Source of the DNA: an uncultured Xenococcaceae cyanobacterium
Lineage (GTDB): Bacteria > Cyanobacteriota > Cyanobacteriia > Cyanobacteriales > Xenococcaceae
Assembly (NCBI GenBank): GCA_937996665.1
Contig: CALKUU010000069.1
Coordinates: 1 to 47,883 of the forward strand
Direction of reading: 5' to 3'
Length of the DNA: 47,883 nucleotides
Shown: piece after piece, positions 1 to 47,883 of the stretch
Position numbering within the stretch: position 1 is the first letter of the stretch
How the letters are laid out: every line of letters begins with the position of its first letter
Program-made: the position numbers and the translations under genes
Notes under the pieces: model-generated
The model's database searches: none
What the model was told of the DNA's origin: nothing
Seen by the model: the letters and a program-made list of their open reading frames with translations, nothing else

Positions 1-1
1 A

Positions 2-367
2 TATTACATGGTTATCTATTTGGCTGGGTTGCAAGCTATACCTGCTGAATTATACGAGGCAGCAGCGATCGATGGCTCGGAAGGCTGGCAAAAACACTGG
101 GATATAACTTTTCCCCTAATGCGTCCTTATCTTGCTTTAGTCGCAGTCATTTCAGCAATTTCGGCAACCAAAGTATTTGAAGAAATCTATGTAATGACCC
201 AAGGAGGCCCGAGAAATAGTTCTAAAACAGTTGTTTATTATCTCTATGAGCGAGCATTTAAAGACCTAGATATTAGCTACGCCTGTACTATTGGTTTAAT
301 TCTTTTTTTGGGAGTTTTAATCCTATCGATTATCAATTTGCGTTTATCGAAAAAGGTTTCTTCCTAA
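2..367 (+). CDS. Sugar ABC transporter permease (C-terminal part, cut by window edge)
   Basis: The reading frame is open from the window edge to a stop at 365-367, so only the C-terminal ~120 residues are present. They contain the EAA loop of binding-protein-dependent importers (EAAAIDGSEGWQKHW followed by FPLMRP), which docks on the ATPase subunit. Hydrophobic segments follow, and then the conserved TQGGP motif typical of MalF/UgpA/LacF-type sugar permeases. The family imports sugars or glycerol-phosphate across the plasma membrane; the substrate cannot be told from this fragment. The partner permease and binding protein should lie to the left, outside the window. The next gene is convergent. 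Confidence 0.85.
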   Translation, partial: YYMVIYLAGLQAIPAELYEAAAIDGSEGWQKHWDITFPLMRPYLALVAVISAISATKVFEEIYVMTQGGPRNSSKTVVYYLYERAFKDLDISYACTIGLILFLGVLILSIINLRLSKKVSS

Positions 368-386
368 ACTAAAATCAGCAAAAAAA

Positions 387-419
387 ATAAGAACTTTGAT
401 ATTCAACCAAAATTCTTAT
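387..419. terminator. Possible bidirectional terminator between convergent genes
   Basis: Inverted repeat ATAAGAA (387-393) and TTCTTAT (413-419), with an inner TTT/AAA that could extend the stem. It is preceded by an A-run and lies between the permease end and the sigma-factor end. The stem is AT-only and weak. Confidence 0.35.
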
Positions 420-469
420 CGAGTCTGAGCAAAATTGTGAGAGGAAAAAGATTGAATAACAGCTAGAAC

Positions 470-1237
470 CTAAGCAACTACAGGCTCAAGAATTGATTCT
501 AGTTGCTCAATTCCCTTATGTAGGTGACGAGTTACAGTCATCGGGCTAATGCCAATTTTTTGAGCTGCTTCTTTACGAGGTAAATCTTGTAAGAACACAC
601 ATTCAATCGCTGCTTTGGTTTTTGCTTCTAATTGGCTCATTGCCCCTTGAAGTTGCAGACGATCTTCAGTCAATTTACGCTGACGTTGACAACGAGGATC
701 GGCGATCGTATCTCCGAAAGTGACAGATGAATCGATGGAATTAGTAACCACTGCATCCAAACTGATTGGTAAACGATTTTGCAGAGCTAACTGACATTCA
801 CTCCACTCTTGCAAACTAACTTCTAGAGCAGCAGCAAGCTCGTTATCTTTAGGTAGACGCCCTAACTTTTCAATTAATCCTTTTCTTAGCTTTTTGCCTC
901 TAGCATAAAGCTCTTGCCAACGGCGAGGGATTCTCATCATACTGCCTCTATCCCTAAGATAATGAAGCATTTCTCCTCTGATATAAGGAATCGCAAAGGA
1001 ACTAAAAGCAGACCCCTGTTGAATATCAAAACGCTCGATCGCTCTAATCAGACCAAGATAGCCAATTTGTTCCAAGTCTTCGTAAGGCTCAGCACATTTT
1101 CTACTAACTTGGTGTGCAACTTTCCGCACCAAACCAATATTCAGCTCAACTAATTTATTCCGTAATTTATTAGAAGGTTGCGAAGAATAATCCTGTAAAA
1201 GTTCTATGCAACGATAACTAAGCGACTTACTTGACAT
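470..1237 (-). CDS. sigF: RNA polymerase sigma factor, SigF-type (group 3)
   Basis: 255 residues with sigma-70 regions 2, 3 and 4. Region 2 is seen at about residues 35-105 (LVRKVAHQV, YEDLEQIGYLGLIRAIERFD, FSSFAIPYIRGEM). Region 3 contains RIPRRWQEL. A region 4 helix-turn-helix lies near the end (RKEAAQKIGISPMTVTRHLHKGI). Length and the short N-terminus match cyanobacterial SigF, a group 3 factor known in Synechocystis to control type IV pili and motility. There is no 1.1 region as in the housekeeping factor. It starts at ATG and is transcribed alone; the peroxiredoxin upstream on the same strand ends in its own terminator. Function is inferred from family. Confidence 0.85.
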   Translation of the reverse strand: MSSKSLSYRCIELLQDYSSQPSNKLRNKLVELNIGLVRKVAHQVSRKCAEPYEDLEQIGYLGLIRAIERFDIQQGSAFSSFAIPYIRGEMLHYLRDRGSMMRIPRRWQELYARGKKLRKGLIEKLGRLPKDNELAAALEVSLQEWSECQLALQNRLPISLDAVVTNSIDSSVTFGDTIADPRCQRQRKLTEDRLQLQGAMSQLEAKTKAAIECVFLQDLPRKEAAQKIGISPMTVTRHLHKGIEQLESILEPVVA

Positions 1238-1609
1238 AACAGTTTAAATATAAATAATCTAAAAGTTCATTAATAATTTCTTTACAAACAATCTCAAAGT
1301 TACAAAAAGTATTTTTGGATCGCTTTATTTTGAACTGATTTAAATATTATTCTCTGTTGTTCTCAATCCTTATACCATGGTTGTTTTACTGAATATTTTA
1401 AATACCAATTTTTTATTTCCGCACAAATACGCAAGAAAAAAACACTTTTAATCCAATTAGTTTGAATATCAAATAATAATCTACTTTTATTTATATTTTC
1501 TCGTGAAATTTACACAAACAATTAGATTAGGCAAAAAAAAACACGCTTTAAACGTGTTTGGGATCAAGATAAAAATAGTCTTTATCTATAATTGCTATTT
1601 TTTGCTAAC
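1238..1609. other. Intergenic region upstream of the sigma factor
   Basis: About 370 bases, very AT-rich. It holds the peroxiredoxin terminator (1539-1559) and, nearer the sigma gene, presumably that gene's promoter. I see no convincing small gene or RNA. Confidence 0.5.
1539..1559 (-). terminator. Rho-independent terminator of the peroxiredoxin gene
   Basis: Perfect 7-bp arms AAACACG (1539-1545) and CGTGTTT (1553-1559) with a 7-base loop. Read on the minus strand the hairpin is followed by a run of nine T. It lies ~50 bases past the peroxiredoxin stop. Confidence 0.8.
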
Positions 1610-2209
1610 TTAAATGGCAGAAAAATAAACTTTAGATTTTGCAGGATCTGGAACCATTGTTTTATCTCCTTCTTTCCACTCAGCAGGACAAACTTCATCA
1701 GGATGAGATTGCACATATTGAAGAGCTTTAAGAGTTCGTAGAGTCTCGTCCACGCTCCGACCAAAAGAAAGATTATTGATTGTTGTGTGTTGAATAACGC
1801 CTTCTTTATCAATAATAAATAATCCTCTTAATGCCACCCCAGCTTCGGGGTCTAGAACATTGTAAGCTGTACTGATTTCTTTCTTAATATCAGAAACTAA
1901 TGGATAAGCAATATCGCCAATTCCACCTTCCTTACGGTCGGTTTGAATCCAAGCCAAGTGTGAAAACTCACTATCAACAGAAACACCTATAACTTCTGTT
2001 TTTAAGGCTTTAAACTCTTCATAGCGATCGCTAAAAGCAATAATTTCAGTCGGGCAAACAAAGGTAAAATCTAAGGGATAAAAAAACAAAACTGTATATT
2101 GTCCCTTGTAGTCAGATAACTTAATTGTTTTAAATTCTTGGTCGACAACAGCAGTAGCAGTGAAAACCGGCGCATCTTGTCCAACTCTAATAGCTCCTTC
2201 TAAGCTCAT
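1610..2209 (-). CDS. 2-Cys peroxiredoxin
   Basis: 199 residues, typical 2-Cys Prx (AhpC/TSA family), which reduces peroxides with electrons from thioredoxin. The peroxidatic cysteine is Cys52 in FVCPTE and the resolving cysteine is Cys174 in EVCPAEW. A GGIG motif (95-98) and a C-terminal YF pair (195-196) match the signature of peroxiredoxins prone to hyperoxidation. It starts at ATG with a good upstream GGAG ribosome site. It is a single gene with its own terminator. In cyanobacteria this enzyme protects photosynthesis and interacts with the thioredoxin system. Confidence 0.95.
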
Positions 2210-2376
2210 ATTCTTATCTCCTTACGCACAGTTAAAAGTAATCTTGTCTAGTTCGAGTTGTGAAAATAAAGAAAGCTGAACTTTATTCAAAGCTAATTAC
2301 AGTCCACAAACCCTCATAAATATAACATGGAGCATAATCGTTATGATTATGTTTAGTCTTAATTTGAGTAGTACTT

Positions 2377-2949
2377 TTATCGTTTTGGCAACAAGATTGA
2401 ATAGCGATTTTTGAGGCGATCGCTTATTTGTTGCCAATAGTCGTCTAATTTTAATTGAAAATCAGTCTGATCGAGCCGATTCAACCACAAAATAGCAGCA
2501 TCGTCTCCTGTTTTAGGATAATAATTTTTTCTGGTTCCAGCAACTTGAAATCCGAACTTCTCGTAGAGTTGAATTGCTTTGATATTACTAGTTTTGACCT
2601 CTAGAGTCGCATGATGTAGCTTCCTCTTTTTTGCCTCTTGCAATAAACTATTGAGCATCAGCATACCCAAACCCTGACGCTGATACTGAGGATGAATACC
2701 GAGTAAGGTGATATGAGCTTCATCGACAATAGACCACATACAGCCCACCCCAATTAGTTTGGGAGCAGGAGACTTTTCTTCTTTGGTCATCTCGTCTCTC
2801 AGCCACAGCAAATGTAAGCTAGCGTTAGGACTATCGATTTCTCGTAAATAACCATCTTTAGACCAAATTCCCCCAAAGCATAGCTGGTCTAAAGCAAGAA
2901 TTTGCTCGACCTGTTCGGCGATCGCCGAACTTATGGTTAAAGATTTCAT
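2377..2949 (-). CDS. rimI: Ribosomal protein S18-alanine N-acetyltransferase (RimI-like)
   Basis: 190-residue GNAT acetyltransferase. The acetyl-CoA binding motif A is visible as LLGIHPQYQRQGLGMLML (Q/R-x-x-G-x-G/A type). It is followed by LEVKTSNIKAIQLYEKFGFQ, the RimI hallmark, and a conserved RKNYYP near residue 142. The family acetylates the N-terminal alanine of ribosomal protein S18; other protein N-terminal targets are possible. Start ATG. It lies downstream of sqdB on the same strand but is separated from it by a HIP1-containing hairpin. The C-terminal ~25 residues after the GNAT core are unremarkable. Confidence 0.85.
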   Translation of the reverse strand: MKSLTISSAIAEQVEQILALDQLCFGGIWSKDGYLREIDSPNASLHLLWLRDEMTKEEKSPAPKLIGVGCMWSIVDEAHITLLGIHPQYQRQGLGMLMLNSLLQEAKKRKLHHATLEVKTSNIKAIQLYEKFGFQVAGTRKNYYPKTGDDAAILWLNRLDQTDFQLKLDDYWQQISDRLKNRYSILLPKR

Positions 2950-3010
2950 GCCAACTTAGTGATGTATTGCAAATTCCTCAAATCTAATCCTCAAAATAAA
3001 CGCTAATAAG

Positions 3011-3044
3011 CAAAGGCGATCGCCAACTTGAGCGATCGCCTTTG
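3011..3044. terminator. HIP1-built hairpin between sqdB and rimI
   Basis: Perfect 13-bp arms CAAAGGCGATCGC (3011-3023) and GCGATCGCCTTTG (3032-3044) around an 8-base loop. Each arm contains a HIP1 octamer. It lies just past the sqdB stop, where a terminator is expected, but the following T-run is weak. Confidence 0.55.
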
Positions 3045-3097
3045 TCTAATCCATTCTAAATCTCGCTCTGTCACTTAAGACAATCCATTTAATGCAT

Positions 3098-4285
3098 TTA
3101 GACCAAGGATTTAGCTTCTTGTTCCTTAGTCCACAAAGAAGTACAAGGAATCTTATTCTTATCACAACGATGTGCATACTTACCAGCCACTTCGGTCACT
3201 TCTTGCAACAAGCCTTGGCTCAAAGTAGTAGGTTCAAGACCCAAATCCAAAAACTGTTCGTTGCGAACGAACAATTCATTCTCTGAAGCCTCATTGCGCG
3301 GATTTTCTAAGTAAGCAATTTCGACTCCTGTCATTTCGGAAATCATTTTGGCTAAATACTTAACTCGGTGGGTTTCAGTCATCTGATTGAGAATTCTAAC
3401 CCTATCTCCCTTGGTAGGAGGATTCTCGATTGCCAGTTGAACACAACGAACAGTATCTTTAATATGAATAAATGCTCTTGTCTGACCACCAGTACCATGA
3501 ACAGTTAGAGGATAGCCGATCGCAGCTTGCATCAAAAATCGATTTAGAACCGTACCATAATCACCATCGTAATCAAAGCGGTTAATTAGACGCTCATCTA
3601 AGAGTGTTTCAGGAGTATTTGTTCCCCAGACAATTCCTTGGTGTAAATCTGTAACTCTGACCCCGTCATTTTTGTTGTAGTAATAGAAAAATAACTGGTC
3701 TTGAGTTTTGGTCATATGGTAGATACTACCAGGGTTAGCAGGATAGAGAATTTCCTGTTGAATGCGATCGCCTGAATCGGTAACCACCTCTACATCTAAA
3801 TATCCTTCAGGAATTTTCATCCCCGCTGTACCATAACCGTAAACCCCCATAGTCCCTAGGTGAACTAAATGAATATCTAATTCACTAGCTACAATCGCAC
3901 AGAGAAGATTATGAGTTGCGTTTAGATTATTATTTACGGTATAACGCTTATGTTTAGGCGTTTTCATCGAATAGGGAGCAGCCCTTTGCTCGGCAAAATG
4001 AACCACTGCATCTGGTTTTTCTTCGAGTAATAAAGCAATTAAGCGATCATATTCTTGGGCAATATCGATATTGAGAAATCTAATCTCTTTCCCTGTTACT
4101 TCAGTCCAAGCGCTCAGTCTTTGACCGATAGGAACAATTGGAGTTAAGGAACTCACCTCTAGCTCATTATCAATGTTGCGGCGAGAAAGATTGTCGACAA
4201 TAGTTATGTCATGACCGAGGTTCGATAAATGCAGAGCGGTAGGCCAGCCACAAAAACCGTCTCCCCCAAGAATAATAACTTTCAT
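3098..4285 (-). CDS. sqdB: UDP-sulfoquinovose synthase
   Basis: 395 residues. SqdB makes UDP-sulfoquinovose from UDP-glucose and sulfite, the head-group donor for the thylakoid sulfolipid SQDG. An extended short-chain dehydrogenase with an NAD-binding GGDGFCGW at the N-terminus, the strand-end DNLSRR, the catalytic Thr region LGTMGVYG (about residue 145) and the YxxxK pair in YHMTK. The HFAEQRAAPYSM segment is characteristic of SqdB. Start ATG with an AGAGGT ribosome site. The partner glycosyltransferase sqdX, often adjacent in cyanobacteria, is not in the window. It diverges from the flippase gene. Confidence 0.97.
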   Translation of the reverse strand: MKVIILGGDGFCGWPTALHLSNLGHDITIVDNLSRRNIDNELEVSSLTPIVPIGQRLSAWTEVTGKEIRFLNIDIAQEYDRLIALLLEEKPDAVVHFAEQRAAPYSMKTPKHKRYTVNNNLNATHNLLCAIVASELDIHLVHLGTMGVYGYGTAGMKIPEGYLDVEVVTDSGDRIQQEILYPANPGSIYHMTKTQDQLFFYYYNKNDGVRVTDLHQGIVWGTNTPETLLDERLINRFDYDGDYGTVLNRFLMQAAIGYPLTVHGTGGQTRAFIHIKDTVRCVQLAIENPPTKGDRVRILNQMTETHRVKYLAKMISEMTGVEIAYLENPRNEASENELFVRNEQFLDLGLEPTTLSQGLLQEVTEVAGKYAHRCDKNKIPCTSLWTKEQEAKSLV

Positions 4286-4710
4286 ATTTTTTACCTCTAA
4301 TCAATAACTATATTTTGATGACTATGTATTTGCTGACTATGTATTTTAAATCATTAACGATTTAAGCTGTTGATTGCGTATCTAGTTTATTTAACCAGAA
4401 TTTCGATCTCTGATTACGAAAATCCTCGGAAATTCTCAAAGACTAAGTTTCTACGTATGCATTTTAGGGCGACAAAGGAATATTCTAGGTAATAATCCTC
4501 ATAAATTGCAGCCTGATTTTTAGAGCTATCTAATTTAGATTAAGAACTAGTCAAATTAAGAACTAGATCAAGAGAACGTTTGCAAAGTTTACTGATAAGG
4601 AAGGTCGGTTAAATGTTCTATTAGTTCTCAATTTAAGACATCAATTTCCTCATAAGTTTTCCTACCTAGATAGATCGTGTTAGGATTCATGTTTTTAAGG
4701 TTGTTGCTTA
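4286..4710. other. Divergent promoter region, sqdB / wzx
   Basis: About 425 AT-rich bases between the divergent starts of sqdB and the flippase gene. It must hold both promoters. It contains a directly repeated word (AAGAACTAG at about 4543 and 4557). No ORF or RNA was recognised. Confidence 0.5.
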
Positions 4711-6123
4711 ATGCTAAAAAAACTTACCTTGGCAAGTCAAAGGGTAAGTCAAAAACTTAGCCCTGGATTACGCAAAATTGTTCACAGCGTAGGTTGGTTA
4801 AGTGCCGAACGTGTTTTGAGCATGATAGTTAACCTTACAGTTGGCATTTATGTAATTCGCTATTTAGGGGCAAGTGATTTTGGTTTACTAAGCTATTCTC
4901 TTAGCTTCGTCGGCTTATTCTTTGCACTAAACAGTTTGGGTCTAGACAATATCGTCTTACGCAATTTGTTACGGACAGAAAAATCAGATCCAGAAAAATT
5001 ACAGCTAGCAAAAAACGACCAGGAAAAAGCAACAGCAGAGATTCTGGGTACCGCTTTTGTTTTAAAAACAGTCGGCTCTCTAGTTACCCTAGCCATCGTC
5101 AACTGCATCATTTGGAATGGTGACAATAGTAATCAGTTAAATTGGATTATTATCATCGTCACTTTAGGATATTTGGCTAGGACTTTTGATGTAATTGATT
5201 TTTGGTTTAAATCAAAAGTACTCGGAGGAGAAATTGCCAAAGTCAAGGTCGGCAAAATTGTTTTTAGTTCATTGGCAAAACTCTTATTCATAGCCCTCAA
5301 ATTACCTTTAATTGCTTTTGTTTGGCTGTTTGTAATCGATCTGATTTTCATTGCTGGGGGAATGATTTGGATTTATGGGCAACAGAATCAATCAATCTTT
5401 AACTGGAAATTTAAAAGTGCTCAAGCCTTCAATCTACTCAAAGATGCTTGGCCATTGCTTTTGTCTGGAGTAATGATTGATGTCTATATGAAAATCGATC
5501 AGGTGATGTTAGGCAAAATTGCAAGTAATGAGGCAGTGGGTAATTATGCAGCAGCAGTGAGATTTTCTGAGGTTTGGCATTTTTTACCAGTAGCGATATG
5601 TGCGTCGGTTTTTCCTGCCATTTTTCGGGCGAAAAGTCAGGGTAAAAAGCAATATTATGATAAGTTACAGCAGTTATATGACTTGATGGCTTGGCTGTCG
5701 CTAGCGATCGCAGTGCCAATGGTTTTCATTGCAGTTCCCCTGATGTCTAGTCTACTGGGGGAAGGTTATACCGAAGCAGGTAGAATTTTGGTTTGGCATA
5801 TCTGGGCAAGTCCCTTTGTTTTTTTAGGAGTTGCTAGTAGTCAATGGCTAATCGCTGAGAATTTTACTAAATTTGCCTTTGTAGCAACCTTGACCGGGGC
5901 AATTACCAATATTCTTCTAAATTTATGGTTGATTCCGACTCAGGGAGCAGTTGGAGCAGCGATCGCCACAATCATTGCCCATGCAGTTGTCTCTCACCTA
6001 ATTTGCCTATTCCATCCCAAAATGTTTAAGACTGGCTGGATGTTAACCAAGGCGTTGTTCATTCCCTTGCGAGTTAAACAAAATCTCGTTTATCTACGCC
6101 AACTCAAAGCAATTATCTCCTAA
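4711..6123 (+). CDS. Polysaccharide flippase, Wzx/RfbX family
   Basis: 470 residues with about 12-14 hydrophobic segments over the whole length. The N-terminal block (VGWLSAERVLSMIVNLTVGIY, then YLGASDFGLLSYSLSF) is diagnostic of the polysaccharide_synt / Wzx family of MOP-superfamily flippases, which move lipid-linked oligosaccharide repeat units across the plasma membrane. The central KIDQVMLGKIASNEAVGNYAAA segment is also typical. It lies ~6.7 kb upstream of the glycosyltransferase/Wzy cluster on the same strand and probably works with it, although an accessory patch and two other genes lie between. The stop is two bases from the end of the convergent lepB. Confidence 0.88.
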   Translation: MLKKLTLASQRVSQKLSPGLRKIVHSVGWLSAERVLSMIVNLTVGIYVIRYLGASDFGLLSYSLSFVGLFFALNSLGLDNIVLRNLLRTEKSDPEKLQLAKNDQEKATAEILGTAFVLKTVGSLVTLAIVNCIIWNGDNSNQLNWIIIIVTLGYLARTFDVIDFWFKSKVLGGEIAKVKVGKIVFSSLAKLLFIALKLPLIAFVWLFVIDLIFIAGGMIWIYGQQNQSIFNWKFKSAQAFNLLKDAWPLLLSGVMIDVYMKIDQVMLGKIASNEAVGNYAAAVRFSEVWHFLPVAICASVFPAIFRAKSQGKKQYYDKLQQLYDLMAWLSLAIAVPMVFIAVPLMSSLLGEGYTEAGRILVWHIWASPFVFLGVASSQWLIAENFTKFAFVATLTGAITNILLNLWLIPTQGAVGAAIATIIAHAVVSHLICLFHPKMFKTGWMLTKALFIPLRVKQNLVYLRQLKAIIS

Positions 6124-6125
6124 AG

Positions 6126-6740
6126 TTATTCAAATTGCTTAGCTCTTGAGGGCGGCCAGTAGAGGCTAACAACTTTGCCAAAAATAAGGTTCTCAGGAAG
6201 ATGTCCCCACAAATGGCTGTCATAGCTGTTGTTTCGACTATCTCCCAAAACAAAATAGTAATTATCAGGAATCTTTGTAGGCTTATAAGTATACTCAGCC
6301 TGGTCAACAATATAGTCTTCCTCAATGGGTTGGTTATTTATTAAAACCTGCCCATTTTTAATTTCAACTATTTCTCCAGGTAAACCTACCACCCGCTTTA
6401 TAAATGGGTCTTTAAAATTTTGTTGCCTAAGCTTTTCAACTGGATGAAAAATAATCATATCTCCCCGCTGAGGTTGACTTGATTCGTAGACTCTTTTATC
6501 AACCAATATTCGATCATCAACTTTAAAAGTCGGCTCCATTGACTTAGCTGCAATAAAACGGGCTTCATAATCATCCTTTCCCCCTCGATTAGCAGAATTA
6601 ATCATCGGCTCTAGAGCAGTAATTGAAGGAGACAAAGCATTCGAGATCGCAATGACCCCAGCACCAACCACCCCCAAAGCAATTATTCCTGAACCAAATA
6701 TAAATAAGAGATTTTTAATCGGGGACTTTTTACTAGCCAT
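6126..6740 (-). CDS. lepB: Signal peptidase I
   Basis: 204 residues from the ATG at 6740. I prefer this start over an upstream in-frame TTG at 6755 because a GAAGGT ribosome site sits just before the ATG. One N-terminal membrane segment (about residues 10-36) anchors the enzyme with its catalytic domain outside. Box B KSMEPTF carries the nucleophile Ser67, box D PFIKRVVGLPGE carries the general base Lys115, and box E is GDSRNNSYDS. It cleaves signal peptides of exported and thylakoid-lumen proteins. It is convergent with the flippase and its start diverges from that of the beta-helix gene. Confidence 0.95.
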   Translation of the reverse strand: MASKKSPIKNLLFIFGSGIIALGVVGAGVIAISNALSPSITALEPMINSANRGGKDDYEARFIAAKSMEPTFKVDDRILVDKRVYESSQPQRGDMIIFHPVEKLRQQNFKDPFIKRVVGLPGEIVEIKNGQVLINNQPIEEDYIVDQAEYTYKPTKIPDNYYFVLGDSRNNSYDSHLWGHLPENLIFGKVVSLYWPPSRAKQFE

Positions 6741-6878
6741 TACCAATACCTTCAAGCCTATTTAGCTTAGTATTCCCAAAATAAAAATTTTCCACTTGAC
6801 TCATTTTTGTGATTGAAAGTAACCACCAAACACCTACTTTCCTTAGCTAAAATGGGCTTTTGTCTAGTTGGATAATCC

Positions 6879-9563
6879 TTGAATAATTCTGTGGATCGTA
6901 GAAAATTTCTCACTTGGTTAGGTTTAGGGTTTTTAGCAAGTGGCTCTTTGAGTATATTTTTGGCGATCGCCAAGCAAAATGCGAATAAATCTCAGACTGT
7001 TTTATCGCCTCCTTATAACCAAGATCTACCCCCCATCTCTTTTTACGTTTCTCCACAAGGGAAAGACATCTGGTCAGGAAAACTTGCTAAACCTAACCGC
7101 CAAAAGACAGATGGTTCTTTCGCAACTATTCACCAAGCCAGAGATGCCATTCGGGCGATAAAAAAGAATCAAGGAGGAGTTCTTAAGCAATCTATTACCG
7201 TTTTTTTGCGAACAGGAACCTATTACCTCAAAGAGCCTTTAACCCTTACTCCAGAAGATTCTGGCAACTCAGAATTTGCGATCACCTACCGAGCCTATCC
7301 AGGCGAAAAACCAATTATCAGCGGTGGAGAACAGATCAATGATTGGCAACAACAAGGAGATCTTTGGGTTGCTAATTTACCCGCAGTCAAAAACAAAGAG
7401 TGGTATTTTCGTCAGCTTAGGGTTGATAAAAGCTGGGCAACTCTCGCTCGCTACCCCAAAATAACTAAAGACCAGCCTCTTGCAGATCAGTGGCTATATT
7501 TGCAATCGCAAAAAATCTTCCAAGCAAGCAAACAAGGCAAATTCGACGTTAGCATTCGCCAAATCCACCATCCAGAAGACAGTTTAAGCTGGCAACTAAA
7601 TATTCCCCGCAAGGGCAAATATAAAATATGGCTTCGCTATGCCCACAATATGCAAGCCTATGGCACTGCCAATATGGGCGATCGCACTGCTTTGCGATTC
7701 GATCAACAACAAGATTTACCGATTAGTGATTTACCCGACACTGGTAGTTTTGATATCTTTCGTTGGCAAGAAGTTGCCGAAGTGGAGCTTTCACCCGACA
7801 ATAAGCAGCTAAATTGGCGCAACCTTGAGGGAGGAGGAATTAACATCGATGCATTTTGCTTGAGTGATGATCTAGATTGGCACCCCGATTCTGCTATTTT
7901 AGTCGCGGAGAATGGGATAGATGCGAAGATTCAACAACCGAAACAGAACAAAAATTTACTTATTATTCATGCTGAAACTTTTAGTGAAGCGATCGCTCAA
8001 GAAGCAATAGTCTTTCCAGAAGCAAAAAACCGAACTCAGCTTAAAGTCACACCAGAAACCTTCCCTCAATGGCAGAACTGGCAAGGAGCAGAAGTCCATA
8101 TTTTTCCGCTCTTGGGTTGGGTTAATGCCATTTTGCCAGTCAAAAACATAGATGCAGCTTCGCAAACTATTTTCGTCAAATCAAAACATAATTTCTTAGC
8201 AGGAAATCGGTTTTTTATTGCCAACAGCCAAGAAGTCTTAAATGAGCCAGGAGAATGGAGTTTAAGCCAAGAGACAGGGAAGTTAAGCTACTACCCACTA
8301 ACTTCTGATTTCCCTGATCGAGCAAAGGTTATTGCCCCTAAACTCAACCAACTAATTAGTTTAAAAGGCGATCATCAAGCAGCTAAATACGTTCAGAACA
8401 TAACTTTTCAGGATCTCACTTTTCAAGATACTAGTTTCAACTTAATCGATAATTACTACAATCCGAATGATGCTGCCATTTGGCTTTCTCACACTAAAGA
8501 TTGTCGCATCGATAATTGTCGGTTTACCCATCTAGGTGGTTATGGCATTTGCTTAGAGCAAAACAGTCATCAAAATCAAATTACTTTTAACACCATGACC
8601 AAATTAGGTCAGGGCGGCGTTTTACTCTCTGGGAAAACAGTAAATCAACCTTTTAATAATCTAATTGCAGCAAACCGAATTGATGATTGCGGCAAGGTAT
8701 ATAAACATGTGGCAGGAATTTATGTAGATAGTGGCAGCGAAAATCGCTTAATCCATAACCGCATCACCCGTATGCCTCGCTATGGGATTTCCCTAAAATC
8801 TTTGGGCAAAGATAGTTATTCGCACCGCAATATTGTTGAATTTAACGAAATTATCGATACTAACCTCGAAACTTGTGATTCTGGAGCAATTGAAACTCTA
8901 GGCTTAGATAAAAAGGCTAGTGGCAATATTATTCGCCATAACTTCATTCGTAATGTAGTCGGGGTGGGCACCAATAAATCGGGGCAAATCGTTTCACCTT
9001 ATTTTACCTGGGGAATTTATTTGGATGACTATAGTAGTGGCACTTTGGTCTATGGAAATATTGTTGTGGGGAATGTGCTAGGTGGGGTTTGCATCCATGG
9101 TGGTCAAGAAAATAGGATTGAAAACAACATTTTGGTAGATGGTTCACAAATGCAAATTAGATTGCAACCACGAGATGAGTTTATGAAGAATAATCTTTTC
9201 CAACAAAATATTGTTATTTATCAAAATCCAGATGCGCAACTTTGGTTTAGCTATCCTGAGGCTTGGAAACGAAACCGTGAGATTATTCAAAGCGATCACA
9301 ATCTTTATTGGCAGAATGGCGATTTAAATCTAGAAACCACAGGCAAGGCAATTACCCCAGAAGGCAGTTTTCAACAATGGCAGGCTGCTGGATTTGACCT
9401 TAACTCCCTAATTAGCAAGCCACCATTTCCCACAATTAAGCAAAACATCGATCAGATTAAACCAGAAAATTTTAAATTAGCCAAAAACTCTGAAATATTT
9501 ACAAAGATAGGGTTTAAAGCAATTCCAGTTGAAAAGATTGGGATTGATGGATTCAAAGCCTAG
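6879..9563 (+). CDS. Tat-exported right-handed parallel beta-helix protein
   Basis: 894 residues from a TTG start. An early DRRKFLTWLG twin-arginine motif (Arg7-Arg8) and hydrophobic stretch indicate Tat export. Residues ~50-170 match the N-terminal module of Pel9A-like/beta-helix proteins (FYVSPQGKDIWSG, TIHQARDAIR, GTYYLKEPL). An inserted domain at about 220-330 (KYKIWLRYAHN ... GGINIDAFCLSD) looks like a carbohydrate-binding beta-sandwich. Residues ~500-780 hold the N-x-I-x-x-N-x-I coils of a parallel beta-helix, suggesting polysaccharide lyase, epimerase or binding activity. The substrate is unknown; proximity to wzx and the glycosyltransferase cluster suggests the cell's own exopolysaccharide. 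The start codon is not certain. Confidence 0.85.
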   Translation: MNNSVDRRKFLTWLGLGFLASGSLSIFLAIAKQNANKSQTVLSPPYNQDLPPISFYVSPQGKDIWSGKLAKPNRQKTDGSFATIHQARDAIRAIKKNQGGVLKQSITVFLRTGTYYLKEPLTLTPEDSGNSEFAITYRAYPGEKPIISGGEQINDWQQQGDLWVANLPAVKNKEWYFRQLRVDKSWATLARYPKITKDQPLADQWLYLQSQKIFQASKQGKFDVSIRQIHHPEDSLSWQLNIPRKGKYKIWLRYAHNMQAYGTANMGDRTALRFDQQQDLPISDLPDTGSFDIFRWQEVAEVELSPDNKQLNWRNLEGGGINIDAFCLSDDLDWHPDSAILVAENGIDAKIQQPKQNKNLLIIHAETFSEAIAQEAIVFPEAKNRTQLKVTPETFPQWQNWQGAEVHIFPLLGWVNAILPVKNIDAASQTIFVKSKHNFLAGNRFFIANSQEVLNEPGEWSLSQETGKLSYYPLTSDFPDRAKVIAPKLNQLISLKGDHQAAKYVQNITFQDLTFQDTSFNLIDNYYNPNDAAIWLSHTKDCRIDNCRFTHLGGYGICLEQNSHQNQITFNTMTKLGQGGVLLSGKTVNQPFNNLIAANRIDDCGKVYKHVAGIYVDSGSENRLIHNRITRMPRYGISLKSLGKDSYSHRNIVEFNEIIDTNLETCDSGAIETLGLDKKASGNIIRHNFIRNVVGVGTNKSGQIVSPYFTWGIYLDDYSSGTLVYGNIVVGNVLGGVCIHGGQENRIENNILVDGSQMQIRLQPRDEFMKNNLFQQNIVIYQNPDAQLWFSYPEAWKRNREIIQSDHNLYWQNGDLNLETTGKAITPEGSFQQWQAAGFDLNSLISKPPFPTIKQNIDQIKPENFKLAKNSEIFTKIGFKAIPVEKIGIDGFKA

Positions 9564-9648
9564 GATATTGCTTATGTTTTAGATGGGGGTGAAATAGCAC
9601 TCGTCTTTAGATAGGAAAGGAAATCAGCTTGAGCGGTTCTTCGATTGA

Positions 9649-9705
9649 ATCAATGATATTTCAAGAGATGGTGGCAATGAAGTAATTTCATCTACCTATA
9701 ACCAT
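9649..9705 (+). repeat. Direct repeat, Hint segment copy 1
   Basis: 57 bases matching 11176-11232 at 51 of 57 positions without gaps. It encodes the GNEVISSTYNH core of the Hint fold. The copies are 1.53 kb apart in the same orientation. Confidence 0.85.
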
Positions 9706-10311
9706 CCTTTTTGGGTTGATAGTAAGGGGTGGATTGATGCTGAAGATTTAGAAATTGGGGATGCCCTGCTAACTGATGATGGGGATTTAGTTGAAGTCAA
9801 TAGCATCGGCATCAGAGAAGGTGCTTATGAGGTCTTTAACTTTGAGGTAGAGGACTTCCACACCTATTTCGTTTCTCAAGATGGGGTGTTGGTTCACAAT
9901 AGTAATTGTGGGGGAAATCTTGTGCATATGTCACAACATGCTAATAAAATTAATGAATCTGGTAAATTGGGTTTGCCAGGTGATATTTTTGCTGGTCCTA
10001 GATCAAATGCAGGCTTAAGTGGTTTACCTTTAACACTTAAGACAGGTTTGTCATCTGGGGACTATAAACCTGTTTTTATTCCAAAAGAAGCAGAAAAACA
10101 TTTTTCCAAAGTCACACCAATTGGTATTTACACTGGTTGGCAGCGTTTGATGGGACATCAATATACAGCAAGAGGAACTTTAAATTTGAAAACAGGTGAT
10201 TTTGCCAGAACTGGAGTCAATTGGAGTCAGGTTAAAAATTATGCAGCTGATGTTGGTATTAACATATTGGCTATTGGAACTGGAATTCTTATCGGGAATA
10301 GTCGTGATTAA
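9649..10311 (+). pseudogene. Hint-domain C-terminal half plus toxin-like domain, no N-terminus (orphan toxin cassette)
   Basis: The frame is open from just after a TGA at 9646 to 10311, but has no start codon before the middle of the Hint fold. The first ~80 codons encode the C-terminal part of a Hint (intein-like) autoprocessing domain: GNEVISSTYNHPFWV, AEDLEIGD, then FEVEDFHTYFVSQDGVLVHN with the terminal HN splice-type motif. About 135 residues follow that resemble a polymorphic-toxin tip. LVHMSQHANKINESGKL recalls the start of ADP-ribosyltransferase-like toxins (HYD1 type), but this is a guess. A GTG at 9886 could start only the tip. Known polymorphic toxins release such tips by Hint cleavage. 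Confidence 0.6.
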
Positions 10312-10424
10312 ACAAGCAATAATTGTAAGAGATTAAATCTCATCTTGCCTACATATTTTTTAGTTAGAGAGATTGGCTAAATCAAAATGAATAAAATTGA
10401 GCAAAGAAAATCTTAAAAGTCTAT

Positions 10425-10622
10425 ATGAATATTGGAATTTTAATAAAAAATTCGATACTAATAATTGGAATATTAGCATTCGGAACGCTTTTTATAGGAA
10501 AAATATTTAGAATTGCTATGCTAAATATTTTGGGGACATATATCGGTTATATTTTTATTGGAATTGTATTACTAATAGCTATAACTCTTTTGTTTTACGC
10601 ACTTCAACAAAAAGTTTCATAA
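10425..10622 (+). CDS. Small two-helix membrane protein, candidate immunity protein
   Basis: 65 residues, almost entirely hydrophobic, with two predicted membrane helices (about 5-25 and 35-60) separated by a short charged loop (GKIFR). Start ATG, stop at 10622. The ribosome site is weak. I know no family for it. Its place directly after a toxin-like domain is where immunity genes sit in polymorphic-toxin cassettes, and small membrane proteins can serve as immunity proteins, so that role is inferred from position only. It may also be a chance ORF; composition matches the AT-rich surroundings. Confidence 0.4.
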   Translation: MNIGILIKNSILIIGILAFGTLFIGKIFRIAMLNILGTYIGYIFIGIVLLIAITLLFYALQQKVS

Positions 10623-10827
10623 CTTGAGATAACACAATACAATATACCTTTTGCAAAATAGGTTTTGCGGTAGGCTTAGAGTCTAGCTTAAACTTGTCTT
10701 TTTTGAGTGACTATCGACTATACTCCACTTAATCTACAAAAAAATCATAAATGATATAATTTTCCGTTATCTCACAAAAAGAATTAGGCAAGAGGTCTAA
10801 TTTAGTTGACTATCAAGCACGCGATAT

Positions 10828-11525
10828 TTGCAAGGATGTGCTGACTGGACGGATATATTTAGTTTCTTACCTGCGCTTGGTGTTTTTGGTAGAAATGCGA
10901 GAAAGTTAGGTCAATTAGATGATGCTGCTGATGGGGCTAAAAATGCAACTAACGCAGCTTTACGCAATAATGGCAGGGCTAGAAATAACCTAGGATCTGC
11001 ACTTAGTTGTAGCACTAGTTTTGTAGCAGGAACAGAAGTCCTTACCCCCGATGGGTTAGTCATCATCTAGGATATTGAAGTAGGCGACTGGGTTATCTCC
11101 GACGACCCTGAAACCCCAGGAGGAATAAACGCCAAACAAGTAACCAGAACTTTTGAGAGAACCGACAATAACGGAATCTATGATATTTCCATAGATGATG
11201 GCAACGAAGTAATTTCATCTACCTATAATCATGATTTCTGGGTTCTCGATGAGAAAGTAGTCACAGTTGATGCTCTGGAGTTAGGCAATTGGATTATCTT
11301 TGATGACCCTAGCACTGAAGAAGTAATTGAATCCAAGCAAGTACTCAAAATTACCGCCCAGGATGATGGAAGTTATGAACTTCAGTTAGATGGTGAGTTT
11401 GTCACTATTTCTGGCAAAGAAGAGCTGCGAATTAAAGATGAGAAATGGTTCACGCTGAAGATTTAGAAGCAGGAGATTTATTACAGTCTGGAGATGGCAG
11501 AGTGATTCCATTTTCCAACACATAA
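10828..11525 (+). pseudogene. Broken Hint-domain protein (in-frame amber and a frameshift)
   Basis: From a TTG at 10828 the frame encodes a pre-toxin linker (TDIFSFLPALGVFGR) and then the Hint start SFVAGTEVLTPDG, where the usual first cysteine is Ser and a Cys lies three residues earlier. A TAG at 11068 interrupts the expected I-Q-D-I-E-V-G-D motif, so one base change from CAG would explain it. The same frame continues with VGDWVISDDPE and GNEVISSTYNHDFWV to a stop at 11464. At about 11449-11451 one base seems lost: the next frame continues HAEDLEAGDLLQSGDG to a TAA at 11523, matching AEDLEIGD of the upstream cassette. No toxin tip follows. It is a remnant of a polymorphic-toxin-type gene. 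Confidence 0.7.
11176..11232 (+). repeat. Direct repeat, Hint segment copy 2
   Basis: Second copy of the 57-base Hint segment found at 9649-9705. The differences are six scattered substitutions. Confidence 0.85.
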
Positions 11526-11669
11526 GCAAAACGATCTGTTAAAAACAATTAAGCACTTAGTTCCGAAAAATAGATCGCGCCAAGGGCAAATTTCCTCTCA
11601 GTCCGATTACTTTGATTGTAACCAGAGCAATCAAATTCCCTTGATATCACCCCAGAAAATCCTTGATTT

Positions 11670-11693
11670 TGTATATACAGATGCATATATACA
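11670..11693. promoter_or_regulatory. Inverted repeat ahead of brnT, candidate BrnA operator
   Basis: Perfect 8-bp arms TGTATATA (11670-11677) and TATATACA (11686-11693) around 8 bases, 18 bases before the brnT start. BrnA-type ribbon-helix-helix antitoxins repress their own operon from promoter palindromes, so this is the natural candidate site. Confidence 0.55.
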
Positions 11694-11711
11694 AATGCGC
11701 ATATTCAGACC

Positions 11712-11987
11712 ATGAAATTTGAGTGGGATGACAACAAAAATCAATCAAACCAGTTAAAACACGGTATTAGCTTTGAAGAAGGAAGCGAAATTTTCCGCTA
11801 TCCAATGTACGAAATCGTTGATACTCGTCAAGAATAGGGTGAGGTTCGATATATTGGAATTGGCAGAAACAACCAAATGATAGTGCTGACAGTAGTTTAT
11901 ACAGAGAGGGAATCAAGAATTAGGATTATCTCAGCACGACGAGCTAGCAAAAATGAGAGGAATCAATACTATGAGTACCGTACATAA
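11712..11987 (+). pseudogene. brnT: BrnT-family ribonuclease toxin with an in-frame amber codon
   Basis: Starts MKFEWDDNKNQSNQLKHGISFEEG, the unmistakable BrnT N-terminus; BrnT is an RNase with a RelE-like fold. A TAG at 11835-11837 interrupts the frame after VDTRQE. The same frame then continues GEVRYIGIGRN, VLTVVYTERE and RIISARRASKNERNQYYEY to a stop at 11985-11987, exactly the conserved C-terminal half. All other conserved parts are intact, so only one codon blocks the toxin. The end overlaps the antitoxin start by 17 bases, the usual brnTA arrangement. Either it is inactivated or this is a sequencing error. Confidence 0.85.
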
Positions 11988-12306
11988 ACACAACAGTGAA
12001 ATACCTCCTATGAGCGAGGAGCGAGCTAAAGAGATTGAGTCAATGTCTGATGACGATATTGATTTTTCTGACATTCCCGAACTAGACGAAGCATTTTTCA
12101 AGAACGCCAAACTGGTAAAGAGACAACCAAATACAGAAGCAATTTCCATTCGCGTTGATACTGACACTTTGGAGTGGTTTCGCTCTACAGCTAAAAATCA
12201 TCCAGAAATCAGAGGTTATCAAACACTGATTAATGATGTGTTGAGAACTTATGTTACCCATCAGACAAAGAACAATGGAAACTCTCAAGAGTCATCATCC
12301 GCGTGA
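11971..12306 (+). CDS. brnA: BrnA-family antitoxin
   Basis: 111 residues from the ATG at 11971; an in-frame ATG at 11953 is less likely because the usual short overlap with brnT fits 11971. It has the BrnA signature DDDIDFSDIPELDEAFFKNA followed by a C-terminal ribbon-helix-helix DNA-binding domain (ISIRVDTDTLEWFRS and GYQTLINDVLRTYV). The family binds BrnT to neutralise it and represses the operon. The gene is intact although its toxin partner has an amber codon. The Ser/Asn-rich tail after residue ~95 is unusual but short. Confidence 0.9.
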   Translation: MSTVHKHNSEIPPMSEERAKEIESMSDDDIDFSDIPELDEAFFKNAKLVKRQPNTEAISIRVDTDTLEWFRSTAKNHPEIRGYQTLINDVLRTYVTHQTKNNGNSQESSSA

Positions 12307-12827
12307 GGAACTGACTAGGTGATAAAACACAATACCAACTGACTAGATTCCAAAGACTTAATCCGATTTGTAGTTTTTGCTGATAGATTACCCAGTTTCC
12401 GATTGAGAAGACGAAGTGCGATCGCTTTTATGTAGATGATATGGTTTTTTGCGATCGCTATTTTGAGGAAGGTGAGTAATTGGGCGATCGCTATTGTGGA
12501 TAAAATTAATTTGGATAAGGCGATCTCATATTTATAGAATTATTTTAAGCTTCAGGCAATCGCTTTTAGTAGGTGATAGGAATTATTCGGCGATCGCTAT
12601 TTTGAGAAAGGTGATTAGGCGATCACTTTTATGTAGATGATAGGCGTTTTTTGCGATCGCCTTTTTTAGGGAAAAACTAGCCTGGTTATCTATGATTCAA
12701 AAACCTATTTTTCGCAAAAAGAGAATTTAGATTAGGCGCAAATTTTACTATTTCCAGATAATGTTAATTTTAGTTTCACATCAATTGATAGTATAAATAC
12801 TTGGTGAGCCGTCTTTAAGTACTTTGC
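12307..12827. repeat. HIP1-rich degenerate repeat in intergenic region
   Basis: 520 bases without a gene. Between 12418 and 12660 there are five perfect GCGATCGC octamers (12418, 12451, 12484, 12590, 12653) and three degenerate ones. The sequence between them repeats: TTTTATGTAGATGATA occurs at about 12424 and 12627, and a CTATTTTGAG-AAGGTGA element at about 12457 and 12596. So the block consists of diverged repeat units built round HIP1 sites. The rest, up to the glycosyltransferase start, is AT-rich and presumably carries its promoter. Confidence 0.7.
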
Positions 12828-13745
12828 ATGAAAACGCCCGTTGCCTTAATAATTTTCAACCGACCAGACACAACCGCAAAAGTTTTTGAAGCTATTCGCC
12901 AAGCAAAACCACCTCAACTTTTAGTGGTCGCAGATGGAGCAAGAAGCGATCGCCCAGAAGAAGCAGAAAAATGCCTGGCAGCAAGAGCTATCATCGAGAG
13001 TGTTGATTGGGAATGTGAGGTTTTAACCAACTATTCTGATGTCAATTTAGGCTGCAAACAAAGAGTATCAAGCGGACTAGACTGGGTGTTTGCCAATGTA
13101 GAAGAGGCAATTATCCTTGAAGATGACTGTTTACCTGACCCCAGTTTCTTCCCTTTTTGCGAAGAACTCCTTAACTACTATCGCCATGACCAAAGAATAA
13201 TGGTTATCTCTGGTGATAATTTTCAATTTGGCAATAAACGAACCAACGATAGCTATTACTTCTCTCGCTACAACCATTGCTGGGGCTGGGCGAGCTGGCG
13301 AAGAGCTTGGCAACACTATGACGTGGAAATGAAACTTTGGCCAAAAATTAGAGATGAAAATTGGCTCCAGTCTATTTTTAAAGAATCTAGATCCATAAAT
13401 TATTGGCGCGAAATTTTGCAAGCTACCTATGAAGGAGAGATTAACACTTGGGACTATCAATGGACTTTTGCCTGCTGGCTGCAAAATGGCTTAACAGTTC
13501 TGCCTAACATTAATTTGATTAGCAATATTGGTTTTGGAGCAGATAGCACCCATACAGAACAGGTGGATAATAGTTTTGCCAATCTTCCTGTCGAAAACAT
13601 GAGTTTTCCGCTTGACCATCCTCAATTTATAATTCGGGACACTCAAGCAGACAGATTTACCCAAAACGAACACTTTAGTCTTAACTTCAGAAAACGTTTG
13701 TTCAATAAAACTCAAAAAATATTCAACCAGTTAGTAAAAGCCTAA
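12828..13745 (+). CDS. Glycosyltransferase, GT2-like (GT-A fold)
   Basis: 305 residues. N-terminal PVALIIFNRPDTTAKVFEAI and VVADGARSDRPEE are typical of a GT-A nucleotide-sugar transferase subgroup. The metal-binding acidic motif is EDDCLPD (about residue 98), and CWGWASWRRAW follows near residue 155, a strong marker of this subgroup. No membrane segment is seen, so it is probably cytoplasmic or peripheral. First gene of a run of seven same-strand polysaccharide genes; the methyltransferase starts 35 bases downstream. Sugar donor and acceptor cannot be predicted. Confidence 0.85.
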   Translation: MKTPVALIIFNRPDTTAKVFEAIRQAKPPQLLVVADGARSDRPEEAEKCLAARAIIESVDWECEVLTNYSDVNLGCKQRVSSGLDWVFANVEEAIILEDDCLPDPSFFPFCEELLNYYRHDQRIMVISGDNFQFGNKRTNDSYYFSRYNHCWGWASWRRAWQHYDVEMKLWPKIRDENWLQSIFKESRSINYWREILQATYEGEINTWDYQWTFACWLQNGLTVLPNINLISNIGFGADSTHTEQVDNSFANLPVENMSFPLDHPQFIIRDTQADRFTQNEHFSLNFRKRLFNKTQKIFNQLVKA

Positions 13746-13780
13746 TAAAAAAACTTACCTAAAATTTATTATCAGAAATA

Positions 13781-14629
13781 ATGATCGACTTAAAGCAGCT
13801 AGTCATAGATGATCAACCGGTTTGTGAACAATCGGAGATTCAAGCAATAGAAAAACTTCTTTCATCCTACCCAGACAATTCACCTTCAGTGGAGCAAGTT
13901 TGGCAGATTATGGATGAGGTCTGGGATAAAATTGGCTGCGATAATCAAAATTTAAATTGGGATAAGATATCTGCTTTTTATAGTCACCCTGTCTGGATTC
14001 TCAATGGCTTGTTTATTGAACAACATGAGTTATCGATGCAACATCGCCAAGCGATCGCTAATTGGATTGATCTCAATAGCAACAAAATTCAAAAAGTGGT
14101 TGATTATGGTGGCGGAATGGGTACTATTCCCAAATTGATAGCTGCTACTAATTCCAGCATTCAGGTCGATATTTATGAACCATACCCCAGCCAATTCGCG
14201 ATCAAAAGATTAGAGACATATCCCAGCATTGGCTTTGTTGATGAGTTACCATCTGGCAAATATGATTGCCTAATCAGCACCGACGTCCTAGAACATGTAG
14301 TCGATCCTCTCGCAGTCTTTGAGAAAATGATCAAGGGCGTCAGACAAGGTGGTTACTTGTTAATCGCCAACAACTTTGAACCAGTAATTAAATGCCATCT
14401 TCCTCAGACATTTCATTTCCGTCCCACCTTCAAGTTCTTTGCCAAATTTATGGGACTAAAACACCTTCATCTTTGCAAAGATAGTCACGCCACCATTTAC
14501 CTTAAAGAATCTGATCAACCAATCAATTGGTCACGACTGAGAAAGCTCGAAGCCCTTTCCAAGTCAGTCTATCCTCTACTTGATATTCTCCAAAAGGGTT
14601 ATCGAAGTCTACATAAAAGCAAGTCATGA
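13781..14629 (+). CDS. SAM-dependent methyltransferase
   Basis: 282 residues, class I Rossmann methyltransferase. Motif I is VVDYGGGMGTIPKL (about residues 106-119), the acidic end of strand 2 is in DIYEPYP, and DCLISTDVLEHVVDP matches motif IV. A ~100-residue N-terminal extension precedes the fold. It overlaps the next glycosyltransferase by four bases (ATGA), so the two are translationally coupled, suggesting methylation of a sugar in the repeat unit. The acceptor is unknown. Confidence 0.85.
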   Translation: MIDLKQLVIDDQPVCEQSEIQAIEKLLSSYPDNSPSVEQVWQIMDEVWDKIGCDNQNLNWDKISAFYSHPVWILNGLFIEQHELSMQHRQAIANWIDLNSNKIQKVVDYGGGMGTIPKLIAATNSSIQVDIYEPYPSQFAIKRLETYPSIGFVDELPSGKYDCLISTDVLEHVVDPLAVFEKMIKGVRQGGYLLIANNFEPVIKCHLPQTFHFRPTFKFFAKFMGLKHLHLCKDSHATIYLKESDQPINWSRLRKLEALSKSVYPLLDILQKGYRSLHKSKS

Positions 14630-15885
14630 AAGTATTACACCTAAGTACTTTTGACAATAGTGGTGGGGCAGCCAAAGCTGCTTACAGACTCCATCAAGGT
14701 TTAGTCAATCAGCAAGTTGACTCGCAAATGTTGGTGCAAACGAAAGTAACTGGCGATTATCGTGTTTATGATCCGCTAGGAAAATTACGTAAAGGATTAG
14801 CGGTGTTCAGACCAATAATCGATCGCCTGCCCCTTATCCTCTCCAGACAGCCATTTCTTCCGTATAAATCTCTTCAATGGCTCCCAAATTCAACCATCGC
14901 GGATATTGATGCCCTCGATCCAGATATTATTCATCTTCATTGGATCTCAGAAGGATTCATCTCTATTGAGTCCTTAGCTAAACTAAATAAGCCTGTGGTT
15001 TTGACGCTTCATGACATGTGGGCTTTTACTGGGGTTTGCCATTATAGTGACGAGTGCGATCGCTATAAAATTTCCTGTGGTAGCTGTCCACAACTAGCCA
15101 GTAACAAAGACTTTGATTTATCTCGTTGGGTTTGGAAACGCAAAGCCAAATCTTGGCAAAAATTGAATCTTACTGTGATTGCGCCTAGCCAATGGATGAC
15201 CGATTGCGCTAAATCTAGCTCACTACTTCAAGAGAAGAAAGTTAAACTTATCCATCATGGTTTAGACACAAAAATCTATAAACCAATCGAGCAAAAAACA
15301 GCTAGAACAATTCTCAATTTGCCCTTAGACAAAAAATTGATCCTATTTGGCGCGATCACGGCGACAAAAGATACACGCAAAGGTTTTCCCTTTTTAGAAG
15401 CTGCCCTACAAAAGTTGAGTAAATCAGATTGGCAAGATCAGCTAGAGATCGTTATTTTCGGTGCATCCCCCCCAGCCAACCCACCTAAATTGGGATTTAA
15501 ATGTCATTACCAAGGACGATTAGATGACGATATTTCCTTGGCGATCGCCTATGCCGCAGCAGATGTCATGGTCGTACCCTCTACCCAAGAATCTTTTGGG
15601 CAAACAGCCTGCGAATCTCTGGCTTGCGGCACTCCAGTAGTGGCATTCAAAACTACAGGGTTACAAGATATCGTTGAGCATCAGCAAAACGGCTACTTAG
15701 CCCGCCCCTTCGAGATCGATGATCTAGCAACAGGAATTACTTGGGTACTAGAAGATAAAACTCGTTGGCAGTCACTTTGTTGGAGAGCAAGAGAAAAAGT
15801 CGAACAAAAATTCACTCTAGAAAACTTTTCCAGCAAACATCTAAAACTTTATAAACAAATACTCAACCCAGTCACCAGCAATTGA
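14626..15885 (+). CDS. Glycosyltransferase family 4
   Basis: 419 residues with the GT-B fold. The N-terminal MKVLHLSTFDNSGGAAKAAYRLH contains the glycine-rich acceptor loop. LTLHDMWAFTGVCHY and a Cys-rich segment (CHYSDECDRYKISCGSCP) are typical of the WcaC-like subgroup. The C-terminal donor domain carries the EX7E motif in QESFGQTACESLACGTPVVAF. It is retaining and cytoplasmic by family rule. The start overlaps the preceding methyltransferase by four bases. It acts in exopolysaccharide or O-antigen-like repeat-unit assembly; the sugar is unknown. Confidence 0.92.
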   Translation: MKVLHLSTFDNSGGAAKAAYRLHQGLVNQQVDSQMLVQTKVTGDYRVYDPLGKLRKGLAVFRPIIDRLPLILSRQPFLPYKSLQWLPNSTIADIDALDPDIIHLHWISEGFISIESLAKLNKPVVLTLHDMWAFTGVCHYSDECDRYKISCGSCPQLASNKDFDLSRWVWKRKAKSWQKLNLTVIAPSQWMTDCAKSSSLLQEKKVKLIHHGLDTKIYKPIEQKTARTILNLPLDKKLILFGAITATKDTRKGFPFLEAALQKLSKSDWQDQLEIVIFGASPPANPPKLGFKCHYQGRLDDDISLAIAYAAADVMVVPSTQESFGQTACESLACGTPVVAFKTTGLQDIVEHQQNGYLARPFEIDDLATGITWVLEDKTRWQSLCWRAREKVEQKFTLENFSSKHLKLYKQILNPVTSN

Positions 15886-16020
15886 CCCTTAAAACTAAAA
15901 CTCTTAAATCGATATTGATTTTAGCTAGCTAAAACTTAATCAGAAGACTAGCTTTTAAAAGTTTCAACCATTTCAGTAATCAACTTCATAAAATTGCTCA
16001 TTCACAAACTTATTATTTAA

Positions 16021-17286
16021 ATGTCCGATATCTTACTCTATTTCAACTTACTATTTGTTCCTTTATATTGCATTTATCGATTTAAGAAAAAAAAATGTTT
16101 TAGCTTTCTCAATCCTTGTTTTTATTTATTAATCAGTTCTTACTTCTACCTAACAGTATCTAGCTTTTTACTTACCCAATATTTAGATAACTTCTCTTAT
16201 ATCGAACTGTTTAGATTCAAATCAGCCTCAGTAGAGGCAACCAACTTAATCTGTAACTGGTTTACCTTTGTTTTTTTGATATTTTATATGCTTTCGTCAG
16301 AGCAGAAAAATATTGTTTCCAAGTTCAAACCCAAAGCTAATTCCTATCTAATCGCTCTGATATTTACGGGTGTTATCTCTTTAATTTTAGCGATGATAAT
16401 CGTCACTAACGCTTCAACTTTATTGAGCTTTGAGACGCGTCTCGAATCATTTGAATTCTATGTAGAGGAAATACTCATCAAATATAAAGTTGGGGTTTTA
16501 GTAAATATTCTTTTGGCTTCTCTTACCGTTATTGTTTGGCGTACTAAAAACTTCAAATGGTATTTAGTCTTATTGCTACCTATTGTTTTAGACTTTCTTG
16601 CTAAAGGAAGAACTATGTCTTTTTTCTGCGTAGTTTATGCCTACATTAACTATGTAACGATAACGCAGAAACCAAGAATAACAGCGATCGCTACAATCTT
16701 GTTAATGGTAATTCTGAGTGGATTTTTCCGGGAAGAGTTTGTTTGGAGTTGGGATTCTCTGGCAATCGGAACATTTTCAGAGGTGATCCTAACTCGTTTT
16801 ACAACCATTCTGACCTACGATCATTTTCTTAATGAAGGAGACATGTTTCCCTACTTGTTGCAGTCCTTATTTTCCAGCTTGCCAGAATCTATTTCAGAAA
16901 TATTGGTTGATAGCCAACTTCCTTACACCTTAGAGATAGGAGAATTTGCAGTCGCTCAAGTTCAAAACCCTAATTTTTCTGGTTTGGCGGGTAATCTTGT
17001 TTCTGAGGCATTGTTCTACGGAGGGATTACTTTTTCAATTATCAGTCCTCTCATTATTGGTAGTGTTTTTTATTTAATAAATAAACTGAGAGTCTATAAA
17101 ACCTTTCCTGGATTTACTTTTTTCTGTTTTCTGATTGCTAGTCTTCAACAAATTAGTAGAACCAGTTTTTATGATCAATTTTTCGGGACAATCTGTTTAA
17201 TGTTTACCTCTCTGATTTGGATTACTATTTTTGAGGACGGTCGGATCATCTTTAAAAAAGCAAAAAAACTAAAGATGAATTTTTAA
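16021..17286 (+). CDS. Wzy-like polysaccharide polymerase (O-antigen polymerase type)
   Basis: 421 residues with about ten hydrophobic helices and a large loop around residues 255-320. Sequence conservation is low, as usual for Wzy. The topology, the central DFLAKGRTMSFFCVVYAYINY helix and the position among glycosyltransferases with a Wzx upstream support an oligosaccharide repeat-unit polymerase. Such enzymes join lipid-linked repeat units on the periplasmic face. There is no recognisable Shine-Dalgarno sequence. Base composition is more AT-rich than the flanking enzymes, common for wzy. The alternative is an unrelated multi-pass membrane protein. Confidence 0.65.
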   Translation: MSDILLYFNLLFVPLYCIYRFKKKKCFSFLNPCFYLLISSYFYLTVSSFLLTQYLDNFSYIELFRFKSASVEATNLICNWFTFVFLIFYMLSSEQKNIVSKFKPKANSYLIALIFTGVISLILAMIIVTNASTLLSFETRLESFEFYVEEILIKYKVGVLVNILLASLTVIVWRTKNFKWYLVLLLPIVLDFLAKGRTMSFFCVVYAYINYVTITQKPRITAIATILLMVILSGFFREEFVWSWDSLAIGTFSEVILTRFTTILTYDHFLNEGDMFPYLLQSLFSSLPESISEILVDSQLPYTLEIGEFAVAQVQNPNFSGLAGNLVSEALFYGGITFSIISPLIIGSVFYLINKLRVYKTFPGFTFFCFLIASLQQISRTSFYDQFFGTICLMFTSLIWITIFEDGRIIFKKAKKLKMNF

Positions 17287-17351
17287 TTTGCGAAATATTC
17301 CCCTTAATTCCTCATTTTTGTAAACTACGTTTTTGATAAAATCCATTTCAG

Positions 17352-18203
17352 ATGACCAACCAAACTCCCTCTAGAAAACAGCAACCGCTAATAAGTATTA
17401 TTATCCCCATTTTTAATACTGCATCTACACTCCAAAAGTGTTTGGATAGCGTTAGTTCTCAAACCTATCCGTTTAAAGAGTTAATTATTATGGATGCTGG
17501 CTCAACAGACGGCTCCGTCGAAATAATTAAAAACAACGAAGATGACATTGCCTACTGGGAATCGAAAATCGACAAAGGAATCCATCATGCCTGGAATAAA
17601 GCTTTAGAAAAGGCTAGTGGAGATTGGATCTATTTTTTAGGTGCTGATGATTTTTTTTGGGAGGATACTATTCTCACTAAAATAGCTGCCAAGATAGAAG
17701 AAATCAAAGATGAAACCTTGATTGTTTACGGAAAAGTTGCCCAACTTCAAAGTGATGGAACATTGTTTCAAATGACAGGTGATTCTTGGGATAAATTGCA
17801 ACGTCCTTTTGTTCAGGGAATAACAATCGATCACCAAGCAATATTTCATCACCGAGAACTTTTTCAACTCTTCGGTAACTTTAAAGAGGATTACCGTATT
17901 TGTGGTGATTATGAAATGTTACTACGCTACTTGAAAGATCATGATCCTCTATTTATAGATGAGACGATTGCGGGCAGACCATATACAGGAATTAGTTCTC
18001 AAGCAGAAAATATCCTAATCTTGGTTAAAGAAAGGATGAGAGCAAGGCAAGATGTGGGTTTAAATTCAATCTCCCCCACATTAGTATTTTGGTATATGAA
18101 AGCCAAATTAAGAAAAACTATCATCCCTTTATTTGGAGTAGAAAAAACTCAGAAATTTATCAATGTTTATCGAAGATTAATAGGAAAACAAGCTATTACT
18201 TAA
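17352..18203 (+). CDS. Glycosyltransferase family 2
   Basis: 283 residues. PLISIIIPIFNTASTLQKCLDSV and ELIIMDAGSTDGSVEII define the GT-A GT2 N-terminal domain. The metal-binding motif is GADD at about residue 97. The HAWNKALEKASGDWIYFLGADD block is typical of the WcaA/EpsE-like transferases that add sugars to a lipid-linked unit. No membrane helix is seen. It lies 65 bases after the polymerase gene on the same strand. Donor and acceptor are unknown. Confidence 0.92.
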   Translation: MTNQTPSRKQQPLISIIIPIFNTASTLQKCLDSVSSQTYPFKELIIMDAGSTDGSVEIIKNNEDDIAYWESKIDKGIHHAWNKALEKASGDWIYFLGADDFFWEDTILTKIAAKIEEIKDETLIVYGKVAQLQSDGTLFQMTGDSWDKLQRPFVQGITIDHQAIFHHRELFQLFGNFKEDYRICGDYEMLLRYLKDHDPLFIDETIAGRPYTGISSQAENILILVKERMRARQDVGLNSISPTLVFWYMKAKLRKTIIPLFGVEKTQKFINVYRRLIGKQAIT

Positions 18204-18284
18204 AAGGTATTCAAGCTCAAAATCAACTTTTTCTCAAGATATTTTTAATAATTAATTAGCAGGGTCGGAGAAATTAAACTATTT

Positions 18285-19160
18285 ATGCAACATGCTTTTC
18301 TTATTCAAGTTCATGAAAATTACGACCAGGTTAAAAACTTGATCGACGATATTTGCCTGATTGAACAGTGCAGTGTTTATGTTCATGTTGATCTAAAAGC
18401 AGATGCTCTCTACGAGCAGTTATCAGAAAATTATCAAGAGAAGGAAAGAGTCACAATAATCAGCGATCGCGAGGAAGTATATTGGTCAAATTTCTCGCAA
18501 GTAAAAGCAACTCTCAACCTATTAAAAGCTGCTATTAAGGGGAACTATGATTATTACTCACTAATTAGTGGTCAAGACTATATGATCAAGCCCTTAAAGG
18601 AATTCAATGATTTCTTGCAAGAAAATCAAGGGCAAGAATTTTTAGAAGCAAGAGAAAGAAATAATACTTGGCGAGTCAAATTAACTCATCAACATAACCG
18701 TAATCCTAAATTTAGAAAATATCGATATTATCGTTATTACGCATTACTAAGTTCAATCCTCAAGTACCGCCCTAAAAAATACGTTAATCAGTATCAGTTT
18801 TATTTTGGTTCTTCCTGGTTTACGATTACTAACAATGCAGTTACCTACATACTTGATTTTATAGCTAATAACCCAGGCTTTATTGCCGATTTTGAAACCT
18901 CTACTTGTGGGGATGAACATTTCTTTCAAATGATTCTAATGAACTCCCACTTTAAACCCAAAATTTATAACGATAATTTACGCCTTATCAAATATAGATT
19001 CATGGCTAATTCACCAATTAGTTTATCGATTGAAGACTGCCAGAGCAAGGAAAATAGCTCAAATTTTTTAGCTCGTAAATTTGACCAAAAATATGATCAA
19101 GAAGTTTTAAATCAACTAAGAGCCAAGGTTTCTCAAATATCAAGTATGGTTGTTGATTAA
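18285..19160 (+). CDS. GT14-type (core-2/I-branching) glycosyltransferase
   Basis: 291 residues. The features of the branch/GT14 family are in order: HAFLIQVHENYDQV at the N-terminus, VYVHVDLKAD, ISDREEVYWSNFSQVKATL, YDYYSLISGQDYMIKP, and the late TCGDEHFFQMIL. In animals the family transfers beta-1,6-GlcNAc; bacterial members act on capsule, exopolysaccharide or protein glycans, including beta-xylosyl transfer, so the sugar is left open. No membrane segment. It sits 81 bases after the GT2 gene, in the same run. Confidence 0.85.
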   Translation: MQHAFLIQVHENYDQVKNLIDDICLIEQCSVYVHVDLKADALYEQLSENYQEKERVTIISDREEVYWSNFSQVKATLNLLKAAIKGNYDYYSLISGQDYMIKPLKEFNDFLQENQGQEFLEARERNNTWRVKLTHQHNRNPKFRKYRYYRYYALLSSILKYRPKKYVNQYQFYFGSSWFTITNNAVTYILDFIANNPGFIADFETSTCGDEHFFQMILMNSHFKPKIYNDNLRLIKYRFMANSPISLSIEDCQSKENSSNFLARKFDQKYDQEVLNQLRAKVSQISSMVVD

Positions 19161-19282
19161 TCGCTAGACTCGATTATTATTAATACCGATCATCAATACT
19201 ATTAAATTAGTTGCACAATCTCCAATAGTTTATTCTTCAAAATAACAAAATAAAACTAAAATAATTTTAATTAAAGTATTTT

Positions 19283-20359
19283 ATGCTAAAAGAGACTGAC
19301 TTTTCTCTTGCCAATCTTCCTAAGGTTACTATTGCTATTCCTACTTATAACGAAGCAGAGAACATAGAAAATTTAATTAACTCTTTTTTAAATAGTACAT
19401 ATTCTAATATTCATGAAATCCTAGTTGGAGATGGAGGTAGTGATGATCAGACAGAAGAAATTGTCGAAGCAATAACTGCCAAAAATTCTCAAGTCAAACT
19501 AATTAAAAATCCTCAAAAAATTCAAGCTTACGCCTTAAATTTAATGCTAAATGCTGCGAAAGGAGATATTTTTTTAAGGGCAGATGCACATTGTAACTAT
19601 GCTCCAGATTATATTGAAAAATGCGTAAAGACGTTAATGTCAACTGAAGCGCAAAACAGTGGTGGAGCGCAGCGTTTTGTCGCAAAAAAATCTTTTCAAT
19701 CAGGAATTGCCTTAGCCTCTAAAAGTCTTTTAGGCAGTGGGGGCGCGCCTTATCGAAATCCTGAATACAATGGCTATGCTGACACCGTATTTCTCGGTTG
19801 TATGTGGAAACAAGCATTATTAGATGTTGGTGGATATTCCAATCAGGTCACTAACGAAGATGCTGAACTCAATCAAAGATTTTTAGCTAAGAATCCTCAG
19901 TCTATCTATGTGAGTTCTGAGATTAAAGTTTGGTATTACCCTCGAGAAACTTGGCGATCGCTTTGGAATCAATATTTTAAGTATGGAAGAGGGCGATATT
20001 TAACGGCAAACAAACATGACAGCAAATCTCAACTTAGGGGAAAATTACCATTTTTATTTGTTTCCCTGATGGGAATTTTGCTTAGTTTTGATCTTCTGTT
20101 TTCCGCCTTCAATTTATACATGAAGGAATTATCTCTGTTCTTATTTTTACTAGCCCTTGGAGAAAGCTTAAGAGTTAATATTACTCATAACAAAAAATTC
20201 ATAGCTGATATTTGGAGGGGTTCTCCTGAGCAAGTGCCTTCATTTGTCAGTCGCACTTTCTCCTGTTGGATTACAATTCTCACTATGCCGATCGCTCATT
20301 TCTCTGGTTATGGATACCAACTTTTCAGAAATCGAATCCTAAGAATTCAAAATTGGTAA
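19283..20359 (+). CDS. Membrane-anchored glycosyltransferase family 2 (ExoA-like)
   Basis: 358 residues. The GT2 core is KVTIAIPTYNEAENIENLI, VGDGGSDDQTEEIV, and LRADAHCNYAPDYI with a DxD-like ADAH. The NEDAELNQRF acceptor motif follows near residue 193. Two or three hydrophobic segments lie between about 255 and 345, so the protein is anchored in the plasma membrane. The arrangement matches ExoA-like transferases of succinoglycan-type synthesis. It is the last gene of the cluster and ends facing the rbc operon. Confidence 0.88.
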   Translation: MLKETDFSLANLPKVTIAIPTYNEAENIENLINSFLNSTYSNIHEILVGDGGSDDQTEEIVEAITAKNSQVKLIKNPQKIQAYALNLMLNAAKGDIFLRADAHCNYAPDYIEKCVKTLMSTEAQNSGGAQRFVAKKSFQSGIALASKSLLGSGGAPYRNPEYNGYADTVFLGCMWKQALLDVGGYSNQVTNEDAELNQRFLAKNPQSIYVSSEIKVWYYPRETWRSLWNQYFKYGRGRYLTANKHDSKSQLRGKLPFLFVSLMGILLSFDLLFSAFNLYMKELSLFLFLLALGESLRVNITHNKKFIADIWRGSPEQVPSFVSRTFSCWITILTMPIAHFSGYGYQLFRNRILRIQNW

Positions 20360-20480
20360 CGTTTTTAACTATTACCTTTATTACTTTTGGTCATGAAGTC
20401 TTCTTCCCTGATCAAAAGCTATTTCTAGACAAAATTAAACCTCTTTCTAGAAGTAAATCTAAAAAGAGGTCAAAAAATTA

Positions 20481-20499
20481 AGCTAATTTATAATTAGCT
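20481..20499 (-). terminator. Rho-independent terminator of rbcLXS
   Basis: Perfect 8-bp arms AGCTAATT (20481-20488) and AATTAGCT (20492-20499) with a 3-base loop. On the minus strand it is followed by TAATTTTTT. It sits just beyond the rbcS stop. Another pair, CCTCTTT (20440-20446) with AAAGAGG (20463-20469), may serve the convergent glycosyltransferase. Confidence 0.7.
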
Positions 20500-20504
20500 C
20501 AAAC

Positions 20505-20840
20505 TTAGTATCTGCTAGTACCAGGCTTGTAAACAATGAAACTTACAGTTTGACATTGTCTAATGTTGTCGAACCCAACTACGCGAATATAAGAATCAGA
20601 ATATTCAGAGCGGCACTCACGAACTTCAGCTAATACTTCTTGAGCAGAACGACAGTTGAACAAAGGAAGTTTCCACAATGTCCAGTGGTGAAGTTCAGGA
20701 GTAGGATCTTTTTCAAATTCGATTCCAGGAATATAGCCATTTTCAAGCATATATTCAATCTGTCTAGTGATCTGTTGATCAGTTAGAGGTGGTAAATAAG
20801 AGAGAGTTTCGTACCGAGGCTCTTTAGGTAATGTTTTCAT
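20505..20840 (-). CDS. rbcS: Ribulose-bisphosphate carboxylase small subunit
   Basis: 111 residues, the normal length for cyanobacterial form IB small subunits. Clear motifs: [44 protein letters not shown] and [23 protein letters not shown]. It assembles as eight copies on the RbcL octamer in the carboxysome and is the domain mimicked by the C-terminal repeats of CcmM. It is the third gene of rbcLXS, 11 bases after rbcX, with GGAT as ribosome site. Confidence 0.98.
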
Positions 20841-20851
20841 GCTTTTATCCT

Positions 20852-21259
20852 TTACGTGTTTTCGTCAGAAGATTCATCTGCATCCGACTCAGAATCGATA
20901 TCAAATGCATCAGAAGGAGATTGAGTAAGACGTTCCAAAAGACGACGACGATGAATCAAATTAGCTTCTTGTACCGAAACACAAACCATTCCTGGTAGAT
21001 GTTCCATAACCTGCTTAGCTAAATCATCACGGACAGTCAAAACTCTCATAATCAAAGGCTTTCCACGAATTTCGCTCATCAACCCATCAAGATACTTTTC
21101 TGCGTCCTGAAGTTTTCCACCCGACGAGTATTGTCTAAGCCAAATAGCTTCACCAGGGTTTGTTTCGGTTAACTGATCGATAATTATTTTGACCGCTTGA
21201 TAAGTGAGATAGTTTTGAACAACTTTCGTTGTATCCCTAGCGATGTCTATGGGTTGCAT
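20852..21259 (-). CDS. rbcX: Rubisco assembly chaperone RbcX
   Basis: 135 residues. RbcX dimers clamp the C-terminus of RbcL and hold antiparallel RbcL dimers until RbcS binds. Recognisable parts are [34 protein letters not shown], and [33 protein letters not shown]. The acidic tail after residue ~115 ([12 protein letters not shown]) is longer and more acidic than in many homologs. It sits between rbcL and rbcS, as in many cyanobacteria. Confidence 0.96.
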
Positions 21260-21359
21260 CTTGGTTGAGCTAACAGTAAGCCGTATTCTAAAAAAACTTT
21301 CGATTTCTAATTAGAAATTATCTTTCTAATTTTGATCAATAATTTAATTAATTACCGCT

Positions 21360-21380
21360 TACTGATAACTGTTTACTGTT
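21360..21380. repeat. Heptamer tandem repeat next to the rbcL stop (STRR type)
   Basis: Three consecutive heptamers TACTGAT, AACTGTT, TACTGTT directly abut the rbcL stop codon at 21381. Short tandem heptamer repeats (STRR) of this sort are known in cyanobacterial intergenic DNA, including rbcL-rbcX spacers. Confidence 0.6.
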
Positions 21381-22799
21381 TTAAATAGTATCCATTGCTT
21401 CAAATTCAAACTTGATCTCTTTCCAGAGTTCACAAGCAGCAGCCAACTCAGGAGACCAACGGCAAGCTTCACGAAGAACATCGTTACCTTCACGAGCCAA
21501 GTTGCGACCTTCGTTACGAGCTTGAACACAAGCCTCAAGAGCGACACGGTTAGCAGTTGCACCAGGAGCATTACCCCAAGGGTGACCCAAAGTACCACCA
21601 CCAAACTGTAGACAAGAATCGTCGCCGAAGATTTCAACTAGTGCAGGCATGTGCCACACGTGAATACCACCAGACGCAACAGGCATAGTTCCACCCATAG
21701 AAGCGTAATCTTGAGTGAAGAAAATACCGCGAGAACGGTCTTCCTCTACATAGTCTTCGCGCATTAAATCAACGAATCCCATAGTAATTTCGCGCTCACC
21801 CTCTAATTTCCCAACAACGGTACCAGAGTGTAAGTGGTCACCACCAGAAAGACGTAGACACTTAGCTAGAACGCGGAAGTGAATACCATGATTTCTTTGA
21901 CGGTCAATTACTGCGTGCATTGCACGGTGAATGTGGAGTAATACACCGTTTTTGCGACACCACTTAGACAAAGTCGTGTTAGCAGTAAAACCACCAGTTA
22001 AGAAATCATGCATAACGATAGGAGTACCAATTTCTTTGGCGAACTCAGCACGTTCCATCATTTCTTCGCAAGTTGCAGCAGTTACGTTAAGGTAATGACC
22101 TTTAATTTCGTTTGTTTCTGCTTGAGCTTTTTCGATCGCTTCTTGAACGAATAAAAATCTATCTCTCCAGCGCATGAAAGGCTGAGAGTTAATGTTTTCG
22201 TCATCTTTCGTAAAGTCAAGACCACCACGTAAACATTCGTACACTGCACGACCGTAGTTTTTAGCGGATAGACCTAACTTGGGCTTAATCGTACAACCAA
22301 GTAAAGGACGACCATATTTGTTTAAATGATCTCGTTCTACAGTAATCCCGTGAGGAGGTCCAGGGAACGTTTTGATTAAAGCAACTGGAAAACGAATATC
22401 TTCCAAGCGCAAAGCGCGTAAGGCTTTAAATCCGAATACGTTACCAACTAAAGAAGTTAGTACGTTAGTTACTGATCCTTCTTCAAACAAATCTAGAGGG
22501 TAAGCGATAAAGCAGAAATACTGATTATCTTCACCAGGAACAGGTTCTACATCGTAGCAACGACCTTTATAGCGATCCAAGTCTGTAAGGTTATCAGTCC
22601 AAACAGTAGTCCAAGTACCAGTAGAAGATTCTGCCGCAACTGCCGCAGCAGCCTCTTCAGCAGGAACTCCTGGCTGAGGAGTCATACGGAAACAAGCTAA
22701 TAAGTCGGTATCTTTGGGAGTATAGTCAGGAGTGTAATAGGTAAGACGATAGTCTTGTACACCTGCGTCAAATCCTGCCGCTGATTTGGTTTGTGCCAT
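21381..22799 (-). CDS. rbcL: Ribulose-bisphosphate carboxylase large subunit (form IB)
   Basis: 472 residues, the usual form IB length. The carbamylated lysine lies in [11 protein letters not shown], the catalytic lysine region is TIKPKLGLS, loop 6 is VVGKLEGE, and [12 protein letters not shown] and [15 protein letters not shown] are intact. It fixes CO2 to ribulose-1,5-bisphosphate inside the beta-carboxysome. Start ATG with a strong GGAGGA ribosome site 11 bases upstream. First gene of rbcLXS, with a ~590-base leader and promoter region before it. Confidence 0.99.
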
Positions 22800-23389
22800 G
22801 TTTAGGTTAATTCCTCCATAAACAAAAAGTTTAAATTTTTTCTAGAGTCTAAATATAATAAAGGACTCTTCAATCTACTGGGAAGAAAAATCTTTATGAG
22901 ATTAATTTACCTAGCGCAATTTGTAGGTCGCTAATCTATGTATGACTAATTCTTTTTTCAAGTTCTAATCTTAACACGAGTTTTAGATTTTAAATGGATT
23001 TATGTTAAGAATTTTGCAGAAATTAAATTGCAATTATTGTATTCATATATTAGATAAACTAATGATTAAGTATTTTTTTGATTTGTAGAGTAAATTTAAG
23101 CAATCAAAATAGACACTTCTGGCAATCAAATTACAATTTATACTTAGACAATAAGGCTTTGATTAGATAATAAATAGTCTTAAAATAATACTGACAAAAA
23201 CAGTAATTAGGTTATTAAAAATCCTAATTACCGACAGCTACGTACAGCCAAAAACTCTTGTAAAGCATTCAAATAAGGCATTTAACCAAGTAAATGGCAT
23301 TGAGATAGCTAGTCTACCAAGCAGGATCAGACCCTATCAAATATTCAAAAAAATAAAAACAGTAATCAGTAAGTATTGATATTAGCTTG
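22800..23389. other. rbcL upstream region and end of ccm operon
   Basis: About 590 AT-rich bases between ccmN and rbcL, both on the minus strand. Seen here: the ccm terminator (23203-23231); an inverted repeat CTTAACA (22970-22976) / TGTTAAG (23003-23009); and a short hairpin AGAGTC (22844-22849) / GACTCT (22864-22869) in the likely rbcL leader. No small gene was recognised. The rbcL promoter must be here but I cannot place it securely. Confidence 0.55.
23203..23231 (-). terminator. Terminator of the ccm operon
   Basis: Perfect 9-bp arms GTAATTAGG (23203-23211) and CCTAATTAC (23223-23231) with an 11-base loop. On the minus strand it is followed by TGTTTTTGT. It lies 160 bases past ccmN. Confidence 0.65.
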
Positions 23390-24133
23390 TTACAGATTCT
23401 TCTTATGCGGAAATAATGTACCAATAAGCTCTTCTATATATCCCTTTCCAATCGTGATATTCGTACCAATCGTGATAGATTTATTTTCTTTTTCTACTGT
23501 TTCTTTTGGTTTTACTTTATCAAAATTAACTTTTCTTATCTCTTCTTCCTTCCAAGGATCTCCTTCGTTATTAATATTAATATTATGAGGTGAAATATTA
23601 TTATCAGATGGAGAAGTTGTCTTCGTATTTTTTCCTAATTTCTTTCTCTGATTTCCTTGAATAAAACCTATATTTATTCCTTGCTTTTCATTCTTAACGC
23701 CTGTGTCAATATTTTCACTGGTCGGCAGATCTTCTTTTTGAACAGCTTCTGTTTCACTGGAAGGAGGAGAAGCCTTATTAAAACTGGGATTACAACCAAG
23801 AATTGAACCTGGTGGCACAACCTTCATCGCTTCCACCGAAGAATTGAAAACAGTAGTAGAAGTTCCTAAGCAAGCATTTTTGCCAACATGACTATAGCCA
23901 ACAATTAAAACCCCAGAACCCAAAGTAGCGCCATCGCAAATTTCGACATTGCCATTATGAGCATTTATGATTACCCCCATTCCTAGGCAAACATCAACGC
24001 CAATAATAATCCGACTATTTGAAGTTGCTTGTAAAACTACCCCTGGTGCGATCGAAGCACTAGGATGGATCTCAACATCGCCACAAATACGAATTTCTGA
24101 ATTGGTGACAGGTTGCAGGGGTGGTAAATACAT
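23390..24133 (-). CDS. ccmN: Carboxysome assembly protein CcmN
   Basis: 247 residues from the ATG at 24133 (MYLPPLQPVTNSE), where CcmN proteins normally begin; the frame also has an upstream ATG at 24208 that would add 25 unconserved residues. The N-terminal domain is a left-handed beta-helix of hexapeptide repeats (IHPSASIAPGVVL, IIIGVDVCLGMGVIINA). A long polar linker follows. The C-terminus GKGYIEELIGTLFPHKK is the amphipathic encapsulation peptide that binds the CcmK shell. CcmN bridges the CcmM-Rubisco core and the shell. Last gene of the ccm operon. Confidence 0.93.
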   Translation of the reverse strand: MYLPPLQPVTNSEIRICGDVEIHPSASIAPGVVLQATSNSRIIIGVDVCLGMGVIINAHNGNVEICDGATLGSGVLIVGYSHVGKNACLGTSTTVFNSSVEAMKVVPPGSILGCNPSFNKASPPSSETEAVQKEDLPTSENIDTGVKNEKQGINIGFIQGNQRKKLGKNTKTTSPSDNNISPHNININNEGDPWKEEEIRKVNFDKVKPKETVEKENKSITIGTNITIGKGYIEELIGTLFPHKKNL

Positions 24134-24305
24134 TCTGGATATAATTAATTCTTGGCTTTTCTGTGGCAATAACCGATAATGCTTAGCACTCTTTTCGTAA
24201 CCACCCAATTTTTTTCCGAGAGTTTAGAGGGACTTTGCCATAAACCCCCAGATTTTACAATTTCGAGATTGATAACAAAACAAAGCAACCTAAATTCAAG
24301 TAACT

Positions 24306-26324
24306 TTATGGACGTTGAATAACTTTTTCAGAAACTCGACGTTTAGCAGCAGAATCGATACCAATTATTCTGACGTATTCTCCGGCATGCTCTTGAAGAC
24401 AAGCTTCTAAAGCCGCAACTACACTTGACTCATTATTACTTTCGATTGGAGAGCAAGTTTGCCAAGATTTTGTTTTAAAACGACGTTTATTAGCATGTTC
24501 AGTACCGATTTTAAGACCAGCTGAAAGTAATGAACGAACCTCTTTGAGAGCCTCAGAGTTAAGATTGGCGCTGGATAGACCATTACCATTTCCATTTCCA
24601 TTCGTGTAACTCTTAAAACTAGAATTACCGTTAGAGGGAGTAAAGCTACTACCACCAGAGTTATTAGCAGAAGCTGATTTCGCACTACCAGGTCGTTGAA
24701 TAATTGTTTCGGAAACTCGACGTCTAGCATTCGGATCAATTCCAATCAACCTAACGTATTCTCCAGAATGCTCTTGAAGACAAGCTTCTAAGGCAGCTAT
24801 GACATCTGATTTTCTAGCACTGGCGATGGGAGAACAAGTTTGCCAAGACTTGGTTTTGAAGCGGCGACTAGATGCATGTTCTGTTCCTATTTTATAGCCT
24901 GAAGCTAGCAAAGAATTAACTTCATTTTGGATCTCAGCGCTAAGAGCACCATTGCGACCAGCACTCTCACGATAACCACCACCGCTTCTACCGCCACCAA
25001 AACTATGAAGACTATTTGAGTTACTAACACCCAAGCCTTCTCCTGGACGCTGCACAATAATTTCAGCTAGACGCTTTTTCTCTTTTGTATCTACACCAAT
25101 TACTTGAAGATAATCTTGAGGATATTGAGAAGCAATCGATTCTAGCTCTGCCATCACTTGGTTAGAACTACCTTTGAGCATCCCTACAGTCAGCCAAGAC
25201 TTGGTTTTAAAGCGACGCTTGCTTGCTCTTTCAATGCAAAGATTGCAACCCTGAGACAACAAACCACCAATTTGTTCGGATACTCCACTCCCAAAACTAG
25301 CTCTCGAATTGCTAGAGAAACTCTTTCTGCCAACATTTGAGCCAGTTGCAGCTAAACCACTATTGCTATCGCCAGGGCGCTGCACAATAATTTCGAGGAC
25401 TCGTTTCCGAGCTTTGCGATCAACCCCTACTAGCTTGACGTACTCACCTTGATGCTCTTGAAGGATTTTATTTAACTGAGGAATTATCTGATCTTCTCTA
25501 TTACCTGAGATTGTACCGCCAGTAATCCAAGATTTTGTTTTAAAACGACGCTTATTAGCATGCTCAACAGTAATCGTACATCCTTGTGCTAATAGAGAAG
25601 ATAGCTGCGATCTGGTATCGTTATTCGAACTCATAATTTCTACTGAATTTATATAACTATTATTTTTAGATATGTCTGAAGAATCTGGATAGGAATCAAA
25701 ATTCTTCTGAGTATGATTTAAACGAACGGAATTTTCTTCCACACATTGATATTCGCTTACCAAAGCTTCGTTAATCTCGATTACTTGACGTGCAAAAAAG
25801 CGATCGCTCTCTTTGACATCAGACAGTTGCGCTACTTGCTCCTGAGTTGTAATCACCGAACCCGAAGGAATATACTTATTCGCCGGAATTTCCACATCCT
25901 GAAGAAGAACATGCATCATGATGATGCATCCATTCCCTATCTTGGAATTCAGAATTGTAGAACGAAAACCAATAAAACAATCATCTCCTATAAATGTAGG
26001 ACCATGAACCAGGGACATCTGTGTAACACAGGTACTATTCCCGATCCAAACTGAATATTTTTGCTGATCCTCTCCCTTGACTCGCCCCTTCTCTAAGCCA
26101 TTTAAGACAACCCCATCTTGGATATTTGCACTGTCTCCTAAATAAAAAGAAGTCCCATCATCGGCCCGAACAGAGCTTCCAGGAGCAACAAAAACATTAT
26201 TGCCAACCCTTATATCTCCACTTAGCGGGGAAACCGAATCACCATAAGCTTCATTATTAATCTGGGATTCTTCAAGACCTTGAGACCAAGGAGAAGGAGG
26301 AGCAGCCTGTTTATGGGCTGGCAT
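24306..26324 (-). CDS. ccmM: Carboxysome scaffold CcmM (gamma-CA-like domain plus four Rubisco-small-subunit-like repeats)
   Basis: 672 residues. Residues ~30-210 form a gamma-carbonic-anhydrase-like beta-helix. Of the three zinc ligands of active relatives, position 75 is Asn (GVVLNGL) and 102 is Gln (CVTQMSLVHGP), while His107 remains, so catalysis is unlikely. Four RbcS-like modules follow, with RRFKTKSW near residues 261, 373, 491 and 618, joined by Ser/Gly/Asn-rich linkers. These bind Rubisco and condense it into the procarboxysome. An internal ATG at 25634 (residue 231, MSSNNDTRSQ) is positioned to give the short four-module form. It lies between ccmL and ccmN. Confidence 0.97.
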   Translation of the reverse strand: MPAHKQAAPPSPWSQGLEESQINNEAYGDSVSPLSGDIRVGNNVFVAPGSSVRADDGTSFYLGDSANIQDGVVLNGLEKGRVKGEDQQKYSVWIGNSTCVTQMSLVHGPTFIGDDCFIGFRSTILNSKIGNGCIIMMHVLLQDVEIPANKYIPSGSVITTQEQVAQLSDVKESDRFFARQVIEINEALVSEYQCVEENSVRLNHTQKNFDSYPDSSDISKNNSYINSVEIMSSNNDTRSQLSSLLAQGCTITVEHANKRRFKTKSWITGGTISGNREDQIIPQLNKILQEHQGEYVKLVGVDRKARKRVLEIIVQRPGDSNSGLAATGSNVGRKSFSSNSRASFGSGVSEQIGGLLSQGCNLCIERASKRRFKTKSWLTVGMLKGSSNQVMAELESIASQYPQDYLQVIGVDTKEKKRLAEIIVQRPGEGLGVSNSNSLHSFGGGRSGGGYRESAGRNGALSAEIQNEVNSLLASGYKIGTEHASSRRFKTKSWQTCSPIASARKSDVIAALEACLQEHSGEYVRLIGIDPNARRRVSETIIQRPGSAKSASANNSGGSSFTPSNGNSSFKSYTNGNGNGNGLSSANLNSEALKEVRSLLSAGLKIGTEHANKRRFKTKSWQTCSPIESNNESSVVAALEACLQEHAGEYVRIIGIDSAAKRRVSEKVIQRP
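25632..25634 (-). promoter_or_regulatory. Candidate internal translation start for short CcmM
   Basis: ATG at codon 231, just before the first RbcS-like module. Initiation here would give a 442-residue form with four modules and no gamma-CA domain, analogous to M35 of Synechococcus elongatus. Upstream is GTAGAAATT, at best a weak ribosome site. Confidence 0.5.
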
Positions 26325-26423
26325 GATTTTTAATCTCTCCTGTAATAACTAAGCCACAATTGACACTAATGAATGAATAAATTGCCTTAGCCAAAATTGA
26401 GCTTTTAATGGTTGATATTTCTA

Positions 26424-26732
26424 CTACGAAAAGCGTTCTGTTTCTCTTTTGCTATACAAGGAGCGATTATCTAGAGAAACAGTATCGATGATCCCCACAA
26501 CAGTGGCATCTAAGGGGCGATCCTCATATCGAGACTCAATACGAGCAGCGCTACCTCTAGTAACAAGAACCCATTCATTTACTCCCGCCCCGACGATATC
26601 CCCTGCAACCTCGTACTTGGGTATTAATTGTCCTTCTTCATCAATAAATTGAACTAGTAACAACTTAACGCCAGTCATACTGGGGGCTTTATGGGTACTA
26701 ACCACGGTGCCACGAACTTTGGCAATCTGCAT
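26424..26732 (-). CDS. ccmL: Carboxysome shell vertex protein CcmL
   Basis: 102 residues of the EutN/CcmL (BMV) fold that forms pentamers closing the shell vertices. Recognisable parts are MQIAKVRGTVVSTHKAPSM, LLLVQFID, and the conserved pentamer-pore segment GAGVNEWVLVTRGSAAR. Start ATG. It lies 18 bases after ccmK1 and 99 bases before ccmM on the same strand. Length is normal. Confidence 0.98.
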   Translation of the reverse strand: MQIAKVRGTVVSTHKAPSMTGVKLLLVQFIDEEGQLIPKYEVAGDIVGAGVNEWVLVTRGSAARIESRYEDRPLDATVVGIIDTVSLDNRSLYSKRETERFS

Positions 26733-26750
26733 TTAATAAAAAGTATTTAG

Positions 26751-27089
26751 CTATGGTCTTCTTAATGGTTGTGGATTAACACTTTCTCGAAACTGCTCAA
26801 CTGCTTCGGTATAACGAATAGGCAGAACATATTCAAGGTTTTCATGAGGACGAGCAATAATATGATTGGAAAGAACTTGTCCACCATTAACACGACCGAC
26901 ATTTTCAATTCCTGCTGAAACAGAAGCTTGAACCTCAGAAACATCACCACGAACAATTACTGTTACTCGGCCTGTTCCAATTTTTTCATAACCAACTAGA
27001 GTAACCCTAGCTGCTTTAACCATGGCATCGGCAGCCTCTACAACTGCTGGAAAGCCTAACGTTTCAACCATTCCTACTGCAATAGACAT
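26751..27089 (-). CDS. ccmK1: Carboxysome shell hexamer protein CcmK1
   Basis: 112 residues, single BMC domain. It shares almost the whole first 60 residues ([39 protein letters not shown]) with the adjacent CcmK2 and differs in the [16 protein letters not shown] region and in a longer tail ending NPQPLRRP, as in CcmK1 of Synechocystis. The KIGTGR loop lines the hexamer pore through which bicarbonate and phosphorylated substrates pass. It is second in the ccm operon. Confidence 0.94.
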
Positions 27090-27154
27090 TAGTCTTACTC
27101 CTTAATAAAATTGTACTTTTCTAATCTGAGTCAATTAATCTTCCGACGTACTAA

Positions 27155-27466
27155 TTAATACGTTCGGAACTGCTCAACTTCTTCGGTATAACGAATAGGC
27201 AAAACATACTCGAGGTTTTCATGAGGACGGGCAATGATATGTGTAGACAAGACCTCTCCACCATTTACTCGGTTTGCAGCCTCGATTCCTGCTGAAACAG
27301 AAGCCTGAACCTCAGAAACGTCGCCACGAACAATTACTGTTACTCGGCCTGTTCCAATTTTTTCATAGCCAACTAGAGTAACCCTAGCTGCTTTGACCAT
27401 AGCATCGGCAGCTTCTACAACCGCTGGAAATCCGAGAGTTTCAATCATTCCTACTGCAATAGGCAT
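27155..27466 (-). CDS. ccmK2: Carboxysome shell hexamer protein CcmK2
   Basis: 103 residues, single BMC domain, the main shell tile of beta-carboxysomes. It carries [20 protein letters not shown], the pore loop KIGTGR and [16 protein letters not shown]. First gene of the ccmK2-K1-L-M-N operon, 65 bases ahead of ccmK1, from which it is a tandem duplicate with high DNA similarity. A GGAAGGA ribosome site precedes the ATG. The promoter lies in the 750-base divergent region shared with ndhF4. Confidence 0.96.
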
Positions 27467-28216
27467 ACTTAATATTCCTTCCTGTTCAAGCCAAAATTAA
27501 CAATTTAATAGTAAGTTCTCCGCTAATTAATTCAAATAATTAGACTCAAGATCCCAAATATTAGGAGTGAAAAAATTTAAACTCCCATGATCAAGGATAA
27601 ATAACCTTGTTCTCTTTGACAATATAAATTGTGATTATATTTATTAATTTGACTGTTAATGAGAATTAATACTTAGTTCCCGAGATGCTGATTTTGCTGA
27701 TTTAGCAGCATCAAACATATGGGATTAAAATTCTTATTTTTATAGTTTATTAATACTATATAGGTAAAGTTGATACATAGATTTATTTATCAACAAAGCA
27801 AAGAGACTTACAAAAAAAATCTGTGTACATCTCCGTGATCTTATGCTGTTTTTAGTCAATTTTCTCAAAAAAAGTTAAAAAAAATAAATCGTAATAATTT
27901 TTAAGTATTTTTTTTTGTTTTTAAATCATTGATTAGATGTGACCTAAATTTTAAAATCCTTAATTATCTTTTTGAGAATAAATCTTGACCAAATACTTGA
28001 CGTAATTGTCAAAGTTGACTAGTAGCTTTATGAAGGAACAAACTACAATCTATTTCGATAATGACTAAGTAATTTTGTGTGTGAAATTCCTGGTATGATT
28101 AAGTTTTAAGGAAGTATAAATAAAACTGTAGATATTGTTTTTAGACGATCATAAACTTCACTACCGTTATACATCTTTACATTACATTATTGTTATAGTA
28201 ATTTTTGAGCTTTTGA
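27467..28216. other. Divergent regulatory region, ccmK2 / ndhF4
   Basis: 750 AT-rich bases holding promoters for the ccm operon and the CO2-uptake operon. I see no ORF. Notable: GATGCTG (27684-27690) / CAGCATC (27706-27712) with an internal copy of TGCTGATTT, giving two alternative hairpins; and a cluster of three TTGAC words with a GTCAA at 27984-28018. Regulation of both operons by inorganic carbon through LysR-type factors is known in the group; no binding site can be proven here. Confidence 0.55.
27984..28018. promoter_or_regulatory. TTGAC cluster with inverted repeat, candidate regulator site
   Basis: TTGAC occurs at about 27984, 27997 and 28014, and GTCAA at 28008-28012. The middle copy forms TTGAC-N6-GTCAA (27997-28012), an exact inverted repeat about 205 bases ahead of ndhF4. 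Confidence 0.35.
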
Positions 28217-30115
28217 ATGGCTGAGTTTTTCTTAGAAACTGTCTGGATAGTCCCTTTTTATGGGTTTATGGGTGCAATTTTGACATTGCCCTGGTCTTTG
28301 GGAACTATCCGCCGCACAGGACCACGACCAGCGGCTTACATCAACATTTTGATGACATTAGTTGCTTTTATACATGGAACGATCGCGTTTAACGCAATTT
28401 GGACTGAACAAACTCATCAACTAGGTTTTCAGTGGCTTAGCGTCGCCGATCTTAGTTTGAAATTAACGGTTGAGCTTTCTCCTGTGAGTTTGGGAGCATT
28501 AGAATTAGTCACCGGAATTAGCCTTTTAGTTCAGCTTTACGCCTTGGGCTATATGGAAAAGGACTGGTCGATGGCTCGCTTTTTTGGACTGATGGGATTT
28601 TTCGAGGCGTCCTTATCAGGTATTGCTCTAAGCGATTCGCTGCTTCTTACCTATGGACTTTTGGAATTACTAACCTTATCAACTTATTTGTTGGTCGGTT
28701 TTTGGTATGCACAGCCATTAGTAGTAACCGCTGCGAGGGACGCTTTTTTAACCAAAAGGGTAGGCGATATTGCCATTCTGATGGGGATGGTTGCGATTTC
28801 GGCTTATGGAGCTGATTTAGACTTTTCGGATTTGCGTGAATGGGTAAGTAGTCACCCGTTTAACTCTGTAGGGGCTGCTTTAGTAGGTCTGTCTCTGATT
28901 GCAGGGCCAACAGGAAAGTGTGCTCAGTTCCCCTTTAACTTGTGGTTAGATGAGGCAATGGAAGGGCCTAATCCTGCCGGCATTCTAAGAAACTCAATTG
29001 TAGTTTCGGCTGGAGGCTATGTCTTAATAAAATTACAACCAGTTTTCACACTTTCGCCAGTATCTTCTGATGTTTTAATCGTTTTGGGTACGGTAACGGT
29101 AATTGGTACTTCGCTGATGGCGATCGCTCAGATTGACATTAAAAGAGCCTTATCCCATTCCACAAGTTCTTACATGGGATTAGTGTTTATAGCTGTTGGC
29201 TTGGGTCAGGTAGATATTGCCTTTTTACTCTTATTTACTCACGCGATCGCCAAAGCACTCTTGTTCATGAGTGCAGGTTCAATAATTCTAACCACCAGCA
29301 ATCAGAATTTAACGGAAATGGGTGGTCTGTGGTCAAGAATGCCAGCTACAACTATAGCCTTCATCGTTGGGAGTGCAGGTTTAACATCATTAGCCCCACT
29401 CGGCATGTTTTGGACATTCCATCGTTGGTTTAACGGTTCCTGGAATGTAGATTGGCGCTTGTTAGGCATCGTCATGTTTGCCAATGTTTTATCTGCAATC
29501 AATTTGACTCGTCTTTTCAGAATTATTTTCCTTGGGAAGCCACAGGCAAAAACTCGACGGGCACCAGAAGTACCCTGGTCAATGGCTGTTCCAATGGTGG
29601 CTTTGTCAGCCTTTACCTTAGTTGCTCCGCTAGCCTCAATTAATTGGCCATTGTGGTTAAGTCCGAATATTCCAATTTCCCCTGAAAATGCCAGTAATGT
29701 AACTCAGTTTGCAACTCCATTACTAATTTTGTCTGGAGTATTAGGTTGTGTAATTGGCTCACTGATTAATGTCAGACAAGCCTGGGCAAGATCTAGCAAG
29801 GTTTATGTCCGCTTTGTTCAAGATTTATTAGCCTACGATTTTTACGTTGAAAAGCTATACGAGGTAACAATTGTTGCCGCCGTATCATCCCTCTCTAAAG
29901 TTACATCTTGGATTGACCGCTATATAGTCGATGGGGCAGTAAACCTAGTTAGTTTAGCCACAATCTTTAGTGGGAATGCACTCAAGTACAACGTTACTGG
30001 ACAATCTCAATTTTATCTTTTGACAATTTTGTTGGCAGTAAGCGTTTTGCTCTGGTCGATTCTAAATGGTCAGTGGTCAACAGTAACTAACTATTGGTCA
30101 TCTCTAATCAGTTAA
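28217..30115 (+). CDS. ndhF4: NDH-1 subunit NdhF4 (CO2-uptake complex)
   Basis: 632 residues, about 16 membrane helices, an antiporter-like subunit of NAD(P)H:plastoquinone oxidoreductase. The proton-channel core is seen in GPTGKCAQFPFNLWLDEAMEGPNPAG and LTHAIAKALLFMSAGS-type segments (FLLLFTHAIAKALLFM). The F3/F4 branch is suggested by the directly following ndhD and cup gene, and F4 by the neighbouring divergent ccm operon and the absence of cupS. With NdhD4 and CupB it forms the NDH-1MS' complex in thylakoids that converts CO2 to bicarbonate using electron-transport energy. Confidence 0.85.
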   Translation: MAEFFLETVWIVPFYGFMGAILTLPWSLGTIRRTGPRPAAYINILMTLVAFIHGTIAFNAIWTEQTHQLGFQWLSVADLSLKLTVELSPVSLGALELVTGISLLVQLYALGYMEKDWSMARFFGLMGFFEASLSGIALSDSLLLTYGLLELLTLSTYLLVGFWYAQPLVVTAARDAFLTKRVGDIAILMGMVAISAYGADLDFSDLREWVSSHPFNSVGAALVGLSLIAGPTGKCAQFPFNLWLDEAMEGPNPAGILRNSIVVSAGGYVLIKLQPVFTLSPVSSDVLIVLGTVTVIGTSLMAIAQIDIKRALSHSTSSYMGLVFIAVGLGQVDIAFLLLFTHAIAKALLFMSAGSIILTTSNQNLTEMGGLWSRMPATTIAFIVGSAGLTSLAPLGMFWTFHRWFNGSWNVDWRLLGIVMFANVLSAINLTRLFRIIFLGKPQAKTRRAPEVPWSMAVPMVALSAFTLVAPLASINWPLWLSPNIPISPENASNVTQFATPLLILSGVLGCVIGSLINVRQAWARSSKVYVRFVQDLLAYDFYVEKLYEVTIVAAVSSLSKVTSWIDRYIVDGAVNLVSLATIFSGNALKYNVTGQSQFYLLTILLAVSVLLWSILNGQWSTVTNYWSSLIS

Positions 30116-30204
30116 GTATCTATATGCTCTAAGCAGCATCGTTCTTAGCAAAGAACACAAGTTTAAAACCGATTTATAACCATTGTTTTGAAAAACTACT
30201 AACT

Positions 30205-31659
30205 ATGCTCAGTGCTTTAATTCTTATACCTTTAGTCGGTAGTGCCGTAGTTGGCTTTTATCCTGATTCCAAGGGGAAAATTAGTCGAAATCTAGCGTTT
30301 TTCTGTGCCATTGCAGTCTTATTAATCAACCTTTACATAGGCTGGAATTTTGATACCGAAAATACAGGCTTTCAATTTGCTGAATATATTCCTTGGGTAG
30401 AATGGCTGGGTTTAGACTACAACCTAGGAATAGATGGATTATCCTTCCCCCTAGTTTGCTTAAATAGTCTGCTAACCTTAATCGCCATTTTTGTCACCGA
30501 TAAGAATATCTCCAGACCAAGATTTTATTATTCGATGCTGCTGCTCTTGAGTGCGGGTGCAGTCGGTGCTTTTTTGGCTAAAGACCTATTACTATTTTTC
30601 CTTTTTTATGAGCTGGAAATAATTCCCCTTTACTTTTTGATTGCTATCTGGGGAGGTAAAAGAAGAGGCTATGCAGCCATGAAATTCCTGCTTTATACAG
30701 CTTTTTCAGGAATATTAGTATTAGCATCTTTTCTTGGTTTAGCTTGGCTATCAGGAGCGAATAGCTTCGCCTACGAAACTTTGAAATTACATGACTTGTC
30801 TTTAACAAGTCAATTATTGCTATTAGCCCCATTGATTGTCGGGGTTTTTATCAAAATTCCTATTTTCCCTTTTCATACTTGGTTGCCAGATGCCCACGTT
30901 GAAGCCCCAACTCCAATTTCGGTACTACTAGCAGGGGTATTACTTAAGCTTGGGACTTATGCCTTACTCCGCTTTGGTTTAGGCTTATATCTGCATGCCT
31001 GGGTCGAAGTGGCTCCTTGGATGGCGATTTTAGCGGGAATTAGTGCTCTGTATGGTGCTTCTTGCGCGATCGCTCAAAAAGACATGAAAAAGGTTGTTGC
31101 CTATTCTTCCATCGCCCATATGGCCTACATTCTCTTGGGTGCATCGGCAACTACACGACTAAGCGTTACTGCCTGTGTTTTCCAAATGGTAAGTCATGGA
31201 TTGATCTCAGCATTGCTATTCCTCCTAGTTGGTGTAGTTTACAAAAAAACTGGAACCAGAGATGTCGATTCCTTAAGAGGACTTCTCAACCCAGAGAAAG
31301 GATTACCCGTAACGGGTGGATTAATGATTCTAGGCGTTATGGCTAGTTCTGGATTGCCAGGAATGGTTGGTTTTATTTCAGAATTTCTAATCTTTAGAGG
31401 TGCTTTTCCGATCTTCCCAATCCCAACTCTCTTATGTTTAGTCGGGACTGGTTTAACCGCAGTATATTTCTTGCTGGTGATCAACAAAGTATTTTTTGGT
31501 CGCCTAACCGATAATTTAGACAGTTTGCCATCAGTTAAATGGGTCGAGCATGTTCCCGCTTTTGCCCTACTTTTCTTGATTATTGCTTTCGGTTTGCAAC
31601 CAAATTGGGTAATCGATTTAAGCGAAGTCCAAGCTATTGCCTTACTAACAGGTGGTTAG
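30205..31659 (+). CDS. ndhD4: NDH-1 subunit NdhD4 (CO2-uptake complex)
   Basis: 484 residues, about 14 helices, the Nqo13-like antiporter subunit. LGIDGLSFPLVCLNSLL, the KDLLLFFLFYELEIIPLYFLI helix with its key glutamate, FPFHTWLPDAHVEAPTPISVLLAGVLLKLG and KKVVAYSSIAHM are typical. It starts 89 bases after ndhF4 and is followed 51 bases later by the cup gene, so the three form one operon. The 4-type assignment rests on this context. Confidence 0.87.
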   Translation: MLSALILIPLVGSAVVGFYPDSKGKISRNLAFFCAIAVLLINLYIGWNFDTENTGFQFAEYIPWVEWLGLDYNLGIDGLSFPLVCLNSLLTLIAIFVTDKNISRPRFYYSMLLLLSAGAVGAFLAKDLLLFFLFYELEIIPLYFLIAIWGGKRRGYAAMKFLLYTAFSGILVLASFLGLAWLSGANSFAYETLKLHDLSLTSQLLLLAPLIVGVFIKIPIFPFHTWLPDAHVEAPTPISVLLAGVLLKLGTYALLRFGLGLYLHAWVEVAPWMAILAGISALYGASCAIAQKDMKKVVAYSSIAHMAYILLGASATTRLSVTACVFQMVSHGLISALLFLLVGVVYKKTGTRDVDSLRGLLNPEKGLPVTGGLMILGVMASSGLPGMVGFISEFLIFRGAFPIFPIPTLLCLVGTGLTAVYFLLVINKVFFGRLTDNLDSLPSVKWVEHVPAFALLFLIIAFGLQPNWVIDLSEVQAIALLTGG

Positions 31660-31710
31660 GATTTGAGTATCTAAATTTTAAGTTTTAGGAAGACAAAAAT
31701 TAGGGGAATT

Positions 31711-32841
31711 ATGACGGCGACATTCAAAACAAATAAAGTTCAATTAACCCAAGACTATATCGAAAGACTTGAGGCGGGTCAGGCCTTGCTCAATGACACT
31801 CCACAGAACTTGGTTGAAGTAATAGGTGTGCTCAAAAGCTATGGCATAGTTCTAGATGCTTATTCTGTTAATCTTTGCTACATTGCCAATACCCAGTTTT
31901 TAAAGCTATTTCCGTTCTTTAAGTATTTTAATGGCGACATTAACCCCAAATCTTTTGTAAAGAATGTCTGGCATGATCGCATTAATTACGAATATGCAGA
32001 ATATTGCATGAAATCAATGTTTTGGCATGGCAGTGCAGGGATGGATGCCTATCTTGACTCTGACGAATTTACTGACATTGTTGAAGAGGTTGTCAGTGCC
32101 AAGTTCAAATTTAACCCCTTGATGTTGGGTTTACACAAAGTATTCAAAGATTTTTTGCCCGAACATATGCGGCAAATGTCCTATTACAGTGGCTTAGGTC
32201 AATTTTGGCGAGTTATGAGCGACATGTTTTTAACTCTTAGCGATCGCTACGACCAAGGAGAAATAAAAGATATTCCTGATGTCGTCCAACATATCCTTGA
32301 TGGCTTAGTCGCCGATGCTGCCAAACCAATTACCTATTCTGTCAAAGTAGGGCAAAAAACATACGACATTATTCCTGAAAGTAAGGGTATTACCTTTCTA
32401 ATGGATACTGGCGTACCTTATGTTGAGGCAATTTTCTTTAGAGGAACGCCTTTCCCCGGAACCATTTCCTACAATGCACAAGCATATCAAATTCCTTATG
32501 ATCAAGGAATGTTTAGTTATGGTGCTTTATATGCAGACCCCTTACCAATTGGCAGTGCAGGAATTCCCCCTACACTGTTGATGCAGGATATGCGCCATTT
32601 TATCCCTGATTATTTGATGGACATTTATCGTCAGGACAATCGTGGAGAAGGAGATCTAAGAATAAAAATCTGCCAAAGCTTCCAAAAATCGATGTTTTGT
32701 GTGACAACGGCGGCAGTCAAGGGACTAGCGCCCCATGCTTTGGATACTACTGATCCAGAAGAAAAAGCAGCTAATCACAAATATCTCAAGGCTTGGTTGA
32801 AAAGACTTTTTGCCTCACAAATGGTCAAGGTAAATGGCTAA
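31711..32841 (+). CDS. cupB: CO2 hydration protein CupB/ChpX
   Basis: 376 residues of the ChpXY/CupA-CupB family. Seen: SYGIVLDAYSVNLCYIANTQFL, FPFFKYFNG, then VWHDRINYEYAEYCMKSMFWHG and PFPGTISYNAQAYQIPYDQG. The length fits CupB rather than the longer CupA, and cupS is absent. CupB is a peripheral zinc-type carbonic-anhydrase-like subunit on NDH-1MS' that hydrates CO2 at the cytoplasmic face. Conserved His and Cys (WHD, YCMKSMFWHG) may ligate metal. An AGGGGAATT site precedes the ATG. It ends the ndhF4-ndhD4-cupB operon. Confidence 0.9.
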   Translation: MTATFKTNKVQLTQDYIERLEAGQALLNDTPQNLVEVIGVLKSYGIVLDAYSVNLCYIANTQFLKLFPFFKYFNGDINPKSFVKNVWHDRINYEYAEYCMKSMFWHGSAGMDAYLDSDEFTDIVEEVVSAKFKFNPLMLGLHKVFKDFLPEHMRQMSYYSGLGQFWRVMSDMFLTLSDRYDQGEIKDIPDVVQHILDGLVADAAKPITYSVKVGQKTYDIIPESKGITFLMDTGVPYVEAIFFRGTPFPGTISYNAQAYQIPYDQGMFSYGALYADPLPIGSAGIPPTLLMQDMRHFIPDYLMDIYRQDNRGEGDLRIKICQSFQKSMFCVTTAAVKGLAPHALDTTDPEEKAANHKYLKAWLKRLFASQMVKVNG

Positions 32842-33011
32842 CGTTGAAGAGAGGTTGAGCCAGAAGATAGCAAAATCTCCTAAACCTACTTACGCCTAAT
32901 CAATCATTAACTAGTTTGGTTTTGCATCTAACCAGCAAGATCAACAAGCTTAGTGATTGATTATTTGTTTTTTTCGATAATTTAGAGAAGCAAAGACTTA
33001 AAAGCAATAGA

Positions 33012-33374
33012 CTAGTTTTGAGAAAGCATCATTTTTACCCCTAACGCCAACATCGAAAAGCCAAAGAAACGCTTGAGTATCAGTTCGGGAACATTGAGTG
33101 CAAACTTGGCACCAAAGAAACCGCCAATAAAAAAGCCCAGAAAAATCAAACTAGCAACCTTAATATTGACATCACCTTCTTGATAATATGTCCAAGCAGC
33201 AAGCAGACTAACAGGAGGAACTAGTAATGCAAGGGTTGTACCTTGAGCACTATGTTGGGTAAAACCAAACAAGTATACTAAAGCTGGGGTTAATAAAACT
33301 CCACCCCCAATTCCGATTAAGCCACTTACTGTACCTGTAATTAGACCTAAAATTAGGTACAGACCAATTTCCAT
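33012..33374 (-). CDS. TauE/SafE-family membrane protein, single-repeat form
   Basis: 120 residues with about four hydrophobic helices. The opening LGLITGTVSGLIGIGGGVLLTPALVYLFGF is the TauE/SafE repeat (sulfite exporter family, broad anion transport). Full-length members have two such halves (~250 residues); this one has one and ends cleanly, so it probably works as a dimer or pairs with another half-size protein. GGAAGGA ribosome site before the ATG. It is convergent with cupB and its start diverges from that of the next gene. Substrate unknown; sulfite, sulfate or bicarbonate are speculation. Confidence 0.82.
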   Translation of the reverse strand: MEIGLYLILGLITGTVSGLIGIGGGVLLTPALVYLFGFTQHSAQGTTLALLVPPVSLLAAWTYYQEGDVNIKVASLIFLGFFIGGFFGAKFALNVPELILKRFFGFSMLALGVKMMLSQN

Positions 33375-33492
33375 ATAAATCCTTCCTTTGCTAGTTTTAC
33401 TGACCTAAATAGTTAATTTAATATTTTCTTTATAAACCAAGTCTATCATTTTCCTTATTTAAAAGCGTGAAATTAATAACTTTAAATTAACT

Positions 33493-34038
33493 ATGAAACA
33501 ATCATCTACCAACGAAAGTGAATCTTTTTCTTTTCCTCAAGCGATCGCTGCGAGTAAAACTCTAATGCAGCAAATGCAAAATAATGACTTAAGCGAATCG
33601 GAAATCGAATCGGCAATCGCCAAAATTGTGCAAAGCAAAGCAGGCGCAAGAGGATTTTTTGTCGCCTACCTTACCGATGACTTACCATTGGCAGATAAAC
33701 CAACTAGCGGTGTTATCAAAGCGCTAAAGGTTGCCCCAGAAGTAGTAGAAGATTTGCTAGTGAAAAACCTAGCCATGTCAGCAGGAATGAAACTAACTCA
33801 TCTTCGCAATCAAGATCCATCGGCGGCAGAAAGCTCAGCAAGAGTTAACGCCAGAACAATTAAACTGATTAAAGAGATCAACTCACAGCAAATCCAACAA
33901 GAACTAGAGGCATTGCAATCTACTATTGTTAAGGGAGAAGGAAATTATCAAGAGTTCCTAACTAAGTGGGGTTACGATCAAGAGCAAAAGGAAGCGATTA
34001 AGGAAGCAGTTAAAATAGCGATCGCCTTAAGCGATTAA
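33493..34038 (+). CDS. Conserved cyanobacterial hypothetical protein
   Basis: 181 residues, soluble and mostly helical. I do not recognise a named domain. Seen: an N-terminal Ser-rich tail, QAIAASKTLMQQMQNN, a central AGARGFFVAYLTDDLPLADKP, and a C-terminal charged helical part ending in KEAVKIAIALSD. The pattern suggests a stand-alone, conserved protein rather than a fragment. It lies 61 bases before the DUF3119 gene on the same strand. Confidence 0.7.
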   Translation: MKQSSTNESESFSFPQAIAASKTLMQQMQNNDLSESEIESAIAKIVQSKAGARGFFVAYLTDDLPLADKPTSGVIKALKVAPEVVEDLLVKNLAMSAGMKLTHLRNQDPSAAESSARVNARTIKLIKEINSQQIQQELEALQSTIVKGEGNYQEFLTKWGYDQEQKEAIKEAVKIAIALSD

Positions 34039-34099
34039 ATCACTTCTCTAACTACTAATTAAGAGCCAATCTGAAATAGATTAAATCTAGATCTAAATA

Positions 34100-34495
34100 A
34101 TGACAAAAGCGGCAACCGAAAAAACAACAGGCACAACAGAAACAATAGAACTCAAACCAAACTTTGCAATTCCAGTTGTTTTGGTCATAGTGGCTATTTC
34201 CCTTTTGCCCTTCTCCAAAATAGGAGCAAGCATTGTTGGTCTATTAGGCTTATTCCTAATGATTCAAACCTTTAGAATAAAGTTGCAATTTACCCAAAAG
34301 GCTCTAGATGTTTACAATGGCAAAAAAATGATTCGCAGCTTTCCTTATGAAGAGTGGAGCAATTGGCGGATTTTTTGGAGCAGGTTGCCAATTTTATTTT
34401 ATTTTCGAGAAGTCAATAGTATCCACTTTTTACCAATTATTTTTGACTCGAAAACTCTACTTAGTTGTCTTGAGAAATACTGTCCCAGAGATTAA
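34100..34495 (+). CDS. DUF3119 family membrane protein
   Basis: 131 residues with a pair of hydrophobic helices (about 24-60) followed by a soluble part. The segment LQFTQKALDVYNGKKMIRSFPYEEWSNWRIFW is typical of the cyanobacterial and plastid DUF3119 family; the fold looks PH-like (YdbT-type), but the role is unknown. It lies 87 bases before the DUF3086 gene on the same strand, an association I believe is conserved in cyanobacteria. Confidence 0.8.
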   Translation: MTKAATEKTTGTTETIELKPNFAIPVVLVIVAISLLPFSKIGASIVGLLGLFLMIQTFRIKLQFTQKALDVYNGKKMIRSFPYEEWSNWRIFWSRLPILFYFREVNSIHFLPIIFDSKTLLSCLEKYCPRD

Positions 34496-34582
34496 GTTGT
34501 TTACTCATCCAAAATCCGTCAGTTATATAGCAATTATATTCGCAGCAACTATAATTTAACTTCTACTGAATTAATAACATCG

Positions 34583-36427
34583 ATGAATTCTGAAAAACCC
34601 CCTAACCAAAGCTCAGATTTTCCTGGTTCCTTTGATCATGAGGAGACAGAAATTAATGTAACCTATGAGGAAATAACTCCAGAGAATGAATTATCGCAGC
34701 AGGATCAAGCTGTAGATAAAAATCAAGTTAGAGACGAATCAAATCAGAATCAAGCAGTAGAATCGGCTGATGATATTTGGCAACAGCAAAACGAAGTAGA
34801 ACAAACTTCTCAAAATGACAGCTTAAATTCAGGTAATTCAAATTTAGAGAATTCATCTTCAACAGAATCGAGAGAGAAAGAGTCAGTACAAATTCCTGTT
34901 CAGGAAGAAGTAAAGATTGATTCTCCGTCAGTAGCTATTGAATCAGAATCTTCCGAGCCAAAACAAAATGAACTAGTGGAATCGGAACCCTCTAACTCTC
35001 AACAGAGGAAGCTTGACGATGACGAAAAATCAAAAGTTGATAATCTTAAAGCCGAAATCCCCGAAGTAAAATCAGCAGATTATTCAGATCCTCAGATGGT
35101 GAACTCTCAGACTGCGCAACCAGTTGACAATAAAGACTTACGAACAAACGAGGTTGAAGTTCCCCCGAGTCAAAAGGATTCGCCTCAAGTCTCAAATGCT
35201 GAACAAAAAGTAGAAGTTACTCGCAAACAACCAGAATTAATTGCCGATAGTTGGCTTAATGAAGGAGAGATTAAAGAGACAAAAACAACAATAGCTAAAG
35301 AACAATCAACCCCAGAAACAATCCCCAGTCAAGATTGGGAAGCACAAAAAGCAGCTTTTCTCGAAGAGATCAAACTACTAAAAATCGAGAAAGAAACCCT
35401 TGCTGCCCAACAAAATCAAGCTCTTACCGAGAGTTTGGGAGTCATGATTGAAGAAGGGACAAGAGAACTAAGAGAACAAAAGAAATATCTTTTGCAAGAC
35501 ATTGAAAAGCTAGAGCGACGCAGAGAAAGAATTAGGATGGAAATGCGAGCTAATTTTGCGGGTGCATCGCAAGATTTAGCAATGCGGGTTCAAGGTTTTA
35601 AAGAGTATTTGGTAGGAAGCTTGCAGGATTTGGCAACCGCAGCAGAACGCCTTGAGCTGTCCAAACCAGAAGAGAAACGAAGACCCCGATCAGAAGATAA
35701 TCGAGACCCCAGAGAAGTTAGAAGACCTAGAGAAGGCAGATTAGCAAGAGAAGAGCGAGAAGCAAGAGAGGGGCGAGAATCGAGAGAAGGAAGAAGACCA
35801 TCAAGAGAAGGTCGGGAATCAAGAGATGGTCGTAGACCCAGAAGTAATTCGGCAGAAATGAGTAATTCACTCCAATTTACTGAACGGTCATTTTCCCAAC
35901 AAACTGGACGCATCCGCCAACTACTAGATCGCTATCGAACTCAGCCTGATTACTATGGCCCTCCTTGGCAATTGCGACGAACTTTTGAATCGATTCATGC
36001 CGATCGAGTTCAACAGTGGTTTTTTGAGCAAGGTGGCAGAGGGTCAGTTAAGGGGATGGGTTCTCGTCTCCAGAATATTTTAGTTGCTTCGGCTGTTACC
36101 TCAGTTCTGTATCAGCTTTATCGCGATCGCTGTCGAGTATTAGTTCTAGTGGATTCTCCCGAACAATTAGGGGAGTGGCGCAGAGGCTTACAAGATTGCC
36201 TAGGCATTTCGCGTAACGATTTTGGTGCCAATCGCGGAGTAGTCTTATTCGAATCGCCAGAAGCATTGATCCAAAGAGCCGAGCGCTTATTAGATGATAA
36301 ATTATTGCCGTTGATCATTATTGATGAAAGTGAGGGTGAAGTTAACATGGGCTTGTTGAGATTCCCTCTCTGGCTTGCTTTTGCTGAGAAACCCCAGACA
36401 TCTAGATCATCAGGCTATCTTTACTAG
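34583..36427 (+). CDS. DUF3086 protein with acidic N-terminus, coiled coil and Arg-rich repeats
   Basis: 614 residues in four parts. Residues 1-245 are low-complexity, Glu/Gln/Ser-rich and probably disordered. Residues ~250-345 form a coiled coil (QKAAFLEEIKLLKIEKETL, then LREQKKYLLQDIEKLERRRERIRMEMR). Residues ~361-425 are an Arg/Glu-rich REGR-type repeat tract. Residues ~430-614 are the conserved C-terminal part (RIRQLLDRYRTQPDYYGPPWQLRRTFESIH and WFFEQGGRGSVKGMGSRLQNILVASAV), the cyanobacterial DUF3086. Function is unknown; automatic annotation sometimes calls it a chromosome-segregation-like ATPase, which I do not see. Confidence 0.85.
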   Translation: MNSEKPPNQSSDFPGSFDHEETEINVTYEEITPENELSQQDQAVDKNQVRDESNQNQAVESADDIWQQQNEVEQTSQNDSLNSGNSNLENSSSTESREKESVQIPVQEEVKIDSPSVAIESESSEPKQNELVESEPSNSQQRKLDDDEKSKVDNLKAEIPEVKSADYSDPQMVNSQTAQPVDNKDLRTNEVEVPPSQKDSPQVSNAEQKVEVTRKQPELIADSWLNEGEIKETKTTIAKEQSTPETIPSQDWEAQKAAFLEEIKLLKIEKETLAAQQNQALTESLGVMIEEGTRELREQKKYLLQDIEKLERRRERIRMEMRANFAGASQDLAMRVQGFKEYLVGSLQDLATAAERLELSKPEEKRRPRSEDNRDPREVRRPREGRLAREEREAREGRESREGRRPSREGRESRDGRRPRSNSAEMSNSLQFTERSFSQQTGRIRQLLDRYRTQPDYYGPPWQLRRTFESIHADRVQQWFFEQGGRGSVKGMGSRLQNILVASAVTSVLYQLYRDRCRVLVLVDSPEQLGEWRRGLQDCLGISRNDFGANRGVVLFESPEALIQRAERLLDDKLLPLIIIDESEGEVNMGLLRFPLWLAFAEKPQTSRSSGYLY

Positions 36428-36573
36428 TAAGGATCTTTAATTAAGGTGCAGATTTTGGGTTAAGTTGGATATTGAAGCAATGTAAGAGCAAAATTTAAAG
36501 TTTGGCATTGCAGACATATCCGCTTAAGACACGGAAATTAAATTTCCACCCAGTACGCACCCTTAGATGACTC

Positions 36574-37224
36574 ATGACCAAAACCCTAGCCTTAAGTTTT
36601 TTATTTTTCTTCGTTGCTTATCTTTTCGGATCGTTTCCCACTGGCTATTTGCTGGGAAAATCTCTACAAAGAATCGATATTCGTGAGCATGGCTCTGGCT
36701 CAACTGGAGCGACTAATGTCTTAAGAACGATGGGAAAAAAGGCTGGGGCAGCAGTTCTCTTGACCGATATTACCAAAGGAGCGATCGCTGTTGCTTTGGT
36801 GCGTTTATATTTTCATTTTTATCCCGAAGTGTTTCCACTTAGCTGGCAACCTTGGCTAATTTTGGTTACGGCTTTGGCTGCAATTTTGGGTCACAGTAAA
36901 TCGGTATGGCTCAATTTTACAGGGGGAAAATCGGTAGCTACAGGAATTGGGGTGGTGTTACTAGTTAATCCTTGGTTAGCGTTGGGGACATTGGCGGCTT
37001 TTGGGATAACTTTTGCCTTTTCTAAAATTGTTTCGCTAAGTTCGATTGCTGGAGCGATCGCGGTAATTCTCCTCGCAATTATTCTCAAGCAACCCTTGCC
37101 CTATCTAATCTTTGCAACCTTAGCAGGGGGTTATGTGATTATTCGTCACCGTAGTAATATTTCGCGGATTTTAGCTGGGGAAGAACCGAAAGTTGGTCAA
37201 AGTCTGCAACAAAAAAATAGTTAG
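36574..37224 (+). CDS. plsY: Glycerol-3-phosphate acyltransferase PlsY
   Basis: 216 residues, about five membrane helices. The PlsY signatures are present: GSFPTGYLLGKSL, HGSGSTGATNVLRTMGKKAG, GHSKSVWLNFTGGKSVATGIGV, and a late SLSSIAGAIA. It transfers the acyl group from acyl-phosphate to glycerol-3-phosphate, the first step of phospholipid and glycolipid synthesis, at the plasma membrane. Start ATG. It follows the DUF3086 gene after 146 bases. Confidence 0.97.
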   Translation: MTKTLALSFLFFFVAYLFGSFPTGYLLGKSLQRIDIREHGSGSTGATNVLRTMGKKAGAAVLLTDITKGAIAVALVRLYFHFYPEVFPLSWQPWLILVTALAAILGHSKSVWLNFTGGKSVATGIGVVLLVNPWLALGTLAAFGITFAFSKIVSLSSIAGAIAVILLAIILKQPLPYLIFATLAGGYVIIRHRSNISRILAGEEPKVGQSLQQKNS

Positions 37225-37359
37225 TTTGCTGATGTTGCTGATTTTAGATATCAAGCACAGGATTTATCTATTGCTCATTGATAATTAATTTTGCTGAATC
37301 TGCTTTCAATACGAGAGAGCTAAAGAACCATGATTTGATTCGGCAATGTCATTTTCCTT

Positions 37360-38181
37360 ATGTACGATAATATTTGTAAGTTTCTTGCTGAAAACTATTC
37401 TCATGACTTTGCTCGTTGGGTTTTTGGTGAGCCGAAAGGTTTCACCACTTTGAGTCCCACCGAATTGTTTGTCGAACCAATTCGAGCTGATGCTTTAATT
37501 CTTCTCCAATCATCTGATGTAGTTCTTCATCTAGAATTCCAAACTCAGCCTGATGAGGCGATTCCTTTTCGGATGGCTGATTATCGACTTCGAGTCCACC
37601 GTCGTTATCCCCTCAAAGATATGCGGCAGTTGGTGATCTATCTCAAGTCAACTGGGTCTCGTTTGGTGCATCAGAATTCATTTAATATTTCTGGGATGAA
37701 TCATGAGTTTGAGGTCATTCGACTTTGGGAACAACCAATAGCAAACTTTTTGGATTTTCCTGGGTTACTTCCTCTCGCTATTTTGGGACGTACTGAGGAT
37801 CGAATCCAAACTTTGCGAGAAATTAGTTCGTTAATCGATAGGATTAAAGATAAGAGAGAGCAAAGTAATATCGCAGCGGCAACTTCTTTGTTGGCTGGTT
37901 TAGTATTGAAGAAGGATGTTATTGGGTCTGTCTTAAGGGAGGAAATTATGCAGGATTCTGTCATTTACCAGGATATTAAAGCCCAAGGAATACAAGAAGG
38001 GGTTCAACAAGGAAAAGTTGATTTGGTTTTGCACTTACTCAAAATTCGTCTTGGCGAGCTGCAATCAGAGGATGAGGTTCGGATTAGTGCCTTGTCTCTT
38101 GAACAATTGGAAGCTTTGGGGGTAGCTATGTTTGATTTCTCTGGTTCTGATGATTTGTTGGCTTGGTTGAATGATAATTAG
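37360..38181 (+). CDS. Rpn-family PD-(D/E)XK nuclease-like protein with DUF4351 tail
   Basis: 273 residues. The N-terminal FLAENYSHDFARWVFG, RADALILLQSSDVVLHLEFQTQPD and FRMADYRLRVHRRYP form the PD-(D/E)XK core of the Rpn/YhgA transposase-like family; the catalytic D ... ExQ is visible. Residues ~218-273 (VDLVLHLLKIRLGELQSE, SLEQLEALGVAMFDFSG) are a DUF4351 domain. Such genes are abundant and mobile in cyanobacteria. Rpn proteins in E. coli promote RecA-independent recombination; some homologs act in defence. The role here is unknown. Confidence 0.9.
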   Translation: MYDNICKFLAENYSHDFARWVFGEPKGFTTLSPTELFVEPIRADALILLQSSDVVLHLEFQTQPDEAIPFRMADYRLRVHRRYPLKDMRQLVIYLKSTGSRLVHQNSFNISGMNHEFEVIRLWEQPIANFLDFPGLLPLAILGRTEDRIQTLREISSLIDRIKDKREQSNIAAATSLLAGLVLKKDVIGSVLREEIMQDSVIYQDIKAQGIQEGVQQGKVDLVLHLLKIRLGELQSEDEVRISALSLEQLEALGVAMFDFSGSDDLLAWLNDN

Positions 38182-38241
38182 TTTCTGCTTATGAATCGAT
38201 GAAATTTCGGCGAAAATCTTTATTTCTAGAGGATTTCATAA

Positions 38242-38355
38242 TTATTCTTCACCAAACCCTTTTTCTTCGGTTTTACCCTTTCGATCTTGTTCTAACGCTT
38301 CTTGAGCCATTTGTTTCAGGATATCGAACTCACTGTCGGGATTTGACGAGAACAA
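38242..38355 (-). pseudogene. Possible gene remnant or small ORF
   Basis: On the minus strand an open stretch encodes SNPDSEFDILKQMAQEALEQ and then a charged tail to a TAA at 38242-38244; a TTG at 38355 could start it. It looks like the C-terminus of a small helical protein such as an antitoxin, but no family is recognised and it may be chance. Confidence 0.2.
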
Positions 38356-38372
38356 GACTGACGAGTGAGTGA

Positions 38373-38681
38373 TTAATTAGGTGGAAGGGTTTTTTGTGGA
38401 TTCCAGGGAGATAGACTTAAAAATTGTTGAACCTTATAATTTTCTCGCAGATAATTAAGCCACGAATTGGCTAACTCTTCTGTTCCTTGAATTACTTCAA
38501 TAATTTCTGTATTTCCATCAAAGAAGGCATGCTCAATAAGCCATATTTGATTTTTCCTTGGTCTACCAATTTTTCCCTCGCTCCAAGTTTTATTGCATTC
38601 TAGACAGCGATATCTAGATGTACCTGCTTTGGTCGCTCCATTAGGTCTATATTTAGTTGATTCGCATCTAGGGCATTTCAT
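38373..38681 (-). CDS. Zinc-ribbon protein, InsA-like N-terminus
   Basis: 102 residues. KCPRCESTKYRPNGATKAGTSRYRCLECNKTW forms a CPxC...CxxC zinc ribbon, of the kind that starts IS1-type InsA proteins. GRPRKN follows and then ~55 residues that do not match a transposase catalytic domain (LIEHAFFDGNTEIIEVIQGTEE). So it is either a small DNA-binding protein or the stump of an insertion-sequence gene. Start ATG. It sits in a patch of small genes and hairpins; no full transposase is near. Confidence 0.55.
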   Translation of the reverse strand: MKCPRCESTKYRPNGATKAGTSRYRCLECNKTWSEGKIGRPRKNQIWLIEHAFFDGNTEIIEVIQGTEELANSWLNYLRENYKVQQFLSLSPWNPQKTLPPN

Positions 38682-38711
38682 GAGATTATGAGAAAGTCGT
38701 CGATCCGCGAG

Positions 38712-38744
38712 GGGTGTTGCCGAGAGACTACGAGGGCATCACCC
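38712..38744. repeat. GC-rich hairpin
   Basis: Arms GGGTGTTGCC (38712-38721) and GGCATCACCC (38735-38744) pair with one mismatch round a 13-base loop. The region from ~38690 to 38744 is far more GC-rich than its surroundings. On the plus strand a T-rich stretch follows. It may be a terminator or the end of a lost mobile element. Confidence 0.5.
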
Positions 38745-38749
38745 AATTT

Positions 38750-39046
38750 TTATTTAATAAAGTGGTTGGTTACGAGATCGGCTACTGCTCCGAGAACGGG
38801 GGAAAGTACCACAACTGATGCAGCAGCAATGATAATGGTTCTAGCAGAGTTACCCTGATCTTTTACTAGCTGAAAGTAGCGATCGTCCCACTTTTCAATC
38901 TTTTTATTTGTTTCTTCTTGCTCTGTCTTTAACTCTTGAACATCTCCATTTAACTTTTGAACATCTCCATTTAACTTCCTAACATCTCCATCTAGTCTAT
39001 TAAGAAGTTCAAGTATTTGGGTTAGCTGATTGTTTTCGTTGTTCAT
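38750..39046 (-). CDS. Small coiled-coil protein with C-terminal membrane helix
   Basis: 98 residues. N-terminal QILELLNRLDGDV is followed by near-perfect heptad repeats (KLNGDVQKLNGDVQEL), a predicted coiled coil to about residue 60, then a hydrophobic segment ARTIIIAAASVVVLSPVLGAVADLV that should span the membrane. The repeats correspond to a 21-base tandem in the DNA. Proteins of this shape are common in cyanobacteria with no known role. The gene stands in a patch of remnants; the ORF is intact. Confidence 0.6.
   Translation of the reverse strand: MNNENNQLTQILELLNRLDGDVRKLNGDVQKLNGDVQELKTEQEETNKKIEKWDDRYFQLVKDQGNSARTIIIAAASVVVLSPVLGAVADLVTNHFIK
38940..39002. repeat. 21-base tandem repeat, three units, inside the coiled-coil gene
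   Basis: Units at 38940-38960, 38961-38981 and 38982-39002, each beginning ACATCTCCAT. The first two differ at three positions near the 3' end; the third has diverged further. Each unit encodes one heptad, so unit gain or loss would lengthen or shorten the coil in frame. Confidence 0.85.
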
Positions 39047-39087
39047 GATGCGAAATGATGATCATGTTTTTGTAGTCTCTACTTATA

Positions 39088-39124
39088 AGAGTGACACACT
39101 TTTTAAGCGAAAGTGTGTCACTCT
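39088..39124. repeat. Long perfect hairpin, 15-bp stem
   Basis: AGAGTGACACACTTT (39088-39102) and AAAGTGTGTCACTCT (39110-39124) are perfectly complementary round a 7-base loop. It lies upstream of the coiled-coil gene start, between genes. It could be a small dispersed repeat, MITE end or RNA structure; it is much stronger than a usual terminator and lacks a T-run. Confidence 0.85.
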
Positions 39125-39188
39125 CAAAACTGCCTTCAGAGTTACGCAATAGCGATCGCGGCTCGCAAACATTTTTCTCTCAACAATT

Positions 39189-39439
39189 ATGAAATTACTC
39201 GATGTCGTTGCTTTAATAGATGATTTACCCGAATTAGGTTTATTTCGAGGTCAGGTGATAACGATGTTGCTTTGATAAACCCCGAAATAATTCAGGATGG
39301 AGAATGGGAAGCATGGTTTTTAAGTCTAGAATTAAGCATAGATAGTGTAGGAGTTTATAGATCGATTTCTTTCCAAAAAATGTTTGAAATATTTGAAATG
39401 GTTGATTCTTGGGGAATTCATGCAGTAGAAGAAGATTAG
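39189..39439 (+). pseudogene. Chimeric remnant: DUF4926-like start joined to SMI1/KNR4-like end
   Basis: The ATG at 39189 opens MKLLDVVALIDDLPELGLFRGQV, which is the start of DUF4926 proteins, but the frame hits TGA at 39273. Overlapping in the next frame from about 39254, GDNDVALINPEIIQDGEWEAW and following residues run to a TAG at 39437-39439 and resemble the C-terminal half of a SMI1/KNR4 (SUKH) immunity-type protein. Neither part is complete. It looks like two gene pieces joined at about 39250. The family assignment of the second part is tentative. Confidence 0.45.
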
Positions 39440-39567
39440 ATTTTTTACTCTTATGTTTTAAGTTAAAAAGTCGAATAAGAGACAACAATCTTTTTAACCC
39501 CAGAAAAAAGTGGGTAGAAAGTATCCACCCACAACAAATAAATTAAAACCCGACAAATTCAGAAATC

Positions 39568-41835
39568 TTAGTTGGCACAAGAAACGCAACCATCACCAGA
39601 CTCTTTAAAATCATCCTTCTGGACAGTGCGAATATAGTAAACAGCCTTACAACCTTCCTGCCAAGCCATCACAACCGTCTCAAAAATGTCGATCGCCTTC
39701 AAACTACGCTCAGGTTGCTCAGGGAAATAAACACCCTGATTGAGGTTAAATAACAACTCCATCGAAATTCCCGTATCGATCCACTGTTGAATCTTGGCAA
39801 CAGCCTTAACCACAGTTTTCTGGTTGAGAGTTTTATTTTCGTGATAGAACCAAAAACAATCCTTGATAAATGGAGGTGCGATCGGCACAAGACCCTTCGC
39901 CCACTTGTCATAAAAGAACTTACTGTAGACAGGCAGAATACTAGCAGTACAACCCTGCACCAAAGAAGAAGAAGTATTAGGCGCGATCGCTGTAATATGT
40001 GAATTGCGAATTCCGTACTTCTGAATATCCGCGGCTAACTCAGGCCAACGCTCTTTGTTGTGAGCATATTTTAAAAACCAGTCAACCGATTTAGAACCAA
40101 TTAACTTACCCTTACTCCACTCACTACCAGCAAAAGCAGCATAAGCACCTCTATCTTTAGCTAGCTCCATCGAAGCTTTGGTACACCAGTAACCAACCTC
40201 TTCAAAGAGAACGCTGATCGCATCAAGGTCTTTGTAAGTCTTATGTTCTTTTGCTAACCAATCAGCCAAGCCCATCGCACCCACACCAATAGTGCGGTAC
40301 TTATCATTATGATTTTTACTCGCAGCAAAAGGAGGCGTAGTGATATCAATAGTGTTATCGAGAATTCGCACCGCCAAACTACTCAGATGAGGCAATTCGT
40401 CTAGAGCAATATTTGCCAAGTTAAGGGAAACCAAATTACAGCAATGTCCCTCAACCCCAGGCTTAACATTGGAAAAACTTTCACAACACAAGTTAACCCC
40501 AGGGATATAACCCTCATGTTTGTTGGGGTTGGCTCTGTTGATAGTGTCTTTAAATGCCAAATAAGGCATTCCTGTTTCTACCTGCGATCGCATAATCTCT
40601 TTAAACAGTTCTCTGGCTTGAACCTTTTTATAGAGAGTAATTTTCTTGCCTAATTCTGCTTCGATCTCGGCATAAGCCCACTCAAACTGATCGCCCCAAA
40701 GCTCGGCCAAGTCGATTCCTAACTTGGTTTTAACTTCGTAAGGATCGATTAATGTCCACTCTTCTTTGGCTTCCACCCGACGCATAAATTCATCGGGAAT
40801 GATTAATTGAGGAAAAACGTCATAGGCTTTACGTCTTTGGTCGCCGTTTTCAGTCTGCATCTCCAGAAACTCGGGGACATCCAAATGCCAGATATCCACC
40901 CCGACAGTTACCGCACCAGCTCTACGTCCGCCTTGGTTAACTGCGATCGCCGTATCATTGAGAAGCTTAACCCAAGGAACAATTCCCCCAGAGGCATTCT
41001 CTTTTCCCATAACCCAACTACCAGTAGCGCGGATTCGAGAAACATTAACCCCGACACCACCACCATTTTTAGAAATGCGAGCAGTGTTAGAAATCTCGGA
41101 GAAAATACTTTCGAGGCTATCGTCCATCGCCACGATAAAACAACTACTCAGAGAACCATTAGGGATTCGCAAATTCGACAAAATAGGTGTAGCTAAAGAA
41201 ATTTTCCGAGAAGCGATCGCCTCATAAAATTGCTTAGCAATGCTAAGGCGATTAGTAGGAGACTCAGTCTGCGCCAACAACAAAGCACAGGTCAAATAAG
41301 CTTCTTGGGGTAACTCGTCGTCAAGCAAGTATCTTTTGGTGAGCAGCACCGCCCCAGCATAGTCATAATCCTTATCCCATTCCTGCTGAAGCCAAGTACC
41401 CGCAATCTTTAATTCTTCAGGTGAATACTTGAGGATAGCTCGGTCATAGCGATCGGCTTCAACTTGAAACTTAACCGTTTGCGCATAATCTTCGTAGCCA
41501 AAACCCCGACTAACCAGAGTATCTTTCCATAAGCTCCAGATATGTAATCTACCTGCTACATATCGCCACTCAGGCTCCTCAGGACTACACATGCTCAAAG
41601 AGCAATCAATCAAATTATCTTGAATTTCTCTGGTGGTAACACCATCTCTCAGCCTAGTCGTTAATCCCGCTTCTAAGGTAATCGGATTAACATCTTGATT
41701 GGCACAAGCCCATTCAACAACATTACGAATCTTCGTAATATCAAGGTTCGTCCTTGAACCATCTCTCCTAATCACCATGATATTTTTATCTGTCGCGGGA
41801 AAGGGAATGTTTGCTAGGGATTTGATTTGCTGCAT
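39568..41835 (-). CDS. nrdA: Ribonucleoside-diphosphate reductase alpha subunit, class I
   Basis: 755 residues. An N-terminal ATP-cone (IMVIRRDGSRTNLDITKI) handles allosteric activity control. The catalytic cysteines and their setting are present: Cys232 in LSSCFIVAMDD, N-x-C-x-E in GVNLCCESF, Cys in HCCNLVSLNLANIAL, and the C-terminal redox pair CVSCAN. PNTSSSLVQGCTASILP is the phosphate-binding region. It makes deoxyribonucleotides in the cytoplasm. Class I needs a radical-generating NrdB subunit; none lies in this window. No partner gene is adjacent, so nrdA is transcribed alone here. Class II is the alternative, but the NLCCESF setting favours class I. Confidence 0.9.
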   Translation of the reverse strand: MQQIKSLANIPFPATDKNIMVIRRDGSRTNLDITKIRNVVEWACANQDVNPITLEAGLTTRLRDGVTTREIQDNLIDCSLSMCSPEEPEWRYVAGRLHIWSLWKDTLVSRGFGYEDYAQTVKFQVEADRYDRAILKYSPEELKIAGTWLQQEWDKDYDYAGAVLLTKRYLLDDELPQEAYLTCALLLAQTESPTNRLSIAKQFYEAIASRKISLATPILSNLRIPNGSLSSCFIVAMDDSLESIFSEISNTARISKNGGGVGVNVSRIRATGSWVMGKENASGGIVPWVKLLNDTAIAVNQGGRRAGAVTVGVDIWHLDVPEFLEMQTENGDQRRKAYDVFPQLIIPDEFMRRVEAKEEWTLIDPYEVKTKLGIDLAELWGDQFEWAYAEIEAELGKKITLYKKVQARELFKEIMRSQVETGMPYLAFKDTINRANPNKHEGYIPGVNLCCESFSNVKPGVEGHCCNLVSLNLANIALDELPHLSSLAVRILDNTIDITTPPFAASKNHNDKYRTIGVGAMGLADWLAKEHKTYKDLDAISVLFEEVGYWCTKASMELAKDRGAYAAFAGSEWSKGKLIGSKSVDWFLKYAHNKERWPELAADIQKYGIRNSHITAIAPNTSSSLVQGCTASILPVYSKFFYDKWAKGLVPIAPPFIKDCFWFYHENKTLNQKTVVKAVAKIQQWIDTGISMELLFNLNQGVYFPEQPERSLKAIDIFETVVMAWQEGCKAVYYIRTVQKDDFKESGDGCVSCAN

Positions 41836-42321
41836 AAAAACTCAAATCTTTGAAATAACGTGATTTATAATATAGCCTAAGATCCACATATTTAGTGCTT
41901 AATTATAAAAAATAAGTCTTTTTTCCTCTACATATAGTTTATTTCCCACATTTAAACAAAAAAAATAATTAAGATTAGGATTCCCCAATTTACAAAAAAT
42001 CGCTAGATTTAAAGCCAAATATGAGCTGACGCCTTCCCAGTTGATCCAGAATAAGTAGATTAGCTCACTTCAACAGCAAATAGATTAAGCTGAAACAAGA
42101 TTCAAAGGTCAAAGTAAGCTGACTTTTCCCTAAGATTCTTGTTAAAGAGAAAAATAATGTAGCGAAATCTAGAATTATTTAGTCCAATAATGTCAAGTAA
42201 TCATGACTATAAAAGACAAAAAAGCTGTATTATCCTCGTGTTTAGGGAGGTCAGGAAGACTCGCAGCTACTATAATTAGGAAATATTTTTTCCATTCAGT
42301 AACAAAATAAACAATTCTTCA
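41836..42321. other. Divergent region, nrdA / pipX
   Basis: About 485 AT-rich bases. Near nrdA, CACATATTTAGTG (about 41888-41900) is an imperfect palindrome with CAC/GTG ends, vaguely like half of an NrdR box. Near pipX, TATAAT (42271-42276) is a good -10 element. No ORF or RNA was recognised. Confidence 0.45.
42271..42276 (+). promoter_or_regulatory. Candidate -10 element for pipX
   Basis: TATAAT 46 bases before the pipX GTG. No clear -35 was found 17 bases upstream. Confidence 0.35.
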
Positions 42322-42600
42322 GTGGATAATCAGAGAACCGAAACTTATCTCAACCATCCCTCTTTCGGTATGTTGTACCGTGTTTGCTCAGTAAAAGAAA
42401 ATCAAGATGTTTTTACTACTCTGTATGCACAGCGTCTATTTTTTATCGTAACTTCCAACAATAAGGATTTTGTTTTTGAACCCGTCAGCCGATCTGAAGC
42501 TCGTGCAATGGTCGAAACTTGGATGAGAACCCTACGCAACCAAGGAGATTATTCCCAAGCACAAGAAATACAATCAATTCATAAACGAACTTTTCAATAG
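42322..42600 (+). CDS. pipX: PII-interacting protein X
   Basis: 92 residues from a GTG start. ETYLNHPSFGMLYRVC, ENQDVFTTLYAQRLFFIVT and FEPVSRSEARAMVETWMRTLR match PipX closely: an N-terminal Tudor-like domain and C-terminal helices. PipX shuttles between the PII signal protein and the nitrogen regulator NtcA, which it co-activates under nitrogen limitation. It occurs only in cyanobacteria. The pipY gene follows after 114 bases on the same strand, the known operon order. Confidence 0.96.
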   Translation: MDNQRTETYLNHPSFGMLYRVCSVKENQDVFTTLYAQRLFFIVTSNNKDFVFEPVSRSEARAMVETWMRTLRNQGDYSQAQEIQSIHKRTFQ

Positions 42601-42714
42601 TTGAGTAACATTAACCATTTGAGAAATTAGTTGCTGAGCTGATTTGCCAAAATTAAGTCAGATCCAAATTGAAAACTCCAAATTAAAAATTATAGATACC
42701 AACATTAATCCACT

Positions 42715-43377
42715 ATGGAAAAAACGATCTACGCAAACATAGATCGGATTCGCAAAAAAATCCCCTCATCAACTCTTTTGGTCGCAGTGAGCAAACAAGC
42801 ATCTGTTGCCGAAATCAAAGCGGCCTATGCCACAGGCATCAGAGACTTTGCCGAAAATAGATTGCAAACTGCTTTACTTAAACAAGAGCAACTTCAAGAT
42901 TTAACCGATATTCGTTGGCATTTTATCGGTCATATTCAAACTAAAAAAGCAAAAAAGATTGCTGAAAACTTTAGCTGGATTCACTCAGTTGATAGCCTCA
43001 AACTAGCCCAGAAGCTGAACAGTGTAACAGTTGACATGTCCTCAGCACCCCAAGTTTGTTTGCAAGTAAAAGTATTGCCTGACCCAAATAAGTATGGCTG
43101 GAGTCCCACAGAACTGTTAGAAGATTTAGCGAATTTAGATAGTCTGGAATATCTAAACGTTCGTGGTTTGATGGCAATTTTACCTTGGGGATTATCCCCA
43201 GCAGAAAACTTAGCTGCTTTTAAATCTGTTCAGTCTTTGGCAGAACAAATTAAACAACAAAATTATTCACGAATAAGAATGGAAGAGTTATCCATGGGAA
43301 TGTCTGGAGACTACGAGTTAGCCATCCAGGCTGGAGCAACAATGATTCGACCTGGCACAACTATTTTTCAGCAATAA
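42715..43377 (+). CDS. pipY: PLP-binding protein PipY (YggS/PLPBP family)
   Basis: 220 residues. The PLP-lysine lies in LLVAVSKQASVAEIKAAY; FAENRLQTALLKQ, RWHFIGHIQTKKAKKI, IHSVDSL and the late LSMGMSGDYELAIQAGATMIRPGT bind the cofactor. The family keeps PLP and amino-acid pools balanced and has no known enzymatic turnover. In cyanobacteria it is linked to pipX. The usual next genes, sepF and proC, do not follow here. Confidence 0.96.
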   Translation: MEKTIYANIDRIRKKIPSSTLLVAVSKQASVAEIKAAYATGIRDFAENRLQTALLKQEQLQDLTDIRWHFIGHIQTKKAKKIAENFSWIHSVDSLKLAQKLNSVTVDMSSAPQVCLQVKVLPDPNKYGWSPTELLEDLANLDSLEYLNVRGLMAILPWGLSPAENLAAFKSVQSLAEQIKQQNYSRIRMEELSMGMSGDYELAIQAGATMIRPGTTIFQQ

Positions 43378-43662
43378 CAGTTTTTCAAGGAAAAAGAAAA
43401 GTTAAACTTCTCAGAAAACAAAGGTGTTCAATAATTCACAGTTGAGTATTGCTATAGCGAGTTTGAATTGATGGTTAAATTTTCTAACTCCGAACTCCGA
43501 ACTCCTAATTCCTAATTTGTCTATCATCCTCCAGAACAAAATTTACAGACCAAGAGTTCACATCTAGCAACATCAATCTTAAGCCTTTAGGTAAATTAAA
43601 AAGCAAGTTTTCATTATTCTGCTAATTATGGAAATTGTCATAGAAGAATCTCCATAATCGCA
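43378..43662. repeat. Intergenic region with heptamer tandem repeat (STRR type)
   Basis: 285 bases. Four heptamers in a row at 43486-43513: AACTCCG, AACTCCG, AACTCCT, AATTCCT. This is a known style of cyanobacterial short tandem repeat. Otherwise nothing recognisable. Confidence 0.65.
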
Positions 43663-44535
43663 ATGCCTCTAATTAATGTCCGTGGTGTCGATCATTATTA
43701 CGAGTGGGTTCGCTCAACAAGCCCCGATGAGTCAGAAAAAAGTAAACCAGTAATGGTATTCGTCCACGGTTGGGGTGGCTCTGGCAAGTATTGGCAAAAT
43801 ATAGCGATCGCCTTATCTTCAGAATACGATTGCTTAATCTATGACCTTAGAGGTTTTGGGCGCTCCAATGACTTAGGAGAGGGTGAAAGCATTGGTTATG
43901 AGCTAGAAGAATACGTAGAAGATCTAGCTATCTTGTTAGCAAACCTCAACATCAATCGGGTTTATCTCCATGCCCACTCGATGGGTGCTTCGATCGCAAC
44001 CTTGTTCCTTAATCGCTATGAACATCTGGTTGAAAAAGCAATTCTCACTTGTAATGGCATCTTTGAATACGACGAAAAAGCATTTGCCGCATTTCATAAA
44101 TTTGGTGGCTATGTGGTCAAATTTCGCTACAACTGGTTTTTGAAAGTACCTTTTGCTGACCAAATGTTTATGGCTAGATTCTTGAGCCGACCTATTGCCA
44201 AAAGCGATCGCCTAGAATTTTTAGCTGATTTTTTACTTGCTAATTATGATGCAGCCCTAGGAACAATTCTGACTTCAGTAAGCAAACAAGCCGTAATCGA
44301 AATGCCCAAGGAATTTAAGAAAATTAATGTTCCTACGCTAATGATTTCAGGAGAAAAAGACCAAATCATTCCAGCCGAAATGGGCAGACAAGCAAGTATG
44401 TTAAATGACAAACTAGAATATCAAGAAATCACTAATACGGGTCATTTTCCAATGCTAGAAGCAGAAGCCATTTATCTAGAGAAAGTCAAGAACTTTCTTT
44501 GCGCTTCATCAATATTTGCTAATGCACAAAACTAA
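43663..44535 (+). CDS. Alpha/beta hydrolase
   Basis: 290 residues. The oxyanion-hole region is VMVFVHGWGGSGKYW, the nucleophile elbow is HAHSMGAS (Ser106), the acid is in LMISGEKDQIIP, and the base His is in NTGHFPMLEAE. A cap domain lies at about 130-215. No signal peptide, so cytoplasmic. The family covers esterases, lipases and haloperoxidase-like enzymes; substrate unknown. It is not clearly linked to its neighbours. Confidence 0.93.
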   Translation: MPLINVRGVDHYYEWVRSTSPDESEKSKPVMVFVHGWGGSGKYWQNIAIALSSEYDCLIYDLRGFGRSNDLGEGESIGYELEEYVEDLAILLANLNINRVYLHAHSMGASIATLFLNRYEHLVEKAILTCNGIFEYDEKAFAAFHKFGGYVVKFRYNWFLKVPFADQMFMARFLSRPIAKSDRLEFLADFLLANYDAALGTILTSVSKQAVIEMPKEFKKINVPTLMISGEKDQIIPAEMGRQASMLNDKLEYQEITNTGHFPMLEAEAIYLEKVKNFLCASSIFANAQN

Positions 44536-44653
44536 AACTTAATCAAGGTTAACCAAGAAATTTTATAAAGTTTTAAGATTTTTGACAATTACAGCTAAAG
44601 CCAAGAAGTTGAGTCTATTGTGTTGATAGGTGTTGTGTTGAGAGGTAAGAACA

Positions 44654-44977
44654 ATGCTTAATATCCTCTGTACCCCATTGAAAAGCATGAGAGTTGCATC
44701 CAGTTTCATCATCTCCCTCATCCTGACGACCACAGTAAGTTTTATCATGCCCATAACGGTTGTGGGTCTCTTCTTCGGTTCAGCTTTTCTAATCGGCTTA
44801 GTTCCTGGTTTAGGCTCGTTTGGACACGAATCAACTACTGAAATTTTGAAGTTCTTGGCAATCTTTGGTAACGGGAAACCATTCTCAGGGATACTAACCT
44901 TGGGTTTAGCTAGCAGTTTTGTAGGCGCTTTGTTTGATCTTTTCAATAACTATCGATTTCAAAGCTTACGGGAATAA
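44654..44977 (+). CDS. Small membrane protein, unknown function
   Basis: 107 residues. A hydrophobic N-terminal half gives probably two helices (about 14-35 and 37-55), and a third hydrophobic stretch lies near 78-95. SLILTTTVSFIMPITVVGLFFGSAFL and SILTLGLAS-type composition look like a real membrane protein. Nothing in the sequence names a family. A minus-strand ORF overlaps but has a less natural composition. Confidence 0.55.
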   Translation: MLNILCTPLKSMRVASSFIISLILTTTVSFIMPITVVGLFFGSAFLIGLVPGLGSFGHESTTEILKFLAIFGNGKPFSGILTLGLASSFVGALFDLFNNYRFQSLRE

Positions 44978-45212
44978 GGCTCGGCTAGTGATTTGAACTC
45001 AACAATTGAAAACAATAAATTTACGAAAGTTGTCAGTTCTTAGGTTATTGCAACTAAGTCAAGCCCAAAGTAGATGCTGTCTTTAGATGTTGATTAAAGT
45101 TAGATATTAATTAAAGACAGTACCCGTAATCTTAACCAGCATATTTAGCAAAACTTTATTTAGCATTATGATGGGAATCAAACGGTTACTATAAGCATGA
45201 ACAGCGAGAATT

Positions 45213-46541
45213 GTGAATTTATCGAGACGTAGTTTCTTTTACCTATTGGGGCTTGGCTTAGGCGGAACAGTTTTAACTTCGTACACCAAGAAATTTAAAT
45301 CCGCACTTGCCGCTCCAGAATCTTTATTTGTTAATCGATTTGGTAATTTGCAATCTGACCCCAGGCGAATTATTGATCTACCTCCAGGTTTCAAATATAA
45401 AATTATTTCTGTAGTGGGAGAAACCATGAATGATGGTTTTGCTGTCCCGAATAACCACGATGGGATGGGTGCCTTAGCAGGAAAAAATGGAGAAACAATC
45501 TTAATTAGAAATCACGAGCTAAATTCTCTAGCCCATAAAAATGAGTTAACAGCGAATACGCCTCAATATGATTCCTCTTGCCCAGGCTGTACAACCACTT
45601 TGGTTATAGATCGCGATCGCAACCTCAAAAAACATTATCTTTCCCTAGCTGGCACTAATCGCAACTGTTCAGGTGGAATTACACCTTGGAATTCTTGGCT
45701 TAGTTGCGAAGAAGATATTGCGACCCCCTACGCCCCACCTGGCTTTAGCTTGGAACAAATAGGTTATTTTTGGGGAAAAGTAAGCAAAAAGCATGGCTAT
45801 AACTTTGAGGTATTTGCCGATCAAGCTATTGCTGAACCAAAACCATTAAAAGCAATGGGTCGTTTTCGGCATGAAGCGATCGCTGTTGACCCGCAAACTA
45901 ACTATATTTATCAAACTGAAGATCGCAGAGATGGCGGCTTTTATCGTTTTCGTTCTCACAAAGATCAGGATTTAGCAGCGGGGGGAGTTTTAGAAGCAAT
46001 GGTAATTGTCGATCTGCCTAGAATAGATACGGGCCTGAATTTTCCAGTTGGGGAAACTAAATCTGTAGAGTGGGTCAAAATTGAAGATGTCGATCCCGAA
46101 CACGACAGCTTACGTTATGAGGCTCAAACTAAAGGAGCAGCAATATTTCGTCGAGGAGAAGGTATTTGTCTTAGTGAAGGCGAATTCTATTTCACTTGTA
46201 CTAGCGGTGGTCAAGCAGAAGTAGGGCAAATTTTTCGATACAATCCCAGTCAAGAAACTATTGAGCTGTTTTTAGAATCCCCTGGTACTGAACTGTTAGA
46301 TTATCCCGATAATTTAATCATTGCTCCTTTTGGAGATTTGATTGTTTGCGAAGATGGACGAGGAGAACAACGCTTAATTGGTATAACGCCCGAAGGAAAA
46401 TATTATCAATTTGCTCGCAACGCCCTTAATAATAGTGAATTTGCAGGAGCCTGTTTTTCGGCTGATGGTCAGACCATGTTTGTAAATATCTATAATCCAG
46501 GTATGACTTTAGCTATTTGGGGTGACTGGAACAAAGTCTAA
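45213..46541 (+). CDS. PhoX-like phosphatase (DUF839), Tat-exported
   Basis: 442 residues from a GTG start. The N-terminal LSRRSFFYLLGLGLGGTVL is a twin-arginine signal (Arg5-Arg6). The mature part opens with DLPPGFKYKIISVVGETMNDG, then NNHDGMGA, LIRNHELN and GGITPWNSWLSCEED, and later FRHEAIAVDPQTNYIYQTEDR: the DUF839/PhoX beta-propeller with acidic metal ligands. PhoX enzymes are calcium/iron phosphomonoesterases acting outside the plasma membrane to release phosphate. It is shorter than full-size PhoX, so activity is inferred. No Pho box was located upstream by eye. Confidence 0.88.
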   Translation: MNLSRRSFFYLLGLGLGGTVLTSYTKKFKSALAAPESLFVNRFGNLQSDPRRIIDLPPGFKYKIISVVGETMNDGFAVPNNHDGMGALAGKNGETILIRNHELNSLAHKNELTANTPQYDSSCPGCTTTLVIDRDRNLKKHYLSLAGTNRNCSGGITPWNSWLSCEEDIATPYAPPGFSLEQIGYFWGKVSKKHGYNFEVFADQAIAEPKPLKAMGRFRHEAIAVDPQTNYIYQTEDRRDGGFYRFRSHKDQDLAAGGVLEAMVIVDLPRIDTGLNFPVGETKSVEWVKIEDVDPEHDSLRYEAQTKGAAIFRRGEGICLSEGEFYFTCTSGGQAEVGQIFRYNPSQETIELFLESPGTELLDYPDNLIIAPFGDLIVCEDGRGEQRLIGITPEGKYYQFARNALNNSEFAGACFSADGQTMFVNIYNPGMTLAIWGDWNKV

Positions 46542-46741
46542 GACAAAGGAAAAAATTACGTTGCTGAGTTAAGAGATGAAGCGCACAGTTTATCTGTTAG
46601 TTCTCCTAAAGGACTTGTCCTCGAATACGGAAATGGGGATAACGCTTCGCATATTAATAGCAAATTGATAATTACTTTTGATTAATTTGTTTACAGACGC
46701 GAAATCTAAAAAATCAGACTTTGACTTAGCAACGCCGACTT

Positions 46742-47200
46742 TTAATCCTCAAAGGTTGCAACTATATTCTGCTTTTGACATTGATCTGTAATTAATCTAA
46801 TTTGAGCGAGATCATTCTCTTGTCCAAATAGATGAATCCGTTTTTGATGATGGGGATAATAACTCCCATACACCAAGATTTGACCTAATGCAGCCTTCCA
46901 GTTCCTTATATGCTTAACCTCTATTATTTGATTGGCGCTTAGTATGTCGATTCTGCCACCTGGAATAACCACTTCAGTTTTGCCATTCAAAGATTTAGCC
47001 AACTTATCACGATAGTAGCTCTCGCTTCGCTTCCTCTTTAGCTTACTGGCTGATGAGTTAGGGGCGTTTTCTTGTCTTCGGTCACTTTCTTGAAATACAG
47101 AATTAGATCCAAATTCTTGAAATACCGATCTTAGCTGCTTGCTATTGGGTGCAAGTTTTTTTCCAAAAAGTTTAGCAAGATTTTTTCTCTTTCTGAACAT
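46742..47200 (-). CDS. PD-(D/E)XK-like small protein, putative nuclease
   Basis: 152 residues from the ATG at 47200, 4 bases past the small membrane gene; an upstream TTG at 47230 would overlap it. The C-terminal half has YYRDKLAKSLNG, then GGRIDILSANQIIEVKHIRNWKAALGQ: the D...E-x-K pattern with a following Q of the PD-(D/E)XK nuclease fold. The N-terminal ~60 residues are basic and low-complexity. Restriction or repair nuclease activity is possible; the family name is not recognised. Confidence 0.65.
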   Translation of the reverse strand: MFRKRKNLAKLFGKKLAPNSKQLRSVFQEFGSNSVFQESDRRQENAPNSSASKLKRKRSESYYRDKLAKSLNGKTEVVIPGGRIDILSANQIIEVKHIRNWKAALGQILVYGSYYPHHQKRIHLFGQENDLAQIRLITDQCQKQNIVATFED

Positions 47201-47204
47201 GCCT

Positions 47205-47429
47205 TTATTTACTATTGGTAACAGCCACAAAAAGCAGGAACACTACTCCTGAGGCGATCGCTATTTCTTCCAGCCATTTACTTCCACTATATCGATACCA
47301 TCTCGCAAAACTTTCGATAATGTGTAAAATCGACTCTAGCCCCCAGCCAAAAGCTTGAAGAGTCAGGTAAACCAATGCGGCTACCCCTAAGGCTTGGATA
47401 AAGGTATTTTTAAAAAGAATATTCATCAA
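47205..47429 (-). CDS. Small two-helix membrane protein
   Basis: 74 residues. Two hydrophobic segments (about 9-30 and 54-70) flank an amphipathic, Trp-rich loop (SFARWYRYSGSKWLEE). Its stop lies 4 bases ahead of the nuclease-like gene, so they are probably co-transcribed. No family was recognised. Confidence 0.5.
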   Translation of the reverse strand: MMNILFKNTFIQALGVAALVYLTLQAFGWGLESILHIIESFARWYRYSGSKWLEEIAIASGVVFLLFVAVTNSK

Positions 47430-47629
47430 ACTACAATCATGGATAAATTACGAGTAATTCTATGATTCCCAAAAGCTCAACATTATGTTGCGAAGTCACC
47501 CGACGACTATTCGTATTATGTTTAGGACTTGATTTGCTAGTTTGATATTTGAATTTAAATTTGTGAATTCTGTTCGAATCAGTGATCACATAATCAGCTG
47601 CAAACATTTTTTTGCAAAAAAAAGACATA

Positions 47630-47665
47630 AAAAAACGCCCCCCTAATTAAAGGAGAGCGTTTTTT
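47630..47665 (-). terminator. Terminator of psbA
   Basis: AAAAAACGCCCCCCT pairs with AGGAGAGCGTTTTTT, two mismatches, 6-base loop. It is followed on the minus strand by a T-run. It lies ~45 bases past the psbA stop. Confidence 0.75.
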
Positions 47666-47711
47666 CAAATCTAACTTAACCGAGAAACCCGATTGAGATA
47701 AACTTCACAAC

Positions 47712-47883
47712 TTAACCGTTGATAGCAGGAGCAGTAAGAGCTACAGGAGCTTGCTCACCAGCAGCCAAATCTAGAGGGAAGTTATGTGCATTTCTTTCAT
47801 GCATTACTTCGAAACCTAGGTTAGCGCGGTTCAAGATGTCCGCCCAGGTGTTAACCACACGACCTTGTGAGTCGATGATTGAC
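47712..47883 (-). CDS. psbA: Photosystem II D1 protein (3' end, cut by window edge)
   Basis: The last 56 codons and stop of psbA. The Mn-cluster and processing region is intact: [15 protein letters not shown] with the equivalents of His332, Glu333, His337, Asp342 and Ala344, followed by a 16-residue extension ([16 protein letters not shown]) that CtpA removes after Ala344. D1 is the core reaction-centre subunit in thylakoids. The isoform (low or high light) cannot be judged from this end. Confidence 0.98.

Follow-up and report, generated by a model that had tools for sequence, protein, structure and literature searches.

The locus analysed here raises the question of whether the γ-carbonic anhydrase (γ-CA) domain of its CcmM still catalyses and, if it does not, which enzyme produces CO2 in the carboxysome. 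The window, the whole stretch of 47,883 nucleotides from an uncultured Xenococcaceae cyanobacterium, carries a carboxysome locus on its minus strand, in the order ccmK-ccmK-ccmL-ccmM-ccmN-rbcL-rbcX-rbcS in the list of open reading frames. The preliminary description had read the residues aligned to the three zinc-binding histidines of active CcmM as Asn75, Gln102 and His107, had taken the domain to be structural only and had predicted a separate carboxysomal carbonic anhydrase (CA) such as CcaA.

The ccm-rbc locus and the active site of CcmM

The gene order of the ccm-rbc locus is identical in the relative G388 (L294). The names ccmK, ccmL, rbcL, rbcX and rbcS are presumed, and the locus comprises the following features.

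20505-22799, minus strand: rbcL (21381-22799), rbcX (20852-21259) and rbcS (20505-20840), open reading frames, presumed names
23390-24208, minus strand: ccmN, NCBIfam beta_CO2some_N at 152.4 bits (cut-off 100)
24306-26324, minus strand: ccmM, 672 amino acids, a γ-CA-like N-terminal domain and four SSUL (RbcS-like) modules, from the open reading frame and NCBIfam, Pfam and PDB matches
24309-24563, minus strand: SSUL module 4, residues 588-672, matching 9fwv and Pfam RuBisCO_small
24684-24947, minus strand: SSUL module 3, residues 460-547, overlapping a match to the CcmM SSUL structures 6hba and 6mr1, and matching Pfam RuBisCO_small
25041-25289, minus strand: SSUL module 2, residues 346-428, Pfam RuBisCO_small, limits set by eye
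25371-25631, minus strand: SSUL module 1, residues 232-318, Pfam RuBisCO_small, limits set by eye
25725-26324, minus strand: γ-CA-like domain, residues 1-200, on a long branch, putatively catalytically dead
26424-26732, minus strand: ccmL, open reading frame in the same order in the relative (L294), presumed name
26751-27466, minus strand: two ccmK genes (26751-27089 and 27155-27466), open reading frames, presumed names

The ccmM product scores 772.7 bits against NCBIfam beta_CO2some_M (cut-off 550), and Pfam RuBisCO_small matches it in four stretches. With a γ-CA-like domain followed by SSUL modules, encoded within a ccmKKLMN locus, it has the make-up of a β-carboxysome scaffold. No strong ribosome site was seen by eye before the internal start Met231, and the window genome gave a single CcmM match at E <= 1e-10, hence no second copy and no single-SSUL satellite. 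The neighbouring ccmN (23390-24208) is highly divergent in the family, with about 51% mean identity among 16 relatives, and is not clearly accelerated in the window.

Over residues 4-197 the window CcmM can be aligned to T. elongatus CcmM209 (3kwc, E 1.4e-77) with no gap. The motif VVIHG of 3kwc reads VVLNG in the window, which places Asn at 75, and SITHMALIHG reads CVTQMSLVHG, which places Gln at 102 and His at 107; this alignment confirms the earlier assignment to the exact residue number. The affected codons, with coordinates of the ligand codons obtained by arithmetic, are these.

26100-26102, minus strand: codon 75, Asn for zinc ligand His75 (3kwc alignment; His in 20/20 relatives)
26019-26021, minus strand: codon 102, Gln for zinc ligand His102 (3kwc alignment; His in 20/20 relatives)
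26004-26006, minus strand: codon 107, ligand His107 kept (3kwc alignment)
25725-25727, minus strand: codon 200, Val for Cys200, partner of Cys194 in the activating disulfide (pair in 20/20 relatives read)

Position 56, which presumably corresponds to Glu62 of the archaeal enzyme Cam in the usual Cam numbering, has changed from Glu to Asp (E56D; Glu in 20/20 relatives read), while R53, D55, Q69 and D70 are retained. The Cys194-Cys200 pair is known from the T. elongatus enzyme, according to the available part of PMC13249358, and with Val at position 200 it cannot form in the window CcmM. Both the full set of three His ligands (75, 102 and 107) and the Cys194-Cys200 pair of active CcmM are therefore absent. 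All 20 of the other family genomes read, out of 26 in the comparison, have the intact triad (HHH) together with the Cys pair, and the Asn-Gln-His triad occurs in one of the 242 CcmM read, that of the window itself. A frame error was rejected as the source of the ligand losses, the reading frame being open and HHH present in all 20 of those genomes. The AlphaFold2 model of the domain (18 alignment rows, pLDDT 65.3, pTM 0.56), with 3kwc as its best Foldseek match at a TM of only 0.30, is too poor to build on and was set aside. Judging from its residues, the γ-CA domain of the window has very likely lost catalysis.

CcaA, its C-terminal tail and the C2-docking groove

The window genome (G000; 4.15 Mb, 96.7% complete) encodes two β-CAs. 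One is a ccaA at G000:C3:8919-9815, on another contig than ccmM, which among PDB chains matches Synechocystis CcaA best (5swc, E 1.7e-99, residues 1-209) and which keeps C39, D41, R43, H98 and C101, the core of a CcaA-type β-CA. The genome search for ccaA that the preliminary description had proposed thus returned an orthologue with intact zinc ligands, and a broken γ-CA and a ccaA occur together in this genome. The second β-CA (C216) has a twin-arginine-like leader by eye and matches bacterial β-CAs best, an α-CA with a signal-like leader (by eye) is also encoded, and no signal peptide is evident by eye in CcaA. In the genus mate G388, ccaA (L294 12673-13584) is found close to the ccm-rbc locus, about 4.6 kb downstream of rbcS and in the opposite orientation; a 2026 review states, in its accessible part, that ccaA never belongs to the operon (PMC13249358).

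The window-genome CcaA lacks the C2 peptide (of the W..EQ..RIYRG type). Its C-terminal feature is the following.

L001 2092-2298: CcaA tail, residues 231-299, about 65 conserved residues, predicted helical, also in L266-L287 and L036

The CcaA model (pLDDT 69.7) places helices at 229-242, 249-268, 273-282 and 284-294; its block means over residues 231-290 are 81-92, and in Foldseek the whole model returns β-CAs in its first 50 matches. We read 129 CcaA-like sequences: a pattern assigned a C2-type motif to 78, four more look like variants of it by eye, 31 have the helical tail and 16 are other, short or cut off. The helical tail is present in every one of the 24 strong CcaA in the window's family; the remaining seven of the 31 come from genus g129, to which Acaryochloris sp. 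CRU_2_0 belongs. A tail profile, built partly from several of its own matches, found nine of the 388 class genomes at E < 1e-20 (the window genome, G198 and seven of g129) and two further, marginal ones (0.004 and 0.008); outside the window's family, g129 is the only place among these 388 genomes where the tail occurs. No Pfam or NCBIfam family matches the tail above its cut-off, and no PDB chain explains it, the matches being weak ones to designed helical proteins, kinesin and antenna chains (best E 0.0013). A search of the open-licence PubMed Central literature found no published account of such a tail, and it goes unmentioned in the available portions of PMC5853843 and PMC8580825.

The surface of CcmM to which the C2 peptide docks is changed as well. 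In S. elongatus, as reported in the accessible text of PMC8580825, F123 of CcmM stacks on W257 of CcaA and D163 forms a salt bridge to R265 of CcaA. Both positions differ in the window.

25950-25952, minus strand: codon 125, Leu for Phe (S. elongatus F123; alignment, contact from PMC8580825)
25830-25832, minus strand: codon 165, Ala for Asp (S. elongatus D163; alignment, contact from PMC8580825)

Altogether, the S. elongatus contacts L81, F123, N124, R126, D141, E143, Q159 and D163 correspond to K, L, N, K, D, E, Q and A in the window, so that four of eight are changed. Position 126 is Arg in 77/79 C2-tailed genomes (four of them assigned by eye), in 0/22 helical-tailed genomes (all Lys) and in 58/73 genomes without CcaA. 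The corresponding counts are 76/79, 10/22 and 66/73 for Asp at D163, and 33/79, 0/22 and 5/73 for Leu at L81; D141 is Gly in 4/4 g129 genomes. The groove is most altered in the window, where F123L and D163A are added to Lys126. Of the other 40 genomes that combine a broken triad with CcaA, none has the helical tail: the tail is of C2 type in 35, of another kind or cut off in four and unread in one. Because those 35 C2-tailed genomes keep Arg126 (35), D163 (33) and F123 (32), catalytic loss alone does not, on this comparison, appear to erode the groove; it is the absence of C2 that accompanies groove change. Counter to this tie, Lys126 is also found in three relatives of the window's family (f1) without detected CcaA, and the two tail lineages are only two independent cases. 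The enrichment for C2 contacts is modest: they account for three of six altered conserved columns, compared with six of all 52 conserved columns (p 0.016). R126 was, in addition, one of the positions examined for contact between CcmM and SSUL, as stated in the part of PMC8580825 available to us.

Taken together, we consider it probable from these sequences that the window encodes a catalytically dead CcmM scaffold and that CcaA is the carboxysomal CA, recruited by a route other than C2. The γ-CA domain would have lost catalysis on the lineage leading to the window genome, and CcmM would probably still trimerise, bind CcmN and gather Rubisco by its four SSUL modules, while the CcaA-type β-CA encoded on another contig would take over carboxysomal CO2 production. 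The CcaA lineage would have swapped its C-terminal C2 docking peptide for the helical tail. Left with neither a C2 peptide to bind nor a reaction to catalyse, the γ-CA domain would have been freed of two major constraints and would have drifted, the rest of the carboxysome genes staying under near-normal selection. Beyond this, we propose only tentatively that there is a second route of CA into β-carboxysomes, in which the CcaA tail of the window's family and of Acaryochloris binds another carboxysome component; the C2 groove would then have been released in both lineages and, in that of the window, the whole γ-CA domain, catalysis and docking having been lost together.

With the C2 peptide missing from this CcaA and the groove changed, we can only infer that it is targeted to, and acts in, the carboxysome, which we regard as likely. 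Points that count against the preferred reading include these: a CcaA without C2 might not be carboxysomal at all, and in the relatives CcaA may be no substitute for CcmM, all 17 read relatives with the same type of CcaA having the γ-CA triad and the Cys pair intact. These points, together with the altered groove on CcmM, speak for an alternative in which the helical-tailed CcaA is non-carboxysomal and the carboxysome works without an internal CA or with one of unknown kind. A precedent is CahB1, a CcaA-like enzyme placed outside the cell in Sodalinema by the accessible part of PMC9865033. However, CcaA is without an evident signal peptide, whereas separate CAs in the same genome have leader-like starts. 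In Acaryochloris, moreover, where CcaA is of the same type, CcmM retains HHH, whereas the equivalents of Arg59 and Glu62 are lost (4/4) and the Cys pair is absent (present in 0/4); CcaA would thus be a main candidate CA there too, although one of these four genomes, G222, also has an intact single-SSUL satellite CcmM. On balance we judge a non-carboxysomal CcaA unlikely, though not far-fetched.

Local acceleration of the γ-CA domain

The N-terminal domain of the window is 0.612 identical to those of 16 family relatives, compared with 0.883 among the relatives (p-distance ratio 3.32). The same ratio lies between 0.76 and 1.24 for eleven other genes and SSUL modules of the ccm-rbc set (the rbcS value including one false match, G390) and is 0.92 for the CcaA core and 0.99 for the CcaA tail; the SSUL modules, at 1.13-1.24, lean weakly in the direction of the N-domain, which counts against our preferred reading. 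Relative-rate counts for the N-domain with G198 as outgroup are 52:7 (against the genus mate), 54:7 and 56:5 for three relatives (p 5e-9 to 7e-11), and near even for CcaA, rbcL, ccmL, ccmN and rbcX. A lean toward the window is seen against G391 in SSUL1 (9:1, p 0.011) and in the small sets of ccmK and rbcS (4:0, p 0.046). Thirty-seven of the 131 N-domain positions that are invariant in 20 relatives have changed in the window, and its terminal branch, a length that also depends on sampling density, is 0.94 against an f1 median of 0.035 and maximum of 0.093. The dN/dS of the N-domain relative to G388 is about 0.17 (0.22/1.31, with dS near saturation), and the domain therefore appears to be still under selection, presumably for fold and assembly; SSUL values between relatives are unreliable since the repeats can be mispaired.

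The earlier view of a structural-only domain thus gains support from the losses of ligands, disulfide and Glu62 equivalent, and from strong acceleration of this domain alone, which stays open and free of indels. A dead γ-CA domain is supported as the best reading of these residue losses and of the domain-only acceleration. A general decay of the carbon-concentrating machinery, as might occur in a symbiont or a high-CO2 habitat, with the ligand losses as one sign of it, is improbable. The genome is small, 4.15 Mb against 8.1 Mb for the sole genus mate in the comparison, and the SSUL modules are slightly fast, but ccmK, ccmL, ccmN, rbcL, rbcX, rbcS and CcaA are open, their rates of evolution are near normal and the genome retains three other CAs.

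We give a similarly small chance to the import of the N-domain by recombination from an unsampled distant lineage, as opposed to fast evolution in place. Identity to relatives is 59-64%, with up to 62% outside the family, and in the free tree window plus f1 do not make up one side of a branch (two changes; 0/200 bootstrap trees), two non-family rows lying among them. However, constraining window and f1 to stay together does not worsen the best tree (1.7 log units better, p-AU 0.54), the nearest row to the window by path is G388, of the same genus, with other near rows also from the family, and the window shares the f1-typical K128. As far as these sequences go, the residue loss is local to the window lineage. 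It is hardly credible that Asn75, Gln102 and His107 serve as ligands of a domain that still binds metal and is active: R53, D55, Q69, D70 and H107 are retained, but the domain is accelerated, E56 and the activating disulfide are lost, and we know of no CcmM with Asn-Gln-His ligands shown to be active.

Ligand loss across the class and comparison with known systems

We surveyed 388 genomes of the class, 317 of which have a match to the CcmM N-domain. The domain was read in 223 of the 317, chosen non-randomly by rank, genus and lack of CcaA, and in 19 more of the window's family, giving 242 CcmM, of which 197 have intact triads, 44 broken ones and one an unread one. The CcaA query matched at E <= 1e-10 in 299/388 genomes. 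CcaA was called at E < 1e-40, the best E-values splitting into a strong (< 1e-47) and a weak (> 1e-22) group, and a few 'present' calls may be wrong owing to a short-tailed CcaA-like paralogue of about 58% identity. This β-CA (e.g. G084:C47:7301-7918) lacks the long tail and occurs beside CcaA in several genomes.

CcaA is present in 41/44 genomes with a broken triad, and 70/73 read genomes without CcaA have an intact one. The three exceptions are weak or pseudogene-like, namely G330 (69% complete), G028 (99% complete, 8% contaminated, 800 contigs) and G384 (a stop in the domain). In G028 (L311), CcmM has H107Y and no CcaA was found, so that either the assembly has a gap or the carboxysome has no known CA. 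G384 (L167, 3.0 Mb) has no CcaA match, and the same-genus G354 (2.8 Mb) is without both CcmM domain and CcaA; the size and kinship of these two would fit reduced endosymbionts of the kind of diatom spheroid bodies. The rule that ligands are broken if and only if CcaA is present was ruled out: only one direction holds. Because 127/168 CcaA-positive genomes with a readable triad and 17/17 read family relatives having CcaA keep HHH, CcaA looks like a precondition of ligand loss, not a consequence of it. The earlier prediction of a separate CA therefore holds in that ccaA exists, but not as something that follows from ligand loss.

The Cys pair is present in 67/70 intact-triad genomes without CcaA, in 50/126 with CcaA (one more being unreadable) and in 2/41 of the broken group, counted with one unread-triad genome and without the window. 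Cys194-Cys200 is missing in 76/126 CcaA-positive HHH genomes, and a read HHH is absent from no more than 3 of the 120 CcmM that have the pair, which suggests for this sample that the activating disulfide is usually lost before the zinc ligands. The window lineage has lost both, and 20/20 relatives read keep both. Parsimony gives 14 to 15 triad changes. Fisher tests that ignore kinship, on non-randomly chosen genomes, give p 9e-5 for the triad and 2e-16 for the Cys pair against CcaA. Of the 9 to 10 independent tree pairs that differ in CcaA (starred branches), about 1.7 to 1.8 differ in the Cys pair, without exception the expected way round; for the triad the figure is 1.2 in the expected and 0.1 or 1.0 (two trees) in the opposite direction. 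None of these kinship-corrected tests reached 0.05, the pairs being too few, and the associations of triad and Cys pair with CcaA therefore lie mainly between clades.

Satellite CcmM copies are described in the accessible part of PMC5853843. Short CcmM-like copies at L019, L028, L063, L064, L066, L096, L097, L099, L101, L102, L105, L106 and other loci keep HHH in 24/24 read (two of them distant) and the Cys pair in 20/22; the 12 with enough sequence have one SSUL module. Some genomes, e.g. G022, G155 and G308, pair a broken main CcmM with an intact satellite, and a division of labour between the two is possible.

An active CcmM where CcaA is absent, and an often inactive one where it is present, is a published scheme, in the available parts of PMC5472144, PMC9120777, PMC9865033 and PMC13249358. 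The dead-CcmM-plus-CcaA arrangement is thus already known, and what appears new here is the CcaA tail and the groove. The identity and packaging of the β-carboxysome CA bear on rebuilding carboxysomes in crops. If our reading is true, a C2-less CcaA with an altered CcmM groove would mean that the recruitment rule of S. elongatus is not universal, and would point to a small helical module whose partner is open to direct search.

Among known systems, the active γ-CA of T. elongatus BP-1, CcmM209 (3kwc), matches the window domain in an ungapped alignment of residues 4-197, whereas the window lacks His75, His102 and Cys200 and the T. elongatus genome, in the sources as available, lacks CcaA. The CcmM of Synechocystis PCC 6803 and S. 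elongatus PCC 7942 resemble that of the window in joining a γ-CA-like domain to SSUL modules, in being called non-functional in the literature available to us and in having CcaA in the genome. Because S. elongatus CcmM is so called despite a triad that is intact in the alignment, the ligands are not the whole story. The usual structural role of the domain includes docking CcaA by its C2 peptide, as described for S. elongatus in the accessible text of PMC8580825; there peptide and groove are both present, whereas the window has lost two ligands, its CcaA is without C2 and its groove is altered. Synechocystis CcaA (5swc) aligns with residues 1-209 of the window-genome CcaA, but the latter ends in a conserved tail predicted to be helical instead of a hydrophilic linker with C2. 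Synechocystis PCC 6803 reportedly depends on high CO2 once its ccaA is removed. Finally, the CcaA of g129 (Acaryochloris) shares the helical tail, with Lys at CcmM position 126 in 4/4; unlike the window CcmM, its CcmM keeps HHH, having lost instead the equivalents of Arg59 and Glu62.
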